Below, piece after piece: positions 1 to 64,000 of a stretch of 64,000 bases of DNA. This stretch comes from Methylobacterium haplocladii (GTDB lineage: Bacteria; Pseudomonadota; Alphaproteobacteria; Rhizobiales; Beijerinckiaceae). The stretch is taken from contig NZ_BJZT01000011.1 of assembly GCF_007992175.1 (NCBI RefSeq), positions 1-64,000 of the forward strand, given 5' to 3'. Numbering within the stretch: position 1 is the stretch's first letter; every line of letters begins with the position of its first letter. Made by a program: the position numbers and the translations under genes. The notes beneath the pieces are model-generated. The model had not been told where the DNA came from, made no database searches, and saw only the letters and a program-made list of their open reading frames with translations.

Positions 1-2620
1 TCCGGGCGGGCGAGGGCGACAACGTCGTGCTCGGCGGCGCGGGTGCGGACCTCATCGTCACCGGCTCCGGCCGTGATGCGGTGCTCGGCGACAACGGCCA
101 GATCCGCTTCGATGCCGCTGGTCTGATCACGCGGGCCGAGAGCCTGGATACGGCCATCGGCGGCGACGACACCATCGATGCCGGCGCGGGTGACAACCTC
201 GTCATCGCTGGCGTCGGTGCCGACAAGGTCACGGCGCTCGGCGGCAACGACATCGTTCTCGGCGACAACGGCTTCGCGGAGTTCCTGGCCGGCGTGCGCG
301 TCAAGATCGCCACGCTGGCGGTGACCGACGGCGGCAAGGACACGCTGACCCTCGGCGACGGCAACAACCTCGCGCTGGGCGGTGCGGATGCCGACGTGAT
401 CACGTCGGGTGCGGGTGCGGATGTGATCGTGGGCGACCACGGTGCCGTGAGCTACGACGCGGCGGGTCTGCTCGCGCAGGTCCTGTCGAGCGACACCGGG
501 ATCGGCGGCAACGACACGATCACCGCCGGCAACGGCAGCGACGTGATCGTCGGCGGCTTCGGCTCCGACGCGATCACCGCCGGCGATGGTGCCAAGATCG
601 TGCTCGGCGACAGCGGCCGCCTCGACTTCACGGCGGGTGTGATCACCCTGGCGCAGACGCTCGATGCCGCGATCGGCGACATCGACACGATCAGGCTCGG
701 CACGGGCAACAAGCTCGTGCTCGGCGGCGCCGGCAGCGACCGGATCGAAGGCCTCGCGGGTGACGCGGTGGTGCTCGGCGATGCCGGCCTCGTGCGGTTC
801 GCCAACGGCAAGCCGGTCCATGTCGAGAGCACGGACGTCACCGTCGGCGGTGACGACGTGGTCACGCTCGGCGCCGGCAACGGCGTGGTGCTCGGCGGCT
901 CGGGTGCCGATACCCTGACGCTCGGCGCAGGCCGCTCGGTGGTTCTGGGCGACAACGGCACGGTGGATCTCGATGATCAGGCGCGAGCCGCCGAGATCGC
1001 CTCGACGGCGCTGGAGGTGGGCGCCCGCGACGTGATCGTGGTCGGCGACGGCGGCAGCGTGGTGCTCGGCGGCTTCGGTGCCGACCTGATCACGACGGGC
1101 TCGGGCGCGGACATCGTCCTCGGCGACAACGGCGCGGTGACGCTGAGCGCACTGGTGCCGGTGTTCGTACGGACCACGAGCCCGGCCATCGGCGGGGCGG
1201 ACGAGATCCGGGCGGGCGAGGGCGACAACGTCGTGCTCGGCGGCGCGGGTGCGGACCTCATCGTCACCGGCTCCGGCCGTGATGCGGTGCTCGGCGACAA
1301 CGGTGAGATCCGCTTCGACGCCAAGGGCCTGTTCAGCCAGATCGTCTCGGTGGAATCCGGGATCGGCGGCGACGACACCATCGATGCCGGTGCGGGCGAC
1401 AACGTCACCTTCGGTGGCGCGGCCTCCGACACCATCACCACGGGCGGCGGCGGCGACGTGATCCTCGGCGACAGCGGCGAGGCCCTCTACGAGGCTGGGC
1501 TGCTGACGCAGCTGCGCAGCCTCGATGCCGGCATCGGCGGCAAGGACGTCATCAAGGCCGGCAACGGCGACAACATCGTGCTGGGCGGCATGGACGCCGA
1601 CACGATCGAGACCGGCTCGGGTGCCGACATCGTGCTCGGCGACAGCGGGATCGTGCGTTACGCCTCCGGTGCCCTCGTGCAGGTCGTCTCGACCGACACG
1701 GCGCTCGGCGGCGACGACACGGTGACGGCGGGCGACGGCGACAACCTCGTCATCGGCGGCTTCGGCTCCGACGCCATCACGACCGGCCGCGGCGCCGACG
1801 TGATCCTGGGCGACAGCGGCGAAGCCCTGTTCGAGCTCGGCCGGCCCGTGCTGTTCCGCAGCCTCGACGCCGGCATCGGCGGTAAGGACGTCATCAAGGC
1901 GGGCGAGGGCAGCAACATCGTCATCGGCGGCATGGATGCCGACACGATCGAGACCGGCTCGGGCCGCGACATCGTGCTCGGCGACAGCGGGCTCGTGCGC
2001 TTCGATGCGAACGGCCTCGTCACGCAGGTGGCCTCGACCGACACGACGCTCGGCGGTGACGACATCGTTGTGGCCGGCGATGGCGACAACCTCGTCCTCG
2101 GCGGCGTCGGCTCCGACACGATCACCGTCGGCTCGGGCGCCGACATCGTGCTCGGCGACAACGGCGACGTTCGCTTCGCCGTCGGCGTGGTGACCTCGGT
2201 GACGACCGTCGACGCGACTTCGGGCGCGGCCGACACCATCCGCGCGGGCAACGGCGACAACCTCGTCTTCGGCGGCCTCGGCGGCGACGCGATCACCACC
2301 GGGCTCGGCAACGACGTCATCGTCGGCGACGACGGCCGCGCCACCTTCTCCGGCGGCGTCCTGGCGGTTCTGGAGACGATCGATCCGACCGTCGGCGGCG
2401 ACGACACCATCGTGGCCGGCGACGGCGACAACCTCGTCTTCGGCGGCATCGGTGCGGACAAGATCCTTACCGGCACCGGGGCCGACATGATCTTCGGCGA
2501 CAACGCCCGGGCGGAACTCGCCCTGGTCGGCGGTCGTGCCGTGGTCCGGCGTGCAACCACGACAGATCCGCTCGCGGGCGGGGACGACCGCATCGAGGCC
2601 GGCGACGGCAACGATTATGC
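1..2620. repeat. Tandem ~172-bp coding cassettes with higher-order duplication
   Basis: Within the RTX gene the DNA repeats with a period of about 172 bases (about 57 codons). On top of this there are longer periods: bases 1-97 are identical to 1207-1303 (offset 1206, seven cassettes), and the block around 1530-1700 closely matches 1870-2040 (offset about 342, two cassettes). These are coding repeats, not a CRISPR array, because there are no unique spacers of constant length and the frame stays open. Assembly collapse or strain-to-strain length variation would be expected here. Confidence 0.85.
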
Positions 2621-5600
2621 GGCCGGCGGTACCGGCGCGGACGTCATCCTCGGCGGCGGCGGTCACGACGTGCTGTTCGGCGACCACATGCTCTACGACC
2701 TCGCGCTGCCGGTGAATCAGCGCGCGGTCTCGATCTTCACGGCCGCCACCGACGGCGGCGGCAACGACACCATCGAAGGCGGTGCGGGCGACGACTTCCT
2801 CTACGGCCAGCAGGGCGACGACACGCTCGTCGGCGGCGAGGGTGACGACGACATCACCGGCGGCCACAACGTGCTCGGCGGCGCGGACGGCAACGACACG
2901 CTGACCGGCGGCGGCGGTGCGGACGTGATCCTCGGCGACAACGGCGTGATCACGCGCAACGTGCTGGTGGACGACGTCAAGACCGTCACCTGGCAGCGTG
3001 CGCCCGGCAGCTTCGCCGACACGGTCATGCGCGACGTGTTGCGCTTCGACCTGATCGACTTCGTCGGCGGCAACGACACCATCGATGGCGGCGCGGGCGA
3101 CGATCGCCTGTTCGGCCAGATGGGCGACGACAGGATCGCCGGCGGCGACGGGTCCGACGAGATCGTGGGCGGCCTCGGCCGCGACACGATCGCTGGCGGC
3201 GCCGGCGTCGACTACCTCATCGGCGACGAGGGCCGCATCGTGCGCGCCTACCGTGCCGATGGGTCGGCGGTGCTCAACACCGACGGCACCTGGCACCGCG
3301 ACGTGGTGCTCGAGGAGATCGGCTCCGTCACCGGCAGCATTGACACCGGCTCGGCGGCTGGGGCCGCGAAGACCGCGGATCTCGCCGCCAAGCTCGCAGG
3401 GGCGGACCTCGTGCTCGCCGTCGGCGCCAGCGACAAGGCCGGAACGAGCCTGTCGCAGGGCGTGAACGGCAGCGGCACCGCCGCCCTGACCGTCTCGCTG
3501 GCCGCAGCCTACGACGACGTCATCGACGGCGGCGACGGCAACGACGTGCTGTTCGGGCAGCGCGGCAACGACACCCTGCGTGGCGGCGCCGGCGACGACC
3601 TGATCTACGGCGACCGCGCCTCCAACCTCTCCGAGACCCTGTCCGACCAGCCCGGCATCGTGAACGCCATCCGGCTGATCGGTGCCGCGGCCGAGACCGG
3701 GATCGTGCTGCCGCTCGGCGGCGAGGTCGTGGTGCCGGCCGCCAACCTCGTGCCGGCGGCACTCGGCATCGGTGCGCCGCGCATCGAGGTCTATCCGTCG
3801 ATGGGCGGTGTCGCCGCCGACATCGCCGGCGCCGATCCGATCCGGCGCAGCGACGGCGGCAACTGGACCGTCTACGCGTCTCTCGTCCCGAGCATCTACA
3901 ACGCCAACGGCGTGCTCGCGGGCAACGACACCATCGACGGCGGTGCGGGCAACGACACGATCTACGGCGACAGCGGCGAGGCCTACAGCCTCGACGTCAC
4001 CGCCTATGCCGCGCTCAACGGCCAGATCGACAAGGTCTCGGCCTCTCTGCAGGACCTGCTCGGCGTCTTCGCGAGCCTCGGTTCCGGGGTGGACATGCTG
4101 AATGCCGGTCGCGGCCAGCCCTCGGCTGCGGCGATCGCCTACGGCAACGACACCATCACCGGCGGCGACGGCGACGATCTCGTGGTCGGCGATGCCGCCC
4201 GCACGATCCTGCGCGGACCCGGACCACTGCGCAGTCTGTCGGGCGAAGCGGCGGCGACGCTCAGCGACTTCCTCTCCGACATGCGCGTTGTCGTCACCGA
4301 CCTCGCCATGACGGGTCGGGTCGCCCAGGCGCAGGTTACGACGAGCCTGGAGAGCGTCTCCGGTCAGTCGCTGAAGGAGATGCTGCTGTCCGGGCTGCCG
4401 GATCAGCTGCGGACGAAGCACACGGTGTCGATCGGCAACGACGTCATCGATGCGGGTGCGGGCAACGACCTCGTCGTCGGCGACACTCTCGTCATGCTTC
4501 AGCCGGGCGTGGCGCGCGGCCTCGCGACCTCCGATCCCGCTACGGCGGGCACGGCGGCGTCGATCGAGGCGGCGCTCGTGGATCGGGCGGCGGAGCGGTT
4601 CGCGACGATGCTGCAGCAGCTCACCGCGAATTTCCCGGTCGATCGCAAGGCCGTCGCCCTCGACTGGATCGCGGCGGGGAATGCCACGGGCAACCGTCTC
4701 GAACTCGGCAACGACCGCATCCTGGGCGGGGCCGGGAACGATACGCTGATCGGCGACACCGCCCTCATTCAGGTGCCGTCGGCCAACGCCGCCGATGCCG
4801 TGGGTATGACCGCTGCCAGCCTGGCGGAGGACCGCGCACAAGTGTCGGCGCGGGTTCTGGGGATCGGCTCCGCCGGTCTCGGCTCGGATCTCGATCCGTG
4901 GACCCGTTCGGCTTCCGACGCGCTGGCCGTGGACATCCTCGGCTCGGCCTATCCCGTCTGGTATGGCTTCGGCTGGAACGGCTCCGTCATCCAGGCCAGC
5001 CCGCCCTCGGGTCAGACGGTCAATTCGCTCGACGGGCGCAAGTTCGGCCTGCCGTCGGCGGCTCTCTTGGGCCTGCCGGCCGAGCCGGGCTACCTGTCGC
5101 AGTTCCTGCGCGGCAGGGCGGTCTCGTCCGGTTACGCTCCGGGCGTGCCGCTCGACCTGCAGCCGTCGTCGGGTATCTTTGCGAGTTCGGTGAAGGCCGG
5201 CGAGGACATCATCGCGGGCGGAGAAGGCGAGAACCGAATCTTCGGCTCGAAGGCGACGCTCGTTCCCGCGATCGCCGCCGACGGCCGGATGGTGGGACCG
5301 AACGCCCTCACGGCGCTCAACCCCACCGATATCGGGCTACAGCAGGGCAGCTTCAGCCCGGCCGGCTTTCCCGCCAGCATCGGTATCATCACCACGGCCG
5401 GCACCCCGAACCAGATCCTCAACTACAGCTACGGCACGCCGATCGCCGGGAAGTACGGAGTTCCGTCGCTGGCGAGCTACATGTCGGCCTACGGCGCGTC
5501 GCAGGGCTCCGGACCGTTCGGCATGCCGCAGGGCATGCAGACCGGACCGGACCAGATCACCGAGGGCAGCGGCCTGTCCTTCAGCGGCTTCGTCAAGAAG

Positions 5601-5930
5601 AAGGCGGGATGGGTCTACGATGCGGGCGTCACGCTGCCGTCGCTCTCCGCGACGACCGCCGATGCGCTCACGCCGAAAGCCATCGCGGGCCGGCCGTCGC
5701 TCATCGAGGGCATCGCCCACAAGCCGCTGCTCGCCAGCGACGTGATCCGCTCGATCCAGGGTGGCGACATCCTGCTCCGGGCGAAGGACGCGCCGGCCGG
5801 TGCTGCCTCGAAGTACACGACCTGGTACTTCGACGAGGCGAAGGGCAGCCTCGTGGAGCAGGCGCTGCAAGAGGACGACATCCTCTTCCTCGCCAAGCGC
5901 TTCGGTGATCCGACGCAGCATGCGAAGTGA
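3..5930 (+). CDS. Giant RTX-type calcium-binding repeat protein (5' partial)
   Basis: The reading frame is open from base 3, so the start lies outside the window; at least 1,975 codons are present. The first ~870 residues are about fifteen cassettes of ~57 residues, each built from glycine/aspartate nonapeptide-like stretches (GGxGxDxI, VLGDNG, AGxGDNxVxGG) alternating with a short beta-rich linker. Later nonapeptide clusters (GGNDTIDGGAGDD type) are separated by longer unique segments, and the last ~450 residues are mostly non-repetitive. Such repeats bind calcium and fold as parallel beta-rolls in proteins exported by type I secretion, so an extracellular or surface role is likely. No enzymatic domain is recognisable in the visible part. 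No type I secretion genes are in the window. Cassettes are highly similar at DNA level, suggesting recent internal duplication. The exact family is unclear. Confidence 0.85.
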   Translation, partial: RAGEGDNVVLGGAGADLIVTGSGRDAVLGDNGQIRFDAAGLITRAESLDTAIGGDDTIDAGAGDNLVIAGVGADKVTALGGNDIVLGDNGFAEFLAGVRVKIATLAVTDGGKDTLTLGDGNNLALGGADADVITSGAGADVIVGDHGAVSYDAAGLLAQVLSSDTGIGGNDTITAGNGSDVIVGGFGSDAITAGDGAKIVLGDSGRLDFTAGVITLAQTLDAAIGDIDTIRLGTGNKLVLGGAGSDRIEGLAGDAVVLGDAGLVRFANGKPVHVESTDVTVGGDDVVTLGAGNGVVLGGSGADTLTLGAGRSVVLGDNGTVDLDDQARAAEIASTALEVGARDVIVVGDGGSVVLGGFGADLITTGSGADIVLGDNGAVTLSALVPVFVRTTSPAIGGADEIRAGEGDNVVLGGAGADLIVTGSGRDAVLGDNGEIRFDAKGLFSQIVSVESGIGGDDTIDAGAGDNVTFGGAASDTITTGGGGDVILGDSGEALYEAGLLTQLRSLDAGIGGKDVIKAGNGDNIVLGGMDADTIETGSGADIVLGDSGIVRYASGALVQVVSTDTALGGDDTVTAGDGDNLVIGGFGSDAITTGRGADVILGDSGEALFELGRPVLFRSLDAGIGGKDVIKAGEGSNIVIGGMDADTIETGSGRDIVLGDSGLVRFDANGLVTQVASTDTTLGGDDIVVAGDGDNLVLGGVGSDTITVGSGADIVLGDNGDVRFAVGVVTSVTTVDATSGAADTIRAGNGDNLVFGGLGGDAITTGLGNDVIVGDDGRATFSGGVLAVLETIDPTVGGDDTIVAGDGDNLVFGGIGADKILTGTGADMIFGDNARAELALVGGRAVVRRATTTDPLAGGDDRIEAGDGNDYAAGGTGADVILGGGGHDVLFGDHMLYDLALPVNQRAVSIFTAATDGGGNDTIEGGAGDDFLYGQQGDDTLVGGEGDDDITGGHNVLGGADGNDTLTGGGGADVILGDNGVITRNVLVDDVKTVTWQRAPGSFADTVMRDVLRFDLIDFVGGNDTIDGGAGDDRLFGQMGDDRIAGGDGSDEIVGGLGRDTIAGGAGVDYLIGDEGRIVRAYRADGSAVLNTDGTWHRDVVLEEIGSVTGSIDTGSAAGAAKTADLAAKLAGADLVLAVGASDKAGTSLSQGVNGSGTAALTVSLAAAYDDVIDGGDGNDVLFGQRGNDTLRGGAGDDLIYGDRASNLSETLSDQPGIVNAIRLIGAAAETGIVLPLGGEVVVPAANLVPAALGIGAPRIEVYPSMGGVAADIAGADPIRRSDGGNWTVYASLVPSIYNANGVLAGNDTIDGGAGNDTIYGDSGEAYSLDVTAYAALNGQIDKVSASLQDLLGVFASLGSGVDMLNAGRGQPSAAAIAYGNDTITGGDGDDLVVGDAARTILRGPGPLRSLSGEAAATLSDFLSDMRVVVTDLAMTGRVAQAQVTTSLESVSGQSLKEMLLSGLPDQLRTKHTVSIGNDVIDAGAGNDLVVGDTLVMLQPGVARGLATSDPATAGTAASIEAALVDRAAERFATMLQQLTANFPVDRKAVALDWIAAGNATGNRLELGNDRILGGAGNDTLIGDTALIQVPSANAADAVGMTAASLAEDRAQVSARVLGIGSAGLGSDLDPWTRSASDALAVDILGSAYPVWYGFGWNGSVIQASPPSGQTVNSLDGRKFGLPSAALLGLPAEPGYLSQFLRGRAVSSGYAPGVPLDLQPSSGIFASSVKAGEDIIAGGEGENRIFGSKATLVPAIAADGRMVGPNALTALNPTDIGLQQGSFSPAGFPASIGIITTAGTPNQILNYSYGTPIAGKYGVPSLASYMSAYGASQGSGPFGMPQGMQTGPDQITEGSGLSFSGFVKKKAGWVYDAGVTLPSLSATTADALTPKAIAGRPSLIEGIAHKPLLASDVIRSIQGGDILLRAKDAPAGAASKYTTWYFDEAKGSLVEQALQEDDILFLAKRFGDPTQHAK

Positions 5931-6039
5931 GGGGAGGGCGCGTTCTCGGACGGACGCGCTCTTCCCGCGACAAGGGACGCCTCGGTGAGCGAGGCTGCCG
6001 CCGCCGGGAAAGTCGGAGAGGCTGCCGGAGTGGGGTGAG

Positions 6040-6858
6040 ATGACGTTTCTGCGAACGGTGGCCTTCGACAGGGCAGAGGTGGCGTCCCACGGCACCGCCC
6101 TCAGCCGGCTGCGGGCCGACGACATCCAGGCAGTCGTCATTCGGAACGTCTTCACGTCCGCGGAATGTGCGAGCATCGTTGCCGAGATCGAAGCCAACGC
6201 GCAGGACTTCCCGACCACGTCGTTTCCGGCGCCGTTCCGCTCGCATTTCTACGGGATGAACCTGAACCTCGCGGACCCGGACCTGGAGGCGTATTTCGCC
6301 ATGGCGCCGCGCTTTGCGAAATCCCTCGCGGCGCTGATGGTGCCGCATGGCGGCTTCGACGCCCGAGTCATGGCGGCGTTCTCGGCCATCGACGGCGGGC
6401 GCCCCTACGGCGCGCCGCCCGGCCCACCCGGTGCCGGCCCCTACATGGTCACCACGCTCCGCTCGCATCACGAGGGCGGCTACATCCCGCCCCATTTCGA
6501 CAACGAGCAGCGGATGCGGCCGAGCTACCGCCACCTCGAGTCGCTCATCGCAGGCGACACCTTCTCCTTCGTGCTCACCCTGTCCAAGGCCGAGCGGGGC
6601 GGGATGCTCGAAGTCTTCGAGGCGCAATCCGAGGCATGGTCCTCGCGCTTCCAGAACCGCGACCGCGCGGCGCCGAAGCCGGACCTGTCGGGCTTCGCCC
6701 GCCACGCCTTCGACGTGGAGGCGGGCACGATCGTGCTGCTGCGCTCGGGCCGCATGCTGCACCGGGTCACCCCCGTCGTCGGCGGCACGAAGCGCTGGAC
6801 GGCCTGTTCGTTCATGGCCGCGTCGCGGGCCGGGGACGGCGTGTATTGCTGGGGCTAG
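6040..6858 (+). CDS. 2OG-Fe(II) dioxygenase family protein
   Basis: This 272-residue protein shows the facial-triad pattern of 2-oxoglutarate/iron(II) oxygenases: H152-x-D154 in a PPHFDNE context and a distal H241 followed by R252, which fits the 2OG-binding arginine. The family hydroxylates or otherwise oxidises small molecules or protein side chains using oxygen and 2-oxoglutarate. The substrate cannot be read from the sequence. It starts 109 bases after the RTX gene and ends 4 bases before the presumed TTG start of the methyltransferase, so it is probably the first gene of the four-gene cassette. The ATG at 6040 is the first good start in the frame; a GAG-rich stretch lies just upstream. 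No signal peptide or membrane segment is seen, so a cytoplasmic location is expected. Confidence 0.8.
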   Translation: MTFLRTVAFDRAEVASHGTALSRLRADDIQAVVIRNVFTSAECASIVAEIEANAQDFPTTSFPAPFRSHFYGMNLNLADPDLEAYFAMAPRFAKSLAALMVPHGGFDARVMAAFSAIDGGRPYGAPPGPPGAGPYMVTTLRSHHEGGYIPPHFDNEQRMRPSYRHLESLIAGDTFSFVLTLSKAERGGMLEVFEAQSEAWSSRFQNRDRAAPKPDLSGFARHAFDVEAGTIVLLRSGRMLHRVTPVVGGTKRWTACSFMAASRAGDGVYCWG

Positions 6859-6862
6859 GGCG

Positions 6863-7654
6863 TTGCCGCGGGTACCGGCCTATTTCGACGCCTGTCTGGA
6901 GGCGATCGACCAGGGCGCCGCGATCGACCATGTCCATCTCGGGCACTGGGACCAGCCGGACGCGGTCGGCCCGTCGCGGGCCCGTGCCGGCTTTGCCCGG
7001 GCGCAGGCGCGTCTGAGCGAGCATTGCGTCGATAGGCTGGAGCTTCGCACCGGAGACCGCGTGCTCGACGTCGGCTGCGGCTTCGGGGGGACTGTGCGGG
7101 CAATCCGGCAGAGCCATCCCGGCATCGCGGTCATCGGCCTCAACATCGATGTGCGCCAGCTGGCGGTCGCCCATCGCGGCGACGGAATGCCGGACAAGGC
7201 CGCGTGGGTGGCCGCCGATGCCTGCCGACTGCCCTTCAGGGACAGCGTCTTCGAAAAACTCCTCTGCGTCGAGGCGGCTTTCCATTTCGCGAGCCGGCAA
7301 ATTTTCTTCGAGGAAGCGTACCGGGTTCTAAGCCCCGGCGGTGTGCTCGTGATGAGCGACATCGTTCTCGCCAAGCCGCCGCTGCCGGTCGCGACAATCG
7401 CCGCTTTCGCGGACAGGCTGGAGGCGGATTACGGCCCATGGCCTGCGATCTGGACGTCGCTCGACGCGACTCGCGCGGATGCGGAACGCGCAGGCTTCGC
7501 ACTCGAGGTCACGGATGCCACGGCCAACACTTGGCCGAGCTATCACACCATCGCCCCCGACGACCGTGCCGGCCTGACCGGAGGCGTCGTGCTGCGGGAG
7601 CTGCACCGCCTCGGCTGCCTGCGTTATCTGCATCTGCGTCTCGAGAGGCGATGA
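6863..7654 (+). CDS. Class I SAM-dependent methyltransferase
   Basis: About 263 residues with a clear Rossmann-type SAM-binding motif I (VLDVGCGFGG, residues 67-76) and a later acidic loop (GLNID) consistent with motif II. The family transfers a methyl group from SAM to small molecules; the substrate is unknown. The open frame extends upstream inside the oxygenase gene, but that part is a shadow. I chose TTG at 6863, four bases after the oxygenase stop and preceded by a GGGGCTAGGG stretch. There is no ATG or GTG alternative before the conserved region, so the start is only moderately certain. The stop overlaps the ATG of the next gene (ATGA), indicating translational coupling with the first radical SAM enzyme. 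Confidence 0.8.
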   Translation: MPRVPAYFDACLEAIDQGAAIDHVHLGHWDQPDAVGPSRARAGFARAQARLSEHCVDRLELRTGDRVLDVGCGFGGTVRAIRQSHPGIAVIGLNIDVRQLAVAHRGDGMPDKAAWVAADACRLPFRDSVFEKLLCVEAAFHFASRQIFFEEAYRVLSPGGVLVMSDIVLAKPPLPVATIAAFADRLEADYGPWPAIWTSLDATRADAERAGFALEVTDATANTWPSYHTIAPDDRAGLTGGVVLRELHRLGCLRYLHLRLERR

Positions 7655-9123
7655 CGCCGGTGGCTGACATCGACCCACCGACGCCGATCTCCCAACGCCT
7701 TGAATTCGCTCATCCGGTACACGAAGGCGTACCGCATCTGCCCGCTCCCGGCGCGAGTCGCATGTCCCTCCCCACAGCCCGTCCGCGGCGCGTCGCGCTC
7801 GTCTGCCTGACCCCGCGTCCGGATGCGCAGGAACTCGGGCACCTGCGCCTGCCGAGCTTCGGCATCAGGCGGATCCATGCCGCGTTGCTGGGCGATCCCG
7901 AACTCGCCGGTCTCCAAGTCGCGCAGATCGACCGCCGCGCCGACGATCTGGACGGCTATGTCGAAGAGATCCTGGCCTTCGAGCCCGATCTCGTCGGATT
8001 CTCGATCTATGTCTGGTCCGCCCCGGCGATGATCGAGGTGGCGCGCCGGCTGCGCCGGCACCGGCCCAACCTGCCGATCGTGTTCGGCGGTCCCTCCGCC
8101 CGCTCGGCCTTCTTCGACCTCGAACCCTATAGCCCGGCGCATCGCTATCTCGACGCCCTCGTCGAGGGCGACGGCGAGGAGATCATCCAGGACATCGCGA
8201 AGCTGTCGAGCTTCGCCCGTTCCGACTGGGAGAGCGTGCGCGGCCTGACGCTGCCGACGGAGACGGGCTGGCACCGGACCGAGCGCCGCCCGCAGATCGC
8301 TTCCCTCGACCGGATCGCCTCGCCCTACGCGCACGGCCTGATGCCGCAGGGCGGGGTCGCCTATCTCGAGACGTTTCGCGGCTGTCCGCTCTCCTGCCGC
8401 TTCTGCGAGTGGGGCTCGAAGGAGAACACAAAGGCGGCCTTCTCCGCCGATTACGTCGCCGGCGAGCTCGAGGCGTTCCGCCGGCACGAAGCGCCGGCCG
8501 TCTTCCTGCTCGATGCCGGCCTCAACCTGAACATCGGCGCGTTCCGCAACCTGCGCATCGCCAACCAGCGCTCGGGCTTCCTCAAGGAGACCCTGTTCTG
8601 GGCGGAGATCTACCCGTCCATCGTGCGCGACGAGCACCTCGCCTTCATCGAGGAGATCGGGACCGCCTATCTCGGCGTCGGCATGCAATCGATGGACCCG
8701 GCGGTGCTGCGGCTGCACGATCGCCCGTCCGATTCGCCGCGCTTCGAGGCCGCGGTGCGGGCGCTCGCGGCCGTCACGAACATCGAATTACAGATCATCA
8801 CCGCCCTGCCGGGAGACACGCCGGAGGGCTTCTTCCGCACCCTGGATTACGCCCTGTCCTTGCCCGCCAACGTTCGGGTCTACCACTGCCTCGTGCTGCC
8901 CGACGCGCTGCTGACCCGCAGCCGGCCGGAATGGAACGTCCGCTTCGACACCGAGACCATGACGATCCGCTCCTGCGAGGGCTGGAGTGAGGAGGCGGTG
9001 GAGCGCACACGCCAGGAGCTGCGCCGCCGCGCCCTGATTGCCGGCGGCAAGGCCGGCGAGTTCTGGTGGGCGTTTCCACGGCGGGAAGAGCGTCCATCCT
9101 GGCGGCGGGCCGCCGGGCAATGA
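7651..9123 (+). CDS. B12-binding-type radical SAM protein (copy 1)
   Basis: 490 residues. The N-terminal part (about residues 47-185) looks like the Rossmann-type cobalamin-binding domain of class B radical SAM enzymes, although the DxHxxG cobalamin-ligand motif is not evident. The radical SAM core begins near residue 235, with the [4Fe-4S] cysteines C245-x3-C249-x2-C252 in the context RGCPLSCRFCEWG. Such enzymes make 5'-deoxyadenosyl radicals and often methylate unreactive carbons or rearrange skeletons. The start at 7651 forms ATGA with the methyltransferase stop; ATG 7762, just before the conserved region, is a plausible alternative. Its stop overlaps the next gene in the same way. It is clearly paralogous to copy 2: both share the VFGGPSAR, ASPYA, LLDAGLNLN-like, LPGD and GEFFW/GEFWW blocks. 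Confidence 0.85.
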   Translation: MTPVADIDPPTPISQRLEFAHPVHEGVPHLPAPGASRMSLPTARPRRVALVCLTPRPDAQELGHLRLPSFGIRRIHAALLGDPELAGLQVAQIDRRADDLDGYVEEILAFEPDLVGFSIYVWSAPAMIEVARRLRRHRPNLPIVFGGPSARSAFFDLEPYSPAHRYLDALVEGDGEEIIQDIAKLSSFARSDWESVRGLTLPTETGWHRTERRPQIASLDRIASPYAHGLMPQGGVAYLETFRGCPLSCRFCEWGSKENTKAAFSADYVAGELEAFRRHEAPAVFLLDAGLNLNIGAFRNLRIANQRSGFLKETLFWAEIYPSIVRDEHLAFIEEIGTAYLGVGMQSMDPAVLRLHDRPSDSPRFEAAVRALAAVTNIELQIITALPGDTPEGFFRTLDYALSLPANVRVYHCLVLPDALLTRSRPEWNVRFDTETMTIRSCEGWSEEAVERTRQELRRRALIAGGKAGEFWWAFPRREERPSWRRAAGQ

Positions 9124-10433
9124 CGGCCCTCCGGTCCGGACGGCGCGTCGCGCTGGTCGCGCAATATCCCGAGCGCGACCCGGCGATGCCGAGCTTCGTG
9201 CCCAATCTCGGCCTGCGCATGGTCGAGGCCTCGGTCCGCGCGGCCGGCTTTCCAGATCTCGCCTGCCGCGTCTGGGACCTCGACGAGGCCGGCCCTGCCG
9301 CGGTCGCCCGCGAGATCGTCGCCTTCGATCCCGACATCGTCGGCTTCTCGGCCTACCTCTGGTCGCTGCCGTTCCTGTGCCGCGTCGCCGACCTGATCAA
9401 GCAGGACGACCCGCGGCGGCTCATCGTGTTCGGCGGCCCCTCCGCCCGCCCGGTGATGTTCGCGCATCCGCCCTTCTTCGGCTTCCGCGACGTGATCGAC
9501 GTTCTCGTGATCAACGAGGGCGAGGAGACGTTTCGCGACATCGTCGCCCTCGACGCGCGCACGCCGGACGCGCTCGGGACGCTGCGCGGCGTCGCGGTCA
9601 AGGACGGGCCGGGATGGCGCGAGACCGCGGCCCGCCCGCTCGCCGATCTCGACAGCTTGGCCTCGCCCTATGCCCTGGACCTCGTCCAGCACGGCGGTCT
9701 CGGCGTGCTCCAGACCTATCGCGGCTGCCCCTTCACCTGCGCCTTCTGCGAATGGGGCGTGATGGAATCGCCCAAGCGCGTCCGCGCGGTGGAGCATCTC
9801 GAACGGGAATTCGGGGCCATCGCACGCCACGGCGTCTACGCGGCGCTACTGGTGGACGCCGGGTTGAACCTCAACCGCAACGCCTTCCTCAACCTCAGGC
9901 GCGCGGCGGACGAGAGCGGCTTCTTCGAGCGGCACGGATTGATCTGCGAGGTCTATCCGGCAGCCGTGCGCCAGGAACACCTGGATTTCCTGAAATCCGT
10001 CAGCAACGCCTATGTCGGCATCGGCCTGCAGAGCTTCGACAACGCCGTGCTGGCCCATGTCGACCGCACCTACGACGAGCGGCGCTTCGACGAGACCTTT
10101 GCCAGGCTCGACGAAGTGGCGAGCCTCGCCGTCGAGATCATCCTCGGCCTGCCTGGCGACAGCCCGGAGGCCTTCCGCCGCAATTTCGAGCGCGCCCGCC
10201 AGCTGCCCTGCGCTCTGCGGGTCTACCACTGCGTCGTGCTGCCCTCCGGCCTGATGGTGCGCTCGCCGCCCGAGCACCGGCTCGACTACGATCCGGTCTC
10301 ACTCAAGATGACCTCGTGCACCGGCTGGAGCGAGGCGGCGCTGCAGACGGAGTGCCGCTTCCTGACGCGGCAGGCCGCGATGAATGGCGGCCGCACCGGC
10401 GAGTTCTTCTGGACGTTCCCGCCGCCGCGCTGA
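9120..10433 (+). CDS. B12-binding-type radical SAM protein (copy 2)
   Basis: 437 residues, beginning at an ATG that overlaps the TGA of copy 1 (ATGA). It has the same order as copy 1: an N-terminal cobalamin-binding-like domain (residues about 8-145, with VFGGPSAR at 103-110) and a radical SAM core with C203-x3-C207-x2-C210 in RGCPFTCAFCEWG. Conservation of the whole blocks around both sites shows an old gene duplication rather than a recent tandem copy. It is the last gene of the oxygenase-methyltransferase-radical SAM cassette; the next gene, a secreted protein, starts 49 bases on. The two enzymes could act successively on one substrate or on two positions of it, which is inference. Confidence 0.85.
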   Translation: MTALRSGRRVALVAQYPERDPAMPSFVPNLGLRMVEASVRAAGFPDLACRVWDLDEAGPAAVAREIVAFDPDIVGFSAYLWSLPFLCRVADLIKQDDPRRLIVFGGPSARPVMFAHPPFFGFRDVIDVLVINEGEETFRDIVALDARTPDALGTLRGVAVKDGPGWRETAARPLADLDSLASPYALDLVQHGGLGVLQTYRGCPFTCAFCEWGVMESPKRVRAVEHLEREFGAIARHGVYAALLVDAGLNLNRNAFLNLRRAADESGFFERHGLICEVYPAAVRQEHLDFLKSVSNAYVGIGLQSFDNAVLAHVDRTYDERRFDETFARLDEVASLAVEIILGLPGDSPEAFRRNFERARQLPCALRVYHCVVLPSGLMVRSPPEHRLDYDPVSLKMTSCTGWSEAALQTECRFLTRQAAMNGGRTGEFFWTFPPPR

Positions 10434-10482
10434 TCGGCCCGGCATTCACCGCGCGATAAGCCCTGCCGGCTATCCTGGCCGC

Positions 10483-10956
10483 ATGATCCGGTCGATCCTC
10501 TGCTTCGGCATCTCAGCGGTTCTCATCGGGCAGGCGGAGGCCGCGCCCCGGGGCGGCGAGGTGCCGACGCTGGCGACCGTGAAGGGCACCTGCGACCGGC
10601 TGGTCATCGGCGGCCGGGACGTCACCGCGCAATGCAACGGAACGCTGCTCAACACGAGCTACAGCACGGGCCGTGTCGGGTTCTACTTCGTCACCAGCGA
10701 CGGCGCCGCGCTGACCTTCACCGGCATGGGCAGCAGCCAGATCAAGCCCGATCCCGATACCGCCGTGCAGCCGGTCGACGGTGTGATCTTCGGCTTCAAG
10801 GGCCAGTTCGATCGCACCAAGGCGGTGGGCACCTGCCGCTTCACCAACCCTTACGCCCGGCCCGGACTGGTGAGCTGCAAGGCCGACACCCAGGGTGGAA
10901 ACTTCGCGGCCGAGTTCACCACGGACGGCCAGCCGCCCTCGGTGATGAAGCCGTGA
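10483..10956 (+). CDS. Small secreted protein of unknown function
   Basis: 157 residues. The first ~21 form a typical Sec signal peptide (MIRS, hydrophobic core, then QAEAA with cleavage likely after AEA). The mature protein is beta-rich in appearance and has four cysteines, two near the start (TCDRL, AQCNG) and two in the second half (GTCRF, VSCKA), suggesting two disulfides in the periplasm. I do not recognise a family. The ATG at 10483 gives the signal peptide directly. It is on the same strand as the radical SAM cassette and only 49 bases after it, so co-transcription is possible. It faces the stop of the convergent CoA-transferase gene. Confidence 0.7.
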   Translation: MIRSILCFGISAVLIGQAEAAPRGGEVPTLATVKGTCDRLVIGGRDVTAQCNGTLLNTSYSTGRVGFYFVTSDGAALTFTGMGSSQIKPDPDTAVQPVDGVIFGFKGQFDRTKAVGTCRFTNPYARPGLVSCKADTQGGNFAAEFTTDGQPPSVMKP

Positions 10957-10984
10957 CGTCGTTGGGATGACTTCGCGGCGCCGG

Positions 10985-12199
10985 TCAGCGCACGACGCCG
11001 CCTGAAAAGAACCCGTCGATCGTCTCGGCGTCGTAACCCGCTTCGCGCAGGACGGCGCGGCTGTGCTCACCGAAGAGCGGGGCGGGGCCGTGGACCCGGC
11101 CGGGCGTCTCCGAGAATTTCACGGGAAGGCCCAGCGTCGTCATGCGGCCGGCCTTCGGGTGATCGACCTCCACCACCATCTCGCGGGCGAGCGTCTGCGG
11201 GTCGCGGTGCATGGCGGCGACGTCGAGGACGGGGCCGGCCGGCACGCCGCCGGCCTCCAGCCGCGCCAGCCAGTCTTCTGAGTTCGCCTGCCGAAAATGC
11301 GGGGCGAGCGCTGCGGCAAGCGTCTCGCGATGGGCCATGCGGTCGCGGTTCGTCGCGAAGCGCGGGTCGCCGGAAAGATCTTCGGCGCCGAGGACCGCGA
11401 GCAGACGCAGCCAGTTGGTCTGGTTGGCCGCGCCGATCGTGATCCAGCCGTCCGCCGTCTCGAAGGCCTCGTAGGGTGCGTTGAGCGGATGGGCGGACCC
11501 CATCGGACCGGGTGCGACACCGGTCGCCATACTGATCGCGGATTGCCAGTAGGTCAGGGTGATGCCGGCCTCGAACAGCGAGGTGTCGACGGCCTGGCCA
11601 TCGCCCGTCTTGAGCTTGTGCGTGTAGGCGGCGAGCACGCCCATGGCCGCGAGGATGCCGGCGGTGATGTCGGTGACCGGCGGCCCGCATTTCATCGGCG
11701 GCCGGCCCGGACCTTCGCCGGTGATGCTCATCAGCCCGCTCATACCCTGCGCCACGAGGTCGAACCCGGCCCGGTCGGCATAGGGGCCGGTACGGCCGAA
11801 GCCCGAGAGGGCGCAGTAGATCAGTCCCGGGAACTCCGTTCGGAGCGTCTCGTAGCCGAGGCCGAGCTTTTCCATCGTGCCGCCACGGTAGTTTTCGATG
11901 AGCACGTCAGCGTCGGTCAGGAGCCGGCGAAATATTTCTTTTCCCTCGCCACTCTTCAGATCGAGGGCGAGACCACGCTTGCCGCGGTTCATCATCATGT
12001 AGGCGGCGCTCTCGCCTTCGATGGCCGGCGGGACCGAGCGGCGGGTGTCGTCGCCGCCGTCGATCTTCTCCACCTTGATCACCTCGGCGCCCATGTCGCC
12101 GAGCATCAGCCCGCAGACCGGACCGGCCATGATGTGCGCGAGTTCGATCACCCGCACGCCGGCGAGAGGGCCGGTTTTATGGGGTTTGGTCTCTGGCAT
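10985..12199 (-). CDS. CaiB/BaiF family (family III) CoA-transferase
   Basis: 404 residues with the features of family III CoA-transferases: an N-terminal LAGVRVIEL...GP segment, ADVLIENYRGG, and the catalytic aspartate expected at D177 (PVTDITAGILAAMG). These cytoplasmic enzymes move CoA between organic acids via a covalent aspartyl-CoA thioester. Substrates such as dicarboxylates, carnitine or formyl/oxalyl-CoA cannot be told apart from sequence alone. I chose ATG 12199 because the upstream strand has GAGGAAAGG 5 bases before it and homology begins directly; the frame extends further but the extra 33 residues are low-complexity. It is the distal gene of the minus-strand catabolic block and is separated from the MFS gene by a palindromic element. 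Confidence 0.85.
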   Translation of the reverse strand: MPETKPHKTGPLAGVRVIELAHIMAGPVCGLMLGDMGAEVIKVEKIDGGDDTRRSVPPAIEGESAAYMMMNRGKRGLALDLKSGEGKEIFRRLLTDADVLIENYRGGTMEKLGLGYETLRTEFPGLIYCALSGFGRTGPYADRAGFDLVAQGMSGLMSITGEGPGRPPMKCGPPVTDITAGILAAMGVLAAYTHKLKTGDGQAVDTSLFEAGITLTYWQSAISMATGVAPGPMGSAHPLNAPYEAFETADGWITIGAANQTNWLRLLAVLGAEDLSGDPRFATNRDRMAHRETLAAALAPHFRQANSEDWLARLEAGGVPAGPVLDVAAMHRDPQTLAREMVVEVDHPKAGRMTTLGLPVKFSETPGRVHGPAPLFGEHSRAVLREAGYDAETIDGFFSGGVVR

Positions 12200-12232
12200 G
12201 CGGACCTTTCCTCGGGGGAGGGGTAATCTTCC

Positions 12233-12375
12233 ACCGTCATTCCGGGGCCGCACAGCGGAACCCGATATCCAGAGCCGCCGACGTTGCCTGACAAGCACGC
12301 CGTCGTGTGACTTTCGGGGCTGTCGACGGTCCTGGATTCCGGGTTCTCGCCGTTGGCGAGCCCCGGAATGACGGT
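12233..12375. repeat. Intergenic palindromic repeat element, 16-bp perfect terminal arms
   Basis: The arm ACCGTCATTCCGGGGC at 12233-12248 is the exact reverse complement of GCCCCGGAATGACGGT at 12360-12375. Inner segments are also partly complementary (a CGGAACCCGATATCC stretch on the left against GGATTCCGGGTT on the right), so the whole 143-bp unit can fold into one long hairpin. It fills nearly all of the gap between the MFS gene and the CoA-transferase gene. Non-coding repeats beginning with GTCATTCCGGGGC are frequent in genomes of this order; mobility as a MITE is inferred. Confidence 0.75.
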
Positions 12376-12379
12376 GTGA

Positions 12380-13702
12380 TCACCGCGTCGGCAACACGGC
12401 CGCCTTCGGGCCGACCGGTACCGCCTCCGGTTCCTCGAACTTGCGCTCCGGGTGCATCGTGAAGGCCAGCGCTGCGCCGAGCAGGCAGAGGCCGATCGAG
12501 CCGGCGAAGGGCAGCGTCCAGTCGCCGGTCTTGTCGACGACGAAGCCGAACACGATCGGCGAGACGATGGCGGCCACCGCCGAGCCGGTGTTCATCAGGC
12601 CGCTGGCAGTGCCGGCAAATTTCGGGGCGATGTCCATCGGCACCGACCAGATCGGCCCGATCACCAACTCCGCAAAGAAGAAGCCGGAGGAGAGCAGCAG
12701 CGCGACGGTGGTCAGGTCCTTGGTGAAGAACACGCCGGTGAGGCTCGCGGCCGCGCCGAGAAAGCCGACGACGATGACCGAGAGTCGGGCGAGCTTGAGG
12801 TTGCCGGTGCGCTTGAAGATGCCGTCGCTGAGCACGCCGCCGAGCGTATCGCCGACGACGCCTGCGAAGAAGACGCCCGAGGCGAACAGAGCCGAGTTCT
12901 TCAGGTCGAGCCCGAAGTGTTCGGCGAAGTAGCTCGGGATCCAGCCGAGGAAGAGCCACAGGGTCCAGCCATAACAGAAATAGGTGATCGTCACCGGAAG
13001 CATGCGCTTGGTGATGGGACCCCACGGCACCGCCTGGCTCGTGCCGGGCGCACGCGGCGGCGGCAGGATGTCGAGTTCGGCCTGGGTGATGTCCTTGTGG
13101 TCCTTCGGGTCGTCCCGGAAGTAGAGATACCAGATCACCACCCAGATGAAGCTGACGCAGCCGAGGATCACGAAGCAGTAGCGCCAGCCGACATGGTAGA
13201 TCAGGAAGGCGATGACCGGCGGCGCCACGGCGTTGCCGAGCCGCGCGAAGGCGTGGGTGATTCCCTGCGCGAAGCCGCGCTTGCCCGCCGCGGTCCAGTT
13301 CTGCATGGCGCGGGTGGCGGTGGGGAAGGTCGCGCCCTCGCCGAATCCGAGCAGCAGGCGGGCGACGAACAGGCTGACGATGCCGCCGACGAAGCCGGTG
13401 AGGATCGTCGCCGAGGCCCAGATCATGCCGCAGACGAGCAGGGTGCGCCGTGCCCCGAACTTGTCGCCCACCGAGCCACCGATGACCTGGAAGATCGCGT
13501 AGGGGTAGGCGAAGGCCGAGAGGATCAGGCCGAATTCGGTGTTCGAGAGCCCGAGATCCTTGCTGATGACGCCCTTCGCCGTCGCGATGTTCACGCGGTC
13601 GAGATAGGTGATGAAGTACATCAGGCAGAGCAGGAACAGCACGCTGTTCGTGGCGCTGATCAACGGGATCTTGCGCGGTGGCGCGACGGGCGTCGTCGAC
13701 AT
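12380..13702 (-). CDS. MFS transporter, anion:cation symporter type
   Basis: 440 residues with twelve predicted hydrophobic segments and MFS signatures: YLDRVNIATA in helix 1, GDKFGARRTLL in the loop between helices 2 and 3, and GFGEGATFPTATRAMQNW in helix 4. The last two resemble the ACS (anion:cation symporter) branch, which imports sugar acids, hydroxy- and aromatic acids with protons. The start is ATG 13702, with GGAGG seven bases upstream. It lies in the inner membrane. Its position between a PLP aldolase-like gene and a CoA-transferase suggests it imports the acid these enzymes degrade. The 115-base leader contains three hairpins (13733-13794) and a palindromic motif (13798-13814), so it may have its own regulated promoter. 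Confidence 0.88.
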   Translation of the reverse strand: MSTTPVAPPRKIPLISATNSVLFLLCLMYFITYLDRVNIATAKGVISKDLGLSNTEFGLILSAFAYPYAIFQVIGGSVGDKFGARRTLLVCGMIWASATILTGFVGGIVSLFVARLLLGFGEGATFPTATRAMQNWTAAGKRGFAQGITHAFARLGNAVAPPVIAFLIYHVGWRYCFVILGCVSFIWVVIWYLYFRDDPKDHKDITQAELDILPPPRAPGTSQAVPWGPITKRMLPVTITYFCYGWTLWLFLGWIPSYFAEHFGLDLKNSALFASGVFFAGVVGDTLGGVLSDGIFKRTGNLKLARLSVIVVGFLGAAASLTGVFFTKDLTTVALLLSSGFFFAELVIGPIWSVPMDIAPKFAGTASGLMNTGSAVAAIVSPIVFGFVVDKTGDWTLPFAGSIGLCLLGAALAFTMHPERKFEEPEAVPVGPKAAVLPTR

Positions 13703-13732
13703 GGGGTGTCCTCCAAGACTTTTCTGATTGTC

Positions 13733-13794
13733 TCGCGCGCCGCCGTCTCTCTGCGGAGACGTCTTGTCGGCGCGCGACCGGCGGTTTTCGCCGG
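13733..13794 (-). promoter_or_regulatory. Three hairpins in the leader of the MFS gene
   Basis: The upstream region contains a 10-bp inverted repeat TCGCGCGCCG/CGGCGCGCGA (13733-13742 with 13768-13777) enclosing a 6-bp one CGTCTC/GAGACG (13744-13749 with 13756-13761). Next to these is a third, CCGGCG-gtttt-CGCCGG (13778-13794). They lie 31-92 bases upstream of the MFS start. They could be structured leader RNA, the end of an upstream transcript, or operators. No uridine run follows on the minus strand. Confidence 0.45.
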
Positions 13795-13797
13795 CAG

Positions 13798-13814
13798 TTT
13801 CGTATTATGAATTA
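13798..13814. promoter_or_regulatory. Candidate operator, motif copy 1
   Basis: Read on the plus strand the 17 bases are TTTCGTATTATGAATTA, with a near-dyad core TTC-N7-GAA. Fourteen of the seventeen positions match the minus-strand sequence at 17980-17996, upstream of the FAD dehydrogenase gene of the same block. Both sites are AT-rich islands in GC-rich DNA about 95-140 bases before a start codon. The binding protein is unknown; no regulator gene is inside the block. Confidence 0.4.
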
Positions 13815-13817
13815 TCC

Positions 13818-14915
13818 TTACTGAGAGTGGGCGCCCGGCTGCAACCGCGGTGATCCGGCAGGCGGCGTTTCGGCCCGGGCCGCGAACACCGCCGCCTTCG
13901 CCAGGATGACCTCGGCGGCGCGGGCGATGCCGGCGCGATCGACGTCGAGATTGGCCGTGGCGCGGATCTGATCGCGGCCGATGGCGCGGATGCGCACGGC
14001 GTCCGCGAGGCAGGCGGCAGCGAACTCGGCGGCGGTGATGCCGAGCCCGGTTACCGAAAAGCACAGGATGTTGGACTGGCCCGCCGTCGGGTCGAAGACG
14101 AGGCCCGGGGCCGCGCGGATCGCCTCGTGCAGGCGGTGGGCGTTGGCGTTGTCCTCGGCGAGCTGTTCGATGTGGTGGTCGAGGGCGTAGAGGCCGGCCG
14201 CGGCCAGAACGCCGCTCTGGCGCATGGCGCCGCCGAGCCGGTACTTCCAGCGCCAGGCCTCGACCACGAAGTCCTTGGAGCCGCAGAGGACCGCTCCGAC
14301 CGGGCAGCCGAGGCCCTTGCTGAGGTCGATCCACGCGCTGTCGAATCCTGCTGCGTATTCGCTTGCCGGAATGGCGGTGGCGACCACCGCGTTCAGCAGC
14401 CGTGCGCCGTCGATATGCGCCTTCAGGCCCTTGGCATGCGCGAGATCGCGGATCGCGCGCATGGTGCCGAGGTCCCAGACGGTGCCCCCCGAAAAGCTCG
14501 TGGTCTGCTCGATCGAGATCAGAGCCGAGCGCGGCGCCGTGCGCTGGGGGATGCGGATCGCAGCCTCGGCCTGCTCCAGCGTGTAGAGCCCGACGCGGGT
14601 TGGCAGCGCCTTCACCGACACGCCGCCGATGGCGGCCGAGCCGGCCGCCTCCGTGTTGTAGAGGTGGGATTGGTCGTCGCAGATGATCTCGTCGCCGGGG
14701 CGCGTCTGCACGAGGATCGAGGCCAGGTTGCACATGGTGCCGGACGGCATGAACACGCCGTCCTCCATGCCGAGCATCTCTGCCACGCGCTCGCACAGCG
14801 CGTTGGTGGTGGGGTCGGAACCCGATTGCTCGTCGCCGACCTCGGCGCGGGCCATGGCCTCGCGCATGCCGGGCGTAGGCCGGGTCTGGGTGTCGCTGAA
14901 GAGATCGACGATCAT
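13818..14915 (-). CDS. Threonine aldolase family PLP-dependent lyase
   Basis: 365 residues of the fold-type I beta-eliminating lyase/threonine aldolase family: SDTQTRPTPGMREAM at the N-terminus, the HIDGAR segment with the cofactor-contacting D169, and the PLP lysine K200 in DLSKGLGCPVG. The family cleaves L-threonine/allo-threonine or related beta-hydroxy-alpha-amino acids to glycine plus an aldehyde. Beta-hydroxyaspartate cleavage to glyoxylate and glycine is a related activity. The start ATG at 14915 overlaps the stop of the FAD dehydrogenase gene (ATGA), so the two are translationally coupled. The neighbouring hydroxyacid dehydrogenase and hydroxypyruvate isomerase suggest a role in C2/C3 hydroxy-acid catabolism. 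The true substrate is undetermined. Confidence 0.85.
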   Translation of the reverse strand: MIVDLFSDTQTRPTPGMREAMARAEVGDEQSGSDPTTNALCERVAEMLGMEDGVFMPSGTMCNLASILVQTRPGDEIICDDQSHLYNTEAAGSAAIGGVSVKALPTRVGLYTLEQAEAAIRIPQRTAPRSALISIEQTTSFSGGTVWDLGTMRAIRDLAHAKGLKAHIDGARLLNAVVATAIPASEYAAGFDSAWIDLSKGLGCPVGAVLCGSKDFVVEAWRWKYRLGGAMRQSGVLAAAGLYALDHHIEQLAEDNANAHRLHEAIRAAPGLVFDPTAGQSNILCFSVTGLGITAAEFAAACLADAVRIRAIGRDQIRATANLDVDRAGIARAAEVILAKAAVFAARAETPPAGSPRLQPGAHSQ

Positions 14916-17857
14916 GCGCGGGTGTCCATCGCGGCGTCCAGCACGCGGGCGACGTGCAGGGCCTCGCGGCCGAGCCCGTCCTGAATCTGATGGCGGCAAC
15001 TGGTGCCGTCGGCGACCACGATGTCGTCCGGCCCGGCCTTGCGCAACGCCGGGAACAGCGAGAGCTCGGCCATGGCGAACGACGTCTCGATGGTCTCAGC
15101 CCCGTAGCCGAATGCCCCGGCCATGCCGCAGCAGCTTGATTCGATGACGCGGACGTCGAGGCCTGGCACGGCCCGAAGGACCGTCTCGACCGAGCCCATC
15201 ACGCCGAAGGACTTCTGGTGGCAATGCCCGTGCAGATGCGCGACCCGGCCGCCCTGGTCGGCCAGCTTCAGCGCGATCCGGCCGGCCTTGAGGTCCGCGG
15301 CCAAGAGTTCTTCGAAGAGGAGCGTCCTGTCTGCCAGAACCTTCGCCTCGTCCCCCGGCAGCAGCGACAGAAACTCGTCGCGGAAGGTGAGGAGGCATGA
15401 CGGCTCCAGTCCGACGACGCGGGCGCCGGCCCGCACGAAGGGCAGCAATGCGTCGAGTGTGCGCCGCGCCTCCTCCCGAGCCCGGCCGGTCTGCCCGGAA
15501 GCGAGATAGGTGCGGCCGCAGCACAGGGGTCGGCCGCCGTCGCGCGAAAAGACACGGTGCAGGCGGTAGCCGGCGGCCGTCAGCACCCGCTCGGCCGCCT
15601 CGAGGTTTTCGCGCTCGAAGGCACGGTTGAAGGTGTCGCCGAACAGGACGATGTCGCGAAACTCGCCCGCGACGTCGCCTGGATGCGCCGCCTCGCCCGC
15701 CTCGTGCCAGGGTCGCCGCCAAGCCGGCAGCGAGCGCCGGGCCGAGAGGCCGAGCATCTGCTCGCCGAGCTTCGCCAGTGCCGGGATGCGATTGCGCAGG
15801 TTCATCAGCGGTGCGAGCTTCGCCGCCACGCCCGCATAACGCGGCATCTCGGCGACCAGCCGCTCCTTGAGCGGAAGGCCATGCAGGGCGTGGTAGTGAT
15901 GCAGGAATTCGATCTTCATCTTGGCCATGTCGACGCCCGTCGGGCATTCGCGGCGGCAGGCCTTGCACGAGACGCACAGATCCATCGTGCGCTTCATCTC
16001 GGGGGAGGTGAGGGCATCCGGCCCGAGTTGGCCCGACAGCGCCAATCGCAAGGAATTCGCCCGGCCGCGCGTCAGGTGCTGCTCCTCGCGGGTGGCGCGA
16101 TACGAGGGGCACATCGCCCCGCCGGCGAGCTTCCGGCAGGTGCCGTTGTTGTTGCACATCTCGACGGCCGACCCGAGGCCGCCCCAGTCCGACCAGTCGA
16201 GGGCGGTGGCGATCGGCGCCACCGCGTAGTCGGGCTTGAACCGGAACAGCGAGCGGTCGTCGAACTTCGGCGCACGCACGATCTTGCCGGGGTTCAGCCG
16301 GTTGTGTGGGTCGAAACCGTCCTTCACGGTCTCGAAGGCCCGCGTGAGCTGCGCGCCGAACAACGGCTCGATGAATTCGGAGCGTGAGAGCCCGTCGCCG
16401 TGCTCGCCGGAATAGGAGCCCTTGAAGCGGCGCACGAGCTCGGCGGTTTCTTCCGCGATCGCCCGCATCTGCCGGACACCGCCGGCCTCCTTCACGTCGA
16501 GGATCGGCCGCACGTGCAGGCAACCGACCGAGGCGTGGGCGTACCAGGTGCCCCGGGTGCCGTGCTTGGAGAACACCTCCGTCACAGCGTCGGTGTAGTC
16601 GGCCAGATGCTCGAGGGGGACGGCGCAATCCTCGATGAAGGAGATCGGTTTGGCATCGCCCTTCATCGACATCATGATGTTGAGGCAGGCCTCGCGCACC
16701 TCCCACACCGTCTTCTGGCGCGCCGGCTCCGGCACCTCGACCACGGCGTCGGCGAAACCGTGATCGGCCATGCAGGCATCGAGGCGCGTCAGGTTGCGCC
16801 GAAGGGCATCGCGATCGTCGCCGGCGAACTCGGCGATCAGCAGGCAATTCGGCGTGCCGCGGGTGATGTCGGCGAGCGTCGCGCGAAACATCGGGATGTC
16901 GGCGCCGAGCACCAGCACATTGTTGTCGACGAGCTCCACCGCCACAGGATCAAGATCGACGATCGCCTTCGTGGTCTCCATCGCCGACCGGAAGGAGGGG
17001 AAGTGGCAGATGCCCATGACGCGATGCGCCGGCAGCCGCGACAGCTTTAGCGTCACGGCGGTCGTCGCCGCCAGCGTGCCCTCCGAGCCGACAAGCAGGT
17101 GCGCGAGGTTCGGCCGCGGCTCGATCAGCGCATCGAGATTGTACCCCCCCACCCGCCGCTGAACTTTTGGGTATTTTTGCAGGATTTCGTCGCGGTTCCG
17201 CTCCGCGAGCGCGAGCATTCGCCGTGCCAGATCTTCCGCCCGTGCCGTGCCCGCGACGCCCAAACTCTCGTTGCCGGTCAGGCCGAAACCGAAAAACTCG
17301 GCATCATGGAAGAGTGCTTCCATCGCCAGCACGTTGTCGCTCATCTTGCCGTAGCGCAGGGAGCGCGCCCCGCAGGAATTGTTGCCGGCCATGCCGCCGA
17401 TGGTGCAGCGGGTCGCGGTCGAGGGCTCGACGGGAAAGAACCAGCCGTCCGCCTTCAGGCGCGTGTTGAGGCGTTCCAGCACCATGCCGGGCTCGACCGT
17501 TACGGTCCCGGCGTCGGCGTCGTAGCCGGTCACGCCGTTGAAGTGACGCGAGCAGTCGACCACCAGCCCCGAGCCGATCGGCTGGCCGTTCTGCGAGGTG
17601 CCGCCGCCGCGCAGGATCACGGGGACGCCGTGCCGGCTCGCGATCGTCAGCGTGGCGGCGATGTCGTCTCGGCTCTTCGGCAGCACCACGCCAAGGGGCA
17701 TGATCTGGTAGATCGAGGCGTCCGTGGCGTAGCGGCCGCGGGTGAACGCGTCGAAGCGCACCTCCCCTGCGATCGTTCCCGCCAACTCACGGACGAGGAC
17801 CGAATCCGGCGCGGCCTCGTTCCGGTGGCTGCCCGCCGATGCTGCGCTCGCGCCCAA
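14912..17857 (-). CDS. FAD-linked oxidase/Fe-S D-2-hydroxyacid dehydrogenase (YdiJ-like)
   Basis: 981 residues combining an N-terminal FAD-binding type 4 domain (PLGVVLPKSRDDIAATL, RGGGTSQNGQPIG, GGMAGNNSCGARSLRYGKMSDNV), a C-terminal FAD oxidase cap, a [4Fe-4S] ferredoxin-like segment (CVSCKACRRECPTGVDM) and two CCG domains near the C-terminus (PLCCGRTY, ESSCCGMAGAFGY). This architecture matches D-lactate/D-2-hydroxyglutarate dehydrogenases of the YdiJ type, which oxidise D-2-hydroxy acids and pass electrons towards the respiratory chain. The open frame runs to 18025, but TTG 17857 is preceded by GGGAGGA at ideal spacing and gives the family's usual length of ~980 residues. It is the first gene of the coupled pair with the PLP lyase. 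Confidence 0.88.
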   Translation of the reverse strand: MGASAASAGSHRNEAAPDSVLVRELAGTIAGEVRFDAFTRGRYATDASIYQIMPLGVVLPKSRDDIAATLTIASRHGVPVILRGGGTSQNGQPIGSGLVVDCSRHFNGVTGYDADAGTVTVEPGMVLERLNTRLKADGWFFPVEPSTATRCTIGGMAGNNSCGARSLRYGKMSDNVLAMEALFHDAEFFGFGLTGNESLGVAGTARAEDLARRMLALAERNRDEILQKYPKVQRRVGGYNLDALIEPRPNLAHLLVGSEGTLAATTAVTLKLSRLPAHRVMGICHFPSFRSAMETTKAIVDLDPVAVELVDNNVLVLGADIPMFRATLADITRGTPNCLLIAEFAGDDRDALRRNLTRLDACMADHGFADAVVEVPEPARQKTVWEVREACLNIMMSMKGDAKPISFIEDCAVPLEHLADYTDAVTEVFSKHGTRGTWYAHASVGCLHVRPILDVKEAGGVRQMRAIAEETAELVRRFKGSYSGEHGDGLSRSEFIEPLFGAQLTRAFETVKDGFDPHNRLNPGKIVRAPKFDDRSLFRFKPDYAVAPIATALDWSDWGGLGSAVEMCNNNGTCRKLAGGAMCPSYRATREEQHLTRGRANSLRLALSGQLGPDALTSPEMKRTMDLCVSCKACRRECPTGVDMAKMKIEFLHHYHALHGLPLKERLVAEMPRYAGVAAKLAPLMNLRNRIPALAKLGEQMLGLSARRSLPAWRRPWHEAGEAAHPGDVAGEFRDIVLFGDTFNRAFERENLEAAERVLTAAGYRLHRVFSRDGGRPLCCGRTYLASGQTGRAREEARRTLDALLPFVRAGARVVGLEPSCLLTFRDEFLSLLPGDEAKVLADRTLLFEELLAADLKAGRIALKLADQGGRVAHLHGHCHQKSFGVMGSVETVLRAVPGLDVRVIESSCCGMAGAFGYGAETIETSFAMAELSLFPALRKAGPDDIVVADGTSCRHQIQDGLGREALHVARVLDAAMDTRA

Positions 17858-17979
17858 GCCGTTCCTCCCTGGCCGCCGCGTTGGACGGCCTTCGACGATA
17901 GTCCGGAATCCGAGCGTCGGCTCCGGACTGCCGGCGGGCGGCCTAATCCCAGCCGTCGGGCCGACATCTTCGGCGCAAT

Positions 17980-17996
17980 GAATACATAATTCGAAA
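17980..17996. promoter_or_regulatory. Candidate operator, motif copy 2
   Basis: Read on the minus strand the bases are TTTCGAATTATGTATTC, matching the site at 13798-13814 at 14 of 17 positions. It lies about 123-139 bases upstream of the TTG start of the FAD dehydrogenase, in an otherwise unannotated 238-base gap. The arrangement suggests a shared regulator for the dehydrogenase-lyase pair and the transporter gene; this is inference from sequence similarity only. Confidence 0.4.
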
Positions 17997-18095
17997 GCAC
18001 GCCGATACCGAGAAGCGCGCCTCACCTGCCTCCGGATGGATGACGCGTCTCATGTCCCGTCATTGCGCGCCGCATGGTGAGGATGGCATATCGTA

Positions 18096-18878
18096 TCAGC
18101 CCGCTCGATAAGCCGCGTACCACCCAAGCCCTTCGTGGGTCGCCGCAGCCGGCAGGTACTCGGCACCGATCCAGCCGCCGTAGCCGATCCGGTCGAGCCG
18201 TTCGAAGAGTTCCGGAAAATCGATCCGGCCGGTTCCCGGTTCGTGCCGTCCAGGAGCGTCGGCGATCTGGACATGCGCGATGCGGTCGCGATGAGCCGCG
18301 ATCGTCTCCCCGGGATCCTCACCCATGACGTGCATGTGATAGGCATCGTACTGCACGAACAGGTTCTCGGAGCCGACCGCGGCGATCAGGTCGAGGGCCT
18401 GAGTCGTGCCCGTGAGGAAGAAGCCCGGCACGTCGCGAGTGTTGATCGCCTCGATCAGGAGCCGGATGCCCGTGCGCTCCAGTTCCGCTGCGGCGAAGGC
18501 GAGGTTCTCGACGAACGTGTCGTGCAGCCGCGCCCGGTACGCTCCCTCCGGGACGAGGCCGGCGAGGCAGTTCACCTGGGTGCAGCCGAGCGCCGCCGCA
18601 TAGTCGATCGCCCGTGCCACCCCGCCTCGGAATTCGGCGACACGCTCCGGCAGGATCGCGATGCCACGCTCGCCCGCGGCCCAATCGCCCGGCGGCAGGT
18701 TGTGCAGGACGCAATCGAGGCCGTGGCGTGCCAGCCGCTCGGCAATGGCCTCCTCCGGGTGGTCGTACGGGAACTGCATCTCGACGGCGGCGAAGCCGGC
18801 CGCAGCCGCCTGTTCGAACCGGTCGAGGAAGGTGTGCTCGCCGAAGAGCAGGCTGATGTTGGCGGCGAAGCGGGGCAT
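18096..18878 (-). CDS. hyi: Hydroxypyruvate isomerase family protein
   Basis: 260 residues of the xylose-isomerase-like TIM-barrel family, closest to hydroxypyruvate isomerase (Hyi/OtnI type). The N-terminus PRFAANISLLFGEHTFLDRF and the metal/substrate residues in LIEAINTRDVPGFF and the C-terminal WIGAEYLPA with a conserved glutamate are characteristic. The enzyme interconverts hydroxypyruvate and tartronate semialdehyde in the cytoplasm, linking glyoxylate metabolism to glycerate. It is on the same strand as the FAD dehydrogenase but 238 bases upstream of it, so it may belong to the same regulon rather than the same transcript. Otn-type oxo-tetronate isomerases share the fold, so the exact substrate is not certain. 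Confidence 0.8.
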   Translation of the reverse strand: MPRFAANISLLFGEHTFLDRFEQAAAAGFAAVEMQFPYDHPEEAIAERLARHGLDCVLHNLPPGDWAAGERGIAILPERVAEFRGGVARAIDYAAALGCTQVNCLAGLVPEGAYRARLHDTFVENLAFAAAELERTGIRLLIEAINTRDVPGFFLTGTTQALDLIAAVGSENLFVQYDAYHMHVMGEDPGETIAAHRDRIAHVQIADAPGRHEPGTGRIDFPELFERLDRIGYGGWIGAEYLPAAATHEGLGWYAAYRAG

Positions 18879-19055
18879 TCTTTTTGGAGCTCACGGGCGG
18901 CCGGTCCTGTAGACCATGCGCCGGGCGACGCTGCCAGCGGCGTGCCCATCGCGACGGCACGGCAGCGACACGGCCCTCGCTTGCGCCCCCGGCGACGGCC
19001 CCGTATTCAGCCGTTGGACCGGCTCCGCTCGGGCGGACCGGCGAGGCCCGTTTCG

Positions 19056-19403
19056 ATGCTCCGTTCCGTCGCCAGCTTCCTCGGCCTACCCTTCCTGAGC
19101 CGCGCGCTCGGGCTGCTGATCCTGGCCGGCGGCTTCGTGCAGGTCGTCTATGACGGCGCACGCTCCATCGCCAACAACAGCCTGCGTATCACCACGGTGA
19201 GCGATTTGCTCTTCACCCTGTTCAAGGACAAGGCGAGTGCGCTCCAAGGGGCCGTCGAGGGCGTCGCCCCCTGGCTCTGGCAGGTCCTGGTCCTGCCGCT
19301 GACCCTCGCCCCTGCGGCAGCCCTCGGCCTGCTGGTCGGCGCGATGCTGCTCTGGCTCGGACAGCCCGGCCGCGAGCCGATCGGGTTCGTGATGCGGCCC
19401 TGA
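19056..19403 (+). CDS. Small membrane protein of unknown function
   Basis: 115 residues with two hydrophobic segments, roughly residues 8-30 (LPFLSRALGLLILAGGFVQVV) and 72-105, joined by a polar loop with FTLFKDK. The topology suggests an inner-membrane protein with a periplasmic loop. No family is recognised. I take ATG 19056 as the start because the frame upstream is arginine-rich shadow sequence of the opposite strand. It stands alone, divergent from the hydroxypyruvate isomerase gene and followed by a palindromic repeat. Confidence 0.65.
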   Translation: MLRSVASFLGLPFLSRALGLLILAGGFVQVVYDGARSIANNSLRITTVSDLLFTLFKDKASALQGAVEGVAPWLWQVLVLPLTLAPAAALGLLVGAMLLWLGQPGREPIGFVMRP

Positions 19404-19477
19404 CGCGAGGCAGCGGTGATTGTTCTTGGAAAACCGGATTCAACCTTCAAGCACCATGCTCTGAAGATTCCTCAATT

Positions 19478-19567
19478 GTCCGTGCGCGGCGCAGCCGAAG
19501 CAATCCAGGGCCATCCTCCTGGCTTCCGCGCATTGGCCCTCGATTGCTCCGCTGCGCTCGCAAAGAC
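19478..19567. repeat. Intergenic palindromic repeat (GCAATCCAGGGCCA type)
   Basis: GCAATCCAGGGCCA at 19500-19513 pairs with TGGCCCTCGATTGC at 19534-19547 with one mismatch. Flanking GCGCAGC-like arms extend the partial symmetry to 19478-19567. The module of a GTC-ATTGCGAGCGCAGC-like outer arm with a CAATCCAGGG inner arm is a common alphaproteobacterial intergenic repeat. It lies between the convergent small membrane protein and PRC-barrel genes, where it could also act as a transcription barrier. Confidence 0.65.
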
Positions 19568-19682
19568 GAGGAAAGCTCCGAGGCGATAGGACGGTAGCCG
19601 GACCGAGCCGATTCCGGCTCATCGGTGCGGTCGACGCGGGTGCTCGTCTCGTCCGAAAGGGTCCAGCCGAAGCGGTCGGCTT

Positions 19683-20072
19683 TCAGATCCCCCAATACGG
19701 TGCCGCATTGTAGTAGCGGTGGACGTGCTCTTCCCACTCGCGTTCGTCGGCAGGGTCGCCGCCCTCGGGGGAGCGGGCCGGAGCGTTGCGGAGTTGCTCT
19801 TCCGTGATTTCGACGACGTAGGCATCGATCGTCGGGTCGAAGGTCAGGACCGCCCAGGGTAGGGTGTAGTAGTCCTCGCCGAGGCCGAGAAAGCCGCCGA
19901 AGCTCATCACCACGTAGGCGACGCGGCCCGAGGCCTTGTCGAGCATCAGCCGCTCGATGCGGCCGACCTTGCCGCCGTCGGTGCGGCGGACCTCGGTGCC
20001 GACCACGCGGTCGCTGGCGATGAGGGTGCGGGCCTTCGGCCCGGCCGGTGGGGTGGTGCTGACGGGGTCCAT
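19683..20072 (-). CDS. PRC-barrel domain protein
   Basis: 129 residues. Residues about 15-85 form a PRC-barrel: ASDRVVGTEVRR...GKVGRIERLMLDKASGRVAYVVMSFGGFLGLG-DYYTLPW. These small beta-barrels occur in ribosome maturation factor RimM, in photosynthetic reaction-centre H subunits and in many stress-related soluble proteins of alphaproteobacteria. The remaining tail is acidic and unremarkable. There is no signal peptide, so it is expected in the cytoplasm. An exact EcfG-type promoter (20111-20136) lies 39 bases before the start codon, so it is probably part of the general stress response. The molecular function is unknown. Confidence 0.85.
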   Translation of the reverse strand: MDPVSTTPPAGPKARTLIASDRVVGTEVRRTDGGKVGRIERLMLDKASGRVAYVVMSFGGFLGLGEDYYTLPWAVLTFDPTIDAYVVEITEEQLRNAPARSPEGGDPADEREWEEHVHRYYNAAPYWGI

Positions 20073-20110
20073 GGCGCGGGGCTCGCAACCTTGTTACATC
20101 CAATCCGGAA

Positions 20111-20136
20111 AACGCCCGGGTCACCGGGCACGTTCC
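20111..20136 (-). promoter_or_regulatory. EcfG-type general stress promoter of the PRC-barrel gene
   Basis: On the minus strand the sequence reads GGAAC, 17 bases, CGTT. This is an exact match to the -35/-10 pattern of the alphaproteobacterial general-stress sigma factor EcfG (GGAAC-N16/17-CGTT). The start codon of the PRC-barrel gene follows after a short leader of about 30 nucleotides. Confidence 0.7.
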
Positions 20137-20187
20137 GGTGGGGCGGTCATGGCCGCCTGTAACCGTTGCCGAGGGACCTCCGCGCCG

Positions 20188-21177
20188 ATGCTGCAGACCG
20201 TCAGAGCGCACTCCGCCGAACTGGAAACCGGTGCAGCGCGAGCATGCGCGACAAGGCACGGCTCGAGCCTGCCCGTCGCCCTTGCGCTGCTCGCCGCGCT
20301 CACCGGCCCCGCGATGGCGCAGGACAAGGGTACGATGGATCCAAAGCCCCTGCCGCCGCTGGCCAATCCGAACGATCCCTCGACGCCGGCCAAGGCGCTG
20401 TTCGGCCGCGTCACTGCGCCGTCGAGCGGAGCGGCCGAGGCCTACGGTTCTTACGCCAAGGGCTGCTTTGCCGGCGGGCAGGGCCTCGCCTTCGACGGGC
20501 CGAACTGGCAGGTGATGCGGCCCTCGCGGAACCGGCGCTGGGGCATGCCTTATCTCGTCAGCTTCCTGGAGCGGCTCGCGAGCAAGGCTCCGCAGGTCGG
20601 CTGGCCGGGGCTGCTCGTCGGTGACATGTCGCAGCCGCGTGGCGGTCCGATGCTCACCGGTCACGCCTCACACCAGCTCGGCCTCGACGCCGACATTTGG
20701 CTGACGCCGATGCCGGACCACAGCATGAGCCGGGCCGAGCGCGAGCAGACCTCCGCCACAGACATGGTCCGCGCCGACCGCCGCGATATCGACGAGGACG
20801 TCTGGACCTCGGCCCATACCGGGTTGATCCGTCTCACGGCCAAGCAGCCGGAGGTGGCGCGGATCTTCGTGAACGCGGCGATCAAGAAGGCGCTCTGCCG
20901 CGAGGCCGGCGGCGACCGCGGCTGGCTCACCAAGGTGCGCCCGATGTACGGGCACAACTACCACTACCATATCCGGCTCGCCTGCCCGCGCGGTGCCGAA
21001 TCCTGCGGCGACCAGGCCCCACCGCCGCCCGGGGACGGCTGCGGGTCCGAGCTCGACTATTGGTTCAGCGCCGCCGTCCTCAATCCGCCGAAGGCGAAGA
21101 CCCCGCCGAGGCCCCGCCCGCCGATGACCATGGCCGGCCTGCCGGATGCCTGCCGGGCGGTTCTGCACGCGCGGTAG
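20188..21177 (+). CDS. mepA: Penicillin-insensitive murein endopeptidase MepA
   Basis: 329 residues with a signal peptide (hydrophobic stretch PVALALLAALTGPAMA followed by QDK) and the peptidase M74 signature. The zinc ligands are in TGHASHQLGLDADIW (H and D) and in the later MYGHNYHYHIRLACP block. MepA cuts DD- and LD-cross-links in peptidoglycan in the periplasm. I chose ATG 20188, which gives a signal peptide with a somewhat long n-region; ATG 20149 in the same frame is possible. Cysteines in the C-terminal half match the disulfides of the family. It is transcribed alone, divergent from the PRC-barrel gene. Confidence 0.9.
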   Translation: MLQTVRAHSAELETGAARACATRHGSSLPVALALLAALTGPAMAQDKGTMDPKPLPPLANPNDPSTPAKALFGRVTAPSSGAAEAYGSYAKGCFAGGQGLAFDGPNWQVMRPSRNRRWGMPYLVSFLERLASKAPQVGWPGLLVGDMSQPRGGPMLTGHASHQLGLDADIWLTPMPDHSMSRAEREQTSATDMVRADRRDIDEDVWTSAHTGLIRLTAKQPEVARIFVNAAIKKALCREAGGDRGWLTKVRPMYGHNYHYHIRLACPRGAESCGDQAPPPPGDGCGSELDYWFSAAVLNPPKAKTPPRPRPPMTMAGLPDACRAVLHAR

Positions 21178-21254
21178 CCATTACACCGTCTCCGTCGGCC
21201 GACCCGAATCCAACTCGTCGTGCCGACTGGCGTCCCTGCTCCGCTCGACGAGGA

Positions 21255-21758
21255 TCAGGTCTCGTGGTGCCCGGCCGAGAGACGGTCGGTCAGCGCCATC
21301 AGGATTCCGGAGACCACGAACACCATGTGGATGCCGACATACCAGGCGAGTTCACGGTCGGTGTAGCTCTTCATGTCCATGAAGGCCTTGAGCAGCTGGA
21401 TCGCCGAGATCGCGACGATCGAGGACATCAACTTCAGCTTGAGGCCGCTGAAATCGATCGTGCCCATCCAGGTGGGCCAGTCCTTATGGTCGCTGTGGTC
21501 GAATTTCGAGACGAAGTTCTCGTACCCTGAGAACATCACGATGATGAGCAGCGAGGCCGTGAACGACAGGTCCACGAGCGTCAGTACGCCGAGGATGGTC
21601 TGCGATTCGTTCCATTCGAGGGCGTGGGTCGCGAAATGTCCGATCTCCTGGATCAGCTTGACCAGGAGAACGAGCAGCCCGATCGTCAGCGCCGCATAGA
21701 ACGGTGCCAGCAGCCAGCGGCTCGCGAACAGAAACCGTTCGAAAAGACGTTCCATCAT
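21255..21758 (-). CDS. YqhA/UPF0114 family inner-membrane protein
   Basis: 167 residues with N-terminal MMERLFERFLFASRWLLAPFY, the hallmark of the UPF0114 (YqhA) family, and three to four hydrophobic segments (about residues 13-35, 55-80, 110-128, 138-155). The conserved loop FSGYENFVSKFDH is present. It is an inner-membrane protein of unknown function. Start ATG 21758 is chosen because the family begins here and GGCGGAG lies just upstream; the frame upstream is arginine/proline-rich. It is not in an operon with its neighbours. Confidence 0.85.
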   Translation of the reverse strand: MMERLFERFLFASRWLLAPFYAALTIGLLVLLVKLIQEIGHFATHALEWNESQTILGVLTLVDLSFTASLLIIVMFSGYENFVSKFDHSDHKDWPTWMGTIDFSGLKLKLMSSIVAISAIQLLKAFMDMKSYTDRELAWYVGIHMVFVVSGILMALTDRLSAGHHET

Positions 21759-21913
21759 CTCCGCCAACCTGCACCGTGCGACCGGCGGCGGATGTGGCAC
21801 GCGACAGCTACGCCTTCAAGGCAAGCGGGCCGGAAGCAGCCATGCCACCGCGACCCTTCGGCCGATGGGTATGACGGCACTCCAGTGCCCTCCGGCATGA
21901 CGTCCTGAGGGAC

Positions 21914-22408
21914 TCAGTGACGGTCGTCGGGGGCCGGGGGCAGGGGGGCGACCTCGATGCCTTCTTCGACGAGTGCACGAGCCTCGTCCAGGCTCGCCTC
22001 ACCGTAGATCGCGCGGGCCGGCGTATCGCCGTAATGCATGGCGCGCGCCTCGTCCGGGAAGCGTGTACCGACGTCGTCCGCCGTGCGCGTCACCTGCTCC
22101 CGAACCGCCCTCAGCAGCGCGCGCAGGCGCCGCTCCGGCTCGGCGATCATCGGAAAAGCCGCTTCCGCCTGGGTCGTGGCCGGGGCCGTGACTGGCGTCT
22201 CATCCGACGTATCCGGAGCCGCTTTGCCGGTGGGGCCCTTGTCGGTGCGCGCCACGGCCGGTGACATCAGGGCCTTCGAGACCTTGTGAGAATCACAGAT
22301 CGGGCAGGAGACGAGACCGCGTGCGGCCTGCTCGTCATAGGCGTCGCCGGACGGGAACCAGCTCTCGAAGCCGTGACCGGACTCGCAGGCGAGGGTGTAG
22401 CGGATCAT
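21914..22408 (-). CDS. DUF1178 family protein
   Basis: 164 residues matching DUF1178: N-terminal MIRYTLACESGHGFESWFPSGDAYDEQ, a CPxC pair (CPICDSHKVSKALMSP) and a C-terminal helical region (RLRALLRAVREQVTRTADDVGTRFPDEARAMHYGD). The paired cysteines with the first C/H suggest a zinc-ribbon-like N-terminus. Function is unknown; the family sits behind the nitrilase gene in many Rhizobiales, as here (21-base gap). It is the last gene of the grxC-nitrilase-DUF1178 operon. ATG 22408 starts exactly at the conserved motif. Confidence 0.85.
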   Translation of the reverse strand: MIRYTLACESGHGFESWFPSGDAYDEQAARGLVSCPICDSHKVSKALMSPAVARTDKGPTGKAAPDTSDETPVTAPATTQAEAAFPMIAEPERRLRALLRAVREQVTRTADDVGTRFPDEARAMHYGDTPARAIYGEASLDEARALVEEGIEVAPLPPAPDDRH

Positions 22409-22428
22409 GACCGGAACATGGGCACGCC

Positions 22429-23271
22429 TCAGGCATGCCGCACGGTGAAAGGCCGCGCGTTGCGCAGGGCCGGGATGCGCCCGCGCACCTCCGCGACCTG
22501 GGCGAGGTCGATCTCGGCGAGGATGATGCCGGGCGCGTCGCCCTCGGCCTCGGCGAGAACCCGCCCCCACGGGTCGACGATCAGCGAATGACCGTAGGTC
22601 TCGCGGCCGTCCTCGTGCCGCCCACCCTGGGCAGCCGAGATCATGAAGGATCCCGTTTCGATGGCGCGGGCGCGCTGCAGCAGGTGCCAGTGCGCCTCGC
22701 CGGTCTGGCGGGTGAAGCAAGCGGGTGCCGTCAGCACCGTGGCTCCGGCCTCAGCCAGCGCCCTGTAGAGTGCAGGAAAGCGGATATCGTAGCAGATGGC
22801 GATGCCGATCTCCGCCCAGGGCAGGCTCGCCACGACGGCGCAGTCGCCGCCGGTATAGGTCGCCGATTCCCGCCAGCTCTCGCCGTTCGGAAGGTCGACG
22901 TCGTAGAGGTGGACCTTGTCGTAGGCCGCCCGGATCTCGCCGTCGGGATCGATCAGGAAGGCACGGTTGGCGATTCTGTCGCCGGTGCGGATCGCCAGCG
23001 AGCCGACATGGACGAAGACGCGGTCCTTCCGCGCAACCTCACGGAGGCTGGCGAGAGTCGGATCGTTCTCCTGCGGCCCAACCGTCTCGAACAGCCGGGC
23101 GCGGTCGCGCTCGACCAACGAGGTCATCTCCGGGGTCTGTACGTAGTCTGCGCCCAGTCCTGCCGCCTCATGGACTCCGGCGACCGCCATATCGCGGTTG
23201 GCGAGCGGATCGCGTCCCGAGCGCATCTGCACGCAGGCCGCGACGAAGCGCGGGTGCTCGTCTTCCGCCAT
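22429..23271 (-). CDS. Carbon-nitrogen hydrolase (Nit-type omega-amidase family)
   Basis: 280 residues of the nitrilase superfamily with the full catalytic set: E48 (TPEMTS), K119 (YDKVHLYDVD) and C160 (GIAICYDIRFP). The sequence resembles Nit1/Nit2-type amidases, which hydrolyse deaminated glutathione or omega-amides of 2-oxo acids, rather than true nitrilases. It is cytoplasmic. Its ATG overlaps the last base of the glutaredoxin stop codon (TGATG), so the two are translationally coupled; a glutathione-related metabolite-repair role fits that context but is inferred. The length is normal for the family. Confidence 0.87.
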   Translation of the reverse strand: MAEDEHPRFVAACVQMRSGRDPLANRDMAVAGVHEAAGLGADYVQTPEMTSLVERDRARLFETVGPQENDPTLASLREVARKDRVFVHVGSLAIRTGDRIANRAFLIDPDGEIRAAYDKVHLYDVDLPNGESWRESATYTGGDCAVVASLPWAEIGIAICYDIRFPALYRALAEAGATVLTAPACFTRQTGEAHWHLLQRARAIETGSFMISAAQGGRHEDGRETYGHSLIVDPWGRVLAEAEGDAPGIILAEIDLAQVAEVRGRIPALRNARPFTVRHA

Positions 23272-23528
23272 CAGGCCGCCAGCAGCGGATCGAGGCCACC
23301 GGCCCTTTCGAGGGCGTAGAGATCGTCGCAGCCGCCGACATGGGTATCGCCGACGAAGATCTGCGGCACGCTGGTGCGACCGCCGGCACGCTGCGACATC
23401 GCTGCTCGTGCCCCTGCGGTCTTCTCGACATCAATCTCGGTGAAGGCCACGCCCTTTTCCTTCAGCAAGCTCTTGGCCGCCGAACAATAGGGGCACCAGG
23501 CCGTGGTGTAGAGGGTGACCGGCTGCAT
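23271..23528 (-). CDS. grxC: Glutaredoxin 3
   Basis: 85 residues with the CPYC dithiol active site (TAWCPYCSAAKSLL), the cis-proline TSVPQIF and the GGCDDLYAL glutathione-binding motif. It reduces disulfides with glutathione in the cytoplasm. ATG 23528 gives the standard glutaredoxin length; the longer frame upstream is not conserved. It is the first gene of the three-gene operon with the amidase and DUF1178 genes. Confidence 0.93.
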   Translation of the reverse strand: MQPVTLYTTAWCPYCSAAKSLLKEKGVAFTEIDVEKTAGARAAMSQRAGGRTSVPQIFVGDTHVGGCDDLYALERAGGLDPLLAA

Positions 23529-23691
23529 CGTCTCGGTTCGATCATGCGAGGGAACACATGACCCTATAGCACCGGAACGGTCGGTTTCTATTGCAGGCGC
23601 CACACAGGCCAGGGCAATCGCCCGAACGCGCCCGCCCGGCCTTGCTTCTTCGCCTCGTCCGTCGGCTTGCGCGCCTCGCCCCCGGAGGACG

Positions 23692-24051
23692 TCAGGCCGC
23701 AGCGAGCAGCTTCTCGACCTCGTTGACGAGCTCGCGCAGGTGGAAAGGCTTCGAGAGCACTTTCGCGTCCTTCGGAGCCTTCGAGTCCGGGTTCAGGGCG
23801 ACCGCGGCGAAGCCCGTGATGAACATCACCTTGATGTCGGGATCGAGCTCGGTTGCGCGGCGCGCCAGCTCGATGCCGTCCATCTCGGGCATCACGATAT
23901 CGGTGAGCAGCAGCTCGAACGGCTCTTCGCGCAGCCGGTTGTAGGCCGAGAGGCCGTTGTCGAACGACAGCACCTCGTAGCCGGCGTTCTGAAGCGCCTT
24001 GGCCAGAAACCGGCGCATGTCGTTGTCGTCTTCCGCCAGAAGGATCTTCAT
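23692..24051 (-). CDS. cpdR: Single-domain response regulator CpdR
   Basis: 119 residues forming only a receiver domain, with D51 as the phosphorylation site (LLLTDIVMPEMDG). It contains the very characteristic CpdR segments LAEDDNDMRRFLAKAL, GIELARRATELDPD and FITGFAAVALNP, and ends KVLSKPFHLRELVNEVEKLL. In alphaproteobacteria unphosphorylated CpdR directs ClpXP to degrade CtrA and other cell-cycle proteins, and is controlled by the CckA-ChpT phosphorelay. The gene stands alone, divergent from the amidohydrolase gene; a CtrA-like half-site pair lies about 71-85 bases upstream. Confidence 0.93.
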   Translation of the reverse strand: MKILLAEDDNDMRRFLAKALQNAGYEVLSFDNGLSAYNRLREEPFELLLTDIVMPEMDGIELARRATELDPDIKVMFITGFAAVALNPDSKAPKDAKVLSKPFHLRELVNEVEKLLAAA

Positions 24052-24204
24052 CGAACGGCTTCCTGGGTCCCTGTAAGGCCCGATACGACTAAGGTGTTCA
24101 TTCCATAAACCTGCGTCTTGGTAAACACAGGGTTAAAATCCCCTCGGTGCGCCCGAGCACACGGCTCGGTAGACAGGATCGCCCGCTCACAGCAAAGTGT
24201 TGCG

Positions 24205-25101
24205 ATGATCGAGCGCCCCGCGCACCCGCCCTCCGATTTCGAACCGCCCTTCGCCGTCGATGAGCCGGCCATCCACGCGGTTCCCTTCGTGTTCAACACG
24301 CCGCATTCCGGCGCGGTCTATCCGGATCACTTCCTCTCGGCCTCACGTCTCGATGCGCTGACGCTCCGGCGCTCGGAGGACGCCTATGTCGACCGGCTGT
24401 TCGCCCCTGTCGTCGGGCTCGGCGCCCCGCTCATGCGCGCGAACTTCCCGCGTGCCTATCTCGACGTCAACCGCGAGCCCTACGAGCTCGACCCGCGCAT
24501 GTTCGTCGGGCGGCTTCCGCCCTTCTCCAACACCCGCTCCATGCGGGTCGCCGGCGGCCTCGGCACCGTGCCGCGCATCGTGGCCGACGGGCAGGAGATC
24601 TATCGGGAGCGGCTGCCGGTCGAGGATGCGCTCGCCCGGATCGAACTGCTCTACAAGCCCTATCACCGGATGCTGCGCGGACTGATCCAGCGCACGGTCA
24701 AGACCTTCGGCAACGCGGTTCTGATCGATTGCCACTCGATGCCGTCGTCGAGCCTCGGCCGGGACGAGGACGCGAAGACCGAGATCGTGCTCGGCGACCG
24801 GTTCGGCACCGCCTGCGCCCCGGCCCTGATCGACGGCTTCGAGCATCGCTTCCGTGAGCACGGCCTCCGGGTGGTGCGCAACAAGCCCTATGCCGGCGGC
24901 TTCATCACCGAGCATTACGGCGAGCCGAACCTGTCCCGCCACGCCCTGCAGATCGAGATCAACCGCGCGCTGTACATGAACGAACGTACGCTGGCGCTCA
25001 CCGGCGGCTTCGGCGATCTGGTGGAATGTCTGACGCGGGTGGTCGGTACGATGGCCGCCGACTGGTCGGACTGGAGCTCCCGGCGGATGGCGGCCGAATA
25101 G
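24205..25101 (+). CDS. N-formylglutamate amidohydrolase family protein
   Basis: 298 residues of the N-formylglutamate amidohydrolase (FGase) family: FVFNTPHSGAVYP, the DAYVDRLF segment, ANFPRAYLDVNREPYELDPRMF and the VLIDCHSMPS block supply the metal and substrate residues, and HALQIEINRALYMNE is at the C-terminal side. The family releases formate from N-formylglutamate (histidine degradation) or acts on related N-formyl amino acids. No other hut genes are nearby, so the physiological substrate is open. ATG 24205 follows a weak AAAG-containing region; no better start is in frame. It ends 42 bases before the terminator of the opposite-strand sRNA. Confidence 0.85.
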   Translation: MIERPAHPPSDFEPPFAVDEPAIHAVPFVFNTPHSGAVYPDHFLSASRLDALTLRRSEDAYVDRLFAPVVGLGAPLMRANFPRAYLDVNREPYELDPRMFVGRLPPFSNTRSMRVAGGLGTVPRIVADGQEIYRERLPVEDALARIELLYKPYHRMLRGLIQRTVKTFGNAVLIDCHSMPSSSLGRDEDAKTEIVLGDRFGTACAPALIDGFEHRFREHGLRVVRNKPYAGGFITEHYGEPNLSRHALQIEINRALYMNERTLALTGGFGDLVECLTRVVGTMAADWSDWSSRRMAAE

Positions 25102-25142
25102 TCCTCGGCTGTCTGCCGCGACGACGGCTCGCTCTCAAAAGC

Positions 25143-25171
25143 AAAAAAAAGGCCGCCCCGAAGGAGCGGCC
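25143..25171 (-). terminator. Rho-independent terminator of the sRNA
   Basis: The stem GGCCGCUCC/GGGGCGGCC with a UUC-containing loop is followed by a run of eight uridines on the minus strand. It also faces the end of the plus-strand amidohydrolase gene, but has no uridine run in that direction. Confidence 0.85.
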
Positions 25172-25220
25172 CGAAGTCTAGGGAGGAAACGCCCAAGAAG
25201 GGCTGCGAAACCGCGACGCC
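25143..25220 (-). ncRNA. mmgR: mmgR/alpha-r8-like small RNA
   Basis: On the minus strand the region has, in order, a small hairpin (GCCC-UUCUU-GGGC, 25191-25203), the ten bases UUUCCUCCCU (25180-25189) predicted single-stranded, and a strong terminator: an 8-9-bp stem GGCCGCUCC/GGGGCGGCC (25151-25171) followed by eight uridines (25143-25150). The UUUCCUCCCU core between a short hairpin and a Rho-independent terminator is the known signature of the MmgR (alpha-r8) sRNA family of alphaproteobacteria, which limits polyhydroxybutyrate accumulation in Sinorhizobium. The core is complementary to Shine-Dalgarno sequences. The 5' end is estimated, not determined. No coding gene on this strand could use the terminator. 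Confidence 0.72.
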
Positions 25221-25715
25221 ATCGCGATCCCGCAATGCAAAAGATACATTGCGCCGCACAAAGCGCAAGCGGCCCGGCAAGGAATATTCCCGCGCCCGGC
25301 GCATGGCTCGGCCGCGAGCGGCGCAAGCTATGCAAATCGACATGTGGCGCGATGGCGAAGTTGCCGTGGATTGTCCTGCCGTAGAACGTCATCCTGGTGC
25401 CATGGGGTCATTGACCGTCGATGACGCCGGGCAGGTTCTGGAGGCCGGCGACGAACGTCGAGTTTGGCTAGTGCCGTCACTCTGAAGTGTAAATCGGCTG
25501 GCACGCTTCGTGTTTATTGAACTTTGCAGTAATTCTGCTGCGGTTTCACCGACGGCGCGGCGGTATCGAGAATGAGAGGGATCTTTTTATCGTGAAATAG
25601 CGATCGATAAGCGTGTTCAGCCGTCCTTGAAAACACGTTTCGGCGTATCAGTCCGATCGGATCCTAAGGGGATGCCTTTCAAAGCATAAGTTTCGCGTAC
25701 AGCATCCTTCCACGC
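25221..25715. other. Gene-free stretch with an AT-rich half
   Basis: No credible gene is seen on either strand. The part from about 25485 to 25715 is clearly more AT-rich than its surroundings and contains promoter-like and partly palindromic runs (for example TATCG and CGATA around 25586-25612). The minus-strand side must contain the promoter of the sRNA. Short open frames here (for example 25249-25485 on the plus strand) have no recognisable content. Confidence 0.5.
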
Positions 25716-25741
25716 AAAAAGGGCCGCCTTGCCGGCGGCCC
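25716..25741 (-). terminator. Rho-independent terminator of the DUF4142 gene
   Basis: On the minus strand an 8-bp perfect stem GGGCCGCC/GGCGGCCC (25734-25741 with 25721-25728) and a 5-base loop are followed by five uridines (25716-25720). It begins 28 bases after the stop of the minus-strand gene ending at 25769. Confidence 0.85.
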
Positions 25742-25768
25742 TTCGAGTTCGCGTCACGACAGACGAGA

Positions 25769-26491
25769 TCAGCTGCCGAAGCTCAGGTCGATGTTCGCCG
25801 AGCGATCGTGTTCGGCGGCGATGTAGGGCAGGGCCTCATTAGCGAACTGGCGGCCCTGAGTGCTGTCGCCGCTGCGCGCATAGCCGGCGTAGAGCGCCAG
25901 GGTGCGGGCATCCGAGCGGGCCTGCTGGGCGACGTAAGTGCGGTCGAAGCTGCGCGCATTCGGGGCCGTGCGGAGACGGTCGATCCGGGCTTGGCCCTGC
26001 GGACCGAGGGCGACGCGGCGACCGGGCTCGGCCGGGCTGTTGTCGACGAGGCCGACACCGCCGAGGACGCCGCCGACGATCCCCGTCGCGACATTGGCTG
26101 CGATCGTCACGGGCGCCAACACGACGCCGACGGGATTGTCGAGGCGCGTCTCGATGCCCTGCCGGTCCGAAACGATCGTGCCGCCCGCGCTCAGAGACGT
26201 GCCGGGGGGCAGCAGCGCCTCGGTCGTCGCCTTCCGGGTCTCGATCACCCGACGGGCATAGCTGCGGATCTCCCGGTTGCGGGAGCGTTCGAGGGCGATG
26301 CGGCTGGACTCGATGCTCACGGCATCCGAGCGCAGGGCCTCGGTGCGGAAGGTCGGGGTGCTCGTCGTCGCACCGGCGGGCAATGCCAGGTCGGGCGATT
26401 GGACGCGGAGCGGCAGTGGCTCCTGTGCGAAGGCGGAACCACCGGCGATCGTGGAGAGGCCGAGCACGGCGAGGGCGACAGATTTCTTCAT
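25769..26491 (-). CDS. DUF4142-like secreted protein
   Basis: 240 residues with a clear signal peptide (MKKSVALAVLGLSTIAGGSAFA, cleavage before QEP). The mature part has a helical N-terminal segment with features of DUF4142/ferritin-like stress proteins (SSRIALERSRNREIRSYARRVIETRKATTEAL) and a C-terminal helix pair (ARSDARTLALYAGYARSGDS...FANEALPYIAAEHDRSANIDL), separated by a glycine-rich insert. It is predicted to be periplasmic or outer-membrane associated. A near-consensus EcfG-type promoter lies upstream (26552-26576), so stress control is likely. DUF4142 assignment is by pattern only; the insertion is longer than usual. Confidence 0.7.
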   Translation of the reverse strand: MKKSVALAVLGLSTIAGGSAFAQEPLPLRVQSPDLALPAGATTSTPTFRTEALRSDAVSIESSRIALERSRNREIRSYARRVIETRKATTEALLPPGTSLSAGGTIVSDRQGIETRLDNPVGVVLAPVTIAANVATGIVGGVLGGVGLVDNSPAEPGRRVALGPQGQARIDRLRTAPNARSFDRTYVAQQARSDARTLALYAGYARSGDSTQGRQFANEALPYIAAEHDRSANIDLSFGS

Positions 26492-26551
26492 GGCAAACTA
26501 CTCTGCTTGACGCTTGACCCGCGCCGGTCGTCCCGACGCAATCGGGCGGTC

Positions 26552-26576
26552 AACCGGCGGCCGGAATCGCCGTTCC
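26552..26576 (-). promoter_or_regulatory. EcfG-type promoter, one mismatch
   Basis: The minus strand reads GGAAC, 16 bases, GGTT. This differs from the EcfG consensus GGAAC-N16/17-CGTT at one -10 position. It lies 61 bases before the start codon of the DUF4142-like gene, a reasonable leader length. Confidence 0.45.
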
Positions 26577-26632
26577 TGCATTGCAGCATTGCCGCACGGG
26601 GGCTTGCGGGCCTGGTCTCATCGACCCCGCAA

Positions 26633-27148
26633 TCACTCCTCGCCGGCCGGTCGCGCCCCGCTCGGGCTCGCTTGGTGCAGCAGGAAGATCGAGACGACCA
26701 TCACCAGAATCAGGCCGCCGAGGACGCCGAGTTCGATCATGGAGGCGTTGAACATCGCCTGCTTTTCATCGCTCATCTGTCCGTGCATCACCTCCGAGGA
26801 TTGAAGCGTGATCACCAGCACCCGCCGGATCGAGGCGATCAGGCCGACGATCAGGAACGGCTCGCAGGTCAGCCTCCCCGATCGCATCGAAACCCGAACG
26901 GTGTGCAGGATCTCGACGATCATCAGCAGGAACAGCAGCCGGTCGATCACGTCGAGCATCTGCTTGGCGCCACCGAGCACCTTCAGCGCCTCGTAGAGCA
27001 CCCCCGCCGCGTCGAGGAGCGCGAGCGCCGCCGTCGCCGCGAGCAGTCCGCCGAGCAGCGCGTAGACAAGGTGCTCGGTGTGCAGGAACAGGAAGGCCGA
27101 CAGCTTGGTCAGCCGGTTCTCGGATTCGTCGTCGGAACCTTGTGCCAT
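26633..27148 (-). CDS. PsiE-like phosphate-starvation-inducible membrane protein
   Basis: 171 residues with four hydrophobic segments (about 27-48, 66-84, 101-120, 139-160) and the conserved region VIDRLLFLLMIVEILHTVRVSMRSGRLTCEPFLIVGLIASIRRVL, typical of the PsiE family. It is an inner-membrane protein; PsiE-type proteins are induced by phosphate starvation in enterobacteria, but the function is unknown. ATG 27148 is the first start that does not run into arginine-rich shadow sequence. No clear Pho box was seen. Confidence 0.8.
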   Translation of the reverse strand: MAQGSDDESENRLTKLSAFLFLHTEHLVYALLGGLLAATAALALLDAAGVLYEALKVLGGAKQMLDVIDRLLFLLMIVEILHTVRVSMRSGRLTCEPFLIVGLIASIRRVLVITLQSSEVMHGQMSDEKQAMFNASMIELGVLGGLILVMVVSIFLLHQASPSGARPAGEE

Positions 27149-27269
27149 GCTCGGCCCATCCGCTTCGGCTCGGGGTGGAGCCGCCGACCGCAACTCTGGC
27201 AGGAGCCGCGCGGCCGCGTCCACACTTCTCCTTGTCGCGGCACGCTCGTGGTCCGCTTGCCTGTCCGCG

Positions 27270-27833
27270 TCAGTGCAGGAACGGCAGGGTGTGGGGCGCG
27301 AACTGCCCGAAGGCGGCCAGCGCCAAGCCGGCGACACCGAGGAAACCGCCGGCGAAGGCGAGCGCCACGATGCCGGTGATCACTTCCGCCGAGGCCAGCA
27401 CGATGCCGACCTGGAAGGCGGCCGAGGCGAGCTCGAAATGGTGGTAGCGCTCCAGCGCGAGGTCGCGCCGCATTTCGGAAGCCTTGGCCTTGGCGGCGAG
27501 TTCCTTGCGGCCTTCGCCGGTCGCGGGCTCGGATTCCCAGCGGGCCACGGTCCTGGCCCAGTCCTCGCGCTTGGCCTTCACGGCTGCATCGTCGCCCCCG
27601 GCGGGCGGCGCCAGCGCCAATGCCTCGTCTGCGGTCTTGAGCACCGTCGCCCGGATCGTGCGGGCCTGAAAATAGGCCCATTGGTTCGAGGCCTCGACAT
27701 TCGCGCCGAGCGCCTCGGTCTGGGCGCTCTTGGCGAGCGTCTCGGCGCCCGCGAGAAACAGCGCCAGCACCGAGATCATCAGCGCGACGCGCTTGTTCGA
27801 ACCCTCGATCGCCCCATGACCGCCACCCGACAT
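27270..27833 (-). CDS. DUF4337 domain membrane protein
   Basis: 187 residues. A hydrophobic helix near the N-terminus (residues about 16-32, RVALMISVLALFLAGAETL) is followed by a helical soluble region with NQWAYFQARTIRATVLKTADE, and two C-terminal hydrophobic segments (about 136-155 and 158-180). This layout and the NQWAYFQA motif fit DUF4337. It is an inner-membrane protein of unknown function. It lies upstream of the PsiE-like gene on the same strand with a 121-base gap, so co-transcription is uncertain. Confidence 0.8.
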   Translation of the reverse strand: MSGGGHGAIEGSNKRVALMISVLALFLAGAETLAKSAQTEALGANVEASNQWAYFQARTIRATVLKTADEALALAPPAGGDDAAVKAKREDWARTVARWESEPATGEGRKELAAKAKASEMRRDLALERYHHFELASAAFQVGIVLASAEVITGIVALAFAGGFLGVAGLALAAFGQFAPHTLPFLH

Positions 27834-27946
27834 CCGTGCTTCCCCTTCGATGATTCGCGAGCGTGGCAGTCACAGCCCATGACGGGACGGCGCGCAACGC
27901 GAAACCGCCCGACGACTTGTCCTCGGGGTATCACGAGGAGGCGACC

Positions 27947-28678
27947 ATGCGGCTCCAGGTTCTCGGTTGCGGCGACGCGTTCGGATCGGGCGGGCGCTTC
28001 CATACCTGCTTCCACGTGGAGGTTGCGCGAACCGGATTTCTCGTCGATTGCGGCGCCTCCTCGCTGATCGCGATCCGCCGCTACGGCGTCGACCCGAACG
28101 GGATCGACACCGTGTTCCTCACGCACCTCCACGGCGACCACTTCGGCGGTCTGCCCTGGCTGATCCTCGACGGGCAGCTCGTCAGCCAGCGCCGGTCTCC
28201 GCTGACCATCGTCGGGCCCCCCGGGACGCGGGCGCGCCTCACCGCCACCATGGAGGCGCTGTTTCCCGGATCGAGCACGGTCGAGCGCCGCTTCGCGGTG
28301 GACGTTCGGGAGATCGAGGCGGAAACGCCCATGGAGGTCGGCGGCGTGACCGTGACGGCCTTCGTGGTGCGCCACCCCTCCGGTGCGCCTTCGCATGCGC
28401 TGCGGCTGGAATGCGACGGCAAGGTGTTGGCCTATACCGGCGACACCGAGTGGGTCGATGCGCTGGTCCCGGCCGGCCGGGAAGCCGACCTGATGATTGC
28501 CGAGGGCTACACCATCGACCGGCCGGTCCCGTTCCATCTCGACTGGGCGACGCTGAAGGCGCGCCTGCCGGAGATCGCACCGAAGCGCCTGATGCTGACG
28601 CATATGAGCGCCGAGATGATCGCCCGTCCGCCGGACGGCTACATCGCCGCGGAGGATGGGTTGGTGGTCGAGATCTAA
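27947..28678 (+). CDS. Metallo-beta-lactamase-fold hydrolase
   Basis: 243 residues with the metal-binding motif H60-x-H62-x-D64-H65 (THLHGDHFGG), a downstream histidine in VVRHPSG, the aspartate in AYTGDTEW and a terminal histidine in LMLTHMS. The layout resembles RNase Z/arylsulfatase-like beta-CASP-free members that act on small phosphodiesters or related esters. The substrate is unknown. ATG 27947 has GAGGAGG five bases upstream. It is cytoplasmic by lack of a signal, and convergent with hemA, 22 bases away. Confidence 0.85.
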   Translation: MRLQVLGCGDAFGSGGRFHTCFHVEVARTGFLVDCGASSLIAIRRYGVDPNGIDTVFLTHLHGDHFGGLPWLILDGQLVSQRRSPLTIVGPPGTRARLTATMEALFPGSSTVERRFAVDVREIEAETPMEVGGVTVTAFVVRHPSGAPSHALRLECDGKVLAYTGDTEWVDALVPAGREADLMIAEGYTIDRPVPFHLDWATLKARLPEIAPKRLMLTHMSAEMIARPPDGYIAAEDGLVVEI

Positions 28679-28700
28679 GACGCCTCGTGTCTCGAAGAAC

Positions 28701-30035
28701 CTACTCGGCCGCCGCCGCGAAGATCGTCCCGGCACGCGGAAGGTCGAGGGTGTCCCAGGTCTCGACGAGGGCCGCCGTCAGGGTCGCGATGCGGGCGTCG
28801 TCGTGGAACGGCGTCGGGGTGATCCGCAGGCGCTCGGTGCCGCGCGGCACGGTCGGGTAGTTGATCGGCTGGATGTAGATGCCGTGACGCTCGAGCAGAT
28901 GGTCGGCTGCCGCCTTGCAGAGCTCTGCGTCGCCCACCATCAGCGGTACGATGTGGGTCTCGGTGGGCAGCACCGGCAGGCCGGCCGCATCGAGGGCGGC
29001 CTTGGTGTTGGCGGCCTGACGCTGATGCGCCGCGCGCTCGGTCTGGGAGCGCTTGAGGTAGCGCACCGAGGCGCGGGCCGCGGCGGCGATCGCCGGCGGT
29101 AGGGCGGTGGTGAAGATGAAGCCGGCGGCATGGCTGCGGACCGCGTCGCAGAGCACGGCCGAACCGGTGATGTAGCCGCCGACGCAGCCATAGCCCTTGG
29201 CCAGCGTGCCCTCGATCACGTCGATGCGGTCCATGACGCCGTCGCGCTCGGCCATTCCCGCACCGCGCGCGCCATAGAGGCCGACGGCGTGGACTTCGTC
29301 GATGTAGGTCATGGCGCCGTAGGCGTCGGCGAGGTCGCAGATGCCCGAGATCGGCGCAACGTCGCCGTCCATCGAGTAGACCGACTCGAAGGCGATCAGC
29401 TTCGGCCGGTCTCCGGCCTCGCGGAGCAACTGCTCCAGGTGGGCGAGATCGTTGTGGCGGAACACGCGCTTCTCGCAGGCCGAATGGCGCACGCCCTCGA
29501 TCATCGAGTTGTGGTTGAAGGCGTCCGACAGGATCAGGCAGTTCGGCAGCAGCTTGGCGATCGTCGAGATGCCGGCCTGGTTCGAGACGTAGCCCGAGGT
29601 GAAGACGAGGCCCGCTTCCTTGCCGTGCAGGTCGGCGAGTTCGCGCTCGAGGTCGACCAGGGGCGAGTTGTTGCCGGCGATGTTGCGGGTGCCGCCCGCG
29701 CCGACGCCGCAGCGCTTCACCGTCTCGGTCATAGCCTCGACGACGTCGGGGTGCTGGCCCATGCCGAGATAGTCGTTGGAGCACCACACCGTGATCTCGC
29801 GGGTGCCGCCGTCGGGCCTGCGCCAATGCGCCTGCGGAAAGCGGCCAGCGATCCGCTCGATATCGGCGAAGATGCGGTAACGGCGCTCGGCATGCAGGCG
29901 ATCGACGGCCGTCCGGAAATGCTGCTCGTAGCCGAATTTCGGAGACTGGCTGGCCCGATGGCTGCTTCGTTCGCCGGTGCCCATCTCGGGCCGCTCGGCG
30001 GTGTCTGTCTGCGCGGGCATCAGGTTCACGGGCAT
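28701..30035 (-). CDS. hemA: 5-aminolevulinate synthase
   Basis: About 444 residues. The core starts at [28 protein letters not shown], the usual N-terminus of alphaproteobacterial ALA synthase, and includes [23 protein letters not shown], the [10 protein letters not shown] loop and the PLP lysine in [15 protein letters not shown]. It condenses glycine with succinyl-CoA to make 5-aminolevulinate, the first step of haem, cobalamin and bacteriochlorophyll synthesis by the C4 route. I chose ATG 30035 because GAGGA lies just upstream; ATG 29978, closer to the conserved region, would give a more typical 425 residues, and 30020 or 30077 are also in frame. It is monocistronic. Confidence 0.93.
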
Positions 30036-30374
30036 CCGTCCTCGACGCGTGTCCTCGGCTGCGAGCTTCGGGTTCATCCCGAAGTCGGATCCAGCGGCCG
30101 GGACAATGATCGACGCGGCGATCCGCGCGGGTCTGCGCATTCCTGCCGGCCGACCGGCGACGAGCCCGATCTCGCTGCGGTGACGTCTTGCTTCCGGCCA
30201 GTCCACCGGACGCCGGCTCACCGGTCAGTAGAATAGAGGCGAATTTGGAATCGGTTCAAGGTGAACGCGGGTCATTGCTGCCTTGCACCTGTTGAGACGG
30301 CCCCGCAAAGGCGCTAGCCGTTTTGTGATTTCGCGGGCGATGTCGCGCCGCGCGCGAGGGACGAGACGCCCCGG

Positions 30375-30542
30375 ATGTCACGCCAGGATCGATTGAAGGC
30401 GGCTCTGCGCGACAATCTCAAGCGCAGGAAGCTGCAGGCCCGCGGCCGGGCGGAACCGGCGGCGGACGACGGCGGCAAGCCGGGGCAGGAGCCCAAACCC
30501 GACACGACGCCTCCGTCGGAGCCCGAACGCGGCATGGACTGA
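30375..30542 (+). CDS. Small basic conserved protein upstream of murA
   Basis: A 55-residue open frame from ATG 30375 to TGA 30542. It begins [19 protein letters not shown], an amphipathic basic helix, and ends in a proline/acid-rich tail ([16 protein letters not shown]). I believe that short proteins with the same [22 protein letters not shown] start stand just before murA in other Rhizobiales, which supports a real gene; this is from memory and not checked. Function is unknown; the helix could bind nucleic acid or membrane. It is 188 bases upstream of murA on the same strand. Confidence 0.7.
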
Positions 30543-30730
30543 CGCTCTGCGACCGGGGTCGTCACCGGCGACTGCGATGCACGGCAGCCACAGGCCATGA
30601 CTTCCGGTTCGTCCCGCGATCCTCTTTCCGCCCAACACGGCCTATACTTGACCGTTTGGAGGGGCGGCTTGCCCCGGGAATGGCGCCCGTTGAAGACCGC
30701 CCACGCGGCGACGGCGCTTGGGGAACGAGC

Positions 30731-32020
30731 ATGGACCGCATCCACATCACCGGCGGCGCACCGCTGAACGGCACGATCCCGATCTCGGGCGCCAAGAACG
30801 CCGCGCTGCCCCTGATGATCGCCAGCCTGATGACGGGCGAAACGCTCGAACTCATCAACGTGCCGCGTCTGGCCGATATCACCTCGCTGCTGCGCATCCT
30901 CGGCAATCACGGCGTCGACCAGATGGTCGTGGGCAAGCGTCCCGGCCAGAGCACCGAAGCCGGCCAGACCATCCGGCTGACCGCCTCGAACGTCATCGAC
31001 ACCACGGCGCCCTACGAGCTGGTCTCGACCATGCGGGCCGGCTTCTGGGTGGTGGCGCCGCTGCTGGCGCGGTTCGGCGAGGCCAAGGTCTCGCTGCCGG
31101 GCGGCTGCGCCATCGGCACGCGGCCGGTCGACCTGCTGATCATGGCGCTCGAAAAGCTTGGCGCCGAAATCGAGATCGATGCCGGCTACGTCGTCGCCAA
31201 GACGAAGAACGGCCTGCGCGGCGCCGAGATCGACTTTCCGAAGGTCACGGTCGGCGGCACCCATGTGGCGCTGATGGCCGCCTCATTGGCCTACGGCACC
31301 ACCGTGATCGACAATGCCGCCCGCGAGCCCGAGGTCGTGGATCTCGCCGAGTGCCTGATCCGGATGGGCGCACGTATCGAAGGCGCCGGCACGTCGCGCA
31401 TCGTCATCGAGGGCGTCGCCCGGCTTCACGGCGCTCGCCACGAGGTTCTGCCGGATCGCATCGAGACCGGCACCTATGCCATGGCCGTGGCGATGACCGG
31501 CGGCGACATCGTCCTGGAAAACACCCGGGCGGACCTGTTGTCCTCGGCCCTCGACGTGCTGGCGACGACGGGCGCCGAGGTCACGCAGGTGAAGGGCGGC
31601 ATCCGTGTTCGCCGCAACGGCGGCGGCATCCACCCGGCCGACATCACCACCGATCCGTTCCCGGGCTTTCCGACGGACCTGCAGGCGCAGTTCATGGCGC
31701 TGATGACGCTGGCCAAGGGCCAGTCGAACATCCGCGAGACCATCTTCGAAAACCGCTTCATGCACGTGCAGGAGCTTGCACGCCTCGGCGCGAAGATCCG
31801 TCTCGACGGCGATCTCGCCATCGTCGAAGGCGTCGAGCGGTTGAAGGGTGCGCCGGTGATGGCGACCGACCTGCGCGCCTCGGTGTCGCTGGTGATCGCG
31901 GGCCTTGCAGCCGAGGGCGAAACCCAGATCAGCCGCGTCTACCACCTCGATCGCGGCTTCGAGTCCCTCGAAGCCAAGCTCGCCCGCTGTGGGGCCGATA
32001 TCCGCCGCGTCCGTTCCTGA
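30731..32020 (+). CDS. murA: UDP-N-acetylglucosamine 1-carboxyvinyltransferase
   Basis: 429 residues, standard length. The substrate-binding K22-N23 (GAKNAALP) and catalytic C126 ([13 protein letters not shown]) are present, so fosfomycin-type alkylation sensitivity is expected from the active-site residue. MurA transfers enolpyruvate from PEP to UDP-GlcNAc, the first committed step of peptidoglycan precursor synthesis in the cytoplasm. The ATG at 30731 is the conventional family start (MDRIHITGG); GAACGAG lies upstream. A 17-bp perfect stem-loop follows 12 bases after the stop. Confidence 0.97.
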
Positions 32021-32032
32021 AGCCCGACACGC

Positions 32033-32071
32033 TCAGGGCTGCGATCCGATCGGCTCGGATCGCAGCCCTGA
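32033..32071. terminator. 17-bp perfect stem-loop between murA and a convergent gene
   Basis: TCAGGGCTGCGATCCGA at 32033-32049 is the exact reverse complement of TCGGATCGCAGCCCTGA at 32055-32071, with a five-base loop. It sits between murA and the convergent small secreted protein gene and probably ends transcripts from both, although neither side has a strong uridine run. Confidence 0.65.
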
Positions 32072-32102
32072 AACTCAGTCTCGCCGCAGCGTCGCGCAGA
32101 AG

Positions 32103-32429
32103 TCAGTAGCCGCCGCCGATCGCGCCGCGCTTCTCGCCGAATCCGGGGATATCGCAGGTGCAGGACGCATTGCGGGGCGCCGGCGGATACTGGCAATTGC
32201 CGCGCGCCGTCACGCAGATGCTGCCGCCGCCACCACCGCGACCGAAGCGCCGGGGCCGCGGACGATCGTCTTCGTCCTCGTAGCGGCGCTCGTAGCGACG
32301 CGGGCGGTAATCGTCGCCACCATCGTTGTAGTAGCGTCCGCCATACTGGGCGTTCGCCGGCACGGCGCCGGCCACGATCCCGAGCGCCGTCGCGGCCATG
32401 GCCGCCAGCATCACCCGCTTCGCCGTCAT
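32103..32429 (-). CDS. Small secreted Gly/Tyr/Arg-rich protein
   Basis: 108 residues with a signal peptide (MTAKRVMLAAMAATALGIVAGAVPANA, cleavage before QYG). The mature part has a tyrosine/arginine/aspartate-rich low-complexity stretch, a glycine run and a cysteine-containing C-terminus with four Cys (SICVTARGNCQYPP, NASCTCDIPGFG), which could form two disulfides. No family is recognised. It is predicted to be periplasmic or exported. The start ATG at 32429 is the only one that gives the signal peptide. Confidence 0.7.
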   Translation of the reverse strand: MTAKRVMLAAMAATALGIVAGAVPANAQYGGRYYNDGGDDYRPRRYERRYEDEDDRPRPRRFGRGGGGGSICVTARGNCQYPPAPRNASCTCDIPGFGEKRGAIGGGY

Positions 32430-32763
32430 CCCGTTTCGTCTCCTCTAATCTCGGCCACTGGTCCGACATCCATAACCGCCCGCAGCATTGCGGGGTTGCT
32501 CGATATCGACTGTCAGCGATCACGTTTTATCCACCGCGGATGAACCGCGGCTGAGCCTGAGCTCCTGCACGGAAAGCAACACCTGGGCAATATCGGCCGG
32601 TGGCACGGTCCGGCGATGTATGGCGGCTTGCGGCCGACCGAGCCCTCGGTAACAAGGTTGATCCGCTGAGGGTCGCCACGGCAATAAGTGCTTCGATGAA
32701 CCGCGCATCTCGAATTGAAGCACTTGTTTCCGCAGGAGTCCTCGTCGTTTCAGCATTCCCGAG

Positions 32764-34245
32764 ATGAAGACCCCGATGGCCAGGACAATCGGCCTGCGCG
32801 GCGGCCTGTGGACCATCGGCCTTACGGGGCTGCTCGTCGTCGGGCCTCTGTCGATCGTCGCGCCGATGGCCGGCGCCCTCGGGCTCGCCACCCTCGGGCT
32901 CATGGCGACGCTCCTGACTGCGATCGTCCAGCATCGTCGCGCCGCCCGGCTCGCCGTGTCGCAGGAGAAGCTGTCGGGCGAGATCGGCGTGCTGTCGCAG
33001 CGCCTGCTCAAGGCCGAGGCCGCCATCACCGTGGCGGCCCGCGCGGTTCTCACGCGGACCGAGGCACCGCCTCCGCCACCCGAGGCCTCGGGTCCCGACG
33101 CCGAAACGCTCGCGGCCGGCGTCGAGGAGGTGACGCGCGAGATCGGCCTGCTCAGCGGGATCGTGCGCGAACTCGCGGCCGTCGTCTCCACGCAGGAAAG
33201 CGAGATCGAACGCTTGAAGGCCGTGCGCGAGGCCGCGCCGCCACCCACGCTTGCGCCGAAGGCGGCAGCTGCCGCGCCGACCGAGCCGACGGCCGGCGCG
33301 CGGTCCGTTCCGGCGCGGCCGGTAACATCGGAACCGGCTGCCGTGACCGCGTTCAAGCCGCCGGCCTTCGTGCCGACGAACCGCGATCCCGAGCGAGACT
33401 CCGCCCTCGTCGAGGCCTTCGACGGCGATGGGCTCGAGGTCTGGCTGCAGCCGGTGGTGACGCTGCCGCAGCGCAAGGTCGTGTCCTACGAGGCGCTCGC
33501 CCGGCTGAAGCTCGGCGCCGAGATCCTCGCGCCCGACGCATTCATCTCCGTGCTGGAGCGGCACGGCCGCACCACCGCCCTCGATCGCCGCATGATCCGC
33601 AGCAGCGCGGTGATCGCCCGGCATCTCCAGAGCCGCGGCAGCAACGCCACCGTGGCCTATGGCCTATCGCCGCTGTCGCTGTTCGAACCGGATTTCCTGC
33701 GCTCGCTCGTGGGCCTCGTCTCGGGCGACGCGGATCTGGCCGGACGTGTCGCCGTAACGCTGCCGCAGGCGAGCTGGCGCGGCCTCGATCCCGAGCAGAA
33801 CGCCGTTCTCGGCGCGTTGCGCGGCCGGATCGGCTTCGGGCTGGACCGGCCGACCGATCTGCGCTTCGACGTCGGGCTGCTCGCTGAGCGCGGCGTGTCG
33901 CAGATCAAGGTTCCGACGTCGCTCCTGCTGCGTCCTCAGTCGCGTGAGACGATGTCCGACATCGCGATCGAGGATCTCGTCACGTCGCTCGGCCGGGCCG
34001 GCATCCGGCTCGTGGCGACGCAGGTGGAGCGCGAGGCCGAGGTGCCGGACCTGATCGATCTCGACGTGCCGCTCGCCCAGGGCACGGTCTTCGCGGGTCC
34101 GAAGGCCGTGCGGGCCGAGGTGTTTGCGGACGTGCAGGGGGCGCCGGCCCAGGCTCAGGCCCCACAGGGGACGGCCCCCGAACCCGCAGCCGAACCGCCT
34201 CAGCAGCGCCGCGCCTTCCGGGATTTTCTTCGCCGGGCGGTGTGA
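32764..34245 (+). CDS. EAL-domain protein, probably catalytically inactive
   Basis: 493 residues. Two hydrophobic segments near the N-terminus (about residues 13-30 and 35-55) anchor it in the inner membrane. They are followed by a coiled-coil-prone helix (QEKLSGEIGVLSQRLLKAE and EVTREIGLLSGIVRELAAVVSTQ), a proline/alanine-rich linker, and an EAL-like domain from about residue 215 to 450. The EAL signature is present (SYEALARLKLG), but the conserved asparagine after it is replaced (AYGLSPLS instead of NLS) and the metal-binding DD motif is missing. It is therefore more likely a c-di-GMP or protein-binding module than a phosphodiesterase. No GGDEF domain is attached. ATG 32764 or 32776 may be the start. 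Confidence 0.8.
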   Translation: MKTPMARTIGLRGGLWTIGLTGLLVVGPLSIVAPMAGALGLATLGLMATLLTAIVQHRRAARLAVSQEKLSGEIGVLSQRLLKAEAAITVAARAVLTRTEAPPPPPEASGPDAETLAAGVEEVTREIGLLSGIVRELAAVVSTQESEIERLKAVREAAPPPTLAPKAAAAAPTEPTAGARSVPARPVTSEPAAVTAFKPPAFVPTNRDPERDSALVEAFDGDGLEVWLQPVVTLPQRKVVSYEALARLKLGAEILAPDAFISVLERHGRTTALDRRMIRSSAVIARHLQSRGSNATVAYGLSPLSLFEPDFLRSLVGLVSGDADLAGRVAVTLPQASWRGLDPEQNAVLGALRGRIGFGLDRPTDLRFDVGLLAERGVSQIKVPTSLLLRPQSRETMSDIAIEDLVTSLGRAGIRLVATQVEREAEVPDLIDLDVPLAQGTVFAGPKAVRAEVFADVQGAPAQAQAPQGTAPEPAAEPPQQRRAFRDFLRRAV

Positions 34246-34331
34246 CCGGGGGCTTGGCTTCCGGGCACGATTGATTTCCGGGACTGGCGTCCCTAACCGG
34301 GCAGCCATCGATCCAGCGTCCCGAGATATTC

Positions 34332-35231
34332 ATGACCGACCGCGCCGCCGCGGCCCCCGTCCGCACGCTCCACCGTTTCGCGGAGGTGGCGGAATCCTAC
34401 GACCTGATCCTGTGCGACGTCTGGGGCGTGCTCCATGACGGCCGGCGCGCGCATGTAGCCGCCGGTGAGGCCCTGATCCGGTTCCGCAATCTCCCCGGTG
34501 AACGGCCCCGCCGCGTGGTGCTGGTCTCGAACGCGCCGCGACCCTGGCGTGGGGTGCAGGCGATCCTCGACGGCTACGGCGTGCCGAGGGAGGCTTATGA
34601 CGCGATCCTGACCTCGGGCGATCTCACGCACGATCTGTTGGCGCAGCATCCCGGAGCACGGGTGCACCACCTCGGGCCCGAGCGCGATCTGCCGATCTAC
34701 GAGGGACTAGACCTGGAACTGGTCCCGGCGGAGACGGCGGAGCGCGTCGTCTGCACCGGTCTGTTCGACGACGACACCGAGACCGCGGATGACTATCGAG
34801 ACGTTCTGGCCGATTTTCGTTCGCGCAACGTCCCGATGATCTGCGCCAACCCGGATCTCGTGGTCGAGCGGAATAAGCGGCTGATTCCCTGCGCCGGCGT
34901 GATTGCCGAGGCCTATGCCGAGATCGGCGGCGCGATCGTCTATGCCGGCAAGCCGTACCGGCCGGTCTACGACGCGGCACTGAGCAAAGCCGGCAAGCTC
35001 GATGATTTGCCGGCTCTTGATCTCGCGCGGGCCGTTGCGGTCGGCGATGCGATCCGCACGGACATCGCCGGGGCTGCTGCTGCCGGCATCGCCTCGGTGC
35101 TCGTCGCCCGGGGTATCCACGCCGAGGAACTCGGCCTCACGGCCGAGCACCACACGCTCGGGGACATCGCGGACTGGCTGTCGCGCCAGCCCGTCGAACC
35201 CGACGCGGTGATCGAGCGGCTGGTCTGGTGA
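34332..35231 (+). CDS. TIGR01459-type HAD hydrolase (class IIA)
   Basis: 299 residues of the HAD superfamily, subfamily IIA. Motif I is DVWGVLHDG (D29 the expected nucleophile), motif II is VLVSNAPRP, the lysine motif is in YAGKPYRPVY, and the acidic motif IV is AVGDAIRTDIAGAAAAGI. This matches the TIGR01459 group of alphaproteobacterial phosphatases, whose substrate is unknown. It is cytoplasmic and stands 86 bases after the EAL gene on the same strand, probably unrelated in function. Confidence 0.85.
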   Translation: MTDRAAAAPVRTLHRFAEVAESYDLILCDVWGVLHDGRRAHVAAGEALIRFRNLPGERPRRVVLVSNAPRPWRGVQAILDGYGVPREAYDAILTSGDLTHDLLAQHPGARVHHLGPERDLPIYEGLDLELVPAETAERVVCTGLFDDDTETADDYRDVLADFRSRNVPMICANPDLVVERNKRLIPCAGVIAEAYAEIGGAIVYAGKPYRPVYDAALSKAGKLDDLPALDLARAVAVGDAIRTDIAGAAAAGIASVLVARGIHAEELGLTAEHHTLGDIADWLSRQPVEPDAVIERLVW

Positions 35232-35237
35232 GCAGGA

Positions 35238-36545
35238 TCAGCTGCTCTTCTTCGGCGTCAGCTTGAGGATTGCGCCGTCCTCACCGTCGGTGACGGCGTA
35301 GATCGCGCCGTCCAGGCCGACCTTGACGTCGCGGATGCGGTGATCGAGGGGCACGCGCTCCTCGGTGACGACCTTGTCGCTGTCGACCTTCAGAATCACC
35401 AGCCCGGTGCTGACGAGGCCGCCGACGATGAAGTCGCCCTTCCAGGCCGGGAACACGTCCTTGTCGTAGAAGGCGAGTGCAGACGGGCCGATGACCGGAT
35501 CCCAGTAATAGACCGGCTGCGAAGTGCCGGCTGCCATGGTGACGCCGTCGCCGATCTTCTCGCCGGAATATTCGAGGCCGTAGCTCGCCAGCGGCCAGCC
35601 GTAGTTCACGCCGGGACGAGGCCGGTTGAGCTCGTCGCCGCCACGCGGACCGTGCTCCACCGTCCAGAGGCGGCCCTGGCCGTCGAGCGCCGCGCCCTGC
35701 ACGTTGCGGTGGCCGTAGGACCAGATCTCAGGCCGGGCCTTCTCGCCGCCGGTGAAGGGGTTGTCCTTGGCGGCGTTTCCGTCGGTATCGATGCGAAACA
35801 CCTTGCCGAGGCCGCTGGTCAGGTCCTGCGCTTGTCCGCGGGTGGCCTTGTCGGAGCGCTCGCCGACCGTGACGAACAGCTTGCCGTCCGGCGCGAAGAC
35901 GAGGCGCGAGCCGAAATGCTTGTCGCCGTCGTAGGTCGGCGTCTGACGGAAGATCACTTTGAACTCGTCGAGCTTCGCTGTGCCGCCGCTCTCGATCAGC
36001 TTGGCCTTGGCCACGGTGGTGCCGTTGCCCTTTTCGCGGGGCTCGGCGTAGCTGATGTAGATGAGGCGGTCGGAGGCGAAGCTCGGGCTGAGCGCGATGT
36101 CGAGCAGGCCGCCCTGACCGCGCGAATCGACCTTCGGCACGCCGGCCACCGGCTCGCCGACCTTGCCGTCCTTCGCGACGATCCGGATCTTGCCGGCCTT
36201 TTCGGTCACGATCATGCGACCGTCCGGCAGGAATTCCAGCGCCCAGGGCGACGCAAGCCCCTTCACCACCGAGGCGACCTCGACCTCCGTCTTCTGCGAC
36301 GGCTGCGGCGCGCGGGTCTGATTCGGCAGCAGCGGCTTGTAATCGGTGTTCGGGGCCTGCGATTCGGCGGGCGTCTCGCCGGCGCTCGGGGCATTCGGCG
36401 CCTGGAAGGCTTCGCCACCGACGCGGGGGGACCGGGCTGCGCCGGCGTCTTCCGCTTGAGCCGAAGTGTTTTGGGCAAAGGCGCCCTGCTGTCCCAGGCC
36501 GAGGGCGGCGACGGTGGCGAGCAGAATGGGAAGAGTGCGCTTCAC
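35238..36545 (-). CDS. PQQ-dependent aldose sugar dehydrogenase family protein
   Basis: 435 residues with a signal peptide ([23 protein letters not shown], then QNT), a low-complexity linker of about 60 residues and a six-bladed beta-propeller of the soluble glucose dehydrogenase/YliI family. Signature pieces are [20 protein letters not shown], the metal/PQQ site [44 protein letters not shown] and NYGWP. Such periplasmic enzymes oxidise aldoses with PQQ. GTG 36545 is used as start because AAGGA lies 10 bases upstream and the signal peptide begins there; there is no in-frame ATG in that segment. PQQ genes are not in the window. Confidence 0.87.
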
Positions 36546-36963
36546 GTCGGTCAATTCCTTGAAATCGGGCGCAGCCGCGGAAGGGATCCGCCGTCGCACG
36601 CCTCTCGGGCCACCTACCGTCGGCGTGCCTACGCCGCGTCGGGACCGGGACGGGTCTGAAACCGCGAGATTTGCGCGGGCCACACCCGCAGATGGGGCGG
36701 CAGGGCCCGCTCGGCGAGGGCTCGCGGCGGCTTCAATCTCCCACACGGCCGGATGGGACCTGCGACTGTCGGGCTGTAGGCGGCTTCGGCACGGGTGCGG
36801 CATGACTCTTGTGCGCGTCAGGACTGTCCCGGGAGGAGGGCGCCTTGACCGTGAGGCACGGTGCCTCCAATTCTCGATCAGTCCTCCGGTATCGCCCCAA
36901 GGGTCGACCGCAGCATGCGCGGCACGCGTCCGCGGGGGAACGAGAATCGTGAAAGGGTTGATG

Positions 36964-37284
36964 ATGGCGACTGTGAAAGTAACGGACGCGAGCTTCGAGC
37001 AGGACGTGCTTCAGTCCGCTGAGCCCGTGGTCGTCGATTTCTGGGCGGAGTGGTGTGGCCCCTGCCGCCAGATCGGCCCGGCGCTCGAGGAGATCGCGAC
37101 GGATCTGCAGGGCAAGGTCAAGATCGCCAAGGTCAACGTCGACGAGAACCCCGGCATCGCCTCGACCTACGGCATCCGCTCCATCCCGACGCTGATGATC
37201 TTCAAAGACGGCAAGCTCGCCAGCCAGAAGGTCGGCGCGGCGCCGAAGGGCGATCTCTCGCGCTGGATTCAGGCGAGCGCCTGA
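36964..37284 (+). CDS. trxA: Thioredoxin
   Basis: 106 residues with the WCGPC active site ([12 protein letters not shown]) and the cis-proline in RSIPTLMIF, which is the standard thioredoxin. It reduces cytoplasmic disulfides with electrons from thioredoxin reductase. There are two adjacent ATG codons (36961 and 36964); 36964 gives the usual MATVKVTD start with GAAAGGG at six bases. The gene is followed by a strong terminator at 37319-37344. Confidence 0.95.
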
Positions 37285-37318
37285 ACCGCTCGCCGACGGT
37301 CCATCCCCGACATGACGA

Positions 37319-37344
37319 AGCCCGGCCGTGAGGCCGGGCTTTTT
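37319..37344 (+). terminator. Rho-independent terminator of trxA
   Basis: A 9-bp perfect stem AGCCCGGCC/GGCCGGGCT (37319-37327 with 37332-37340), a GTGA loop and a run of five thymines (37340-37344). Confidence 0.9.
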
Positions 37345-37384
37345 GCTGTGGTGGTGAGCGATCGGTTGGCCCCGCATCCAAACG

Positions 37385-37413
37385 AAAAAGCCCGGCCAGA
37401 TGGCCGGGCTTTT
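37385..37413 (-). terminator. Bidirectional terminator, mainly for the Omp gene
   Basis: An 8-bp perfect stem GCCCGGCC/GGCCGGGC (37390-37397 with 37402-37409) is flanked by five adenines on the left and four thymines on the right, so it can terminate on both strands. It lies 31 bases after the minus-strand outer-membrane gene stop. Its arm sequence is the same as in the trxA terminator 65 bases away. Confidence 0.85.
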
Positions 37414-37443
37414 CCGCAAGTCCGAAGACCCGTTGGGTTCGGC

Positions 37444-38334
37444 TTAGTACGAGCCGAACTTGTAGTTGATGCCAGCGCGGACGACGGCGAACTCGGTGCC
37501 CTGGGCGCGCGGAGCGCCGGAGACGAGTGCCACGTCGGGATTGCCGACGCTGACGATGCGGCCGTTGCGGTTCGTCGCGAAAGCGCCGGTGGTGCCGTTG
37601 CCCTGGTCGAGGTTCACGTACAGGCCTTCGACCTTGAACGTCACCGCCGAGGAGCGGAAGAAGTTCAGGAACGAGTCGGTCGGGAGAGCGTACTCGACGC
37701 CGCCACCAGCTGCGTAGCCGGTTTTGAAGTCGTCGGAGTTGGCTCCGCCGAACTGGCTGCCGCCGCCGGCGCCATAGGCGAAACCGCCGGTGCCGTAGAA
37801 CAGGACGCGGTCGAAGGCGTAACCGATGCGGCCGCGCACGGTGCCGAAGTAGTCGAGGCCCGAGAGACCCGACGGGTTGTAGATGAGGGTGCCGGGGACG
37901 ATACCGCCGGTGCCGGCGGTCGCGAAGGCGAAGTTGTTGCGGCTCCGACCGAAGTCGACGTATTGCGCATCGGCTTCGATACCGACGACGACGCCCGAGC
38001 CCGGCGTGAACTGGTAGTTGTAGCCAACCTGGCCACCACCGGTGAAGCCGTCACCCTGGTTGCCGTTGCGGAAGGCGAGGACGCCGGACTGCAGGGCCGT
38101 GCCGGCGCCGTTGGCGAAGATCGCCGTGGTGGGGCCGACGCCGACGATGGTCGGGGCGTTGCTGTCCGAGACGCCGAAGCCGTAGCCGGCGTTGAAACCG
38201 GCGTAGAAGCCCGTCCAGGTGAAAACCGGAACCGGCGTGAAAATCGGAGGAGCCGCGCGGCGCGGCAGGTCGGCCGCGGTGGCGGCAGCGGTGAGAGCCG
38301 TGAAGGCGGCGAACGACGTAAGAAGCTTTTTCAT
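37444..38334 (-). CDS. Outer-membrane beta-barrel protein (Omp25/31-like), copy 1
   Basis: 296 residues with a signal peptide (MKKLLTSFAAFTALTAAATA, then ADLPRR) and an eight-stranded OmpA/Omp25-like beta-barrel: FTWTGFYAGFNAGYGFG near the N-terminus, alternating aromatic strands (VGYNYQFTPGSGVVVGIEADAQY, VRGRIGYAFDRVLFYGTGGFAYG) and a C-terminal strand ending INYKFGSY with the terminal tyrosine expected for BAM-assembled barrels. It is probably a structural/porin-like outer-membrane protein. A second gene with about 65-70% identical protein (my estimate by eye) lies immediately upstream on the same strand. Each has its own leader of shared sequence. Confidence 0.88.
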   Translation of the reverse strand: MKKLLTSFAAFTALTAAATAADLPRRAAPPIFTPVPVFTWTGFYAGFNAGYGFGVSDSNAPTIVGVGPTTAIFANGAGTALQSGVLAFRNGNQGDGFTGGGQVGYNYQFTPGSGVVVGIEADAQYVDFGRSRNNFAFATAGTGGIVPGTLIYNPSGLSGLDYFGTVRGRIGYAFDRVLFYGTGGFAYGAGGGSQFGGANSDDFKTGYAAGGGVEYALPTDSFLNFFRSSAVTFKVEGLYVNLDQGNGTTGAFATNRNGRIVSVGNPDVALVSGAPRAQGTEFAVVRAGINYKFGSY

Positions 38335-38481
38335 TTTTTATGATCCCCAGCGAGGTGCCCGATCGCCATTGAAGCTAGACCATTCCCAGCAGTGGGGATG
38401 TAGCGGCGAGGACACACACGCCGCCCCGAAGCGAAGCCTCGGCGCGGTCGTGCCTGGTGGAACCTGTGAAGTCCGGGGAAG

Positions 38482-38502
38482 GCCCGGCCTTGACGGCCGG
38501 GC
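38482..38502 (-). terminator. Stem-loop after the second Omp gene
   Basis: An 8-bp perfect stem GCCCGGCC/GGCCGGGC (38482-38489 with 38495-38502) with a five-base loop follows the minus-strand stop at 38544. No long uridine run is present, so termination may be partial. The arms match those at 37319 and 37390. Confidence 0.6.
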
Positions 38503-38543
38503 TTTCCGAAGTCTGGAGCGGAGAGCTCTGAAGTCCGGTCGGC

Positions 38544-39446
38544 TTAGTACGAGCCGAACTTGTAGTTCAGGCCGGCGCGGATGACGGCGAAGTCGTTGTC
38601 GCGGCGGGCGAAGTTGTTGAACAGGACCGAGGTGGTCGTGCCCGGCACGAACTGCGGCAGCGGCGTGGCGGCAACGGCGGTGCCGTTGGCGTTGGCGTAG
38701 GCGAAGCGGTTCGAGCCCTGGTCGAGGTTGACGTAGAGGCCTTCCAGCTTGAGCGTCACCGCCGAGGAGCGGAAGAAGTTCAGGAAGGAGTCGGTGGGGA
38801 GCGCGTATTCGACACCGCCGCCGACGGCGTAGCCGGTCTTGAAGTCGTCGGTGTTGAGCGCGCGACCGCCACCGGCGCTGCCGTAGGCGAAGCCGGCCGT
38901 GCCGTAGAACAGGACCCGGTCGAAGGCGTAGCCGAGACGACCACGGACGGTGCCGAAGAAGTCGAGGCCGTCGACGCCGGTCGGGTTGAACACCGACACG
39001 CCCGGCTGGATCACGGCGGTGGCAGCGCCACCCGTGATGGAGGCGAAGGCGAAGTTGTTACGGTTGCGACCGAAGTCGGCGTACTGGGCGTCCGCCTCGA
39101 CACCGACGACGATGCCGGAGCCCGGAGTAAACTGATAGTTGTAGCCGATCTGCGCACCGCCGGTGAATCCGTCCTGGTTCTGACGGTTGTCGAAGGCGAA
39201 CAGGCCGACGCGGTTGCCGACGCCGCCGACGACGGCCGGGTTGTTGGTGGCTACGAAGGTGGTCGCCGCGTCAGGATCCGAGACGCCGAAGCCGTAGCCG
39301 GCGTTGATACCGGCGTAGAAGCCCGTCCAGGTGAACACCGGAATCGGCGTGAAGATCGGAGGAGCCGCGCGACGCGGCAGGTCGGCCGCGGTGGCGGCGG
39401 CGGTGAGAGCCGTGAAGGCGGCGAGCGATGTCAGCAGTCTTTTCAT
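38544..39446 (-). CDS. Outer-membrane beta-barrel protein (Omp25/31-like), copy 2
   Basis: 300 residues; a paralogue of the next gene downstream. The signal peptide MKRLLTSLAAFTALTAAATA and the first ~35 mature residues are almost identical between the two. The inner strands and the C-terminal block (YALPTDSFLNFFRSSAVTLKLEGLYVNLDQG...NYKFGSY) are also strongly conserved, whereas two surface-loop regions differ in length and sequence (about residues 60-90 and 250-285). ATG 39446 starts at the signal peptide; the longer frame upstream is not conserved. Loop divergence with barrel conservation is what surface exposure would give. Confidence 0.88.
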   Translation of the reverse strand: MKRLLTSLAAFTALTAAATAADLPRRAAPPIFTPIPVFTWTGFYAGINAGYGFGVSDPDAATTFVATNNPAVVGGVGNRVGLFAFDNRQNQDGFTGGAQIGYNYQFTPGSGIVVGVEADAQYADFGRNRNNFAFASITGGAATAVIQPGVSVFNPTGVDGLDFFGTVRGRLGYAFDRVLFYGTAGFAYGSAGGGRALNTDDFKTGYAVGGGVEYALPTDSFLNFFRSSAVTLKLEGLYVNLDQGSNRFAYANANGTAVAATPLPQFVPGTTTSVLFNNFARRDNDFAVIRAGLNYKFGSY

Positions 39447-39961
39447 TGTTTGATCCCCAGCGTTGTGCCCGATCGACGGCCAAGCTAGGCGATTCCGCAC
39501 TATCGGGATGTAGCGGCAAGGACACAGTCGCGCCGCACATTCGCCGAGGATTGGTTTCAGTCCATAAGTGTGCGGCGCAGCAAGACTTGACGTAGCCATT
39601 GCCGGCGGGAACGGCCGGGCCGACAGCTTCGCGGCGAGTCGCCGCCGGGCCGACAAGGTTTCGGTGTCGTCCGGATCAGCACGGGCGGTCGGACGGCGCA
39701 GCAGGGCAAGTCTCCGGGGGCGCGTGCGCGCCGCGACGATCAGCGCTCGGCGAGCTGCCGCGGGCATGGCGACCGGCACGCGTCGGCAGCGAGCGGGCCG
39801 CAACGTCGCCGGCTCTCCAAGGAATGGCAGTGTGAAGCTGTGCCCGTCCGATTGGATCGCGACCTGTCCGGCCGCGATGTCGCCGAGGGTGTCGATATCG
39901 GCTTGAACCGTGGGCGGATGCCGACGTGGCCGGTCCGGGCGTCCGGGCCGTCGAACGGCGT
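39447..39961. other. 515-base gap without a recognised gene
   Basis: The right flank of the second Omp gene is its leader (39447-39540). This resembles the leader of the first copy (38335-38420) with the same GATCCCCAGC, GTGCCCGATCG, AAGCTAG, GGGATGTAGCGGC and AGGACACA blocks in the same order. The rest (39541-39961) has several open frames on both strands that are arginine/alanine-rich with no known pattern; I see no gene there. Confidence 0.6.
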
Positions 39962-41287
39962 TCAGGCCGGCAAGGTGCCGTTGGCTTCGAGCACGGCGCC
40001 CGCGAGGTAGAGCGAGCCGCAGATCAGTACCCGCGGCGGCTGCTCGAAGGCGATATCCGAGAGGCTGAGGAGGGCGGCTTCGGTGCCGCGGGCCACGCGG
40101 GTGGCGATTCCCACTGAGTCTGCGATCTGCGCGACCTCGTCGGCTGGTCGGGCCGCGAGTTGGCCGGGAATCGGAACGGCCACGAGGACGCGGGCGAGGC
40201 CGACGAAATTCTTCAGGAAACCCTCGGCGTCCTTGGTGCCGAGCAGCCCGACCACGAGGACCAGAGGCACGTTGCTGCGTTCGGACAAGTCGGCCATGGC
40301 GGCGGCGAGGATGCGGCCGCCATCGGCGTTGTGCCCGCCGTCGAGCCAGAGTTCGGAGTCCTTCGGCATCAGGTCGGCGAGGCGTCCGCGGGTCAGCCGT
40401 TGCAGGCGGCCGGGCCAGTCGACGTTGCGCAGTCCGGCCTCGTAGGCCGACGTGCCGAGATCGCCGAAGCCGGCCGCACGGAGCGCCGCGATCGCGGTGC
40501 CGGCATTGACGAGCTGGTGGCGGCCGGCGAGCTTCGGCCTCGGCAGGTCGAAAAGTTCGGTCTCGTCCTGGTAGACGAAGCGACCGCTCTCCTCGTGGAC
40601 CGAAAAATCCTGGTTGCCGACGATGATCGGCACGGCGCCGACGCGCTCGGCATGGCGGCAGAGCACCGCGTCGGCCTCGGCGTAGTCTTGGGCGGCGATC
40701 ACCGCCGGGCAGCCGCGCTTGAAGATGCCGGCCTTTTCGGTCGCGACCGATTCGAGTGTGTCGCCGAGGTATTCCGCATGGTCGCGGCCGATCGGCGTGA
40801 CCACCGCGCAGGCAGGCTCGGCGATGACGTTGGTGGCATCGACCCGGCCGCCGAGGCCGACTTCGAGCAGGAGTACGTCGGCCGGCGATTCCGAGAAGAG
40901 CAGCAGGGCCGCCGCGGTGGTGATCTCGAACACCGTGATCGGATCGCCGGCATTGGCCGCCTCGCAGCGGGCGAAGGCTTCCGCCAGCCGCTCCTCAGGC
41001 ACGAAGCTGCCGCCGCCGATCCCGCCCATGCGGATGCGCTCGTGGAAGCGCACGAGATGGGGCGAGGTGTAGACGTGAGCGGCCAGCCCCCCGGCTTCGA
41101 GGATCGCCCGCATGAAGGCGATGGTCGAACCCTTGCCGTTGGTGCCGGCGACGTGGATCACCGGCGGCAGGCGCCGCTCCGGGTGGTTCAGCCGCGTGAG
41201 CAGGCTCTCGATCCGCCCGAGCGACAGGTCAATCGTGCGCGGATGCAGGGCGAGGAATCGCGCCATGAGCGCGTCTGAGGAATCCAT
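39962..41287 (-). CDS. folC: Bifunctional folylpolyglutamate/dihydrofolate synthase
   Basis: 441 residues, typical length. It has the ATP-binding loop of the Mur ligase-like family (HVAGTNGKGSTIAFM), the folate-binding TSPHLVRFHERIRMGG and the C-terminal DGGHNADGG motif. The enzyme adds L-glutamate to dihydropteroate and then extends folate polyglutamate tails in the cytoplasm. It follows accD on the same strand with a 44-base gap, a common alphaproteobacterial arrangement, so both are probably one operon. ATG 41287 is the first in-frame start. Confidence 0.95.
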   Translation of the reverse strand: MDSSDALMARFLALHPRTIDLSLGRIESLLTRLNHPERRLPPVIHVAGTNGKGSTIAFMRAILEAGGLAAHVYTSPHLVRFHERIRMGGIGGGSFVPEERLAEAFARCEAANAGDPITVFEITTAAALLLFSESPADVLLLEVGLGGRVDATNVIAEPACAVVTPIGRDHAEYLGDTLESVATEKAGIFKRGCPAVIAAQDYAEADAVLCRHAERVGAVPIIVGNQDFSVHEESGRFVYQDETELFDLPRPKLAGRHQLVNAGTAIAALRAAGFGDLGTSAYEAGLRNVDWPGRLQRLTRGRLADLMPKDSELWLDGGHNADGGRILAAAMADLSERSNVPLVLVVGLLGTKDAEGFLKNFVGLARVLVAVPIPGQLAARPADEVAQIADSVGIATRVARGTEAALLSLSDIAFEQPPRVLICGSLYLAGAVLEANGTLPA

Positions 41288-41331
41288 GTCTCGCGGGTCG
41301 CGTTGTCGAGAATCGGAACGCCGGTGACGGG

Positions 41332-42234
41332 TCAGGCGGCCTGAGGCGCCGGCTGCCGTTCCTTCGATTGGGCCGGGCGCACGTCGAGGAGCAGACCGCA
41401 GAGCCGCGCCACCGTCTCCTTCATGTCGCGGCGGTGGACGACCTGATCGACCATACCGTGCTCGCGCAGGTACTCCGAGCGCTGGAAGCCGTCGGGCAGT
41501 TTTTCACGGATGGTCTGTTCGATGACCCGGGGGCCGGCGAAGCAGATCAGCGCGCCGGGCTCGGCCAGATGCACGTCGCCGAGCATGGCGTAGGAGGCGG
41601 TGACGCCGCCGGTGGTCGGGTTCGTCAGCACGACGATGTAGGGGAGCTTCGCCGCGTTGAGCCGGCGGATTGCGACCGTGGTGCGCGGCATCTGCATCAG
41701 GGAGAGGATGCCCTCCTGCATCCGCGCGCCGCCGGAGGCCGAGAACAGCACGTACGGCGTGCGCTTCTCGAGAGCGGTCTCGGCGCCGCGGACGAAGGCT
41801 TCGCCCGCCGCCATGCCGAGGGAGCCGGCCATGAAGGCGAATTCCTGGACGGCGATCGTCGTCGGCAGGCCACCCACGCGGCCGAAACCGATCTTGAAGG
41901 CGTCCGGCATGCCGGTCTTGGCGCGGGCCTCCTTCAGACGGTCGACGTACTTCTTCTCGTCACGGAACTTGAGCGGGTCTGTGGCGACTTCCGGCAGGGG
42001 AACGTCGATCCAGGTGCCCTCGTCGAACATCGTCTTGAGGCGCGCATGCGCGCTCATCTTCAGGTGATGCTCGGAGCCCGGGATCACCCAGAGGTTCTGC
42101 TCGACCTCCTTGTGGAAGACCATCTGCCCGCTGTCGGGGCATTTGATCCAGAGGTTCTCCGGCGTCTCGCGCTTGAACAGCGTCTTGATCCGGGGGCGCA
42201 TGACCTCCGAGATCCAGTTCATCGCCTCGACCAT
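41332..42234 (-). CDS. accD: Acetyl-CoA carboxylase carboxyltransferase beta subunit
   Basis: 300 residues. The carboxyltransferase core is complete ([83 protein letters not shown]). AccD joins AccA to move the carboxyl group from biotin to acetyl-CoA, the first step of fatty acid synthesis. The N-terminal zinc ribbon usual in E. coli is degenerate here: only one cysteine remains ([15 protein letters not shown] in place of the second CxxC), as I recall for other Rhizobiales. ATG 42234 is chosen because AAGGA sits seven bases upstream; GTG 42258 and ATG 42222 are alternatives. Confidence 0.95.
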
Positions 42235-42374
42235 GCGAAAGTCCTTGTGGAAGACCACGGATATCGGAGCGCGTCGGTGCGAATGCCAAGGGGCATTGCG
42301 CTGCGCGGCTCCACCATCGGCCTGCGCTTTATCCCAGATCGAGTCGCGGCGAAACGGAGTGAATTCGGCGCAGC

Positions 42375-43361
42375 TCAGTCGGCAATGGCCGAGGCGGCGC
42401 CCTCGGGGTTCATCCCGTCGACCGGCGCGGGCCGCTTGCGAACCGGGCGCGGGGCGGCACTGGCGGTCGGCGCGCTGGTGTTGGCGCCGAGGCGGGCGGC
42501 CAGCGCGATGGCGCGGGCCTCGGTGAAGCGCAGGTGACAGAAGCCGTGTGCGCCCTCGCGGGCATAGGTGCGGCAGAGCTCTTCGCGGTCGGAGGAGAAA
42601 GCCGCCTGCTCCTGCACCACGGGGCGGACGTCCTGCCCGCGAAGCCGCTGGGTCATGACCTTGTAATTGTCACGCACCGCCTTGTCGGCGACGCCGCGGG
42701 CGCTGTCGAACTCGCCCGCGCGCGGGATCAGGCCTGCGGCAGGCGGTCCCCACAGGCCCTTCGGCGTGGTGGCGCAATCGGCGGCGGAGAAGGTGCAGAC
42801 CGGGTTGCCGCCGAGGGGCGTGGCGATGACGCCGCCGTCGACCACCTCAAAGCGCAGGGGGCATTCGGACGCGGCGGCCTCGAGGCGCGCGACGCCGTCG
42901 GGCTTGCCCTCGGAGGTCAGCGCGACGGCGCCGCCCGCATTGAGCTTCACCGTGCAGCTCTCGGTCGGCTGCGAGATCCTGGTGCCCGGCAGCGTTACCT
43001 TGGCCGTGACCCCGGAGCCGGCACGCTCGAACTTCAGGCCCCCGGTGAGGCCGTTGAGCATGAGGTCCTGGCCGTAGACGTTGTCGTCGGCCGGCGCCTT
43101 GAGCACCACCGGTTGGCGCGGCGGCGCGGGGGTTGCCGGCTTGGCGGCTTCGTCGCCGGCGGGCGGCGCACCCGGAACCCCGGGCGCACCGGGCGGAGGC
43201 GGCACCGGCGTGCCGGGAATCGGCTGGCGCGGTACGGGGGGCTTGGCCGCACGCCCGATCCCGAACAGCTCCTCGAAGAAGTTCTGGGCGCTCGCCGGGT
43301 CGGGCCGGGCGACGGACAGCGCGAGGGCCGAGAGGACGAGCAGGGTGCGGGGGAGGCGCAT
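42375..43361 (-). CDS. Secreted protein of unknown function with proline-rich linker
   Basis: 328 residues with a signal peptide ([25 protein letters not shown], then QNFFEELFG). A proline/alanine-rich linker (about residues 39-85) is followed by a beta-rich region with six or seven cysteines ([25 protein letters not shown]) and a C-terminal helical segment [29 protein letters not shown]. It ends in a low-complexity proline/alanine tail. Paired cysteines suggest disulfides in the periplasm. I do not recognise the family. ATG 43361 gives the cleanest signal peptide; 43397 is possible. Confidence 0.7.
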
Positions 43362-43573
43362 GACAAGTCTCGCCCGAGAAGCGGAGAAGGCGGCCATCGC
43401 GACACCGGTTTCGCGAGGGGCGAGGGGGCATCGACGGGGCTGGGTTGGGTGGCCCTCTAGCACGCGACCCGTGGCGGCGACGTGGCAGGCGCGTAACATT
43501 TCGAGGGCAAGGCAACCAATCGAACTGGAAAATCAGCGAAATTGGCTGGCGCGCGCCCGTCGCAGCCACCCGT

Positions 43574-43605
43574 CTTGCGGCTCCGCGACCACATTCATAT
43601 ATCCG
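43574..43605 (+). promoter_or_regulatory. Sigma-32 (RpoH)-like heat-shock promoter of dnaK
   Basis: CTTG at 43574, 18 bases, then CATATATCCG at 43596. This agrees with the alphaproteobacterial heat-shock consensus CTTG-N17/18-CYTATNTNNG at all fixed positions but one (A in place of Y). It lies about 165 bases before the dnaK start, leaving a leader of roughly 160 nucleotides. The remainder of the 43362-43771 gap shows no gene. Confidence 0.6.
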
Positions 43606-43771
43606 GCGAGGCACGGAGAGGGGGCCGATCCGACCGGGTCTCGGTGCGATCCCTCCCTCCTTCCGTTCCCATCGCTTTCAGATTTGCATCGCCCGTTAAG
43701 CCTAGAGCCATGGGCCGAGCTGCTTCGGGGCTCGGCGGTCTGCTTGAACAGTCCAACAGAGGGATCCCACC

Positions 43772-45688
<1,917 letters not shown>

Positions 45689-45709
45689 CACCGGGCCGTA
45701 CGGAAAAAG

Positions 45710-45741
45710 GGGGCCGGAGCGATCCGGCCCCTGCTCGTTTT
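45710..45741 (+). terminator. Terminator or attenuator between dnaK and dnaJ
   Basis: A 9-bp perfect stem GGGGCCGGA/TCCGGCCCC (45710-45718 with 45723-45731) with a GCGA tetraloop, followed by TGCTCGTTTT. It can end most dnaK transcripts, with read-through or a separate promoter giving less dnaJ. Confidence 0.8.
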
Positions 45742-45775
45742 ACGCTTACGTTTCAACATTTGATGACGACCGAGA

Positions 45776-45806
45776 CTTGATCCCCGAGCCCCGCTCGGGG
45801 ATCAAG
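45776..45806. repeat. 13-bp perfect inverted repeat before dnaJ
   Basis: CTTGATCCCCGAG (45776-45788) and CTCGGGGATCAAG (45794-45806) are perfect reverse complements around a five-base loop. It ends 26 bases before the dnaJ start codon, so it would form a strong hairpin in the dnaJ leader. GATCCCCGAGCCCCGCTCGGGGATC-like palindromes also occur as dispersed repeats in this group, so it may be an inserted element rather than a dedicated regulator. Confidence 0.6.
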
Positions 45807-45832
45807 CATGTCGAGGGGTTTCGAGGGCCGGT

Positions 45833-46990
45833 ATGTCGAAGCGGGACTATTACGAGGTCCTCGGCGTCACCAAGACGGTGACGGAAGTCGAGCTGAAGGT
45901 GGCCTTTCGCAAGCTGGCGATGGTCCATCATCCGGACCGGAACCCCGGCAACAAGGAATCGGAGATCGCCTTCAAGGAGGTGAACGAGGCCTATCAGTGC
46001 CTCTCCGACGGCCAGAAGCGTGCCGCCTACGACCGCTTCGGCCATGCCGCCTTCCAACAGGGCGGACAGGGCGGACCCGGATTCGGCAACGAGTTCGGCG
46101 ACTTCATGTCGGACATCTTCGAGAATTTCTTCGGCGACGGGCGTGGGCAGCCGGGTGCCGGAGCCGGGCGAGGCCGCGGCGGAGCCCCAGGCCGCGAGCG
46201 TGGCGCCGACCTGCGCTTCAACCTCGAGATCTCTCTGGAGGAAGCCTTTTCCGGCAAGACCGAGGCGATCAAGATCCCGACCTCGATCGCCTGCGAACCC
46301 TGCTCCGGTACGGGCGCCAAGCCTGGATCGAAGGCCCGGCCTTGCCCGACCTGCGGCGGCTACGGCCGCGTGCGCGCGGCGCAGGGGTTCTTCGCCATCG
46401 AGCGGACCTGCCCGAACTGCCATGGCCGCGGCGAGGTGATCGACGATCCCTGTCCGTCCTGCTCGGGCGCCGGCCGCGTCACCCGTGAGCGCAACCTCTC
46501 GATCAACGTACCTGCCGGCGTCGACGACGGCCTGCGCATCCGGCTCGCCGGCGAGGGCGAGAGCGGCCTGCGCGGCGGCCCGTCGGGCGACCTCTACGTC
46601 TTCCTCTCGATCGCGCCGCATACCTTCTTCCAGCGGGACGGGGCCGACCTGTTCTGCCGCGTGCCGATCTCGATGGTCACCGCGGCGCTCTCGGGCGAGA
46701 TTACCGTGCCGGTGATCGACGGCACCCAGACCCAGGTTCGCATCCCTGCCGGTACCCAGGCCGGCAAACAGTTCCGGATCAAGGGCAAGGGCATGCCGGT
46801 CCTGCGTTCGCGCGAGGTCGGCGACCTCTATATTCAGGTGTCCGTCGAGACCCCGCAGAACCTGACCAAGCGCCAGCGCGAACTGCTCCAGGAATTCGAC
46901 CAGTCGGCCTCCGCCGAGAACCACCCCGAGAGCGCCGGCTTCTTTTCCAAGGTGAAGGACTTTTTCGTCGCCGGGGCCGGACGTTCGTGA
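45833..46990 (+). CDS. dnaJ: Co-chaperone DnaJ (Hsp40)
   Basis: 385 residues with the full type A layout: J domain ([12 protein letters not shown], the HPD triad in [10 protein letters not shown]), a Gly/Phe-rich segment (about residues 75-120), the zinc-finger with four CxxCxGxG repeats ([32 protein letters not shown], about residues 155-220) and the C-terminal substrate-binding domains. It stimulates DnaK ATPase and delivers substrates. ATG 45833 is 145 bases after dnaK, beyond a terminator and an inverted repeat. Length and motifs are normal. Confidence 0.97.
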
Positions 46991-47180
46991 TCGCAAATCG
47001 CGGGATCAAACCGGAGAGCTTTCCTGTTATGGCTGTGGCAGCAGGTCGCGCCGGGTCGCGGTCTGCCGGCGACGATCGTGTCCAGGCGCCTGCGTCCGGC
47101 ACGGCAGTTGCCAGCTTGACTGTCGGAAGGCTTTCGTCGTCTAGCCTCTCCGCCCACTCCTGACCCGAGGGTCCCTGCTC

Positions 47181-47828
47181 TTGCCGCCGCTCCGCCGTTC
47201 CAGCGCAAAAGCCGTCGCCGTGCCCCGCAGCATGAGGGGTCCGGCGGGAGACCGACGGGACCCGCTGGAGGACGAGGCGCGTTTTCTGCGATCCTGGTTC
47301 GAGCGCCCCCTCGTCACCGGCTCGGTGACCCCGTCGGGCAAGATGCTCGCCCGAACGATGGCGTCCTACGTCGACCCGCGCATGAGCGGCCCGGTGATCG
47401 AACTCGGACCCGGCACGGGTCCGGTGACGGAGGCACTGGTCCGCCGGGGGATCGAGCAGGAGCGACTCATCCTCGTCGAGTTCAACCCGAAATTCTGCGC
47501 GCTGCTGCAGCGCCGTTTTCCCCGCGCCACGGTTCTGCAGGGCGACGCCTACCGCATCCGCGAGACGCTCAAGGGGCTCGTCGAGATGCCCTGCGCGGCG
47601 ACGATCTCCAGCTTGCCGCTGTTCACGAAGCCCATGGAGCAGCGCATGGAGCTGCTCCAGAGCGCCCACGACCTGATGCAGCCGGATGCGCCCTTCGTGC
47701 AATTCACCTACGCCGTCGTGCCGCCGATTCCGGCGAAGTGCGAGGCCGGCAGCTACACGGCCAGCCGCTCCAACAAGGTCTGGCTCAACCTGCCGCCGGC
47801 CCGTGTCTGGGTCTACCGCCGGCCGTAA
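47181..47828 (+). CDS. pmtA: Phospholipid N-methyltransferase (PmtA-type)
   Basis: 215 residues with the SAM-binding motif VIELGPGTGPVTEALVRRG, preceded by FLRSWFERPLVTGSVTPSGKMLARTMASYVDP, which is typical of the Rhizobium/Sinorhizobium-type phosphatidylethanolamine N-methyltransferase. The motif IV block SLPLFTKP and the segment FTYAVVPPIP fit as well. It would methylate phosphatidylethanolamine stepwise towards phosphatidylcholine at the cytoplasmic membrane face. The start is uncertain: TTG 47181 has GAGGG about ten bases upstream, while GTG 47220 or ATG 47232 (198 residues) begins nearer the conserved part. The family is related to KsgA-like methyltransferases, but the motif order argues for PmtA. 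Confidence 0.82.
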   Translation: MPPLRRSSAKAVAVPRSMRGPAGDRRDPLEDEARFLRSWFERPLVTGSVTPSGKMLARTMASYVDPRMSGPVIELGPGTGPVTEALVRRGIEQERLILVEFNPKFCALLQRRFPRATVLQGDAYRIRETLKGLVEMPCAATISSLPLFTKPMEQRMELLQSAHDLMQPDAPFVQFTYAVVPPIPAKCEAGSYTASRSNKVWLNLPPARVWVYRRP

Positions 47829-48056
47829 TCCGGGAGCCGTCCGGTAGCGATCGGCGCTCTGAACACACCCTGCAGGTCTGCCATCCGGTCGGGGAATGGC
47901 ACGTTCATCGTCTACGGCCAGCGCCGCGACGAGGAGGACGATCTCCGATCGCAGGCGTGGTTGGGATAGGACCGGCACTTCGCTCGAATTTTAGCGGTAC
48001 GTGTTCGAACCGGTTTCTAATCCCTTCATCCTCTTGGCGTTTCAGGGTGGCGAAGC

Positions 48057-48081
48057 GGAACCATTCCGCCATGTTTCCGTT
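48057..48081 (+). promoter_or_regulatory. EcfG-type general stress promoter of the His-rich protein gene
   Basis: GGAAC at 48057, 16 bases, CGTT at 48078: an exact match to the EcfG consensus. It lies 95 bases before the ATG of the histidine-rich secreted protein. The rest of the 347-base gap 47829-48175 shows no gene. Confidence 0.72.
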
Positions 48082-48175
48082 CGTTGCTACCCCCCTCAGG
48101 AGGCGTTCACGCCGGGGGGCGTAGGCCAGACACCCGACCGGTTCAGACCGGCGTGCGCAATCCAAGGAGTTCAGA

Positions 48176-48472
48176 ATGACCATGCATCGAGGCCGTACCC
48201 TGCTCGCTGCGGCCGCTCTCGCCGTCGGCGGAATCTTCGCCGCCGCGACCGGCTCGGCGCAGGCTGCTCCGCTCGCTCCGGCCGCCGTCGAGACCGTGGC
48301 CGGTGAAGCCGGCGCCACCGCCGTGCATTGGCGCGGCCACGGCCATCACTTCGGCCGCCACCACCACCATCATCGCCACTTCGGCTATGGCCGTCCGCGC
48401 CACCATGGCTGGCATCACCACCATCACCGCGGTCATCACCACCACGGTTTCGGCCGCCGTCACCACTGGTAG
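48176..48472 (+). CDS. Histidine-rich secreted protein
   Basis: 98 residues. A signal peptide (MTMHRGRTLLAAAALAVGGIFAAATGSAQA, cleavage before APL) precedes a mature chain whose last ~45 residues are nearly half histidine, in runs of two to five separated by glycine, arginine, aromatic residues and tryptophan (HHHHHRHFGYGRPRHHGWHH). Such tails bind Ni, Zn, Cu or Co; storage, buffering or stress protection in the periplasm is plausible. AAGGAG is seven bases before ATG 48176, and an exact EcfG-type promoter lies upstream, so general-stress induction is expected. I know of no named family. Confidence 0.85.
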   Translation: MTMHRGRTLLAAAALAVGGIFAAATGSAQAAPLAPAAVETVAGEAGATAVHWRGHGHHFGRHHHHHRHFGYGRPRHHGWHHHHHRGHHHHGFGRRHHW

Positions 48473-48475
48473 GCC

Positions 48476-48572
48476 AGAGCGTACTGCGTTTTCGCGAAAA
48501 CAGAAGCACGCTCTTGATAGTAGTCGTCGCGTGATGTTTTCGGGAAACCGGCTTCCACTTCCCGCATCACGC
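48476..48572. repeat. Two adjacent hairpin repeats between convergent genes
   Basis: Hairpin 1: AGAGCGT (48476-48482) with ACGCTCT (48508-48514), enclosing the perfect palindrome GTTTTCGCGAAAAC (48488-48501). Hairpin 2: GCGTGATG (48529-48536) with CATCACGC (48565-48572), enclosing a related TTTTCGGGAAACCGGCTTCC core. The two units look like diverged copies of one module in tandem. They fill the space between the His-rich protein gene and deoA and may terminate both. Confidence 0.65.
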
Positions 48573-48578
48573 TCCAAC

Positions 48579-49892
48579 TCAGCCGATGCGCTTGTGGATC
48601 GCTCGCGCGATCCCGGGCGCGTCGGCACCGATGCGGTAGGCGGCCCTCAGGGCTACGGCCGCGATGTCCGCGGCGTTCTCGTCACGCGCGTGGATGATGC
48701 CGAGCGGCGCCTCCGTGCCGACTGCATCGCACGGCCGCGCGAGCTCCGAAAAACCGACGGCATGGTCGATGTCGTCCTGCGGCCGAGTTCGCCCGCCGCC
48801 GAGGCCGATTACGGCGAGACCGATCTCGCGCGTCGCGACGCCGGTGACGTAGCCGGATCGCTCCGGCAGCACACGGCGGATGATCGGAGCTACCGACAGG
48901 ACATCCGCCGAGACACCTAAGGCATTCGACGGCCCGCCGAGTCCGGCGACCATCCGCTCGAAGCGTTCGGCGGCTTGGCCCGAGGCCAAGGCCTCTTCCA
49001 ACCGTGCGCCTGCGTCCGCCGTATCGGCGGCCAGCCCACCGATCACCAGCATCTCGGCCGCCAGCGCCAGCGTCACCGTGTGAAAGCGCGGCTCCCGGCG
49101 ACGCCCGGTCAGGTAGTCGACGGCATAGGCGATCTCGACGGCGTTGCCGGCGGCGGACGCGAGCGGCGCGTCCATGTCGGTGATCAGCGCCATCGTCTGC
49201 ATCCCGGCGCCGTTGCCGACGCCGACGATGCTCTCGGCGAGCGCCTGCGCCGCGTCTAGCGTGCCCATGAACGCGCCCGACCCCGCCTTCACGTCCATCA
49301 CGAGCCCGTTGAGCCCGGCCGCCAGCTTCTTTGACAGAATGGAGGCGGTGATCAGGTCGAGCGATTCCACCGTGCCGGTGACGTCGCGGATCGCGTAGAG
49401 GCGCTTGTCGGCCGGCGCGAGCTCTGCCGTCTGGCCGATGATGGCGCACCCGACATCTCGCACGACCGCTCGGAACCGATGGAGACCTGGCGTGGCGTCA
49501 TAGCCGGGAATGCTGCCGAGCTTGTCGAGCGTGCCGCCGGTATGGCCGAGGCCGCGCCCGGAGATCATCGGCACGTAGCCGCCGCAAGCTGCCACCATCG
49601 GCGCGAGCACGAGGCTGACCGCATCGCCGATGCCGCCGGTGGAGTGCTTGTCGAGGACGGGACCGGACAGGTCCCAGGTCAGCACCGTGCCGGACTGCGT
49701 CATCGCCCGCGTCAGCGCGACGCGTTCGTCCAACGAGAGCCCGCGAAAGAACACGGCCATGGCGAAGGCCGCCGCCTGCCCCTCCGTGACGCTGCCGTCT
49801 GTGAGCCCGGCGATGAAGCCGGCGATGTCGCCCGCGTCGAGCGCGCCGCCGTCGCGTTTCGCCCGGATGATCTCCTGCGGCAGTTTTCTCAC
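48579..49892 (-). CDS. deoA: Thymidine phosphorylase
   Basis: 437 residues of the thymidine/pyrimidine-nucleoside phosphorylase family: EIIRAKRDGGALDAGDIAGFI at the start, the phosphate-binding DKHSTGGIGDAVSLVLAPMVAACGGYVPMISGRGLGHTGGTLDKL, the SLDLITASILSKKLAAGLNGLVMDVKAGSGAFM block and the YVTGVATREIG element. It splits thymidine to thymine and deoxyribose-1-phosphate. The start is GTG 49892, whose last two bases overlap the deoC stop (GTGA), so it is coupled to deoC. It is the last gene of the cdd-punA-deoC-deoA operon. Confidence 0.95.
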   Translation of the reverse strand: MRKLPQEIIRAKRDGGALDAGDIAGFIAGLTDGSVTEGQAAAFAMAVFFRGLSLDERVALTRAMTQSGTVLTWDLSGPVLDKHSTGGIGDAVSLVLAPMVAACGGYVPMISGRGLGHTGGTLDKLGSIPGYDATPGLHRFRAVVRDVGCAIIGQTAELAPADKRLYAIRDVTGTVESLDLITASILSKKLAAGLNGLVMDVKAGSGAFMGTLDAAQALAESIVGVGNGAGMQTMALITDMDAPLASAAGNAVEIAYAVDYLTGRRREPRFHTVTLALAAEMLVIGGLAADTADAGARLEEALASGQAAERFERMVAGLGGPSNALGVSADVLSVAPIIRRVLPERSGYVTGVATREIGLAVIGLGGGRTRPQDDIDHAVGFSELARPCDAVGTEAPLGIIHARDENAADIAAVALRAAYRIGADAPGIARAIHKRIG

Positions 49893-50644
49893 GATGTCGC
49901 GTCCCGGGCCTTGGCCAGCGCGCCATAGAGGCTGCTCGCCCCGAGCCGCATCGTCTTGGCTGTCGCCCAGTCCGGGCCCATGATCCGGTCGGCCAAGCTC
50001 AGATAGACGGCCGCGTCGGCGACGGTCTTGAGCCCGCCCGAGACCTTCAGCCCACCGCCGCCATGCGTGGAGATCGCCCGCAGCATCACCTCGGCCGCTT
50101 CCGGCGTCGCCGAGACCGCGCTCTTGCCGGTGGACGTCTTGATGAAGTCCGCGCCGGCTTCGAGCGCGATCCGGCTCGCCTCGGCGATGCGATCGGGCGA
50201 GGGGAGCTCCCCCGTCTCGAGGATCACCTTGAGCAGCCGGCCACCGTCGCAGACCTCGCGGACCGCCGTCACCATGTCCCGCGCCAGCTCGCTCTCGCCG
50301 CGCAGCAGCGCGCGATAGGGCAGCACTAGGTCGATCTCCTGCGCCCCGTCGCGCACGGCTTCGACGGTGTCGTCGACGGCCCGCTCGACATCCTCGCCGC
50401 CCGCCGGGAAGTTGATCACGGTCGCCACCGCGATCGGATCCCCGTGCAGCCCGCGCAGGCATTGCCCCACGAACTGCGGCCAGACGCAGACGGCCGCGAC
50501 GCCCCCCTCGCGCGCCGTCCGGCACAGGACATCGATGGCGCTGGCACCGCAGGCATCGGCGAGGTCGGTGAGATCGAGGAGCGGGATCGCGCGGCGGGCG
50601 ATGATTGCGGCGGCATCCGCGAATGGGGTCTGGCTGGCTGTCAT
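49889..50644 (-). CDS. deoC: Deoxyribose-phosphate aldolase
   Basis: 251 residues, TIM-barrel aldolase. The Schiff-base lysine is in DFIKTSTGKS and a second conserved lysine is in GLKVSGGLKT; the INFPAGG segment and the EIDLVLPYRALL block also match. It cleaves deoxyribose-5-phosphate to acetaldehyde and glyceraldehyde-3-phosphate. Both ends overlap neighbouring genes by four bases: its ATG 50644 overlaps the punA stop and its stop overlaps the GTG of deoA. Class I aldolase residues are complete. Confidence 0.95.
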   Translation of the reverse strand: MTASQTPFADAAAIIARRAIPLLDLTDLADACGASAIDVLCRTAREGGVAAVCVWPQFVGQCLRGLHGDPIAVATVINFPAGGEDVERAVDDTVEAVRDGAQEIDLVLPYRALLRGESELARDMVTAVREVCDGGRLLKVILETGELPSPDRIAEASRIALEAGADFIKTSTGKSAVSATPEAAEVMLRAISTHGGGGLKVSGGLKTVADAAVYLSLADRIMGPDWATAKTMRLGASSLYGALAKARDATS

Positions 50645-51465
50645 GTTCCGATCGGCGATGAGGGCAGCGGCAGGCGCGCCACGAAAGCGGTAGTCAGGCG
50701 GGCGAGGTCGGCGGAAGCTCGGGCGGCGACCGATTTGGTCTCGGCATGGTGCGGATCGCCGCCACCGATGCCGGCCGCGCGGTTGGTGGCCACCGAGAGC
50801 GCGGCGACCCTCAGCCCGAGGAAGCGGGCCAGGATCGTCTCCGGCACCGTCGACATCCCGACGAGATCCGCGCCGAGCCGCCCGGCCATCCGCACCTCCG
50901 CCGGCGTCTCGAAGCTCGGCCCCGAGAACCAGGCATAGACGCCCTCGTACAGCGGCACACCGGCGTCTGCAGCCGCTGCGTGGAGCAGAGCGCGCAGCCC
51001 CGGGTCGTAGGCATCGGTCATCGGCACGAAGCGGGCGTCGCTCGGCTCGCCGAGCAGCGGGTTGAGGCCCGAGAGATTGATGTGGTCGCTGAGCGCCACG
51101 AGGCTGCCCGGCCCCGCCTCCGGCATCAGCGAGCCCGACGCGTTCGTGAGCAACACAGCCCCGGCGCCGAGCTCCTTCGCCACCGTCAGCGGCACCCGCA
51201 TCGCGGCGGCGTCGCCCGTCTCGTAGGCGTGCACGCGGCCCTCGAAGACCAGGACCGGTCGTCCCGCGAGGCATCCGCCATGCAGCGTGCCGCCATGCCC
51301 GCTGACGCCGATAGCCGGAAAGCCGGGAATGTCGGCATAGGCCAGCCCGACCCGTTCATCGAGCGAAGCGGCCAGACCGCCGAGGCCGGTGCCGGTGACG
51401 ATGGCGCAGGCATAGGGGCCACCGAAGCCCACCTCGCGCAGCCGCGTGCTTGCCGCCCCGGTCAC
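50641..51465 (-). CDS. punA: Purine-nucleoside phosphorylase (type II, PunA-like)
   Basis: 274 residues of the trimeric purine nucleoside phosphorylase family: AIVTGTGLGGLA phosphate loop, HGGTLHGG, FEGRVHAYE, LTNASGSLMPEAGPGSLVALSDHINLSGLNPL and the base-binding AWFSGPSFETPAEVRMAGRLGADLVGMSTVPE with the expected glutamate. It phosphorolyses inosine and guanosine (or their deoxy forms). The start is GTG 51465, overlapping the cdd stop as GTGA; no in-frame ATG exists in this region. It belongs to the nucleoside-salvage operon. The residue at the position that separates guanosine- from xanthosine-specific members was not decided. Confidence 0.9.
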   Translation of the reverse strand: MTGAASTRLREVGFGGPYACAIVTGTGLGGLAASLDERVGLAYADIPGFPAIGVSGHGGTLHGGCLAGRPVLVFEGRVHAYETGDAAAMRVPLTVAKELGAGAVLLTNASGSLMPEAGPGSLVALSDHINLSGLNPLLGEPSDARFVPMTDAYDPGLRALLHAAAADAGVPLYEGVYAWFSGPSFETPAEVRMAGRLGADLVGMSTVPETILARFLGLRVAALSVATNRAAGIGGGDPHHAETKSVAARASADLARLTTAFVARLPLPSSPIGT

Positions 51466-51902
51466 AACAGGTTCTCGGGGCCGAAGGAGGCGGGCAGCAG
51501 GGCTTCGATGGTGAAGCGCGCGCGCAGGCCGTGCGGATCGGCCACGAGCACGGGCGTGTCGCGCGCCGCAAACTCGCGGATGCGCTGGCGGCAGGCGCCG
51601 CAGGGCGTCACCGGGGCCGGGCCGTCGCCGAGGACGAGGATCGCTGCGATGCGCCTTCCGCCGGCCGCGATCATCGCCGCGATGGCGGCCGCCTCGGCAC
51701 AGGTGCCGACGGGGTAGGCCGCGTTCTCGACGTTGCAGCCGGCATGGACGCGGCCCGCCTCGTCGACCAGCGCCGCCCCGACCTGGAAGCGCGAATAGGG
51801 CGCGTAGGCGCGTGCGCGGACCGCGCGGGCCGCGTCGAACAGGGCCTCGAACATGGGGTGATCCGGCGCGGGATCGGAGGCCGGCGGGACCGGTGCGTGC
51901 AT
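51462..51902 (-). CDS. cdd: Cytidine deaminase
   Basis: 146 residues with the zinc site of tetrameric cytidine deaminases: C68-A-E70 (GTCAEAAAI) and P-C101-G-x-C104 (TPCGACRQ), plus the substrate-binding YSRFQVGAAL and NVENAAYP. It deaminates cytidine and deoxycytidine to uridines. ATG 51902 is followed by a proline-rich ~16-residue extension; the family core starts at MFEALFDAARAVRARAYAPYS, so ATG 51854 is an alternative. It is the first gene of the operon; the following GTG overlaps its stop. Confidence 0.92.
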   Translation of the reverse strand: MHAPVPPASDPAPDHPMFEALFDAARAVRARAYAPYSRFQVGAALVDEAGRVHAGCNVENAAYPVGTCAEAAAIAAMIAAGGRRIAAILVLGDGPAPVTPCGACRQRIREFAARDTPVLVADPHGLRARFTIEALLPASFGPENLL

Positions 51903-52113
51903 GGCCGATCATAGGCCCGAGCGGCCCGCTTCTGTCGAGAGGTCGCGTATCGGTCGACAAGCGCGGCGTGCCGGCGCTATCAGGCGATGATCAGGAGCAT
52001 TTTCGAGCGGAGCCGCTTCCGGTTCGCGTGACGAAAGTGCGGCCGACGGACGAGATGGAGCCGCTTTCGTGGATCGCAGATCGCGAAGACGGCTCCCGGC
52101 AGGAGGGGAAGGG

Positions 52114-52338
52114 ATGCTCGGTCGCTACGAACGCACACCACAGGGCGGCGAGGCGAAGGTCGAGTACGGCGACGGCACCATGCGCGTGGTCAAACCCGGC
52201 ACCTTCGTGCGCTGCGCCGTCACCGGCGAAACGATCGGGCTCGATGCCCTGCGCTACTGGAGCGTCGCGCGTCAGGAAGCCTACGCCACGCCGGAGGCGG
52301 CGATGTCGCGCCTCAAGGCGATCGGGTACGCCCCCTGA
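52114..52338 (+). CDS. DUF2093 family protein
   Basis: 74 residues matching DUF2093: EAKVEYGDGTMRVVKPGTFVRCAVTGETIGLDALRYWSVARQEAYATPEAAMSRL. The VRCAVTG motif carries a single cysteine. It is a small cytoplasmic protein of unknown function, found next to lpxK in many Rhizobiales, here convergent with it. The ATG at 52114 has an AGGAGGGGAAGGG stretch directly upstream, which decides the start. Confidence 0.88.
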   Translation: MLGRYERTPQGGEAKVEYGDGTMRVVKPGTFVRCAVTGETIGLDALRYWSVARQEAYATPEAAMSRLKAIGYAP

Positions 52339-52439
52339 CCGGATCGCCGGTCGCCATTCCGGCGTTCGCCTGCGGTGCCCCGGAACGAGCAAAAAGGGTA
52401 CGGATGCGCCCGAATGGTCGCCGCTGCGGCGTCGGCCTG

Positions 52440-53417
52440 TCAGCGGAGCGACCGGGCTAGCTGCGCCCGCAGCGGCGCTTCATCCTCGAAGGCCAGTTCG
52501 ACCCTCAGCACCGTTACCACCCCCTGAAAAGCCGCCGGCAACCGTACGGCATCCTTCTCCGTGGTGACGAGAACCGCCCCCAGCCGTAGCGCCGTTTCCG
52601 CCAGACCCGCCAGCTCCCGCTCCGAAAACCGATGATGGTCCGGGAAGGCTCGCGTCGCCGCGAGCCGCGCCCCGCAACGCCGCACCGTCTCGAAGAACTT
52701 CTCGGGCCTCCCGATCCCTGCGAAGGCGACCACCGCCCGTCCGTCGAGATCGCCGCCGGCCTGCGGTACGAGCCGTCCGCGATAGACCGGCAGATCGCGT
52801 CGCAGCGCTTCCCGCGCCAATGCCTCGCCGGGCGCGCCTTCGCCGATCAGCACGACCCCGCCGACATGCGGCCATTGCCGCTCGAGGGGCACGCGCAGGG
52901 GGCCGGCCGGAAAGGTCATACCGTTGCCGATGCCGGCGCCGGCATCGACCGCTGCCAGCGAAAGCGTCTTGGTTAGGCTCGGGTTCTGCAGTCCATCGTC
53001 CATCACGATGACGTCGGCGCCCTGCGCGACACAGAGCCGAGCGCCGGCGGGACGATCGTGCGCGACCACCGTCGCCGCGACCCGCGCCAGCAATAGCGGC
53101 TCGTCGCCGATGCGTTCTGAGCCATGCCGCTCCGGCTCGACGACGAGCGGCCCGCGTTCCCGGCCGCCATAGCCGCGCGTGAGGAAAGCCGGCCGCGCAC
53201 CGGCCTGCCGCAGCATTGCGGCGATGCGGATCGCAGTGGGCGTCTTGCCGGCCCCGCCGAGGGTGAGGTTGCCGATGCAGAGTACCGGGCAGGCGGCGCG
53301 CTCGCCCGGCGCGTCCATGCGCTTGGCGGTCAGGCGCCCATAGGCTGCGCCGACCGGCCCGAGGGCTCGCGCCAGGGGATGCGCGGGCGAGCCGGACCAG
53401 AAGCCGGGCGGCCGCAT
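52440..53417 (-). CDS. lpxK: Tetraacyldisaccharide 4'-kinase
   Basis: 325 residues with the P-loop LCIGNLTLGGAGKTP (loop at residues 54-60), RGYGG, the acidic VIVMDDGLQNPSL motif and the C-terminal TTEKDAVRLP block. LpxK phosphorylates the 4' position of the lipid A disaccharide at the inner membrane. ATG 53417 abuts the waaA stop (no spacer), so the genes are coupled. Length and motifs are normal. Confidence 0.95.
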   Translation of the reverse strand: MRPPGFWSGSPAHPLARALGPVGAAYGRLTAKRMDAPGERAACPVLCIGNLTLGGAGKTPTAIRIAAMLRQAGARPAFLTRGYGGRERGPLVVEPERHGSERIGDEPLLLARVAATVVAHDRPAGARLCVAQGADVIVMDDGLQNPSLTKTLSLAAVDAGAGIGNGMTFPAGPLRVPLERQWPHVGGVVLIGEGAPGEALAREALRRDLPVYRGRLVPQAGGDLDGRAVVAFAGIGRPEKFFETVRRCGARLAATRAFPDHHRFSERELAGLAETALRLGAVLVTTEKDAVRLPAAFQGVVTVLRVELAFEDEAPLRAQLARSLR

Positions 53418-54722
53418 TCAGGCCAGCGACCGGGCGGCGAGCGTCAACTGCGCGACGAAGGGGTCGAGCACGGCGAGCGTGCGCGCGACGGCGCCCTCGA
53501 ACGGCTTCAGAGCTGCGTGGCCGCGCTCGGCCATGGCGTCGATGCGGCGATGGTCTGCCAGCAGGTCACCCACGGCGGCAGCGAGGTCGCGGGCGTCGGT
53601 CACGGTCAGCGCACCGCCCGCGGCATCCAGGGCGCGGTACGGCTCCAAAAAGTTGCCGACATGCGGGCCGTGCAGCACCGCCGTATCGAGCCGCACCGGC
53701 TCGATCGGGTTCTGGCCGCCATGGGGCACGAGTGAACCGCCGAGGAAGACCAGCCGGCTCACGCGATAGAACAGGCCGAGCTCGCCCAGCGTGTCGGCGA
53801 CGTAGAGATCGACGCCGGCATGCGGACGGCCGTTCATGGCGCGGCGGCTGGTGCGCAGACCCGCGGCGGCAGCGGAGGCGGCGACGTCCTCGCCCCGGCG
53901 CGGATGTCGCGGCACGATCACGGTGAGGAGGTTCGGCAGCCTGTCCTTCAGGAGGGCATGAGCCTCGGCAATCACCTCGTCCTCGCCGGGATGCGTGCTG
54001 GCCGCAACCCAGACCGGCCGGTCGCCGATCATGTCGCCGAGATAGGCGAGTTGCTGCGCGTCGGCCGGCGGCACGGCCGAATCGTATTTGAGGTTGCCGA
54101 CCACCTTCACCCGCGGCGCGCCGAGGCGGGCATAGCGCTCGGCATCGGCTTTGGTCTGGACGAGGCAGATCGAGATCCGCGAGAGCAGGGCCTCGGCGGT
54201 GCGCGGCGAGCGCGCCCAACCCTTGAACGAGCGCTCGGACATCCGGCCGTTGACGAGGATCAGCGGTATCGCGCGCCGGTGCAGCGAGATCACGGTGTTG
54301 GGCCAGATCTCGGATTCGGCGACGAGCGCCAAGTCCGGCTGCCAATGGTCGAGGAAGCGCTCGATCCAGCGCGGCGCATCGAGCGGCATGTACTGGTGGA
54401 CCGCGCCCGCCGGCAGACGGGTGCTGAGCAGCTCGGCGGCGCTCTTGGTTCCCGTGGTTACGAGCACGGAAAAACCGCGTGCGATCATGCCGGAGACCAG
54501 CCCGATCAGCGAGAGCGACTCGCCGATGCTGGCGCCGTGCATCCAAACGAGCTTGCCCGTCGGCCGCGCCCGGCCCGGCCGCCCGCGCCGCTCGGGCAGG
54601 CGGCCGGGATCCTCCTTGCCGCGATGCGAGCGCCAGGCGAGCAGGCCGGCGATGGCGGGCTCGCCGAGATAGAGGCCGGCCCGGTAGGCCTTCAGCACAA
54701 GGGGAAGCGCCGGAACCCTCAT
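53418..54722 (-). CDS. waaA: 3-deoxy-D-manno-octulosonic acid transferase
   Basis: 434 residues. It has an N-terminal hydrophobic anchor (residues about 2-28), WMHGASIGESLS with the proposed catalytic glutamate, ALVAESEIWPN, LVNGRMSERSFKGW, VVGNLKYD and the C-terminal GGSLVPHGGQNPIEP. It attaches Kdo residues to lipid IVA on the cytoplasmic face of the inner membrane. Start ATG 54722 overlaps the acyltransferase stop (ATGA). It is the middle gene of the acyltransferase-waaA-lpxK operon, a usual arrangement in Rhizobiales. Confidence 0.95.
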   Translation of the reverse strand: MRVPALPLVLKAYRAGLYLGEPAIAGLLAWRSHRGKEDPGRLPERRGRPGRARPTGKLVWMHGASIGESLSLIGLVSGMIARGFSVLVTTGTKSAAELLSTRLPAGAVHQYMPLDAPRWIERFLDHWQPDLALVAESEIWPNTVISLHRRAIPLILVNGRMSERSFKGWARSPRTAEALLSRISICLVQTKADAERYARLGAPRVKVVGNLKYDSAVPPADAQQLAYLGDMIGDRPVWVAASTHPGEDEVIAEAHALLKDRLPNLLTVIVPRHPRRGEDVAASAAAAGLRTSRRAMNGRPHAGVDLYVADTLGELGLFYRVSRLVFLGGSLVPHGGQNPIEPVRLDTAVLHGPHVGNFLEPYRALDAAGGALTVTDARDLAAAVGDLLADHRRIDAMAERGHAALKPFEGAVARTLAVLDPFVAQLTLAARSLA

Positions 54723-55441
54723 GCCGGATTTCCCACCCGATCCGCGCGCCCGACCAGTGTGTAGGCGTGGTCGTGCACGCGGTTCAGCTCGGTCTGGACG
54801 CGGGCACGCAGGCTGTCGACGAGCTCCGGCTCGACCTCGCGCGGCACGACGATCGGCTCGCCGAACACCATCGCGCCCCGGCCGAAAGGCAGGCCGAGGC
54901 AGGCGCGGTCCCAGCTCTTGAAGCGGATGTGCCGGCTCGTCACCACCGCGACGGGCAGGATCGGGCGGCCGGAGAAGCGCGCGAGCATGATGATGCCGGC
55001 GTCGCAGATCCGCGAGACCTTCGGCACGTCGGCGGAAAAGCAGACGGTCTCGCCGTTCTTGAGCGCGCGCACCATGGCGCGCAGGCCCTCGGCGCCGCCC
55101 TTCGCCTTGGCGTCCCGCACCGCGCGGCCGCGGGCGCCGGAGGCGCGCATCACGCGCACGCCCATGCGTTCGAGGGCATAGGTGTTGATGTTGCCGTCGG
55201 GCGACTTCGAGATGATGGTGGAGATGCGGTCGTGCGGTCGCTTCATGAACGAGATCATCATGTGCTGGCCGTGCCACATCGCGGCGATGCAGGGACCGGT
55301 CGCGTCGAGCAGAGCGTCCGGTTCGGCCGGCACGGCAACGAAACGGTTGGTGCGGCGGACGAGGTTCAGATAGCCGTAGGCGGCGAGGCCGAGCCCCTTC
55401 TGCACGAACGGCGTGCGGCCGATGGTCTTGATGAGGCCCAT
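54719..55441 (-). CDS. DUF374/lysophospholipid acyltransferase family protein
   Basis: 240 residues of the DUF374 acyltransferase-like family: CIAAMWHGQHMMISFMK with the catalytic-type histidine, KSPDGNINTYALERMGVRVMRASGARG, DVPKVSRICDAGIIMLARFSGRPILPVAVVTSR. The proposed role is acylation of a lipid, probably in envelope biogenesis since it is coupled to waaA and lpxK. The substrate is unknown. ATG 55441 begins at the family start MGLIKTIG; the longer frame upstream is not conserved. Confidence 0.85.
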   Translation of the reverse strand: MGLIKTIGRTPFVQKGLGLAAYGYLNLVRRTNRFVAVPAEPDALLDATGPCIAAMWHGQHMMISFMKRPHDRISTIISKSPDGNINTYALERMGVRVMRASGARGRAVRDAKAKGGAEGLRAMVRALKNGETVCFSADVPKVSRICDAGIIMLARFSGRPILPVAVVTSRHIRFKSWDRACLGLPFGRGAMVFGEPIVVPREVEPELVDSLRARVQTELNRVHDHAYTLVGRADRVGNPA

Positions 55442-55712
55442 GTGCCGGGGGCGGTCTCCCGCTTTTCGTAGAGGCGTTTCTCGCGAAAAGCCGGAGCTCG
55501 CCGGCTGTCCTGCAGCGTGAGGACGCGACCGCCACGGCAATGACGCGACAGGGGATCGCGGCGGGCTGCGGTTCTGTAACCCCAGTTAAGATTGCCGCGC
55601 AACCATCGCGCCCGAGAAACGCGCCTCGGAGGCCGCGGCGGTTGACCTCGGCCGCCGCTGCCGCACATGCGGGGCTGCCTCCCGCTCAACGCCGCGGCCA
55701 GACCTCACCCCG

Positions 55713-56609
55713 ATGTTCCGTCTCGCCCACATCACCGATCCGCATGTCGGACCGCTGCCTCGGCCAAAGCTGCGCCAGCTCCTGAGCAAGCGCGCCACCG
55801 GCTACGTCAATTGGCGCCGCGGCCGCGGCCGGCATCACGACATGGACCTGCTGGCGGCGCTGGTCGCCGACCTGCACCTGCAGGGCAGCGACCACATCGC
55901 CTGCACGGGCGACCTCTGCAACATCGGCCTGCCGGACGAGTGGGAGACCTCGCGGATCTTCCTGGAGGCCCTCGGCGCGGCCGACCGGGTCAGCTTGGTG
56001 CCGGGCAACCACGACGCCTATGTGCGGGGCTCCCTCGAAGGCCTGCTCGCCGCGTGTGGTGGCTGGACGGGGGACGACAACGGCTTGGCCGGGGTGTTTC
56101 CGTACCTCCGCCGCCGTGGTCCGCTAGCGCTCGTCGGCCTGTCCTCGGCGATCCCGACCAAACCGTTCGCGGCCACCGGGAGGGTCGGGCTGCCCCAGAT
56201 CGCGGCGACGGAGCGCCTGCTGCGCGATCTCGCTGCGGAACCCGAGCCACCCTTCCGGGTCGTGATGATCCATCATCCGCCCCATCCCGGCGGTGCGCGC
56301 TCGGGGCGTGAGTTGAAGGATGCGGCGGCCTTTACGGCAATGATCGCCCGCACCGGCGCGGATCTGATCCTGCACGGTCACAATCACGTGGGCAGCGTCG
56401 CCTTCGTCGAGGGACCGAGCGGTGCGATCCCCATCGTCGGAGCGCCCTCGGCTTCGGCCCAGAGCATCCGCGAGAACCATCGCGCCGCGTACTACCTTTT
56501 CGATATCGCCCGCGAGGGCAGCCGCTTCGCGATCACGGCGACGGAGCGCGGTCTGACCGAGGAGGGCACCATCGGCGCTCTCGGAACCCTCGTGCTGACG
56601 CGGTCCTGA
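55713..56609 (+). CDS. Calcineurin-like metallophosphoesterase
   Basis: 298 residues with all five metallophosphoesterase motifs: DPH (AHITDPHVG), GDL (CTGDLCN), GNHD (VPGNHDAY), HHP (VMIHHPPHP) and GHNH (LHGHNHVG). It would hydrolyse a phosphoester or phosphodiester with two bound metals; the layout resembles 3',5'-cyclic-nucleotide phosphodiesterase-like or DNA-repair-like members but the substrate is open. It is cytoplasmic. ATG 55713 follows a CACCCCG sequence without a clear ribosome-binding site. It is transcribed alone. Confidence 0.87.
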   Translation: MFRLAHITDPHVGPLPRPKLRQLLSKRATGYVNWRRGRGRHHDMDLLAALVADLHLQGSDHIACTGDLCNIGLPDEWETSRIFLEALGAADRVSLVPGNHDAYVRGSLEGLLAACGGWTGDDNGLAGVFPYLRRRGPLALVGLSSAIPTKPFAATGRVGLPQIAATERLLRDLAAEPEPPFRVVMIHHPPHPGGARSGRELKDAAAFTAMIARTGADLILHGHNHVGSVAFVEGPSGAIPIVGAPSASAQSIRENHRAAYYLFDIAREGSRFAITATERGLTEEGTIGALGTLVLTRS

Positions 56610-56621
56610 CGGCATGGAAAA

Positions 56622-56647
56622 GGCGCGGATCCCGAGACCCCGCGCCT
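56622..56647 (-). terminator. Terminator of the small gene at 56673
   Basis: On the minus strand GGCGCGG pairs with CCGCGCC (56641-56647 with 56622-56628), and the last arm is followed by TTTTCC. It ends 26 bases after the small gene's stop and also faces the end of the metallophosphoesterase gene. Confidence 0.6.
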
Positions 56648-56672
56648 GAACCGTCGATCGGAAATGGCTCGC

Positions 56673-56843
56673 TCAGCCGAACCGGGACAGAGAGCCCGTG
56701 CGGATCGCCTGCTGACGGGCTGCGATGCTGGCTTCGTAGCGCTCCGCCTGCAGGCGGGTGAGACCGGCGACCAAAGCCATGGTGCCGCGATAGACCGTGT
56801 AGGTGCCGTCCTGCGTGGGCTTCACGCGAATCGCTTCCTGCAT
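56673..56843 (-). CDS. Small protein of unknown function (56 residues)
   Basis: The open frame from ATG 56843 to TGA 56673 encodes 56 residues: MQEAIRVKPTQDGTYTVYRG, then TMALVAGLTRLQAERYEASI and a basic end with SLSRFG. It has GGGAG eight bases before the start, no low-complexity bias, and is followed by a terminator 26 bases downstream. These three facts support a real gene. The N-terminal half looks beta-hairpin-like and the second half helical. No family is recognised; no membrane segment is seen. Confidence 0.7.
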   Translation of the reverse strand: MQEAIRVKPTQDGTYTVYRGTMALVAGLTRLQAERYEASIAARQQAIRTGSLSRFG

Positions 56844-57410
56844 GATTTTGGCTCCCTGCCCCCAGGGTTATGGTTGTTCGATGCGGTCGGATGATCTCAT
56901 GTTAACCAGCGTTCACCCCTCGGCAAGGGTCGGATACCAGACAGACGCCGACATTCGTCGCTGCGTTGCGGGAGGTCTCTCAGAGCGGTCGAGGCGGCTG
57001 GTCGTCGTAGCAACCTCATTCGCCACAGGCGGATCGGACGGTGTCATTTCCTCGCGCTACGTAAGTATCGGGCCTGGCGCGCAGATCTCGCGGCTGTCCC
57101 AATTCCTGGGCGCGCGCGCTCCGGCGTCCGACGGCTGACCGGACGGGTTGTGCCGTGCAGCGAATGGCGTTGGGGGAAATCCGCCGATGCGACCGCGAAT
57201 TGGCGCCTTTCGAGGACGTTTCGGTGTTTGCGTTCGCACGACCGATTCGCGGCGATCCCGCCGGCATACCGGAGGCCAAACCATCGTTGCCGAAGACCGT
57301 CTGACGGAAATCAGATTTCGGTGGCGTCGGCCCGCTTCCATCGCTGATGACAGGAGGCATCAAGACTTCGGTGGGAGCCTGACGACATTGCGGAGGCACA
57401 TCGAAAGTCC
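56844..57410. other. 567-base gap without a recognised gene
   Basis: This contains the leader and promoter of the small gene on the left and of the PilZ gene on the right. The short open frames within it (for example 57016-57399 minus) are arginine/serine-rich and have no recognisable family. I see no repeat or RNA structure that stands out. Confidence 0.5.
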
Positions 57411-57848
57411 ATGCCGGGAGAGGCGCTCATCAGGTCTCTCGGGACGCCCGGCGAACCCGGGACCGGCACGCCGACGGGTGCCGATGCCGCCCTGCTCGAA
57501 CGGCGCAGCGAGCCGCGCACCCCGACGAACTGGATCGCCATGATCCTGCTCTCCGACGGCACCGAGATTCCCTGCACGGTGAAGGACGTTTCGAAGACCG
57601 GCGCCCGGCTGGGCCTGCCGGATACGGTCGCGCTGACCGAAGACTTCTCGCTGAAGGTGCTCGGCTACGCCTTCCTTCTTCGCGTGAAGCTGGTCTGGCG
57701 CAGCGGACATTGCGCAGGCGTACGGATCGAGCGCTTCGGCAAGGCTCCCCCGCCGGCTCCCGCGTCCGAGGATACGAAAGCGCCGGTCAAAACGGTCGAG
57801 CGCTACACCGCGCTCGGATGCCGTCGGAGCCGGTTCTCCAAGCTTTGA
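57411..57848 (+). CDS. PilZ domain protein
   Basis: 145 residues. A PilZ domain spans about residues 28-112: the c-di-GMP-binding RxxxR is in ERRSEPRTPTN and the second motif (D/N)-x-S-x-x-G is in VKDVSKTGARL, so binding residues look present. It is a single-domain cytoplasmic receptor for cyclic di-GMP, with an N-terminal ~28-residue flexible part and a short tail. The stop TGA is directly followed by the stop of the convergent DUF882 gene (TGATCA, zero spacing). The start is ATG 57411. Confidence 0.83.
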   Translation: MPGEALIRSLGTPGEPGTGTPTGADAALLERRSEPRTPTNWIAMILLSDGTEIPCTVKDVSKTGARLGLPDTVALTEDFSLKVLGYAFLLRVKLVWRSGHCAGVRIERFGKAPPPAPASEDTKAPVKTVERYTALGCRRSRFSKL

Positions 57849-59360
57849 TCAGTGCCGGGCCGCCGCGATCGCAGGGCCTGAGAAGTGCGAGGCGGCGAGC
57901 TCGTCGCCCGGGCTGCGCGCGGAGAACCGGGTCGCGACGACTGCGATGGCGAAGATGTCCTCCGGGGCCGTATCGGGCTTCGTCTGGATCGCGGCGAGGC
58001 GGATCGGCGCGTCGCGTCGGGCAGGTTCGGATGCGCCCTGCGCCGAGGTCGAGAACAATGCGCGCAGGTGATCGCGGGAATCGGCTTCGGAGGGAAGAAG
58101 GCTGACCGGTTTCGCCACCGCCTCGCTGGAGGCGAGCGCCATGCCGGAGAGGCCGGCATCGCCGATCCCGGCGACCTTGACCGGACGTCCCGGCGGCAGC
58201 GGGGCGGCGAGGGCCGCCGCGATGGCGGCGAATTCGGCGGGCCGGCGCGGCGGCAGCGGGGCGACCCGTGCCTCCTGGCTCTTGGGTGCAGCATCGGCCT
58301 CACCGGTGAGCAGGGCCTTGGCGGAGGGCGCCTTGCCCTGACGGCTCAGCATGGCCTCGCGCAGGGCTTCCGTACTGTTCGGCGCGGCATAGGCCAGCGC
58401 CTGCTTGGCGCCGGTGGCGTCCTCGGGATCGGCGCTGGCGACGGCGATGGTGGACTTGCCGCGGGCCTTGCCCGGCGTGGCGGCCGGTGTCGGCGCGGGC
58501 GAGGAATTGGAATCGCTGCCGAAGAGGCCGGCGAAGAAGCCCTTGATGCCGGGGCCGTCGTCGGTCGGGTCGGCGGAGGCGACCGCCGTGTAGCCGAGCA
58601 CGGTGCCGCCGCGGGCCAACACCTCGGCGCGGGCCTCTTCGTAGCGGGCGAAGGGCTTGCCGTCGGCCGGAAGGTGGACGGTCTTGCCGTCGGGGAAGAT
58701 CTTTGCGAGCTGGTCGCGGCTCATGCGCGGCCAGGCGCGCACCGAGCCGACGTCGAGATGCACGAAGGGCGAGCCCGAGCGCGGATACCAACCGACGCCG
58801 CCGCGCTGCAGCCGGATGCCGGCGGCCCGGATGTCGTCGACCGAGGCATCGGTCATGAAGAAGTCCATGGCCTTGCCGAGCATGTGCTGGCTCTGCTCGG
58901 CGACCCCGGATGAGCGACGGCGCAGCATGCCGTTGGTCTTGGGGCTGCGATAGCCGCAGACGATGCGGAGCGGCGCCGTCGAGCCGACCGAGCGCTGCGC
59001 CTCCCAGACCACGTCGAACAGGCGCGGGTCCATCTTGGTGGCGTCGGCCTCGCGCCAGTCGCGCAGGAGCCAGTTGAGCTGGTCGAGGGCGGCGCGATCG
59101 TAGCGCCCGTCACGCTTGAACGTGATCGTCGCGCTTTCCTTGGTGTGCTCGTGGATCAGCGACAGCGTGCGGGTGTCGCCGTTGGCCACCGCGTTCTCGG
59201 TCTCGACGGTGCCGGCCAGCATTGCGGCGGCGACGAAGGCCAAGATCGAGGCCGAGCGTTTCGAGACGGGACGCCGGGGAGTCGGGTCGCTATTCCGGCG
59301 CAGGAGGCCGAGGGGCTGCCGGGCGAAAGCGCCGGCCCGATCTCGCAGCGATGTCAGCAC
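57849..59360 (-). CDS. DUF882 (YcbK-like, peptidase M15 fold) protein
   Basis: 503 residues. An N-terminal hydrophobic segment (about 36-55, ASILAFVAAAMLAGTV) acts as signal or anchor. Residues about 60-210 form the DUF882/peptidase M15-like domain with SLIHEHTKESATITFKRDGRYDRAALDQLNWLLRDWR, GYRSPKTNGMLRR, the metal-ligand motif SQHMLGKAMDF and FVHLDVG. The remaining ~290 residues are low-complexity alanine/proline-rich linker and tail. It is probably a periplasmic cell-wall hydrolase or binding protein. GTG 59360 is used because GAGGGG lies eight bases upstream, better than GTG 59369 or ATG 59414. Confidence 0.82.
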   Translation of the reverse strand: MLTSLRDRAGAFARQPLGLLRRNSDPTPRRPVSKRSASILAFVAAAMLAGTVETENAVANGDTRTLSLIHEHTKESATITFKRDGRYDRAALDQLNWLLRDWREADATKMDPRLFDVVWEAQRSVGSTAPLRIVCGYRSPKTNGMLRRRSSGVAEQSQHMLGKAMDFFMTDASVDDIRAAGIRLQRGGVGWYPRSGSPFVHLDVGSVRAWPRMSRDQLAKIFPDGKTVHLPADGKPFARYEEARAEVLARGGTVLGYTAVASADPTDDGPGIKGFFAGLFGSDSNSSPAPTPAATPGKARGKSTIAVASADPEDATGAKQALAYAAPNSTEALREAMLSRQGKAPSAKALLTGEADAAPKSQEARVAPLPPRRPAEFAAIAAALAAPLPPGRPVKVAGIGDAGLSGMALASSEAVAKPVSLLPSEADSRDHLRALFSTSAQGASEPARRDAPIRLAAIQTKPDTAPEDIFAIAVVATRFSARSPGDELAASHFSGPAIAAARH

Positions 59361-59648
59361 GATGGTCACCCCTCGCAGACGGCATGACGCGCTGTGCCGG
59401 GCACAGGGCGTCATGGTGAACGCAAGGTTGTCGAAAACCGTAAAGGCGCGGTTATCGGATCCTGATGCTGCTCACCTTCCCGTGATCGAGCTAAAGCTCA
59501 ACCGTGGCGGAATCGTGCCGGGCAAGAGCGAGGGGGCACCTCGACGTTGGATAGCTCCGATCGAGGCCGCGTGTTGCCAAACTGCCCGCATCTCCAGGAC
59601 ATCATGGCTTACGGCCGTTGGAGCCACCGCCCGCGATCCGGCAGCCCG

Positions 59649-61673
59649 TTACCACCACGTCCGGGAGGCCGACGGCGCCGGTGCGGGCGTCCAGAGGCCG
59701 GGCTCGCCGTATTCCGCTGGAGCGTAGCGCCGCGGCCGCTGGGCAGCGTAGCGCTGCGCGGGTGCGGAATTCGCCTCGCGGCGCGGGCGAGGGGCGCGGG
59801 GGGCGGTGCTCGGCTGGGCCACCGGACCGGGCTGCACGCTTGCCGCGCGGCGCACCGGCTCGATCGGCACCGAGGCCATCGCGCCCGGCCGGGTCGAGAG
59901 GCCCAGCGCCTCCTTGATGCGGGCGTCGTAGCCGTAGAGGTCGGGCAGCGTGCGGTAGGTGCCGCCATCGTCCACGTAGGCGGTGAAATAGGCGATGTGG
60001 ACCGGTAGCTTCTGGGGCAGGCGGATCGAGCGCTCACCCTTGCCGATCAGCTTTCTCAGGCTCGCCTCGGTCCAGCTGTCCGGCAGCACGGCGTCGGCGA
60101 AGCGGAAGGGGTCGTCGACGCGCACGCAGCCATGGCTGAAGGCGCGCTTCGCGGCCGAGAACAGCGAGCGGTTCGGCGTGTCGTGCAGGTAGACCGCATG
60201 CTGGTTCGGAAACAGGAACTTGATGAACCCCAGCGCATTCCGCTCGCCCGGAGGCTGCCGCAGCGAGATCTGGCCACCGCGCCGCACGACCTCGAAACCG
60301 CTGGTGCGGCCGGAGGCGAGCATGGTCTTCAGGATCGAGGGCGGCACGAACCAGGACGGGTTCACCACCGCCGTCTCCATGGCCCCCGAGAAGATCGGGG
60401 TCGGCGATTCCGTCTTGCCGACGATCACGCGGGTCTCGTCGCGCATGACGCCGCCGCGATAGACCCGCAGGCGGAACTCGGGGACGTTGACCAGCACGTA
60501 ATCGGGCCCGAGCTCGCGCGGCAGCCAACGCCAGCGCTCCATGTTGGAGACGAGTTCCGCCTCGTCGCCGCCGCCGGTGCGCAGGCGGGCATCGTCCGGG
60601 ATCGCTAGCGCGATGATGGTGCCGCGGGTCAGATTGCCGTTGTCGGGCAGGCCGCGGCTCCGCTGGAACGCCGCGACCGCGTCGGCGACGTCCTTGTCGT
60701 AGATGTCCGGATCGCCCGGGCCGGCATCAAGGGTGCCGGCGCTATGATCGGGCAGGCCGAAATGCGCGCGTAGCCGTGGCACGCGCGGATCGCGCATGCC
60801 GGCCTTGAGCGCGGTGCCCACCGGAATCAGAAGGGTGCCGGTCCGGTTGGTCGTGCTCGGCAGGGCCGGTCCGCGTGCCGCGGCGAGCCGCTGCTTGAGC
60901 GCAAGGTAGCCCGGCTGGTTCGGGTTGTAGGCCTGGAGCCGCTCTCCGGCCTCGGTCCCCGAGACGGCGAGCTGGCCGAGCACGAGGTCGGCTGACGTCA
61001 GGTTCAGATCCGGCGTGATCAGCTTCGAGATCGCGGCGAGGTTGACGCGCCCGCCACGGGCATCGCGGGCATAGAGCACGACAGCGGCCGAGAGCTTCAA
61101 CTCGGCATCGGCCAACTCGGCTTCGCTCATCGCGCCGTTGAGCGTCGGGATCGGGTAGGCACCCGGATCGAGCGCGTCCTCACCTGCGGCGCGGAGCCGC
61201 GCGATCACGGATTGCGCAGCTGGCGTAAAGGCCCCCCCCGTAATCCAGACCGGCTTGAAATCGGCGATGGTGTAGAACGCGAGCATTGCGTCGCGCTCCT
61301 TGATGGGCAGGCGCGCCAGCAGCGGCTTGCCGTCCTTGAGGCGTGCGAGGATGGCCTCGCCCTGGCGGTCGAGCGGTTGCGTCGGTGCGGCCGGCGCAGC
61401 GGTGATCGGCTGCTCGTCCTTGGCCGGTTCCTTGAAGTCGGATTGCGGCGGTCCGTCGCTCGTCGGCGGCGAGGTGCCGAGATCGTCGCCGGCTGCGGCC
61501 GACGGCTCGGCCTTCACGGACGAGGAGGGCTCGACGGCGGCGCTGCGGATCGTCGACGGCGCGGGCGTCCGCGTGGCCTGTGCATGCGCGAGCGTCGCCA
61601 TGCAGACGGACGATGCCAGAACCGCGGCCAGTACCGCGGAGGTCGTACGCGTGGCGCTTTTGGAAACGCGCAT
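59649..61673 (-). CDS. L,D-transpeptidase (YkuD domain, YcbB-like)
   Basis: 674 residues: signal peptide (ending TLAHA before QAT), a disordered proline/alanine segment, the YcbB-type scaffold region (about 100-290), a peptidoglycan-binding repeat (VPRLRAHFGLPDHS to AFQRSRGLPDNGNLTRGT, about 297-352) and a YkuD catalytic domain with H497 (YLHDTP) and the SHGCVR motif with C516. It would form 3-3 cross-links or attach proteins to peptidoglycan in the periplasm. The C-terminus ends in a proline/arginine/alanine-rich tail. ATG 61673 is the family start. Confidence 0.9.
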   Translation of the reverse strand: MRVSKSATRTTSAVLAAVLASSVCMATLAHAQATRTPAPSTIRSAAVEPSSSVKAEPSAAAGDDLGTSPPTSDGPPQSDFKEPAKDEQPITAAPAAPTQPLDRQGEAILARLKDGKPLLARLPIKERDAMLAFYTIADFKPVWITGGAFTPAAQSVIARLRAAGEDALDPGAYPIPTLNGAMSEAELADAELKLSAAVVLYARDARGGRVNLAAISKLITPDLNLTSADLVLGQLAVSGTEAGERLQAYNPNQPGYLALKQRLAAARGPALPSTTNRTGTLLIPVGTALKAGMRDPRVPRLRAHFGLPDHSAGTLDAGPGDPDIYDKDVADAVAAFQRSRGLPDNGNLTRGTIIALAIPDDARLRTGGGDEAELVSNMERWRWLPRELGPDYVLVNVPEFRLRVYRGGVMRDETRVIVGKTESPTPIFSGAMETAVVNPSWFVPPSILKTMLASGRTSGFEVVRRGGQISLRQPPGERNALGFIKFLFPNQHAVYLHDTPNRSLFSAAKRAFSHGCVRVDDPFRFADAVLPDSWTEASLRKLIGKGERSIRLPQKLPVHIAYFTAYVDDGGTYRTLPDLYGYDARIKEALGLSTRPGAMASVPIEPVRRAASVQPGPVAQPSTAPRAPRPRREANSAPAQRYAAQRPRRYAPAEYGEPGLWTPAPAPSASRTWW

Positions 61674-61944
61674 GACGAAAGTCTCCTCCGATACAGCCCA
61701 AGGCTATACGGACTCTATGATTATCGTCTTAAGCGCGGCCGTGTGCAACCGCACCGTTCGATCGAGGACGAGCGCCCGCCCGATCAGAGTCGATCCGGCG
61801 CGACTCTCAGTTTTTATTGAACCCCGGATACGTCCCGAAAGCCACATGCGGCCCTACAAGCAGCGCGTCGGGATTGGCGTGGTCGGTCTGCGGGCCGCAA
61901 TGCGCGTTCTCGACGAACCGGAACCCACGCCGGAGGAGCGCACC

Positions 61945-63438
61945 TCAGGCTGCGGCTTCGTCCACCTTGTCGCCGTCGTCGAGGCCGAGGTCCTTGAGCT
62001 TGCGGTAAAGGGTGGATCGGCCGATTCCAAGGCGGCGCGACACCTCCGACATCCGGCCACGGTAGAACTGCAGGGCGAAGCGGATCACCTCGGCCTCGAT
62101 CTCCTCCATGGTCTTCATCTCGCTGGTATCCTCGACGACCAGCGACATCGCATGGGGGTCGCGCACCTCGACGCGCACGATCTCGCGAACCGGCTCCAGT
62201 GCGCCGGCCGGCAGCGACGGCTGGTTCGGCAGCGGCGGGATGCGCACGTCGAAGCCGTCGACCTGCGCGGCGATCTGCGGAAACTCGGTGACCGAGAGCT
62301 CGTCGCCGTCGGCCAGCACCACGGCGCGGAACAGCGCGTTCTCCAGTTGCCGGACGTTGCCGGGCCAGGGGTAGCGGGTCAGCAGCGCCATCGCCTCGGC
62401 CGAGATGCCGCGCAGGCGCTTGCCCTCTTCCGCCGCGAAGCGGGCGCAGAACGAGCGGGCGAGATCCGGGATGTCCTCGCGGCGCGCCCGCAGGGGCGGC
62501 AGAGTCATCGGGAAGACGTTGAGGCGGTAGTAGAGGTCCTCGCGGAACTTGCCCTGCTTCACGAGGTCGAGCAGCGAGCGATTGGTGGCCGAGATCAGCC
62601 GGATGTCCACGCGCACGCTGCGCTTGGCCCCGACCGGATCGACCTCGCCCTCCTGCAGGGCACGCAGCAGCTTCACCTGCGCATCGAGAGGCAGTTCGCC
62701 GATCTCGTCGAGGAAGAGCGTACCGCCCGAGGCCTCGACGAACTTGCCGGCATGGCGCTCGGTGGCGCCGGTGAAGGCACCCTTCTCGTGGCCGAACAGG
62801 GTCGATTCGACGAGGTTGTCGGGGATCGCCCCGCAATTGACGGTGACGAAGGGCTTTCCGCGGCGCTCGCCCGAGCCCTGGATGGCGCGGGCCAGCACCT
62901 CCTTGCCGACGCCGGATTCGCCTTCGATCAGGACGGGGATGTTGGACTTCGCCGAACGTTCGGCGAGCCGCATCACCCGGTCCATGTCGGGGCTCTTCGA
63001 GCTGAGATCCTTGAAGCCCAGCGCTCCCGAGGCGCGGCGGCGCATGCGCCGGACCTCTTCTTCAAGCTGGTCGACCCGCAGCGCGTTCTTGATGGAGACC
63101 TGTAGGCGCTCGGCCCCGGCGGGCTTCACCACGAAATCGACGGCGCCGGCGCGCATGGCGTTGACCACCGCGTCGATCGAGCCGTTCGAGGTCTGCACGA
63201 TCACCGGCGTGTCGATGCCGGCCTTGCGCATCTCACTCATGACGCCGAGGCCGTCGAGGCCGCCGGGCATGACCATGTCGAGGAGGACGACGTCGATCTC
63301 GCCGCCGGCCCGCAGGGCGTTGAGGCCGTCCAGCCCGTTCTCGGCGACGCGAGGCTCGAAACCGAGGCGGCGCACCATGCTTTCGGCGAGGCGGCGCTGC
63401 ACCGGATCGTCGTCCACGATCAGAACGGTGGTCGACAT
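61945..63438 (-). CDS. NtrC-type sigma-54-dependent response regulator
   Basis: 497 residues in three parts: receiver domain (1-120; phosphorylation site D54 in VLLDMVMPGG), AAA+ domain (about 150-380; Walker A GESGVGKE, GAFTGA loop for sigma-54, Walker B GGTLFLDEIGEL, R-finger region FREDLYYRLNVFP) and a Fis-type HTH at the C-terminus (MSEVSRRLGIGRSTLYRKLKDL). All parts needed to activate sigma-54 promoters are present. No sensor kinase gene is next to it, so its signal is unknown. ATG 63438 begins at the receiver domain; the longer frame upstream is not conserved. Confidence 0.9.
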   Translation of the reverse strand: MSTTVLIVDDDPVQRRLAESMVRRLGFEPRVAENGLDGLNALRAGGEIDVVLLDMVMPGGLDGLGVMSEMRKAGIDTPVIVQTSNGSIDAVVNAMRAGAVDFVVKPAGAERLQVSIKNALRVDQLEEEVRRMRRRASGALGFKDLSSKSPDMDRVMRLAERSAKSNIPVLIEGESGVGKEVLARAIQGSGERRGKPFVTVNCGAIPDNLVESTLFGHEKGAFTGATERHAGKFVEASGGTLFLDEIGELPLDAQVKLLRALQEGEVDPVGAKRSVRVDIRLISATNRSLLDLVKQGKFREDLYYRLNVFPMTLPPLRARREDIPDLARSFCARFAAEEGKRLRGISAEAMALLTRYPWPGNVRQLENALFRAVVLADGDELSVTEFPQIAAQVDGFDVRIPPLPNQPSLPAGALEPVREIVRVEVRDPHAMSLVVEDTSEMKTMEEIEAEVIRFALQFYRGRMSEVSRRLGIGRSTLYRKLKDLGLDDGDKVDEAAA

Positions 63439-63739
63439 GCGGATCCCTCGCTTCGTGGTTGGGGACAGCCGACCGCACGTCCGGATCGCCTCGTGGCTCG
63501 TGGCGACCGAAGGGTTCCTTGCGGACTGTTCCGTTTCGAAGCGTAGGGTCGCCGAAGAGCGTAAAGCTCCGCTTAACGACGATGCGGGTTTTTGGCGGGA
63601 ACCGCGAGAACCGGCTTCCTGGCCACCAGACCGAACCGGAAACTGCGCCGCCGCGTTGATCGGCCGCCCTGGCACGCGATATCAGACGCTCAGACCACTG
63701 GATGGAGCGGCCCCGACGCCGCCGGAGAGCAGGACCCCC

Positions 63740-64000
63740 ATGTCGAGCCGAGTCGCAGCGCCTGCGGGACTTCCGACGGCCGCGCAGAGCCTCGCCACCG
63801 CGAAGGCCATGGCCCACGCTGTCGATCTCGGCGCGCTGCCGGAATGGAACCTGAGCGATCTCTATTCCGGCATCGACGCGCCCGAATTCCGCGCCGACCT
63901 CGCCAGGGCCGAGGCCGAGTGCAAGGCGTTCGCCGCGGACTATGCCGGTCGGATCGCGGCCCTGGCCGAGGGCCCGGACGCGTCCGAAAAACTCGGGGCG
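63740..64000 (+). CDS. pepF: Oligoendopeptidase F family protein (3' partial)
   Basis: Only the first 87 codons lie in the window; no stop is reached at 64000. The segment LPEWNLSDLYSGIDAPEFRADLARAEAECKAFAADYAGRIAALAEG matches the N-terminal helical region of M3-type oligoendopeptidase F, a cytoplasmic zinc peptidase that cleaves short peptides; the HExxH catalytic part would be beyond the window. ATG 63740 has AGGA six bases upstream. The 301-base region between it and the NtrC-type gene (63439-63739) should hold divergent promoters; nothing distinct is seen. Confidence 0.75.
   Translation, partial: MSSRVAAPAGLPTAAQSLATAKAMAHAVDLGALPEWNLSDLYSGIDAPEFRADLARAEAECKAFAADYAGRIAALAEGPDASEKLGA

Follow-up and report, generated by a model that had tools for sequence, protein, structure and literature searches.

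A predicted alpha-r8/MmgR small RNA beside an N-formylglutamate amidohydrolase gene in Methylobacterium, with tandem PhaR-type operators in its putative promoter

Judged from its sequence, the element on the minus strand of the window (the whole stretch of 64,000 nucleotides analysed here, from Methylobacterium haplocladii) is a real and ordinary member of the known alpha-r8/MmgR sRNA family, and is the amidohydrolase-linked, canonical copy of this trans-acting sRNA. The reading that we favor as the whole explanation, at a probability of about 0.78, is that of an alpha-r8/MmgR trans-acting sRNA with a PhaR-repressed promoter, whose decamer UUUCCUCCCU would block target translation together with Hfq. 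To the known family the present analysis adds a predicted 5' stem-loop and transcript start and the tandem PhaR-type operators; of these, the putative operator pair, seen in one copy per genome among the copies read, is the most useful addition. We found no experimental study of alpha-r8 in Methylobacterium in the searchable literature. The features discussed below are as follows.

25143..25233, minus strand: predicted full alpha-r8/MmgR sRNA, ~91 nt, with a predicted 5' end (Rfam match, covarying 5' stem and fold)
25205..25233, minus strand: 5' stem-loop, outside the Rfam model (covariation)
25191..25203, minus strand: short family hairpin GCCC-UUCUU-GGGC (Rfam match and fold)
25180..25189, minus strand: anti-Shine-Dalgarno core UUUCCUCCCU, unpaired (fold)
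25143..25172, minus strand: Rho-independent terminator, stem 25172-25150 plus U-run to 25143 (terminator call and fold)
25264..25269, minus strand: -35-like CTTGCG (by eye, from ortholog conservation)
25241..25246, minus strand: -10-like TATCTT (by eye)
25250..25261, plus strand: PhaR-type operator 1, TGCGCCGCACAA
25231..25239, minus strand: PhaR-type operator 2, TGCATTGCG, over the predicted start
24118..25101, plus strand: N-formylglutamate amidohydrolase gene, convergent neighbour (PF05013, 252.6 bits)
26491-25769, minus strand: DUF4142 gene, on the other flank of the sRNA locus

The Rfam covariance model RF00519 (suhB/mmgR) matched the minus strand at 25210-25135 over its full length (1-77) with 72.4 bits (gathering score, 41 bits), and this model, named by the initial annotation as the decisive check, upholds the assignment to the MmgR family made there. 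The assignment also agrees with the position beside an N-formylglutamate amidohydrolase gene, which the alpha-r8 gene adjoins in most species (PMC12559287). A hairpin, the exact decamer and a Rho-independent terminator had been claimed for the minus strand, and we located all three on it: the GCCC/GGGC hairpin, UUUCCUCCCU, and a 10-pair terminator stem followed by a U-run. The decamer occurs once in the 64 kb compared to 0.06 occurrences expected by chance, and the conserved 21-mer around it, GGGCGTTTCCTCCCTAGACTT, likewise has a single occurrence in the window, with 0 of 100 shuffles matching even at 3 mismatches. The predicted sRNA folds at -47.1 kcal/mol (z -4.2 versus shuffles), and the decamer (25189-25180), lying 3' of the weak hairpin, is unpaired in both the MFE and the centroid folds; it is constant in 41 aligned orthologs, themselves chosen by the decamer. 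Other Rfam families scored below their cut-offs on the same stretch and probably reflect the terminator and the CU-rich core.

An intergenic element between the DUF4142 and amidohydrolase genes, with a terminator at its end, could also be the 3' terminator or a processed 3' end of one of these two mRNAs rather than an independent gene, a reading that we regard as very improbable. The amidohydrolase gene lies on the wrong strand for such an origin, and the DUF4142 gene, the sole gene upstream of the sRNA on the minus strand, is followed by a hairpin of its own and then five T, ~500 bases before the sRNA. Because a separate terminator follows the DUF4142 gene and the plus-strand reading past the amidohydrolase gene contains no U-tract, the sRNA terminator serves no other gene, just as the initial annotation had held. 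In addition, the upstream operators and the 5' stem are conserved, and the same RNA is found at other places in the genome. Only marginally more probable is a cis-acting, convergent antisense RNA directed mainly at the amidohydrolase mRNA: the two genes are indeed convergent and the U-run ends ~40 bases short of the amidohydrolase stop codon, but the predicted RNA terminates before reaching the coding sequence, other loci hold paralogs with this core, and 17 of 80 amidohydrolase loci carry no alpha-r8 copy.

The trans-acting sRNA that we favor also extends further than first described. RNAalifold, applied to the alignment of 41 orthologs selected by decamer, recovered a 5' stem in addition to the two Rfam helices. 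Counted on its named pairs over 40 distinct orthologs, this stem showed two-sided changes in 11 of 12 pairs, with 81% of cells pairing, and its covariation score was 0.417, whereas shuffles gave 0.229 and sliding the partner gave no more than 0.133. The covarying stem at 25233-25205 therefore argues for a predicted RNA of ~91 nt with three stem-loops. Since this conserved stem-loop belongs to the RNA, the element is longer than the extent of 25143-25220 given initially, and the predicted transcript spans ~25233-25143. Transcription very probably begins near 25233, a position suggested by the -10-like TATCTT at 25246-25241; the -35- and -10-like boxes are weak, and a sigma-70 consensus scan detected no promoter at the sRNA start.

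Two PhaR/AniA-type operators lie 19 bp apart in the putative sRNA promoter. Operator 1 is a perfect match to TGCRNYGCASMA, the footprint-based Bradyrhizobium consensus (PMC6201568), with its core kept in orthologs, and its minus-strand dyad TGCGGCGCA (25258-25250) sits between the -35- and -10-like boxes. Both this dyad and that of operator 2, TGCATTGCG, which is also conserved, fit YGCRNYGCR, the core of the PhaR motif in S. meliloti (PMC12542648). Across orthologs the half-sites are kept and the middle bases vary. A core pair spaced 19-21 bp was present in 60 of 66 related promoters compared to 0.85% of random stretches from the same loci, although 60/66 overstates the independent evidence because orthologous promoters are related. 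It has been reported that in S. meliloti PhaR binds and represses mmgR, and that the motif is present in the mmgR promoter, which was examined by gel shift (PMC12542648). PhaR is encoded in the present genome together with four phasin-family matches, and TGCACTGCA occurs ~40 bp before the likely starts of two phasin genes. The sRNA promoter looks wired to PhaR, the sensor of polyhydroxybutyrate (PHB). In S. meliloti, mmgR is also subject to positive control by NtrC. Two more perfect TGCRNYGCASMA matches are found in the window, at 26577-26588 (upstream of the DUF4142 gene) and at 39571-39582.

In the proposed mechanism, the sRNA would be transcribed leftward from a promoter at ~25269-25241; PhaR would repress this promoter at low PHB, while PHB granules would titrate PhaR away and let the sRNA accumulate. 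The unpaired UUUCCUCCCU may then, with the help of Hfq, base-pair with target mRNAs at their purine-rich Shine-Dalgarno regions and so block translation. In Caulobacter, compensatory mutation demonstrated decamer-dependent repression of a target by SisA, with Hfq (PMC12559287), and since the same unpaired decamer and an hfq gene are present here, we infer by analogy a SisA-like mechanism. Other copies in the genome have the same core behind different promoters, so that different signals probably lead to one and the same output. The proposal ties PHB storage to post-transcriptional control in a concrete and testable way, in a methylotroph genus with industrial uses. It predicts, in a form easily tested, that the sRNA rises in an M. 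extorquens phaR mutant, the published transcriptome of which left out sRNAs by its own statement (PMC6520949).

The neighbouring amidohydrolase is most closely related to proteins of Methylobacterium and Methylorubrum (72-77% identity); the genome (4.63 Mb; window G+C 69%) is therefore that of a Methylobacterium in the broad sense, which fits the initial guess of a probable methylotroph. It holds four alpha-r8 copies over the Rfam cut-off. Besides the copy in the window, these are L002 on contig 39, L003 on contig 1 and L004 on contig 4, with neighbours assigned by eye as a TRAP-type substrate-binding protein, panB and gshB, respectively; L002 has one PhaR-type core, and L003 and L004 have none. 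Weak covariance matches elsewhere in the genome (L005-L008, at most 28 bits) lacked the decamer and were dropped. In six genomes of the same genus, 6 to 11 matches per genome were obtained at E 0.01, of which the weakest may be false positives, and among 149 genomes of the family 148 had a match, 143 of them above the cut-off. At 63 of 80 related loci the exact decamer lies past the 3' end of the amidohydrolase gene and on the other strand. At the other 17 (L050, L052, L058-L060, L066, L067, L069, L070, L072-L075, L077, L097, L099 and L105), among them those of M. goesingense, M. tarhaniae and M. terricola, no copy lies beside the gene, having been lost or moved. From seven Methylobacterium genomes a subset of the copies was fetched and compared, and in each genome one of these had the operator pair; in a second class of the copies read only the start-proximal core was present, and most of the remaining ones had neither. 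Three of the seven pair-bearing copies were not within 1.5 kb of an amidohydrolase gene.

The element resembles S. meliloti MmgR (RF00519, suhB) in its covariance match, decamer, hairpin and terminator, in its three stem-loops (described for MmgR in PMC7143759), and in a PhaR-type site between -35 and -10 (PMC8401924, PMC12542648), here recognized by sequence. It differs in its predicted length (~91 versus 77 nt), in having two operators where reviews of S. meliloti describe one dyad, and in the several copies per genome compared to one in S. meliloti (PMC12559287). Several copies sharing one decamer behind different promoters are likewise known for the alpha-r8 RNAs SisA-D of Caulobacter crescentus, and SisA also adjoins an amidohydrolase gene (PMC12559287). 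AbcR1 and AbcR2, Hfq-binding RNAs of the alpha-r15 family, similarly expose unpaired CU-rich anti-Shine-Dalgarno stretches, aimed in their case at uptake genes (PMC7143759). They belong to another family, which the suhB model fits partly (PMC7143759), whereas it matches the present element over its full length.

As has been suggested for S. meliloti, the RNA could chiefly serve to limit PHB through direct pairing with phasin mRNAs, but this narrower MmgR-like role seems unlikely to us. Deletion of mmgR in S. meliloti raised PHB and PhaP1/PhaP2 protein, as described in PMC8401924, and phasin genes and PhaR-type sites are present in this genome. However, that effect may itself be indirect, and the phasin start regions examined here pair with the core no better than ordinary genes, as 55 to 91% of the 44 window genes used as background score at least equally well. 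Pairing thus gave no support here for direct targeting of phasin mRNAs, a point of difference from what is suggested for MmgR, and of the initially proposed PHB link it is the part at the promoter, with its putative PhaR-type operators, that gained ground.

For the trans-acting sRNA that we favor, oxalate, acetate and central-carbon genes are, on weak evidence, better target candidates here than phasins. In the own genome no AGGGAGGAA site was found before an ATG. Perfect 8-base complements lie before the ATG of, among others, an oxalate/formate antiporter gene and a DUF485 gene in the own genome; in relatives they occur before the genes for oxalyl-CoA decarboxylase, AceE, malic enzyme and DctA. 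Most of these genes have a pairing energy within the background range; only the oxalyl-CoA decarboxylase start region of the own genome reaches the 2nd percentile of the background, and just 3 of 30 relatives retain the exact match at this gene. Carbon genes, in categories assigned largely by eye, made up 8 of 18 candidate targets compared to 2 of 17 with a control 8-mer (two-sided P 0.06), a hint that is only suggestive. It is a speculative, rather doubtful extension that the Methylobacterium alpha-r8 RNAs form a divided set with a common seed, in which one copy would read PHB via the tandem PhaR operator and the others would read other signals, together shutting off oxalate, acetate and C4 use, and not phasins, at the ribosome-binding site.

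A 23-mer, GGGAGGAAAGTCCGGGCTCCATG, at 11820-11842 of contig 24 is present in all seven genomes (the own and six relatives); it resembles a part of the RNase P RNA, and the 8-base complement of the sRNA core within it is probably a coincidence. In contrast to SisA-D, a CrfA-like sponge was not found in a limited search of the AGGGAGGAAA sites of the own genome. Seven such sites exist, four of which are alpha-r8 genes read in antisense. Among the three others, the one on contig 59 (L279:1501-1552), just past a gene, has AGGGAGGAAA, the decamer complement, directly before a strong hairpin, CAAGACGGGGGTGCG...CGCACCCCCGTCTTG, with no U-run, and is a possible sponge-like element.
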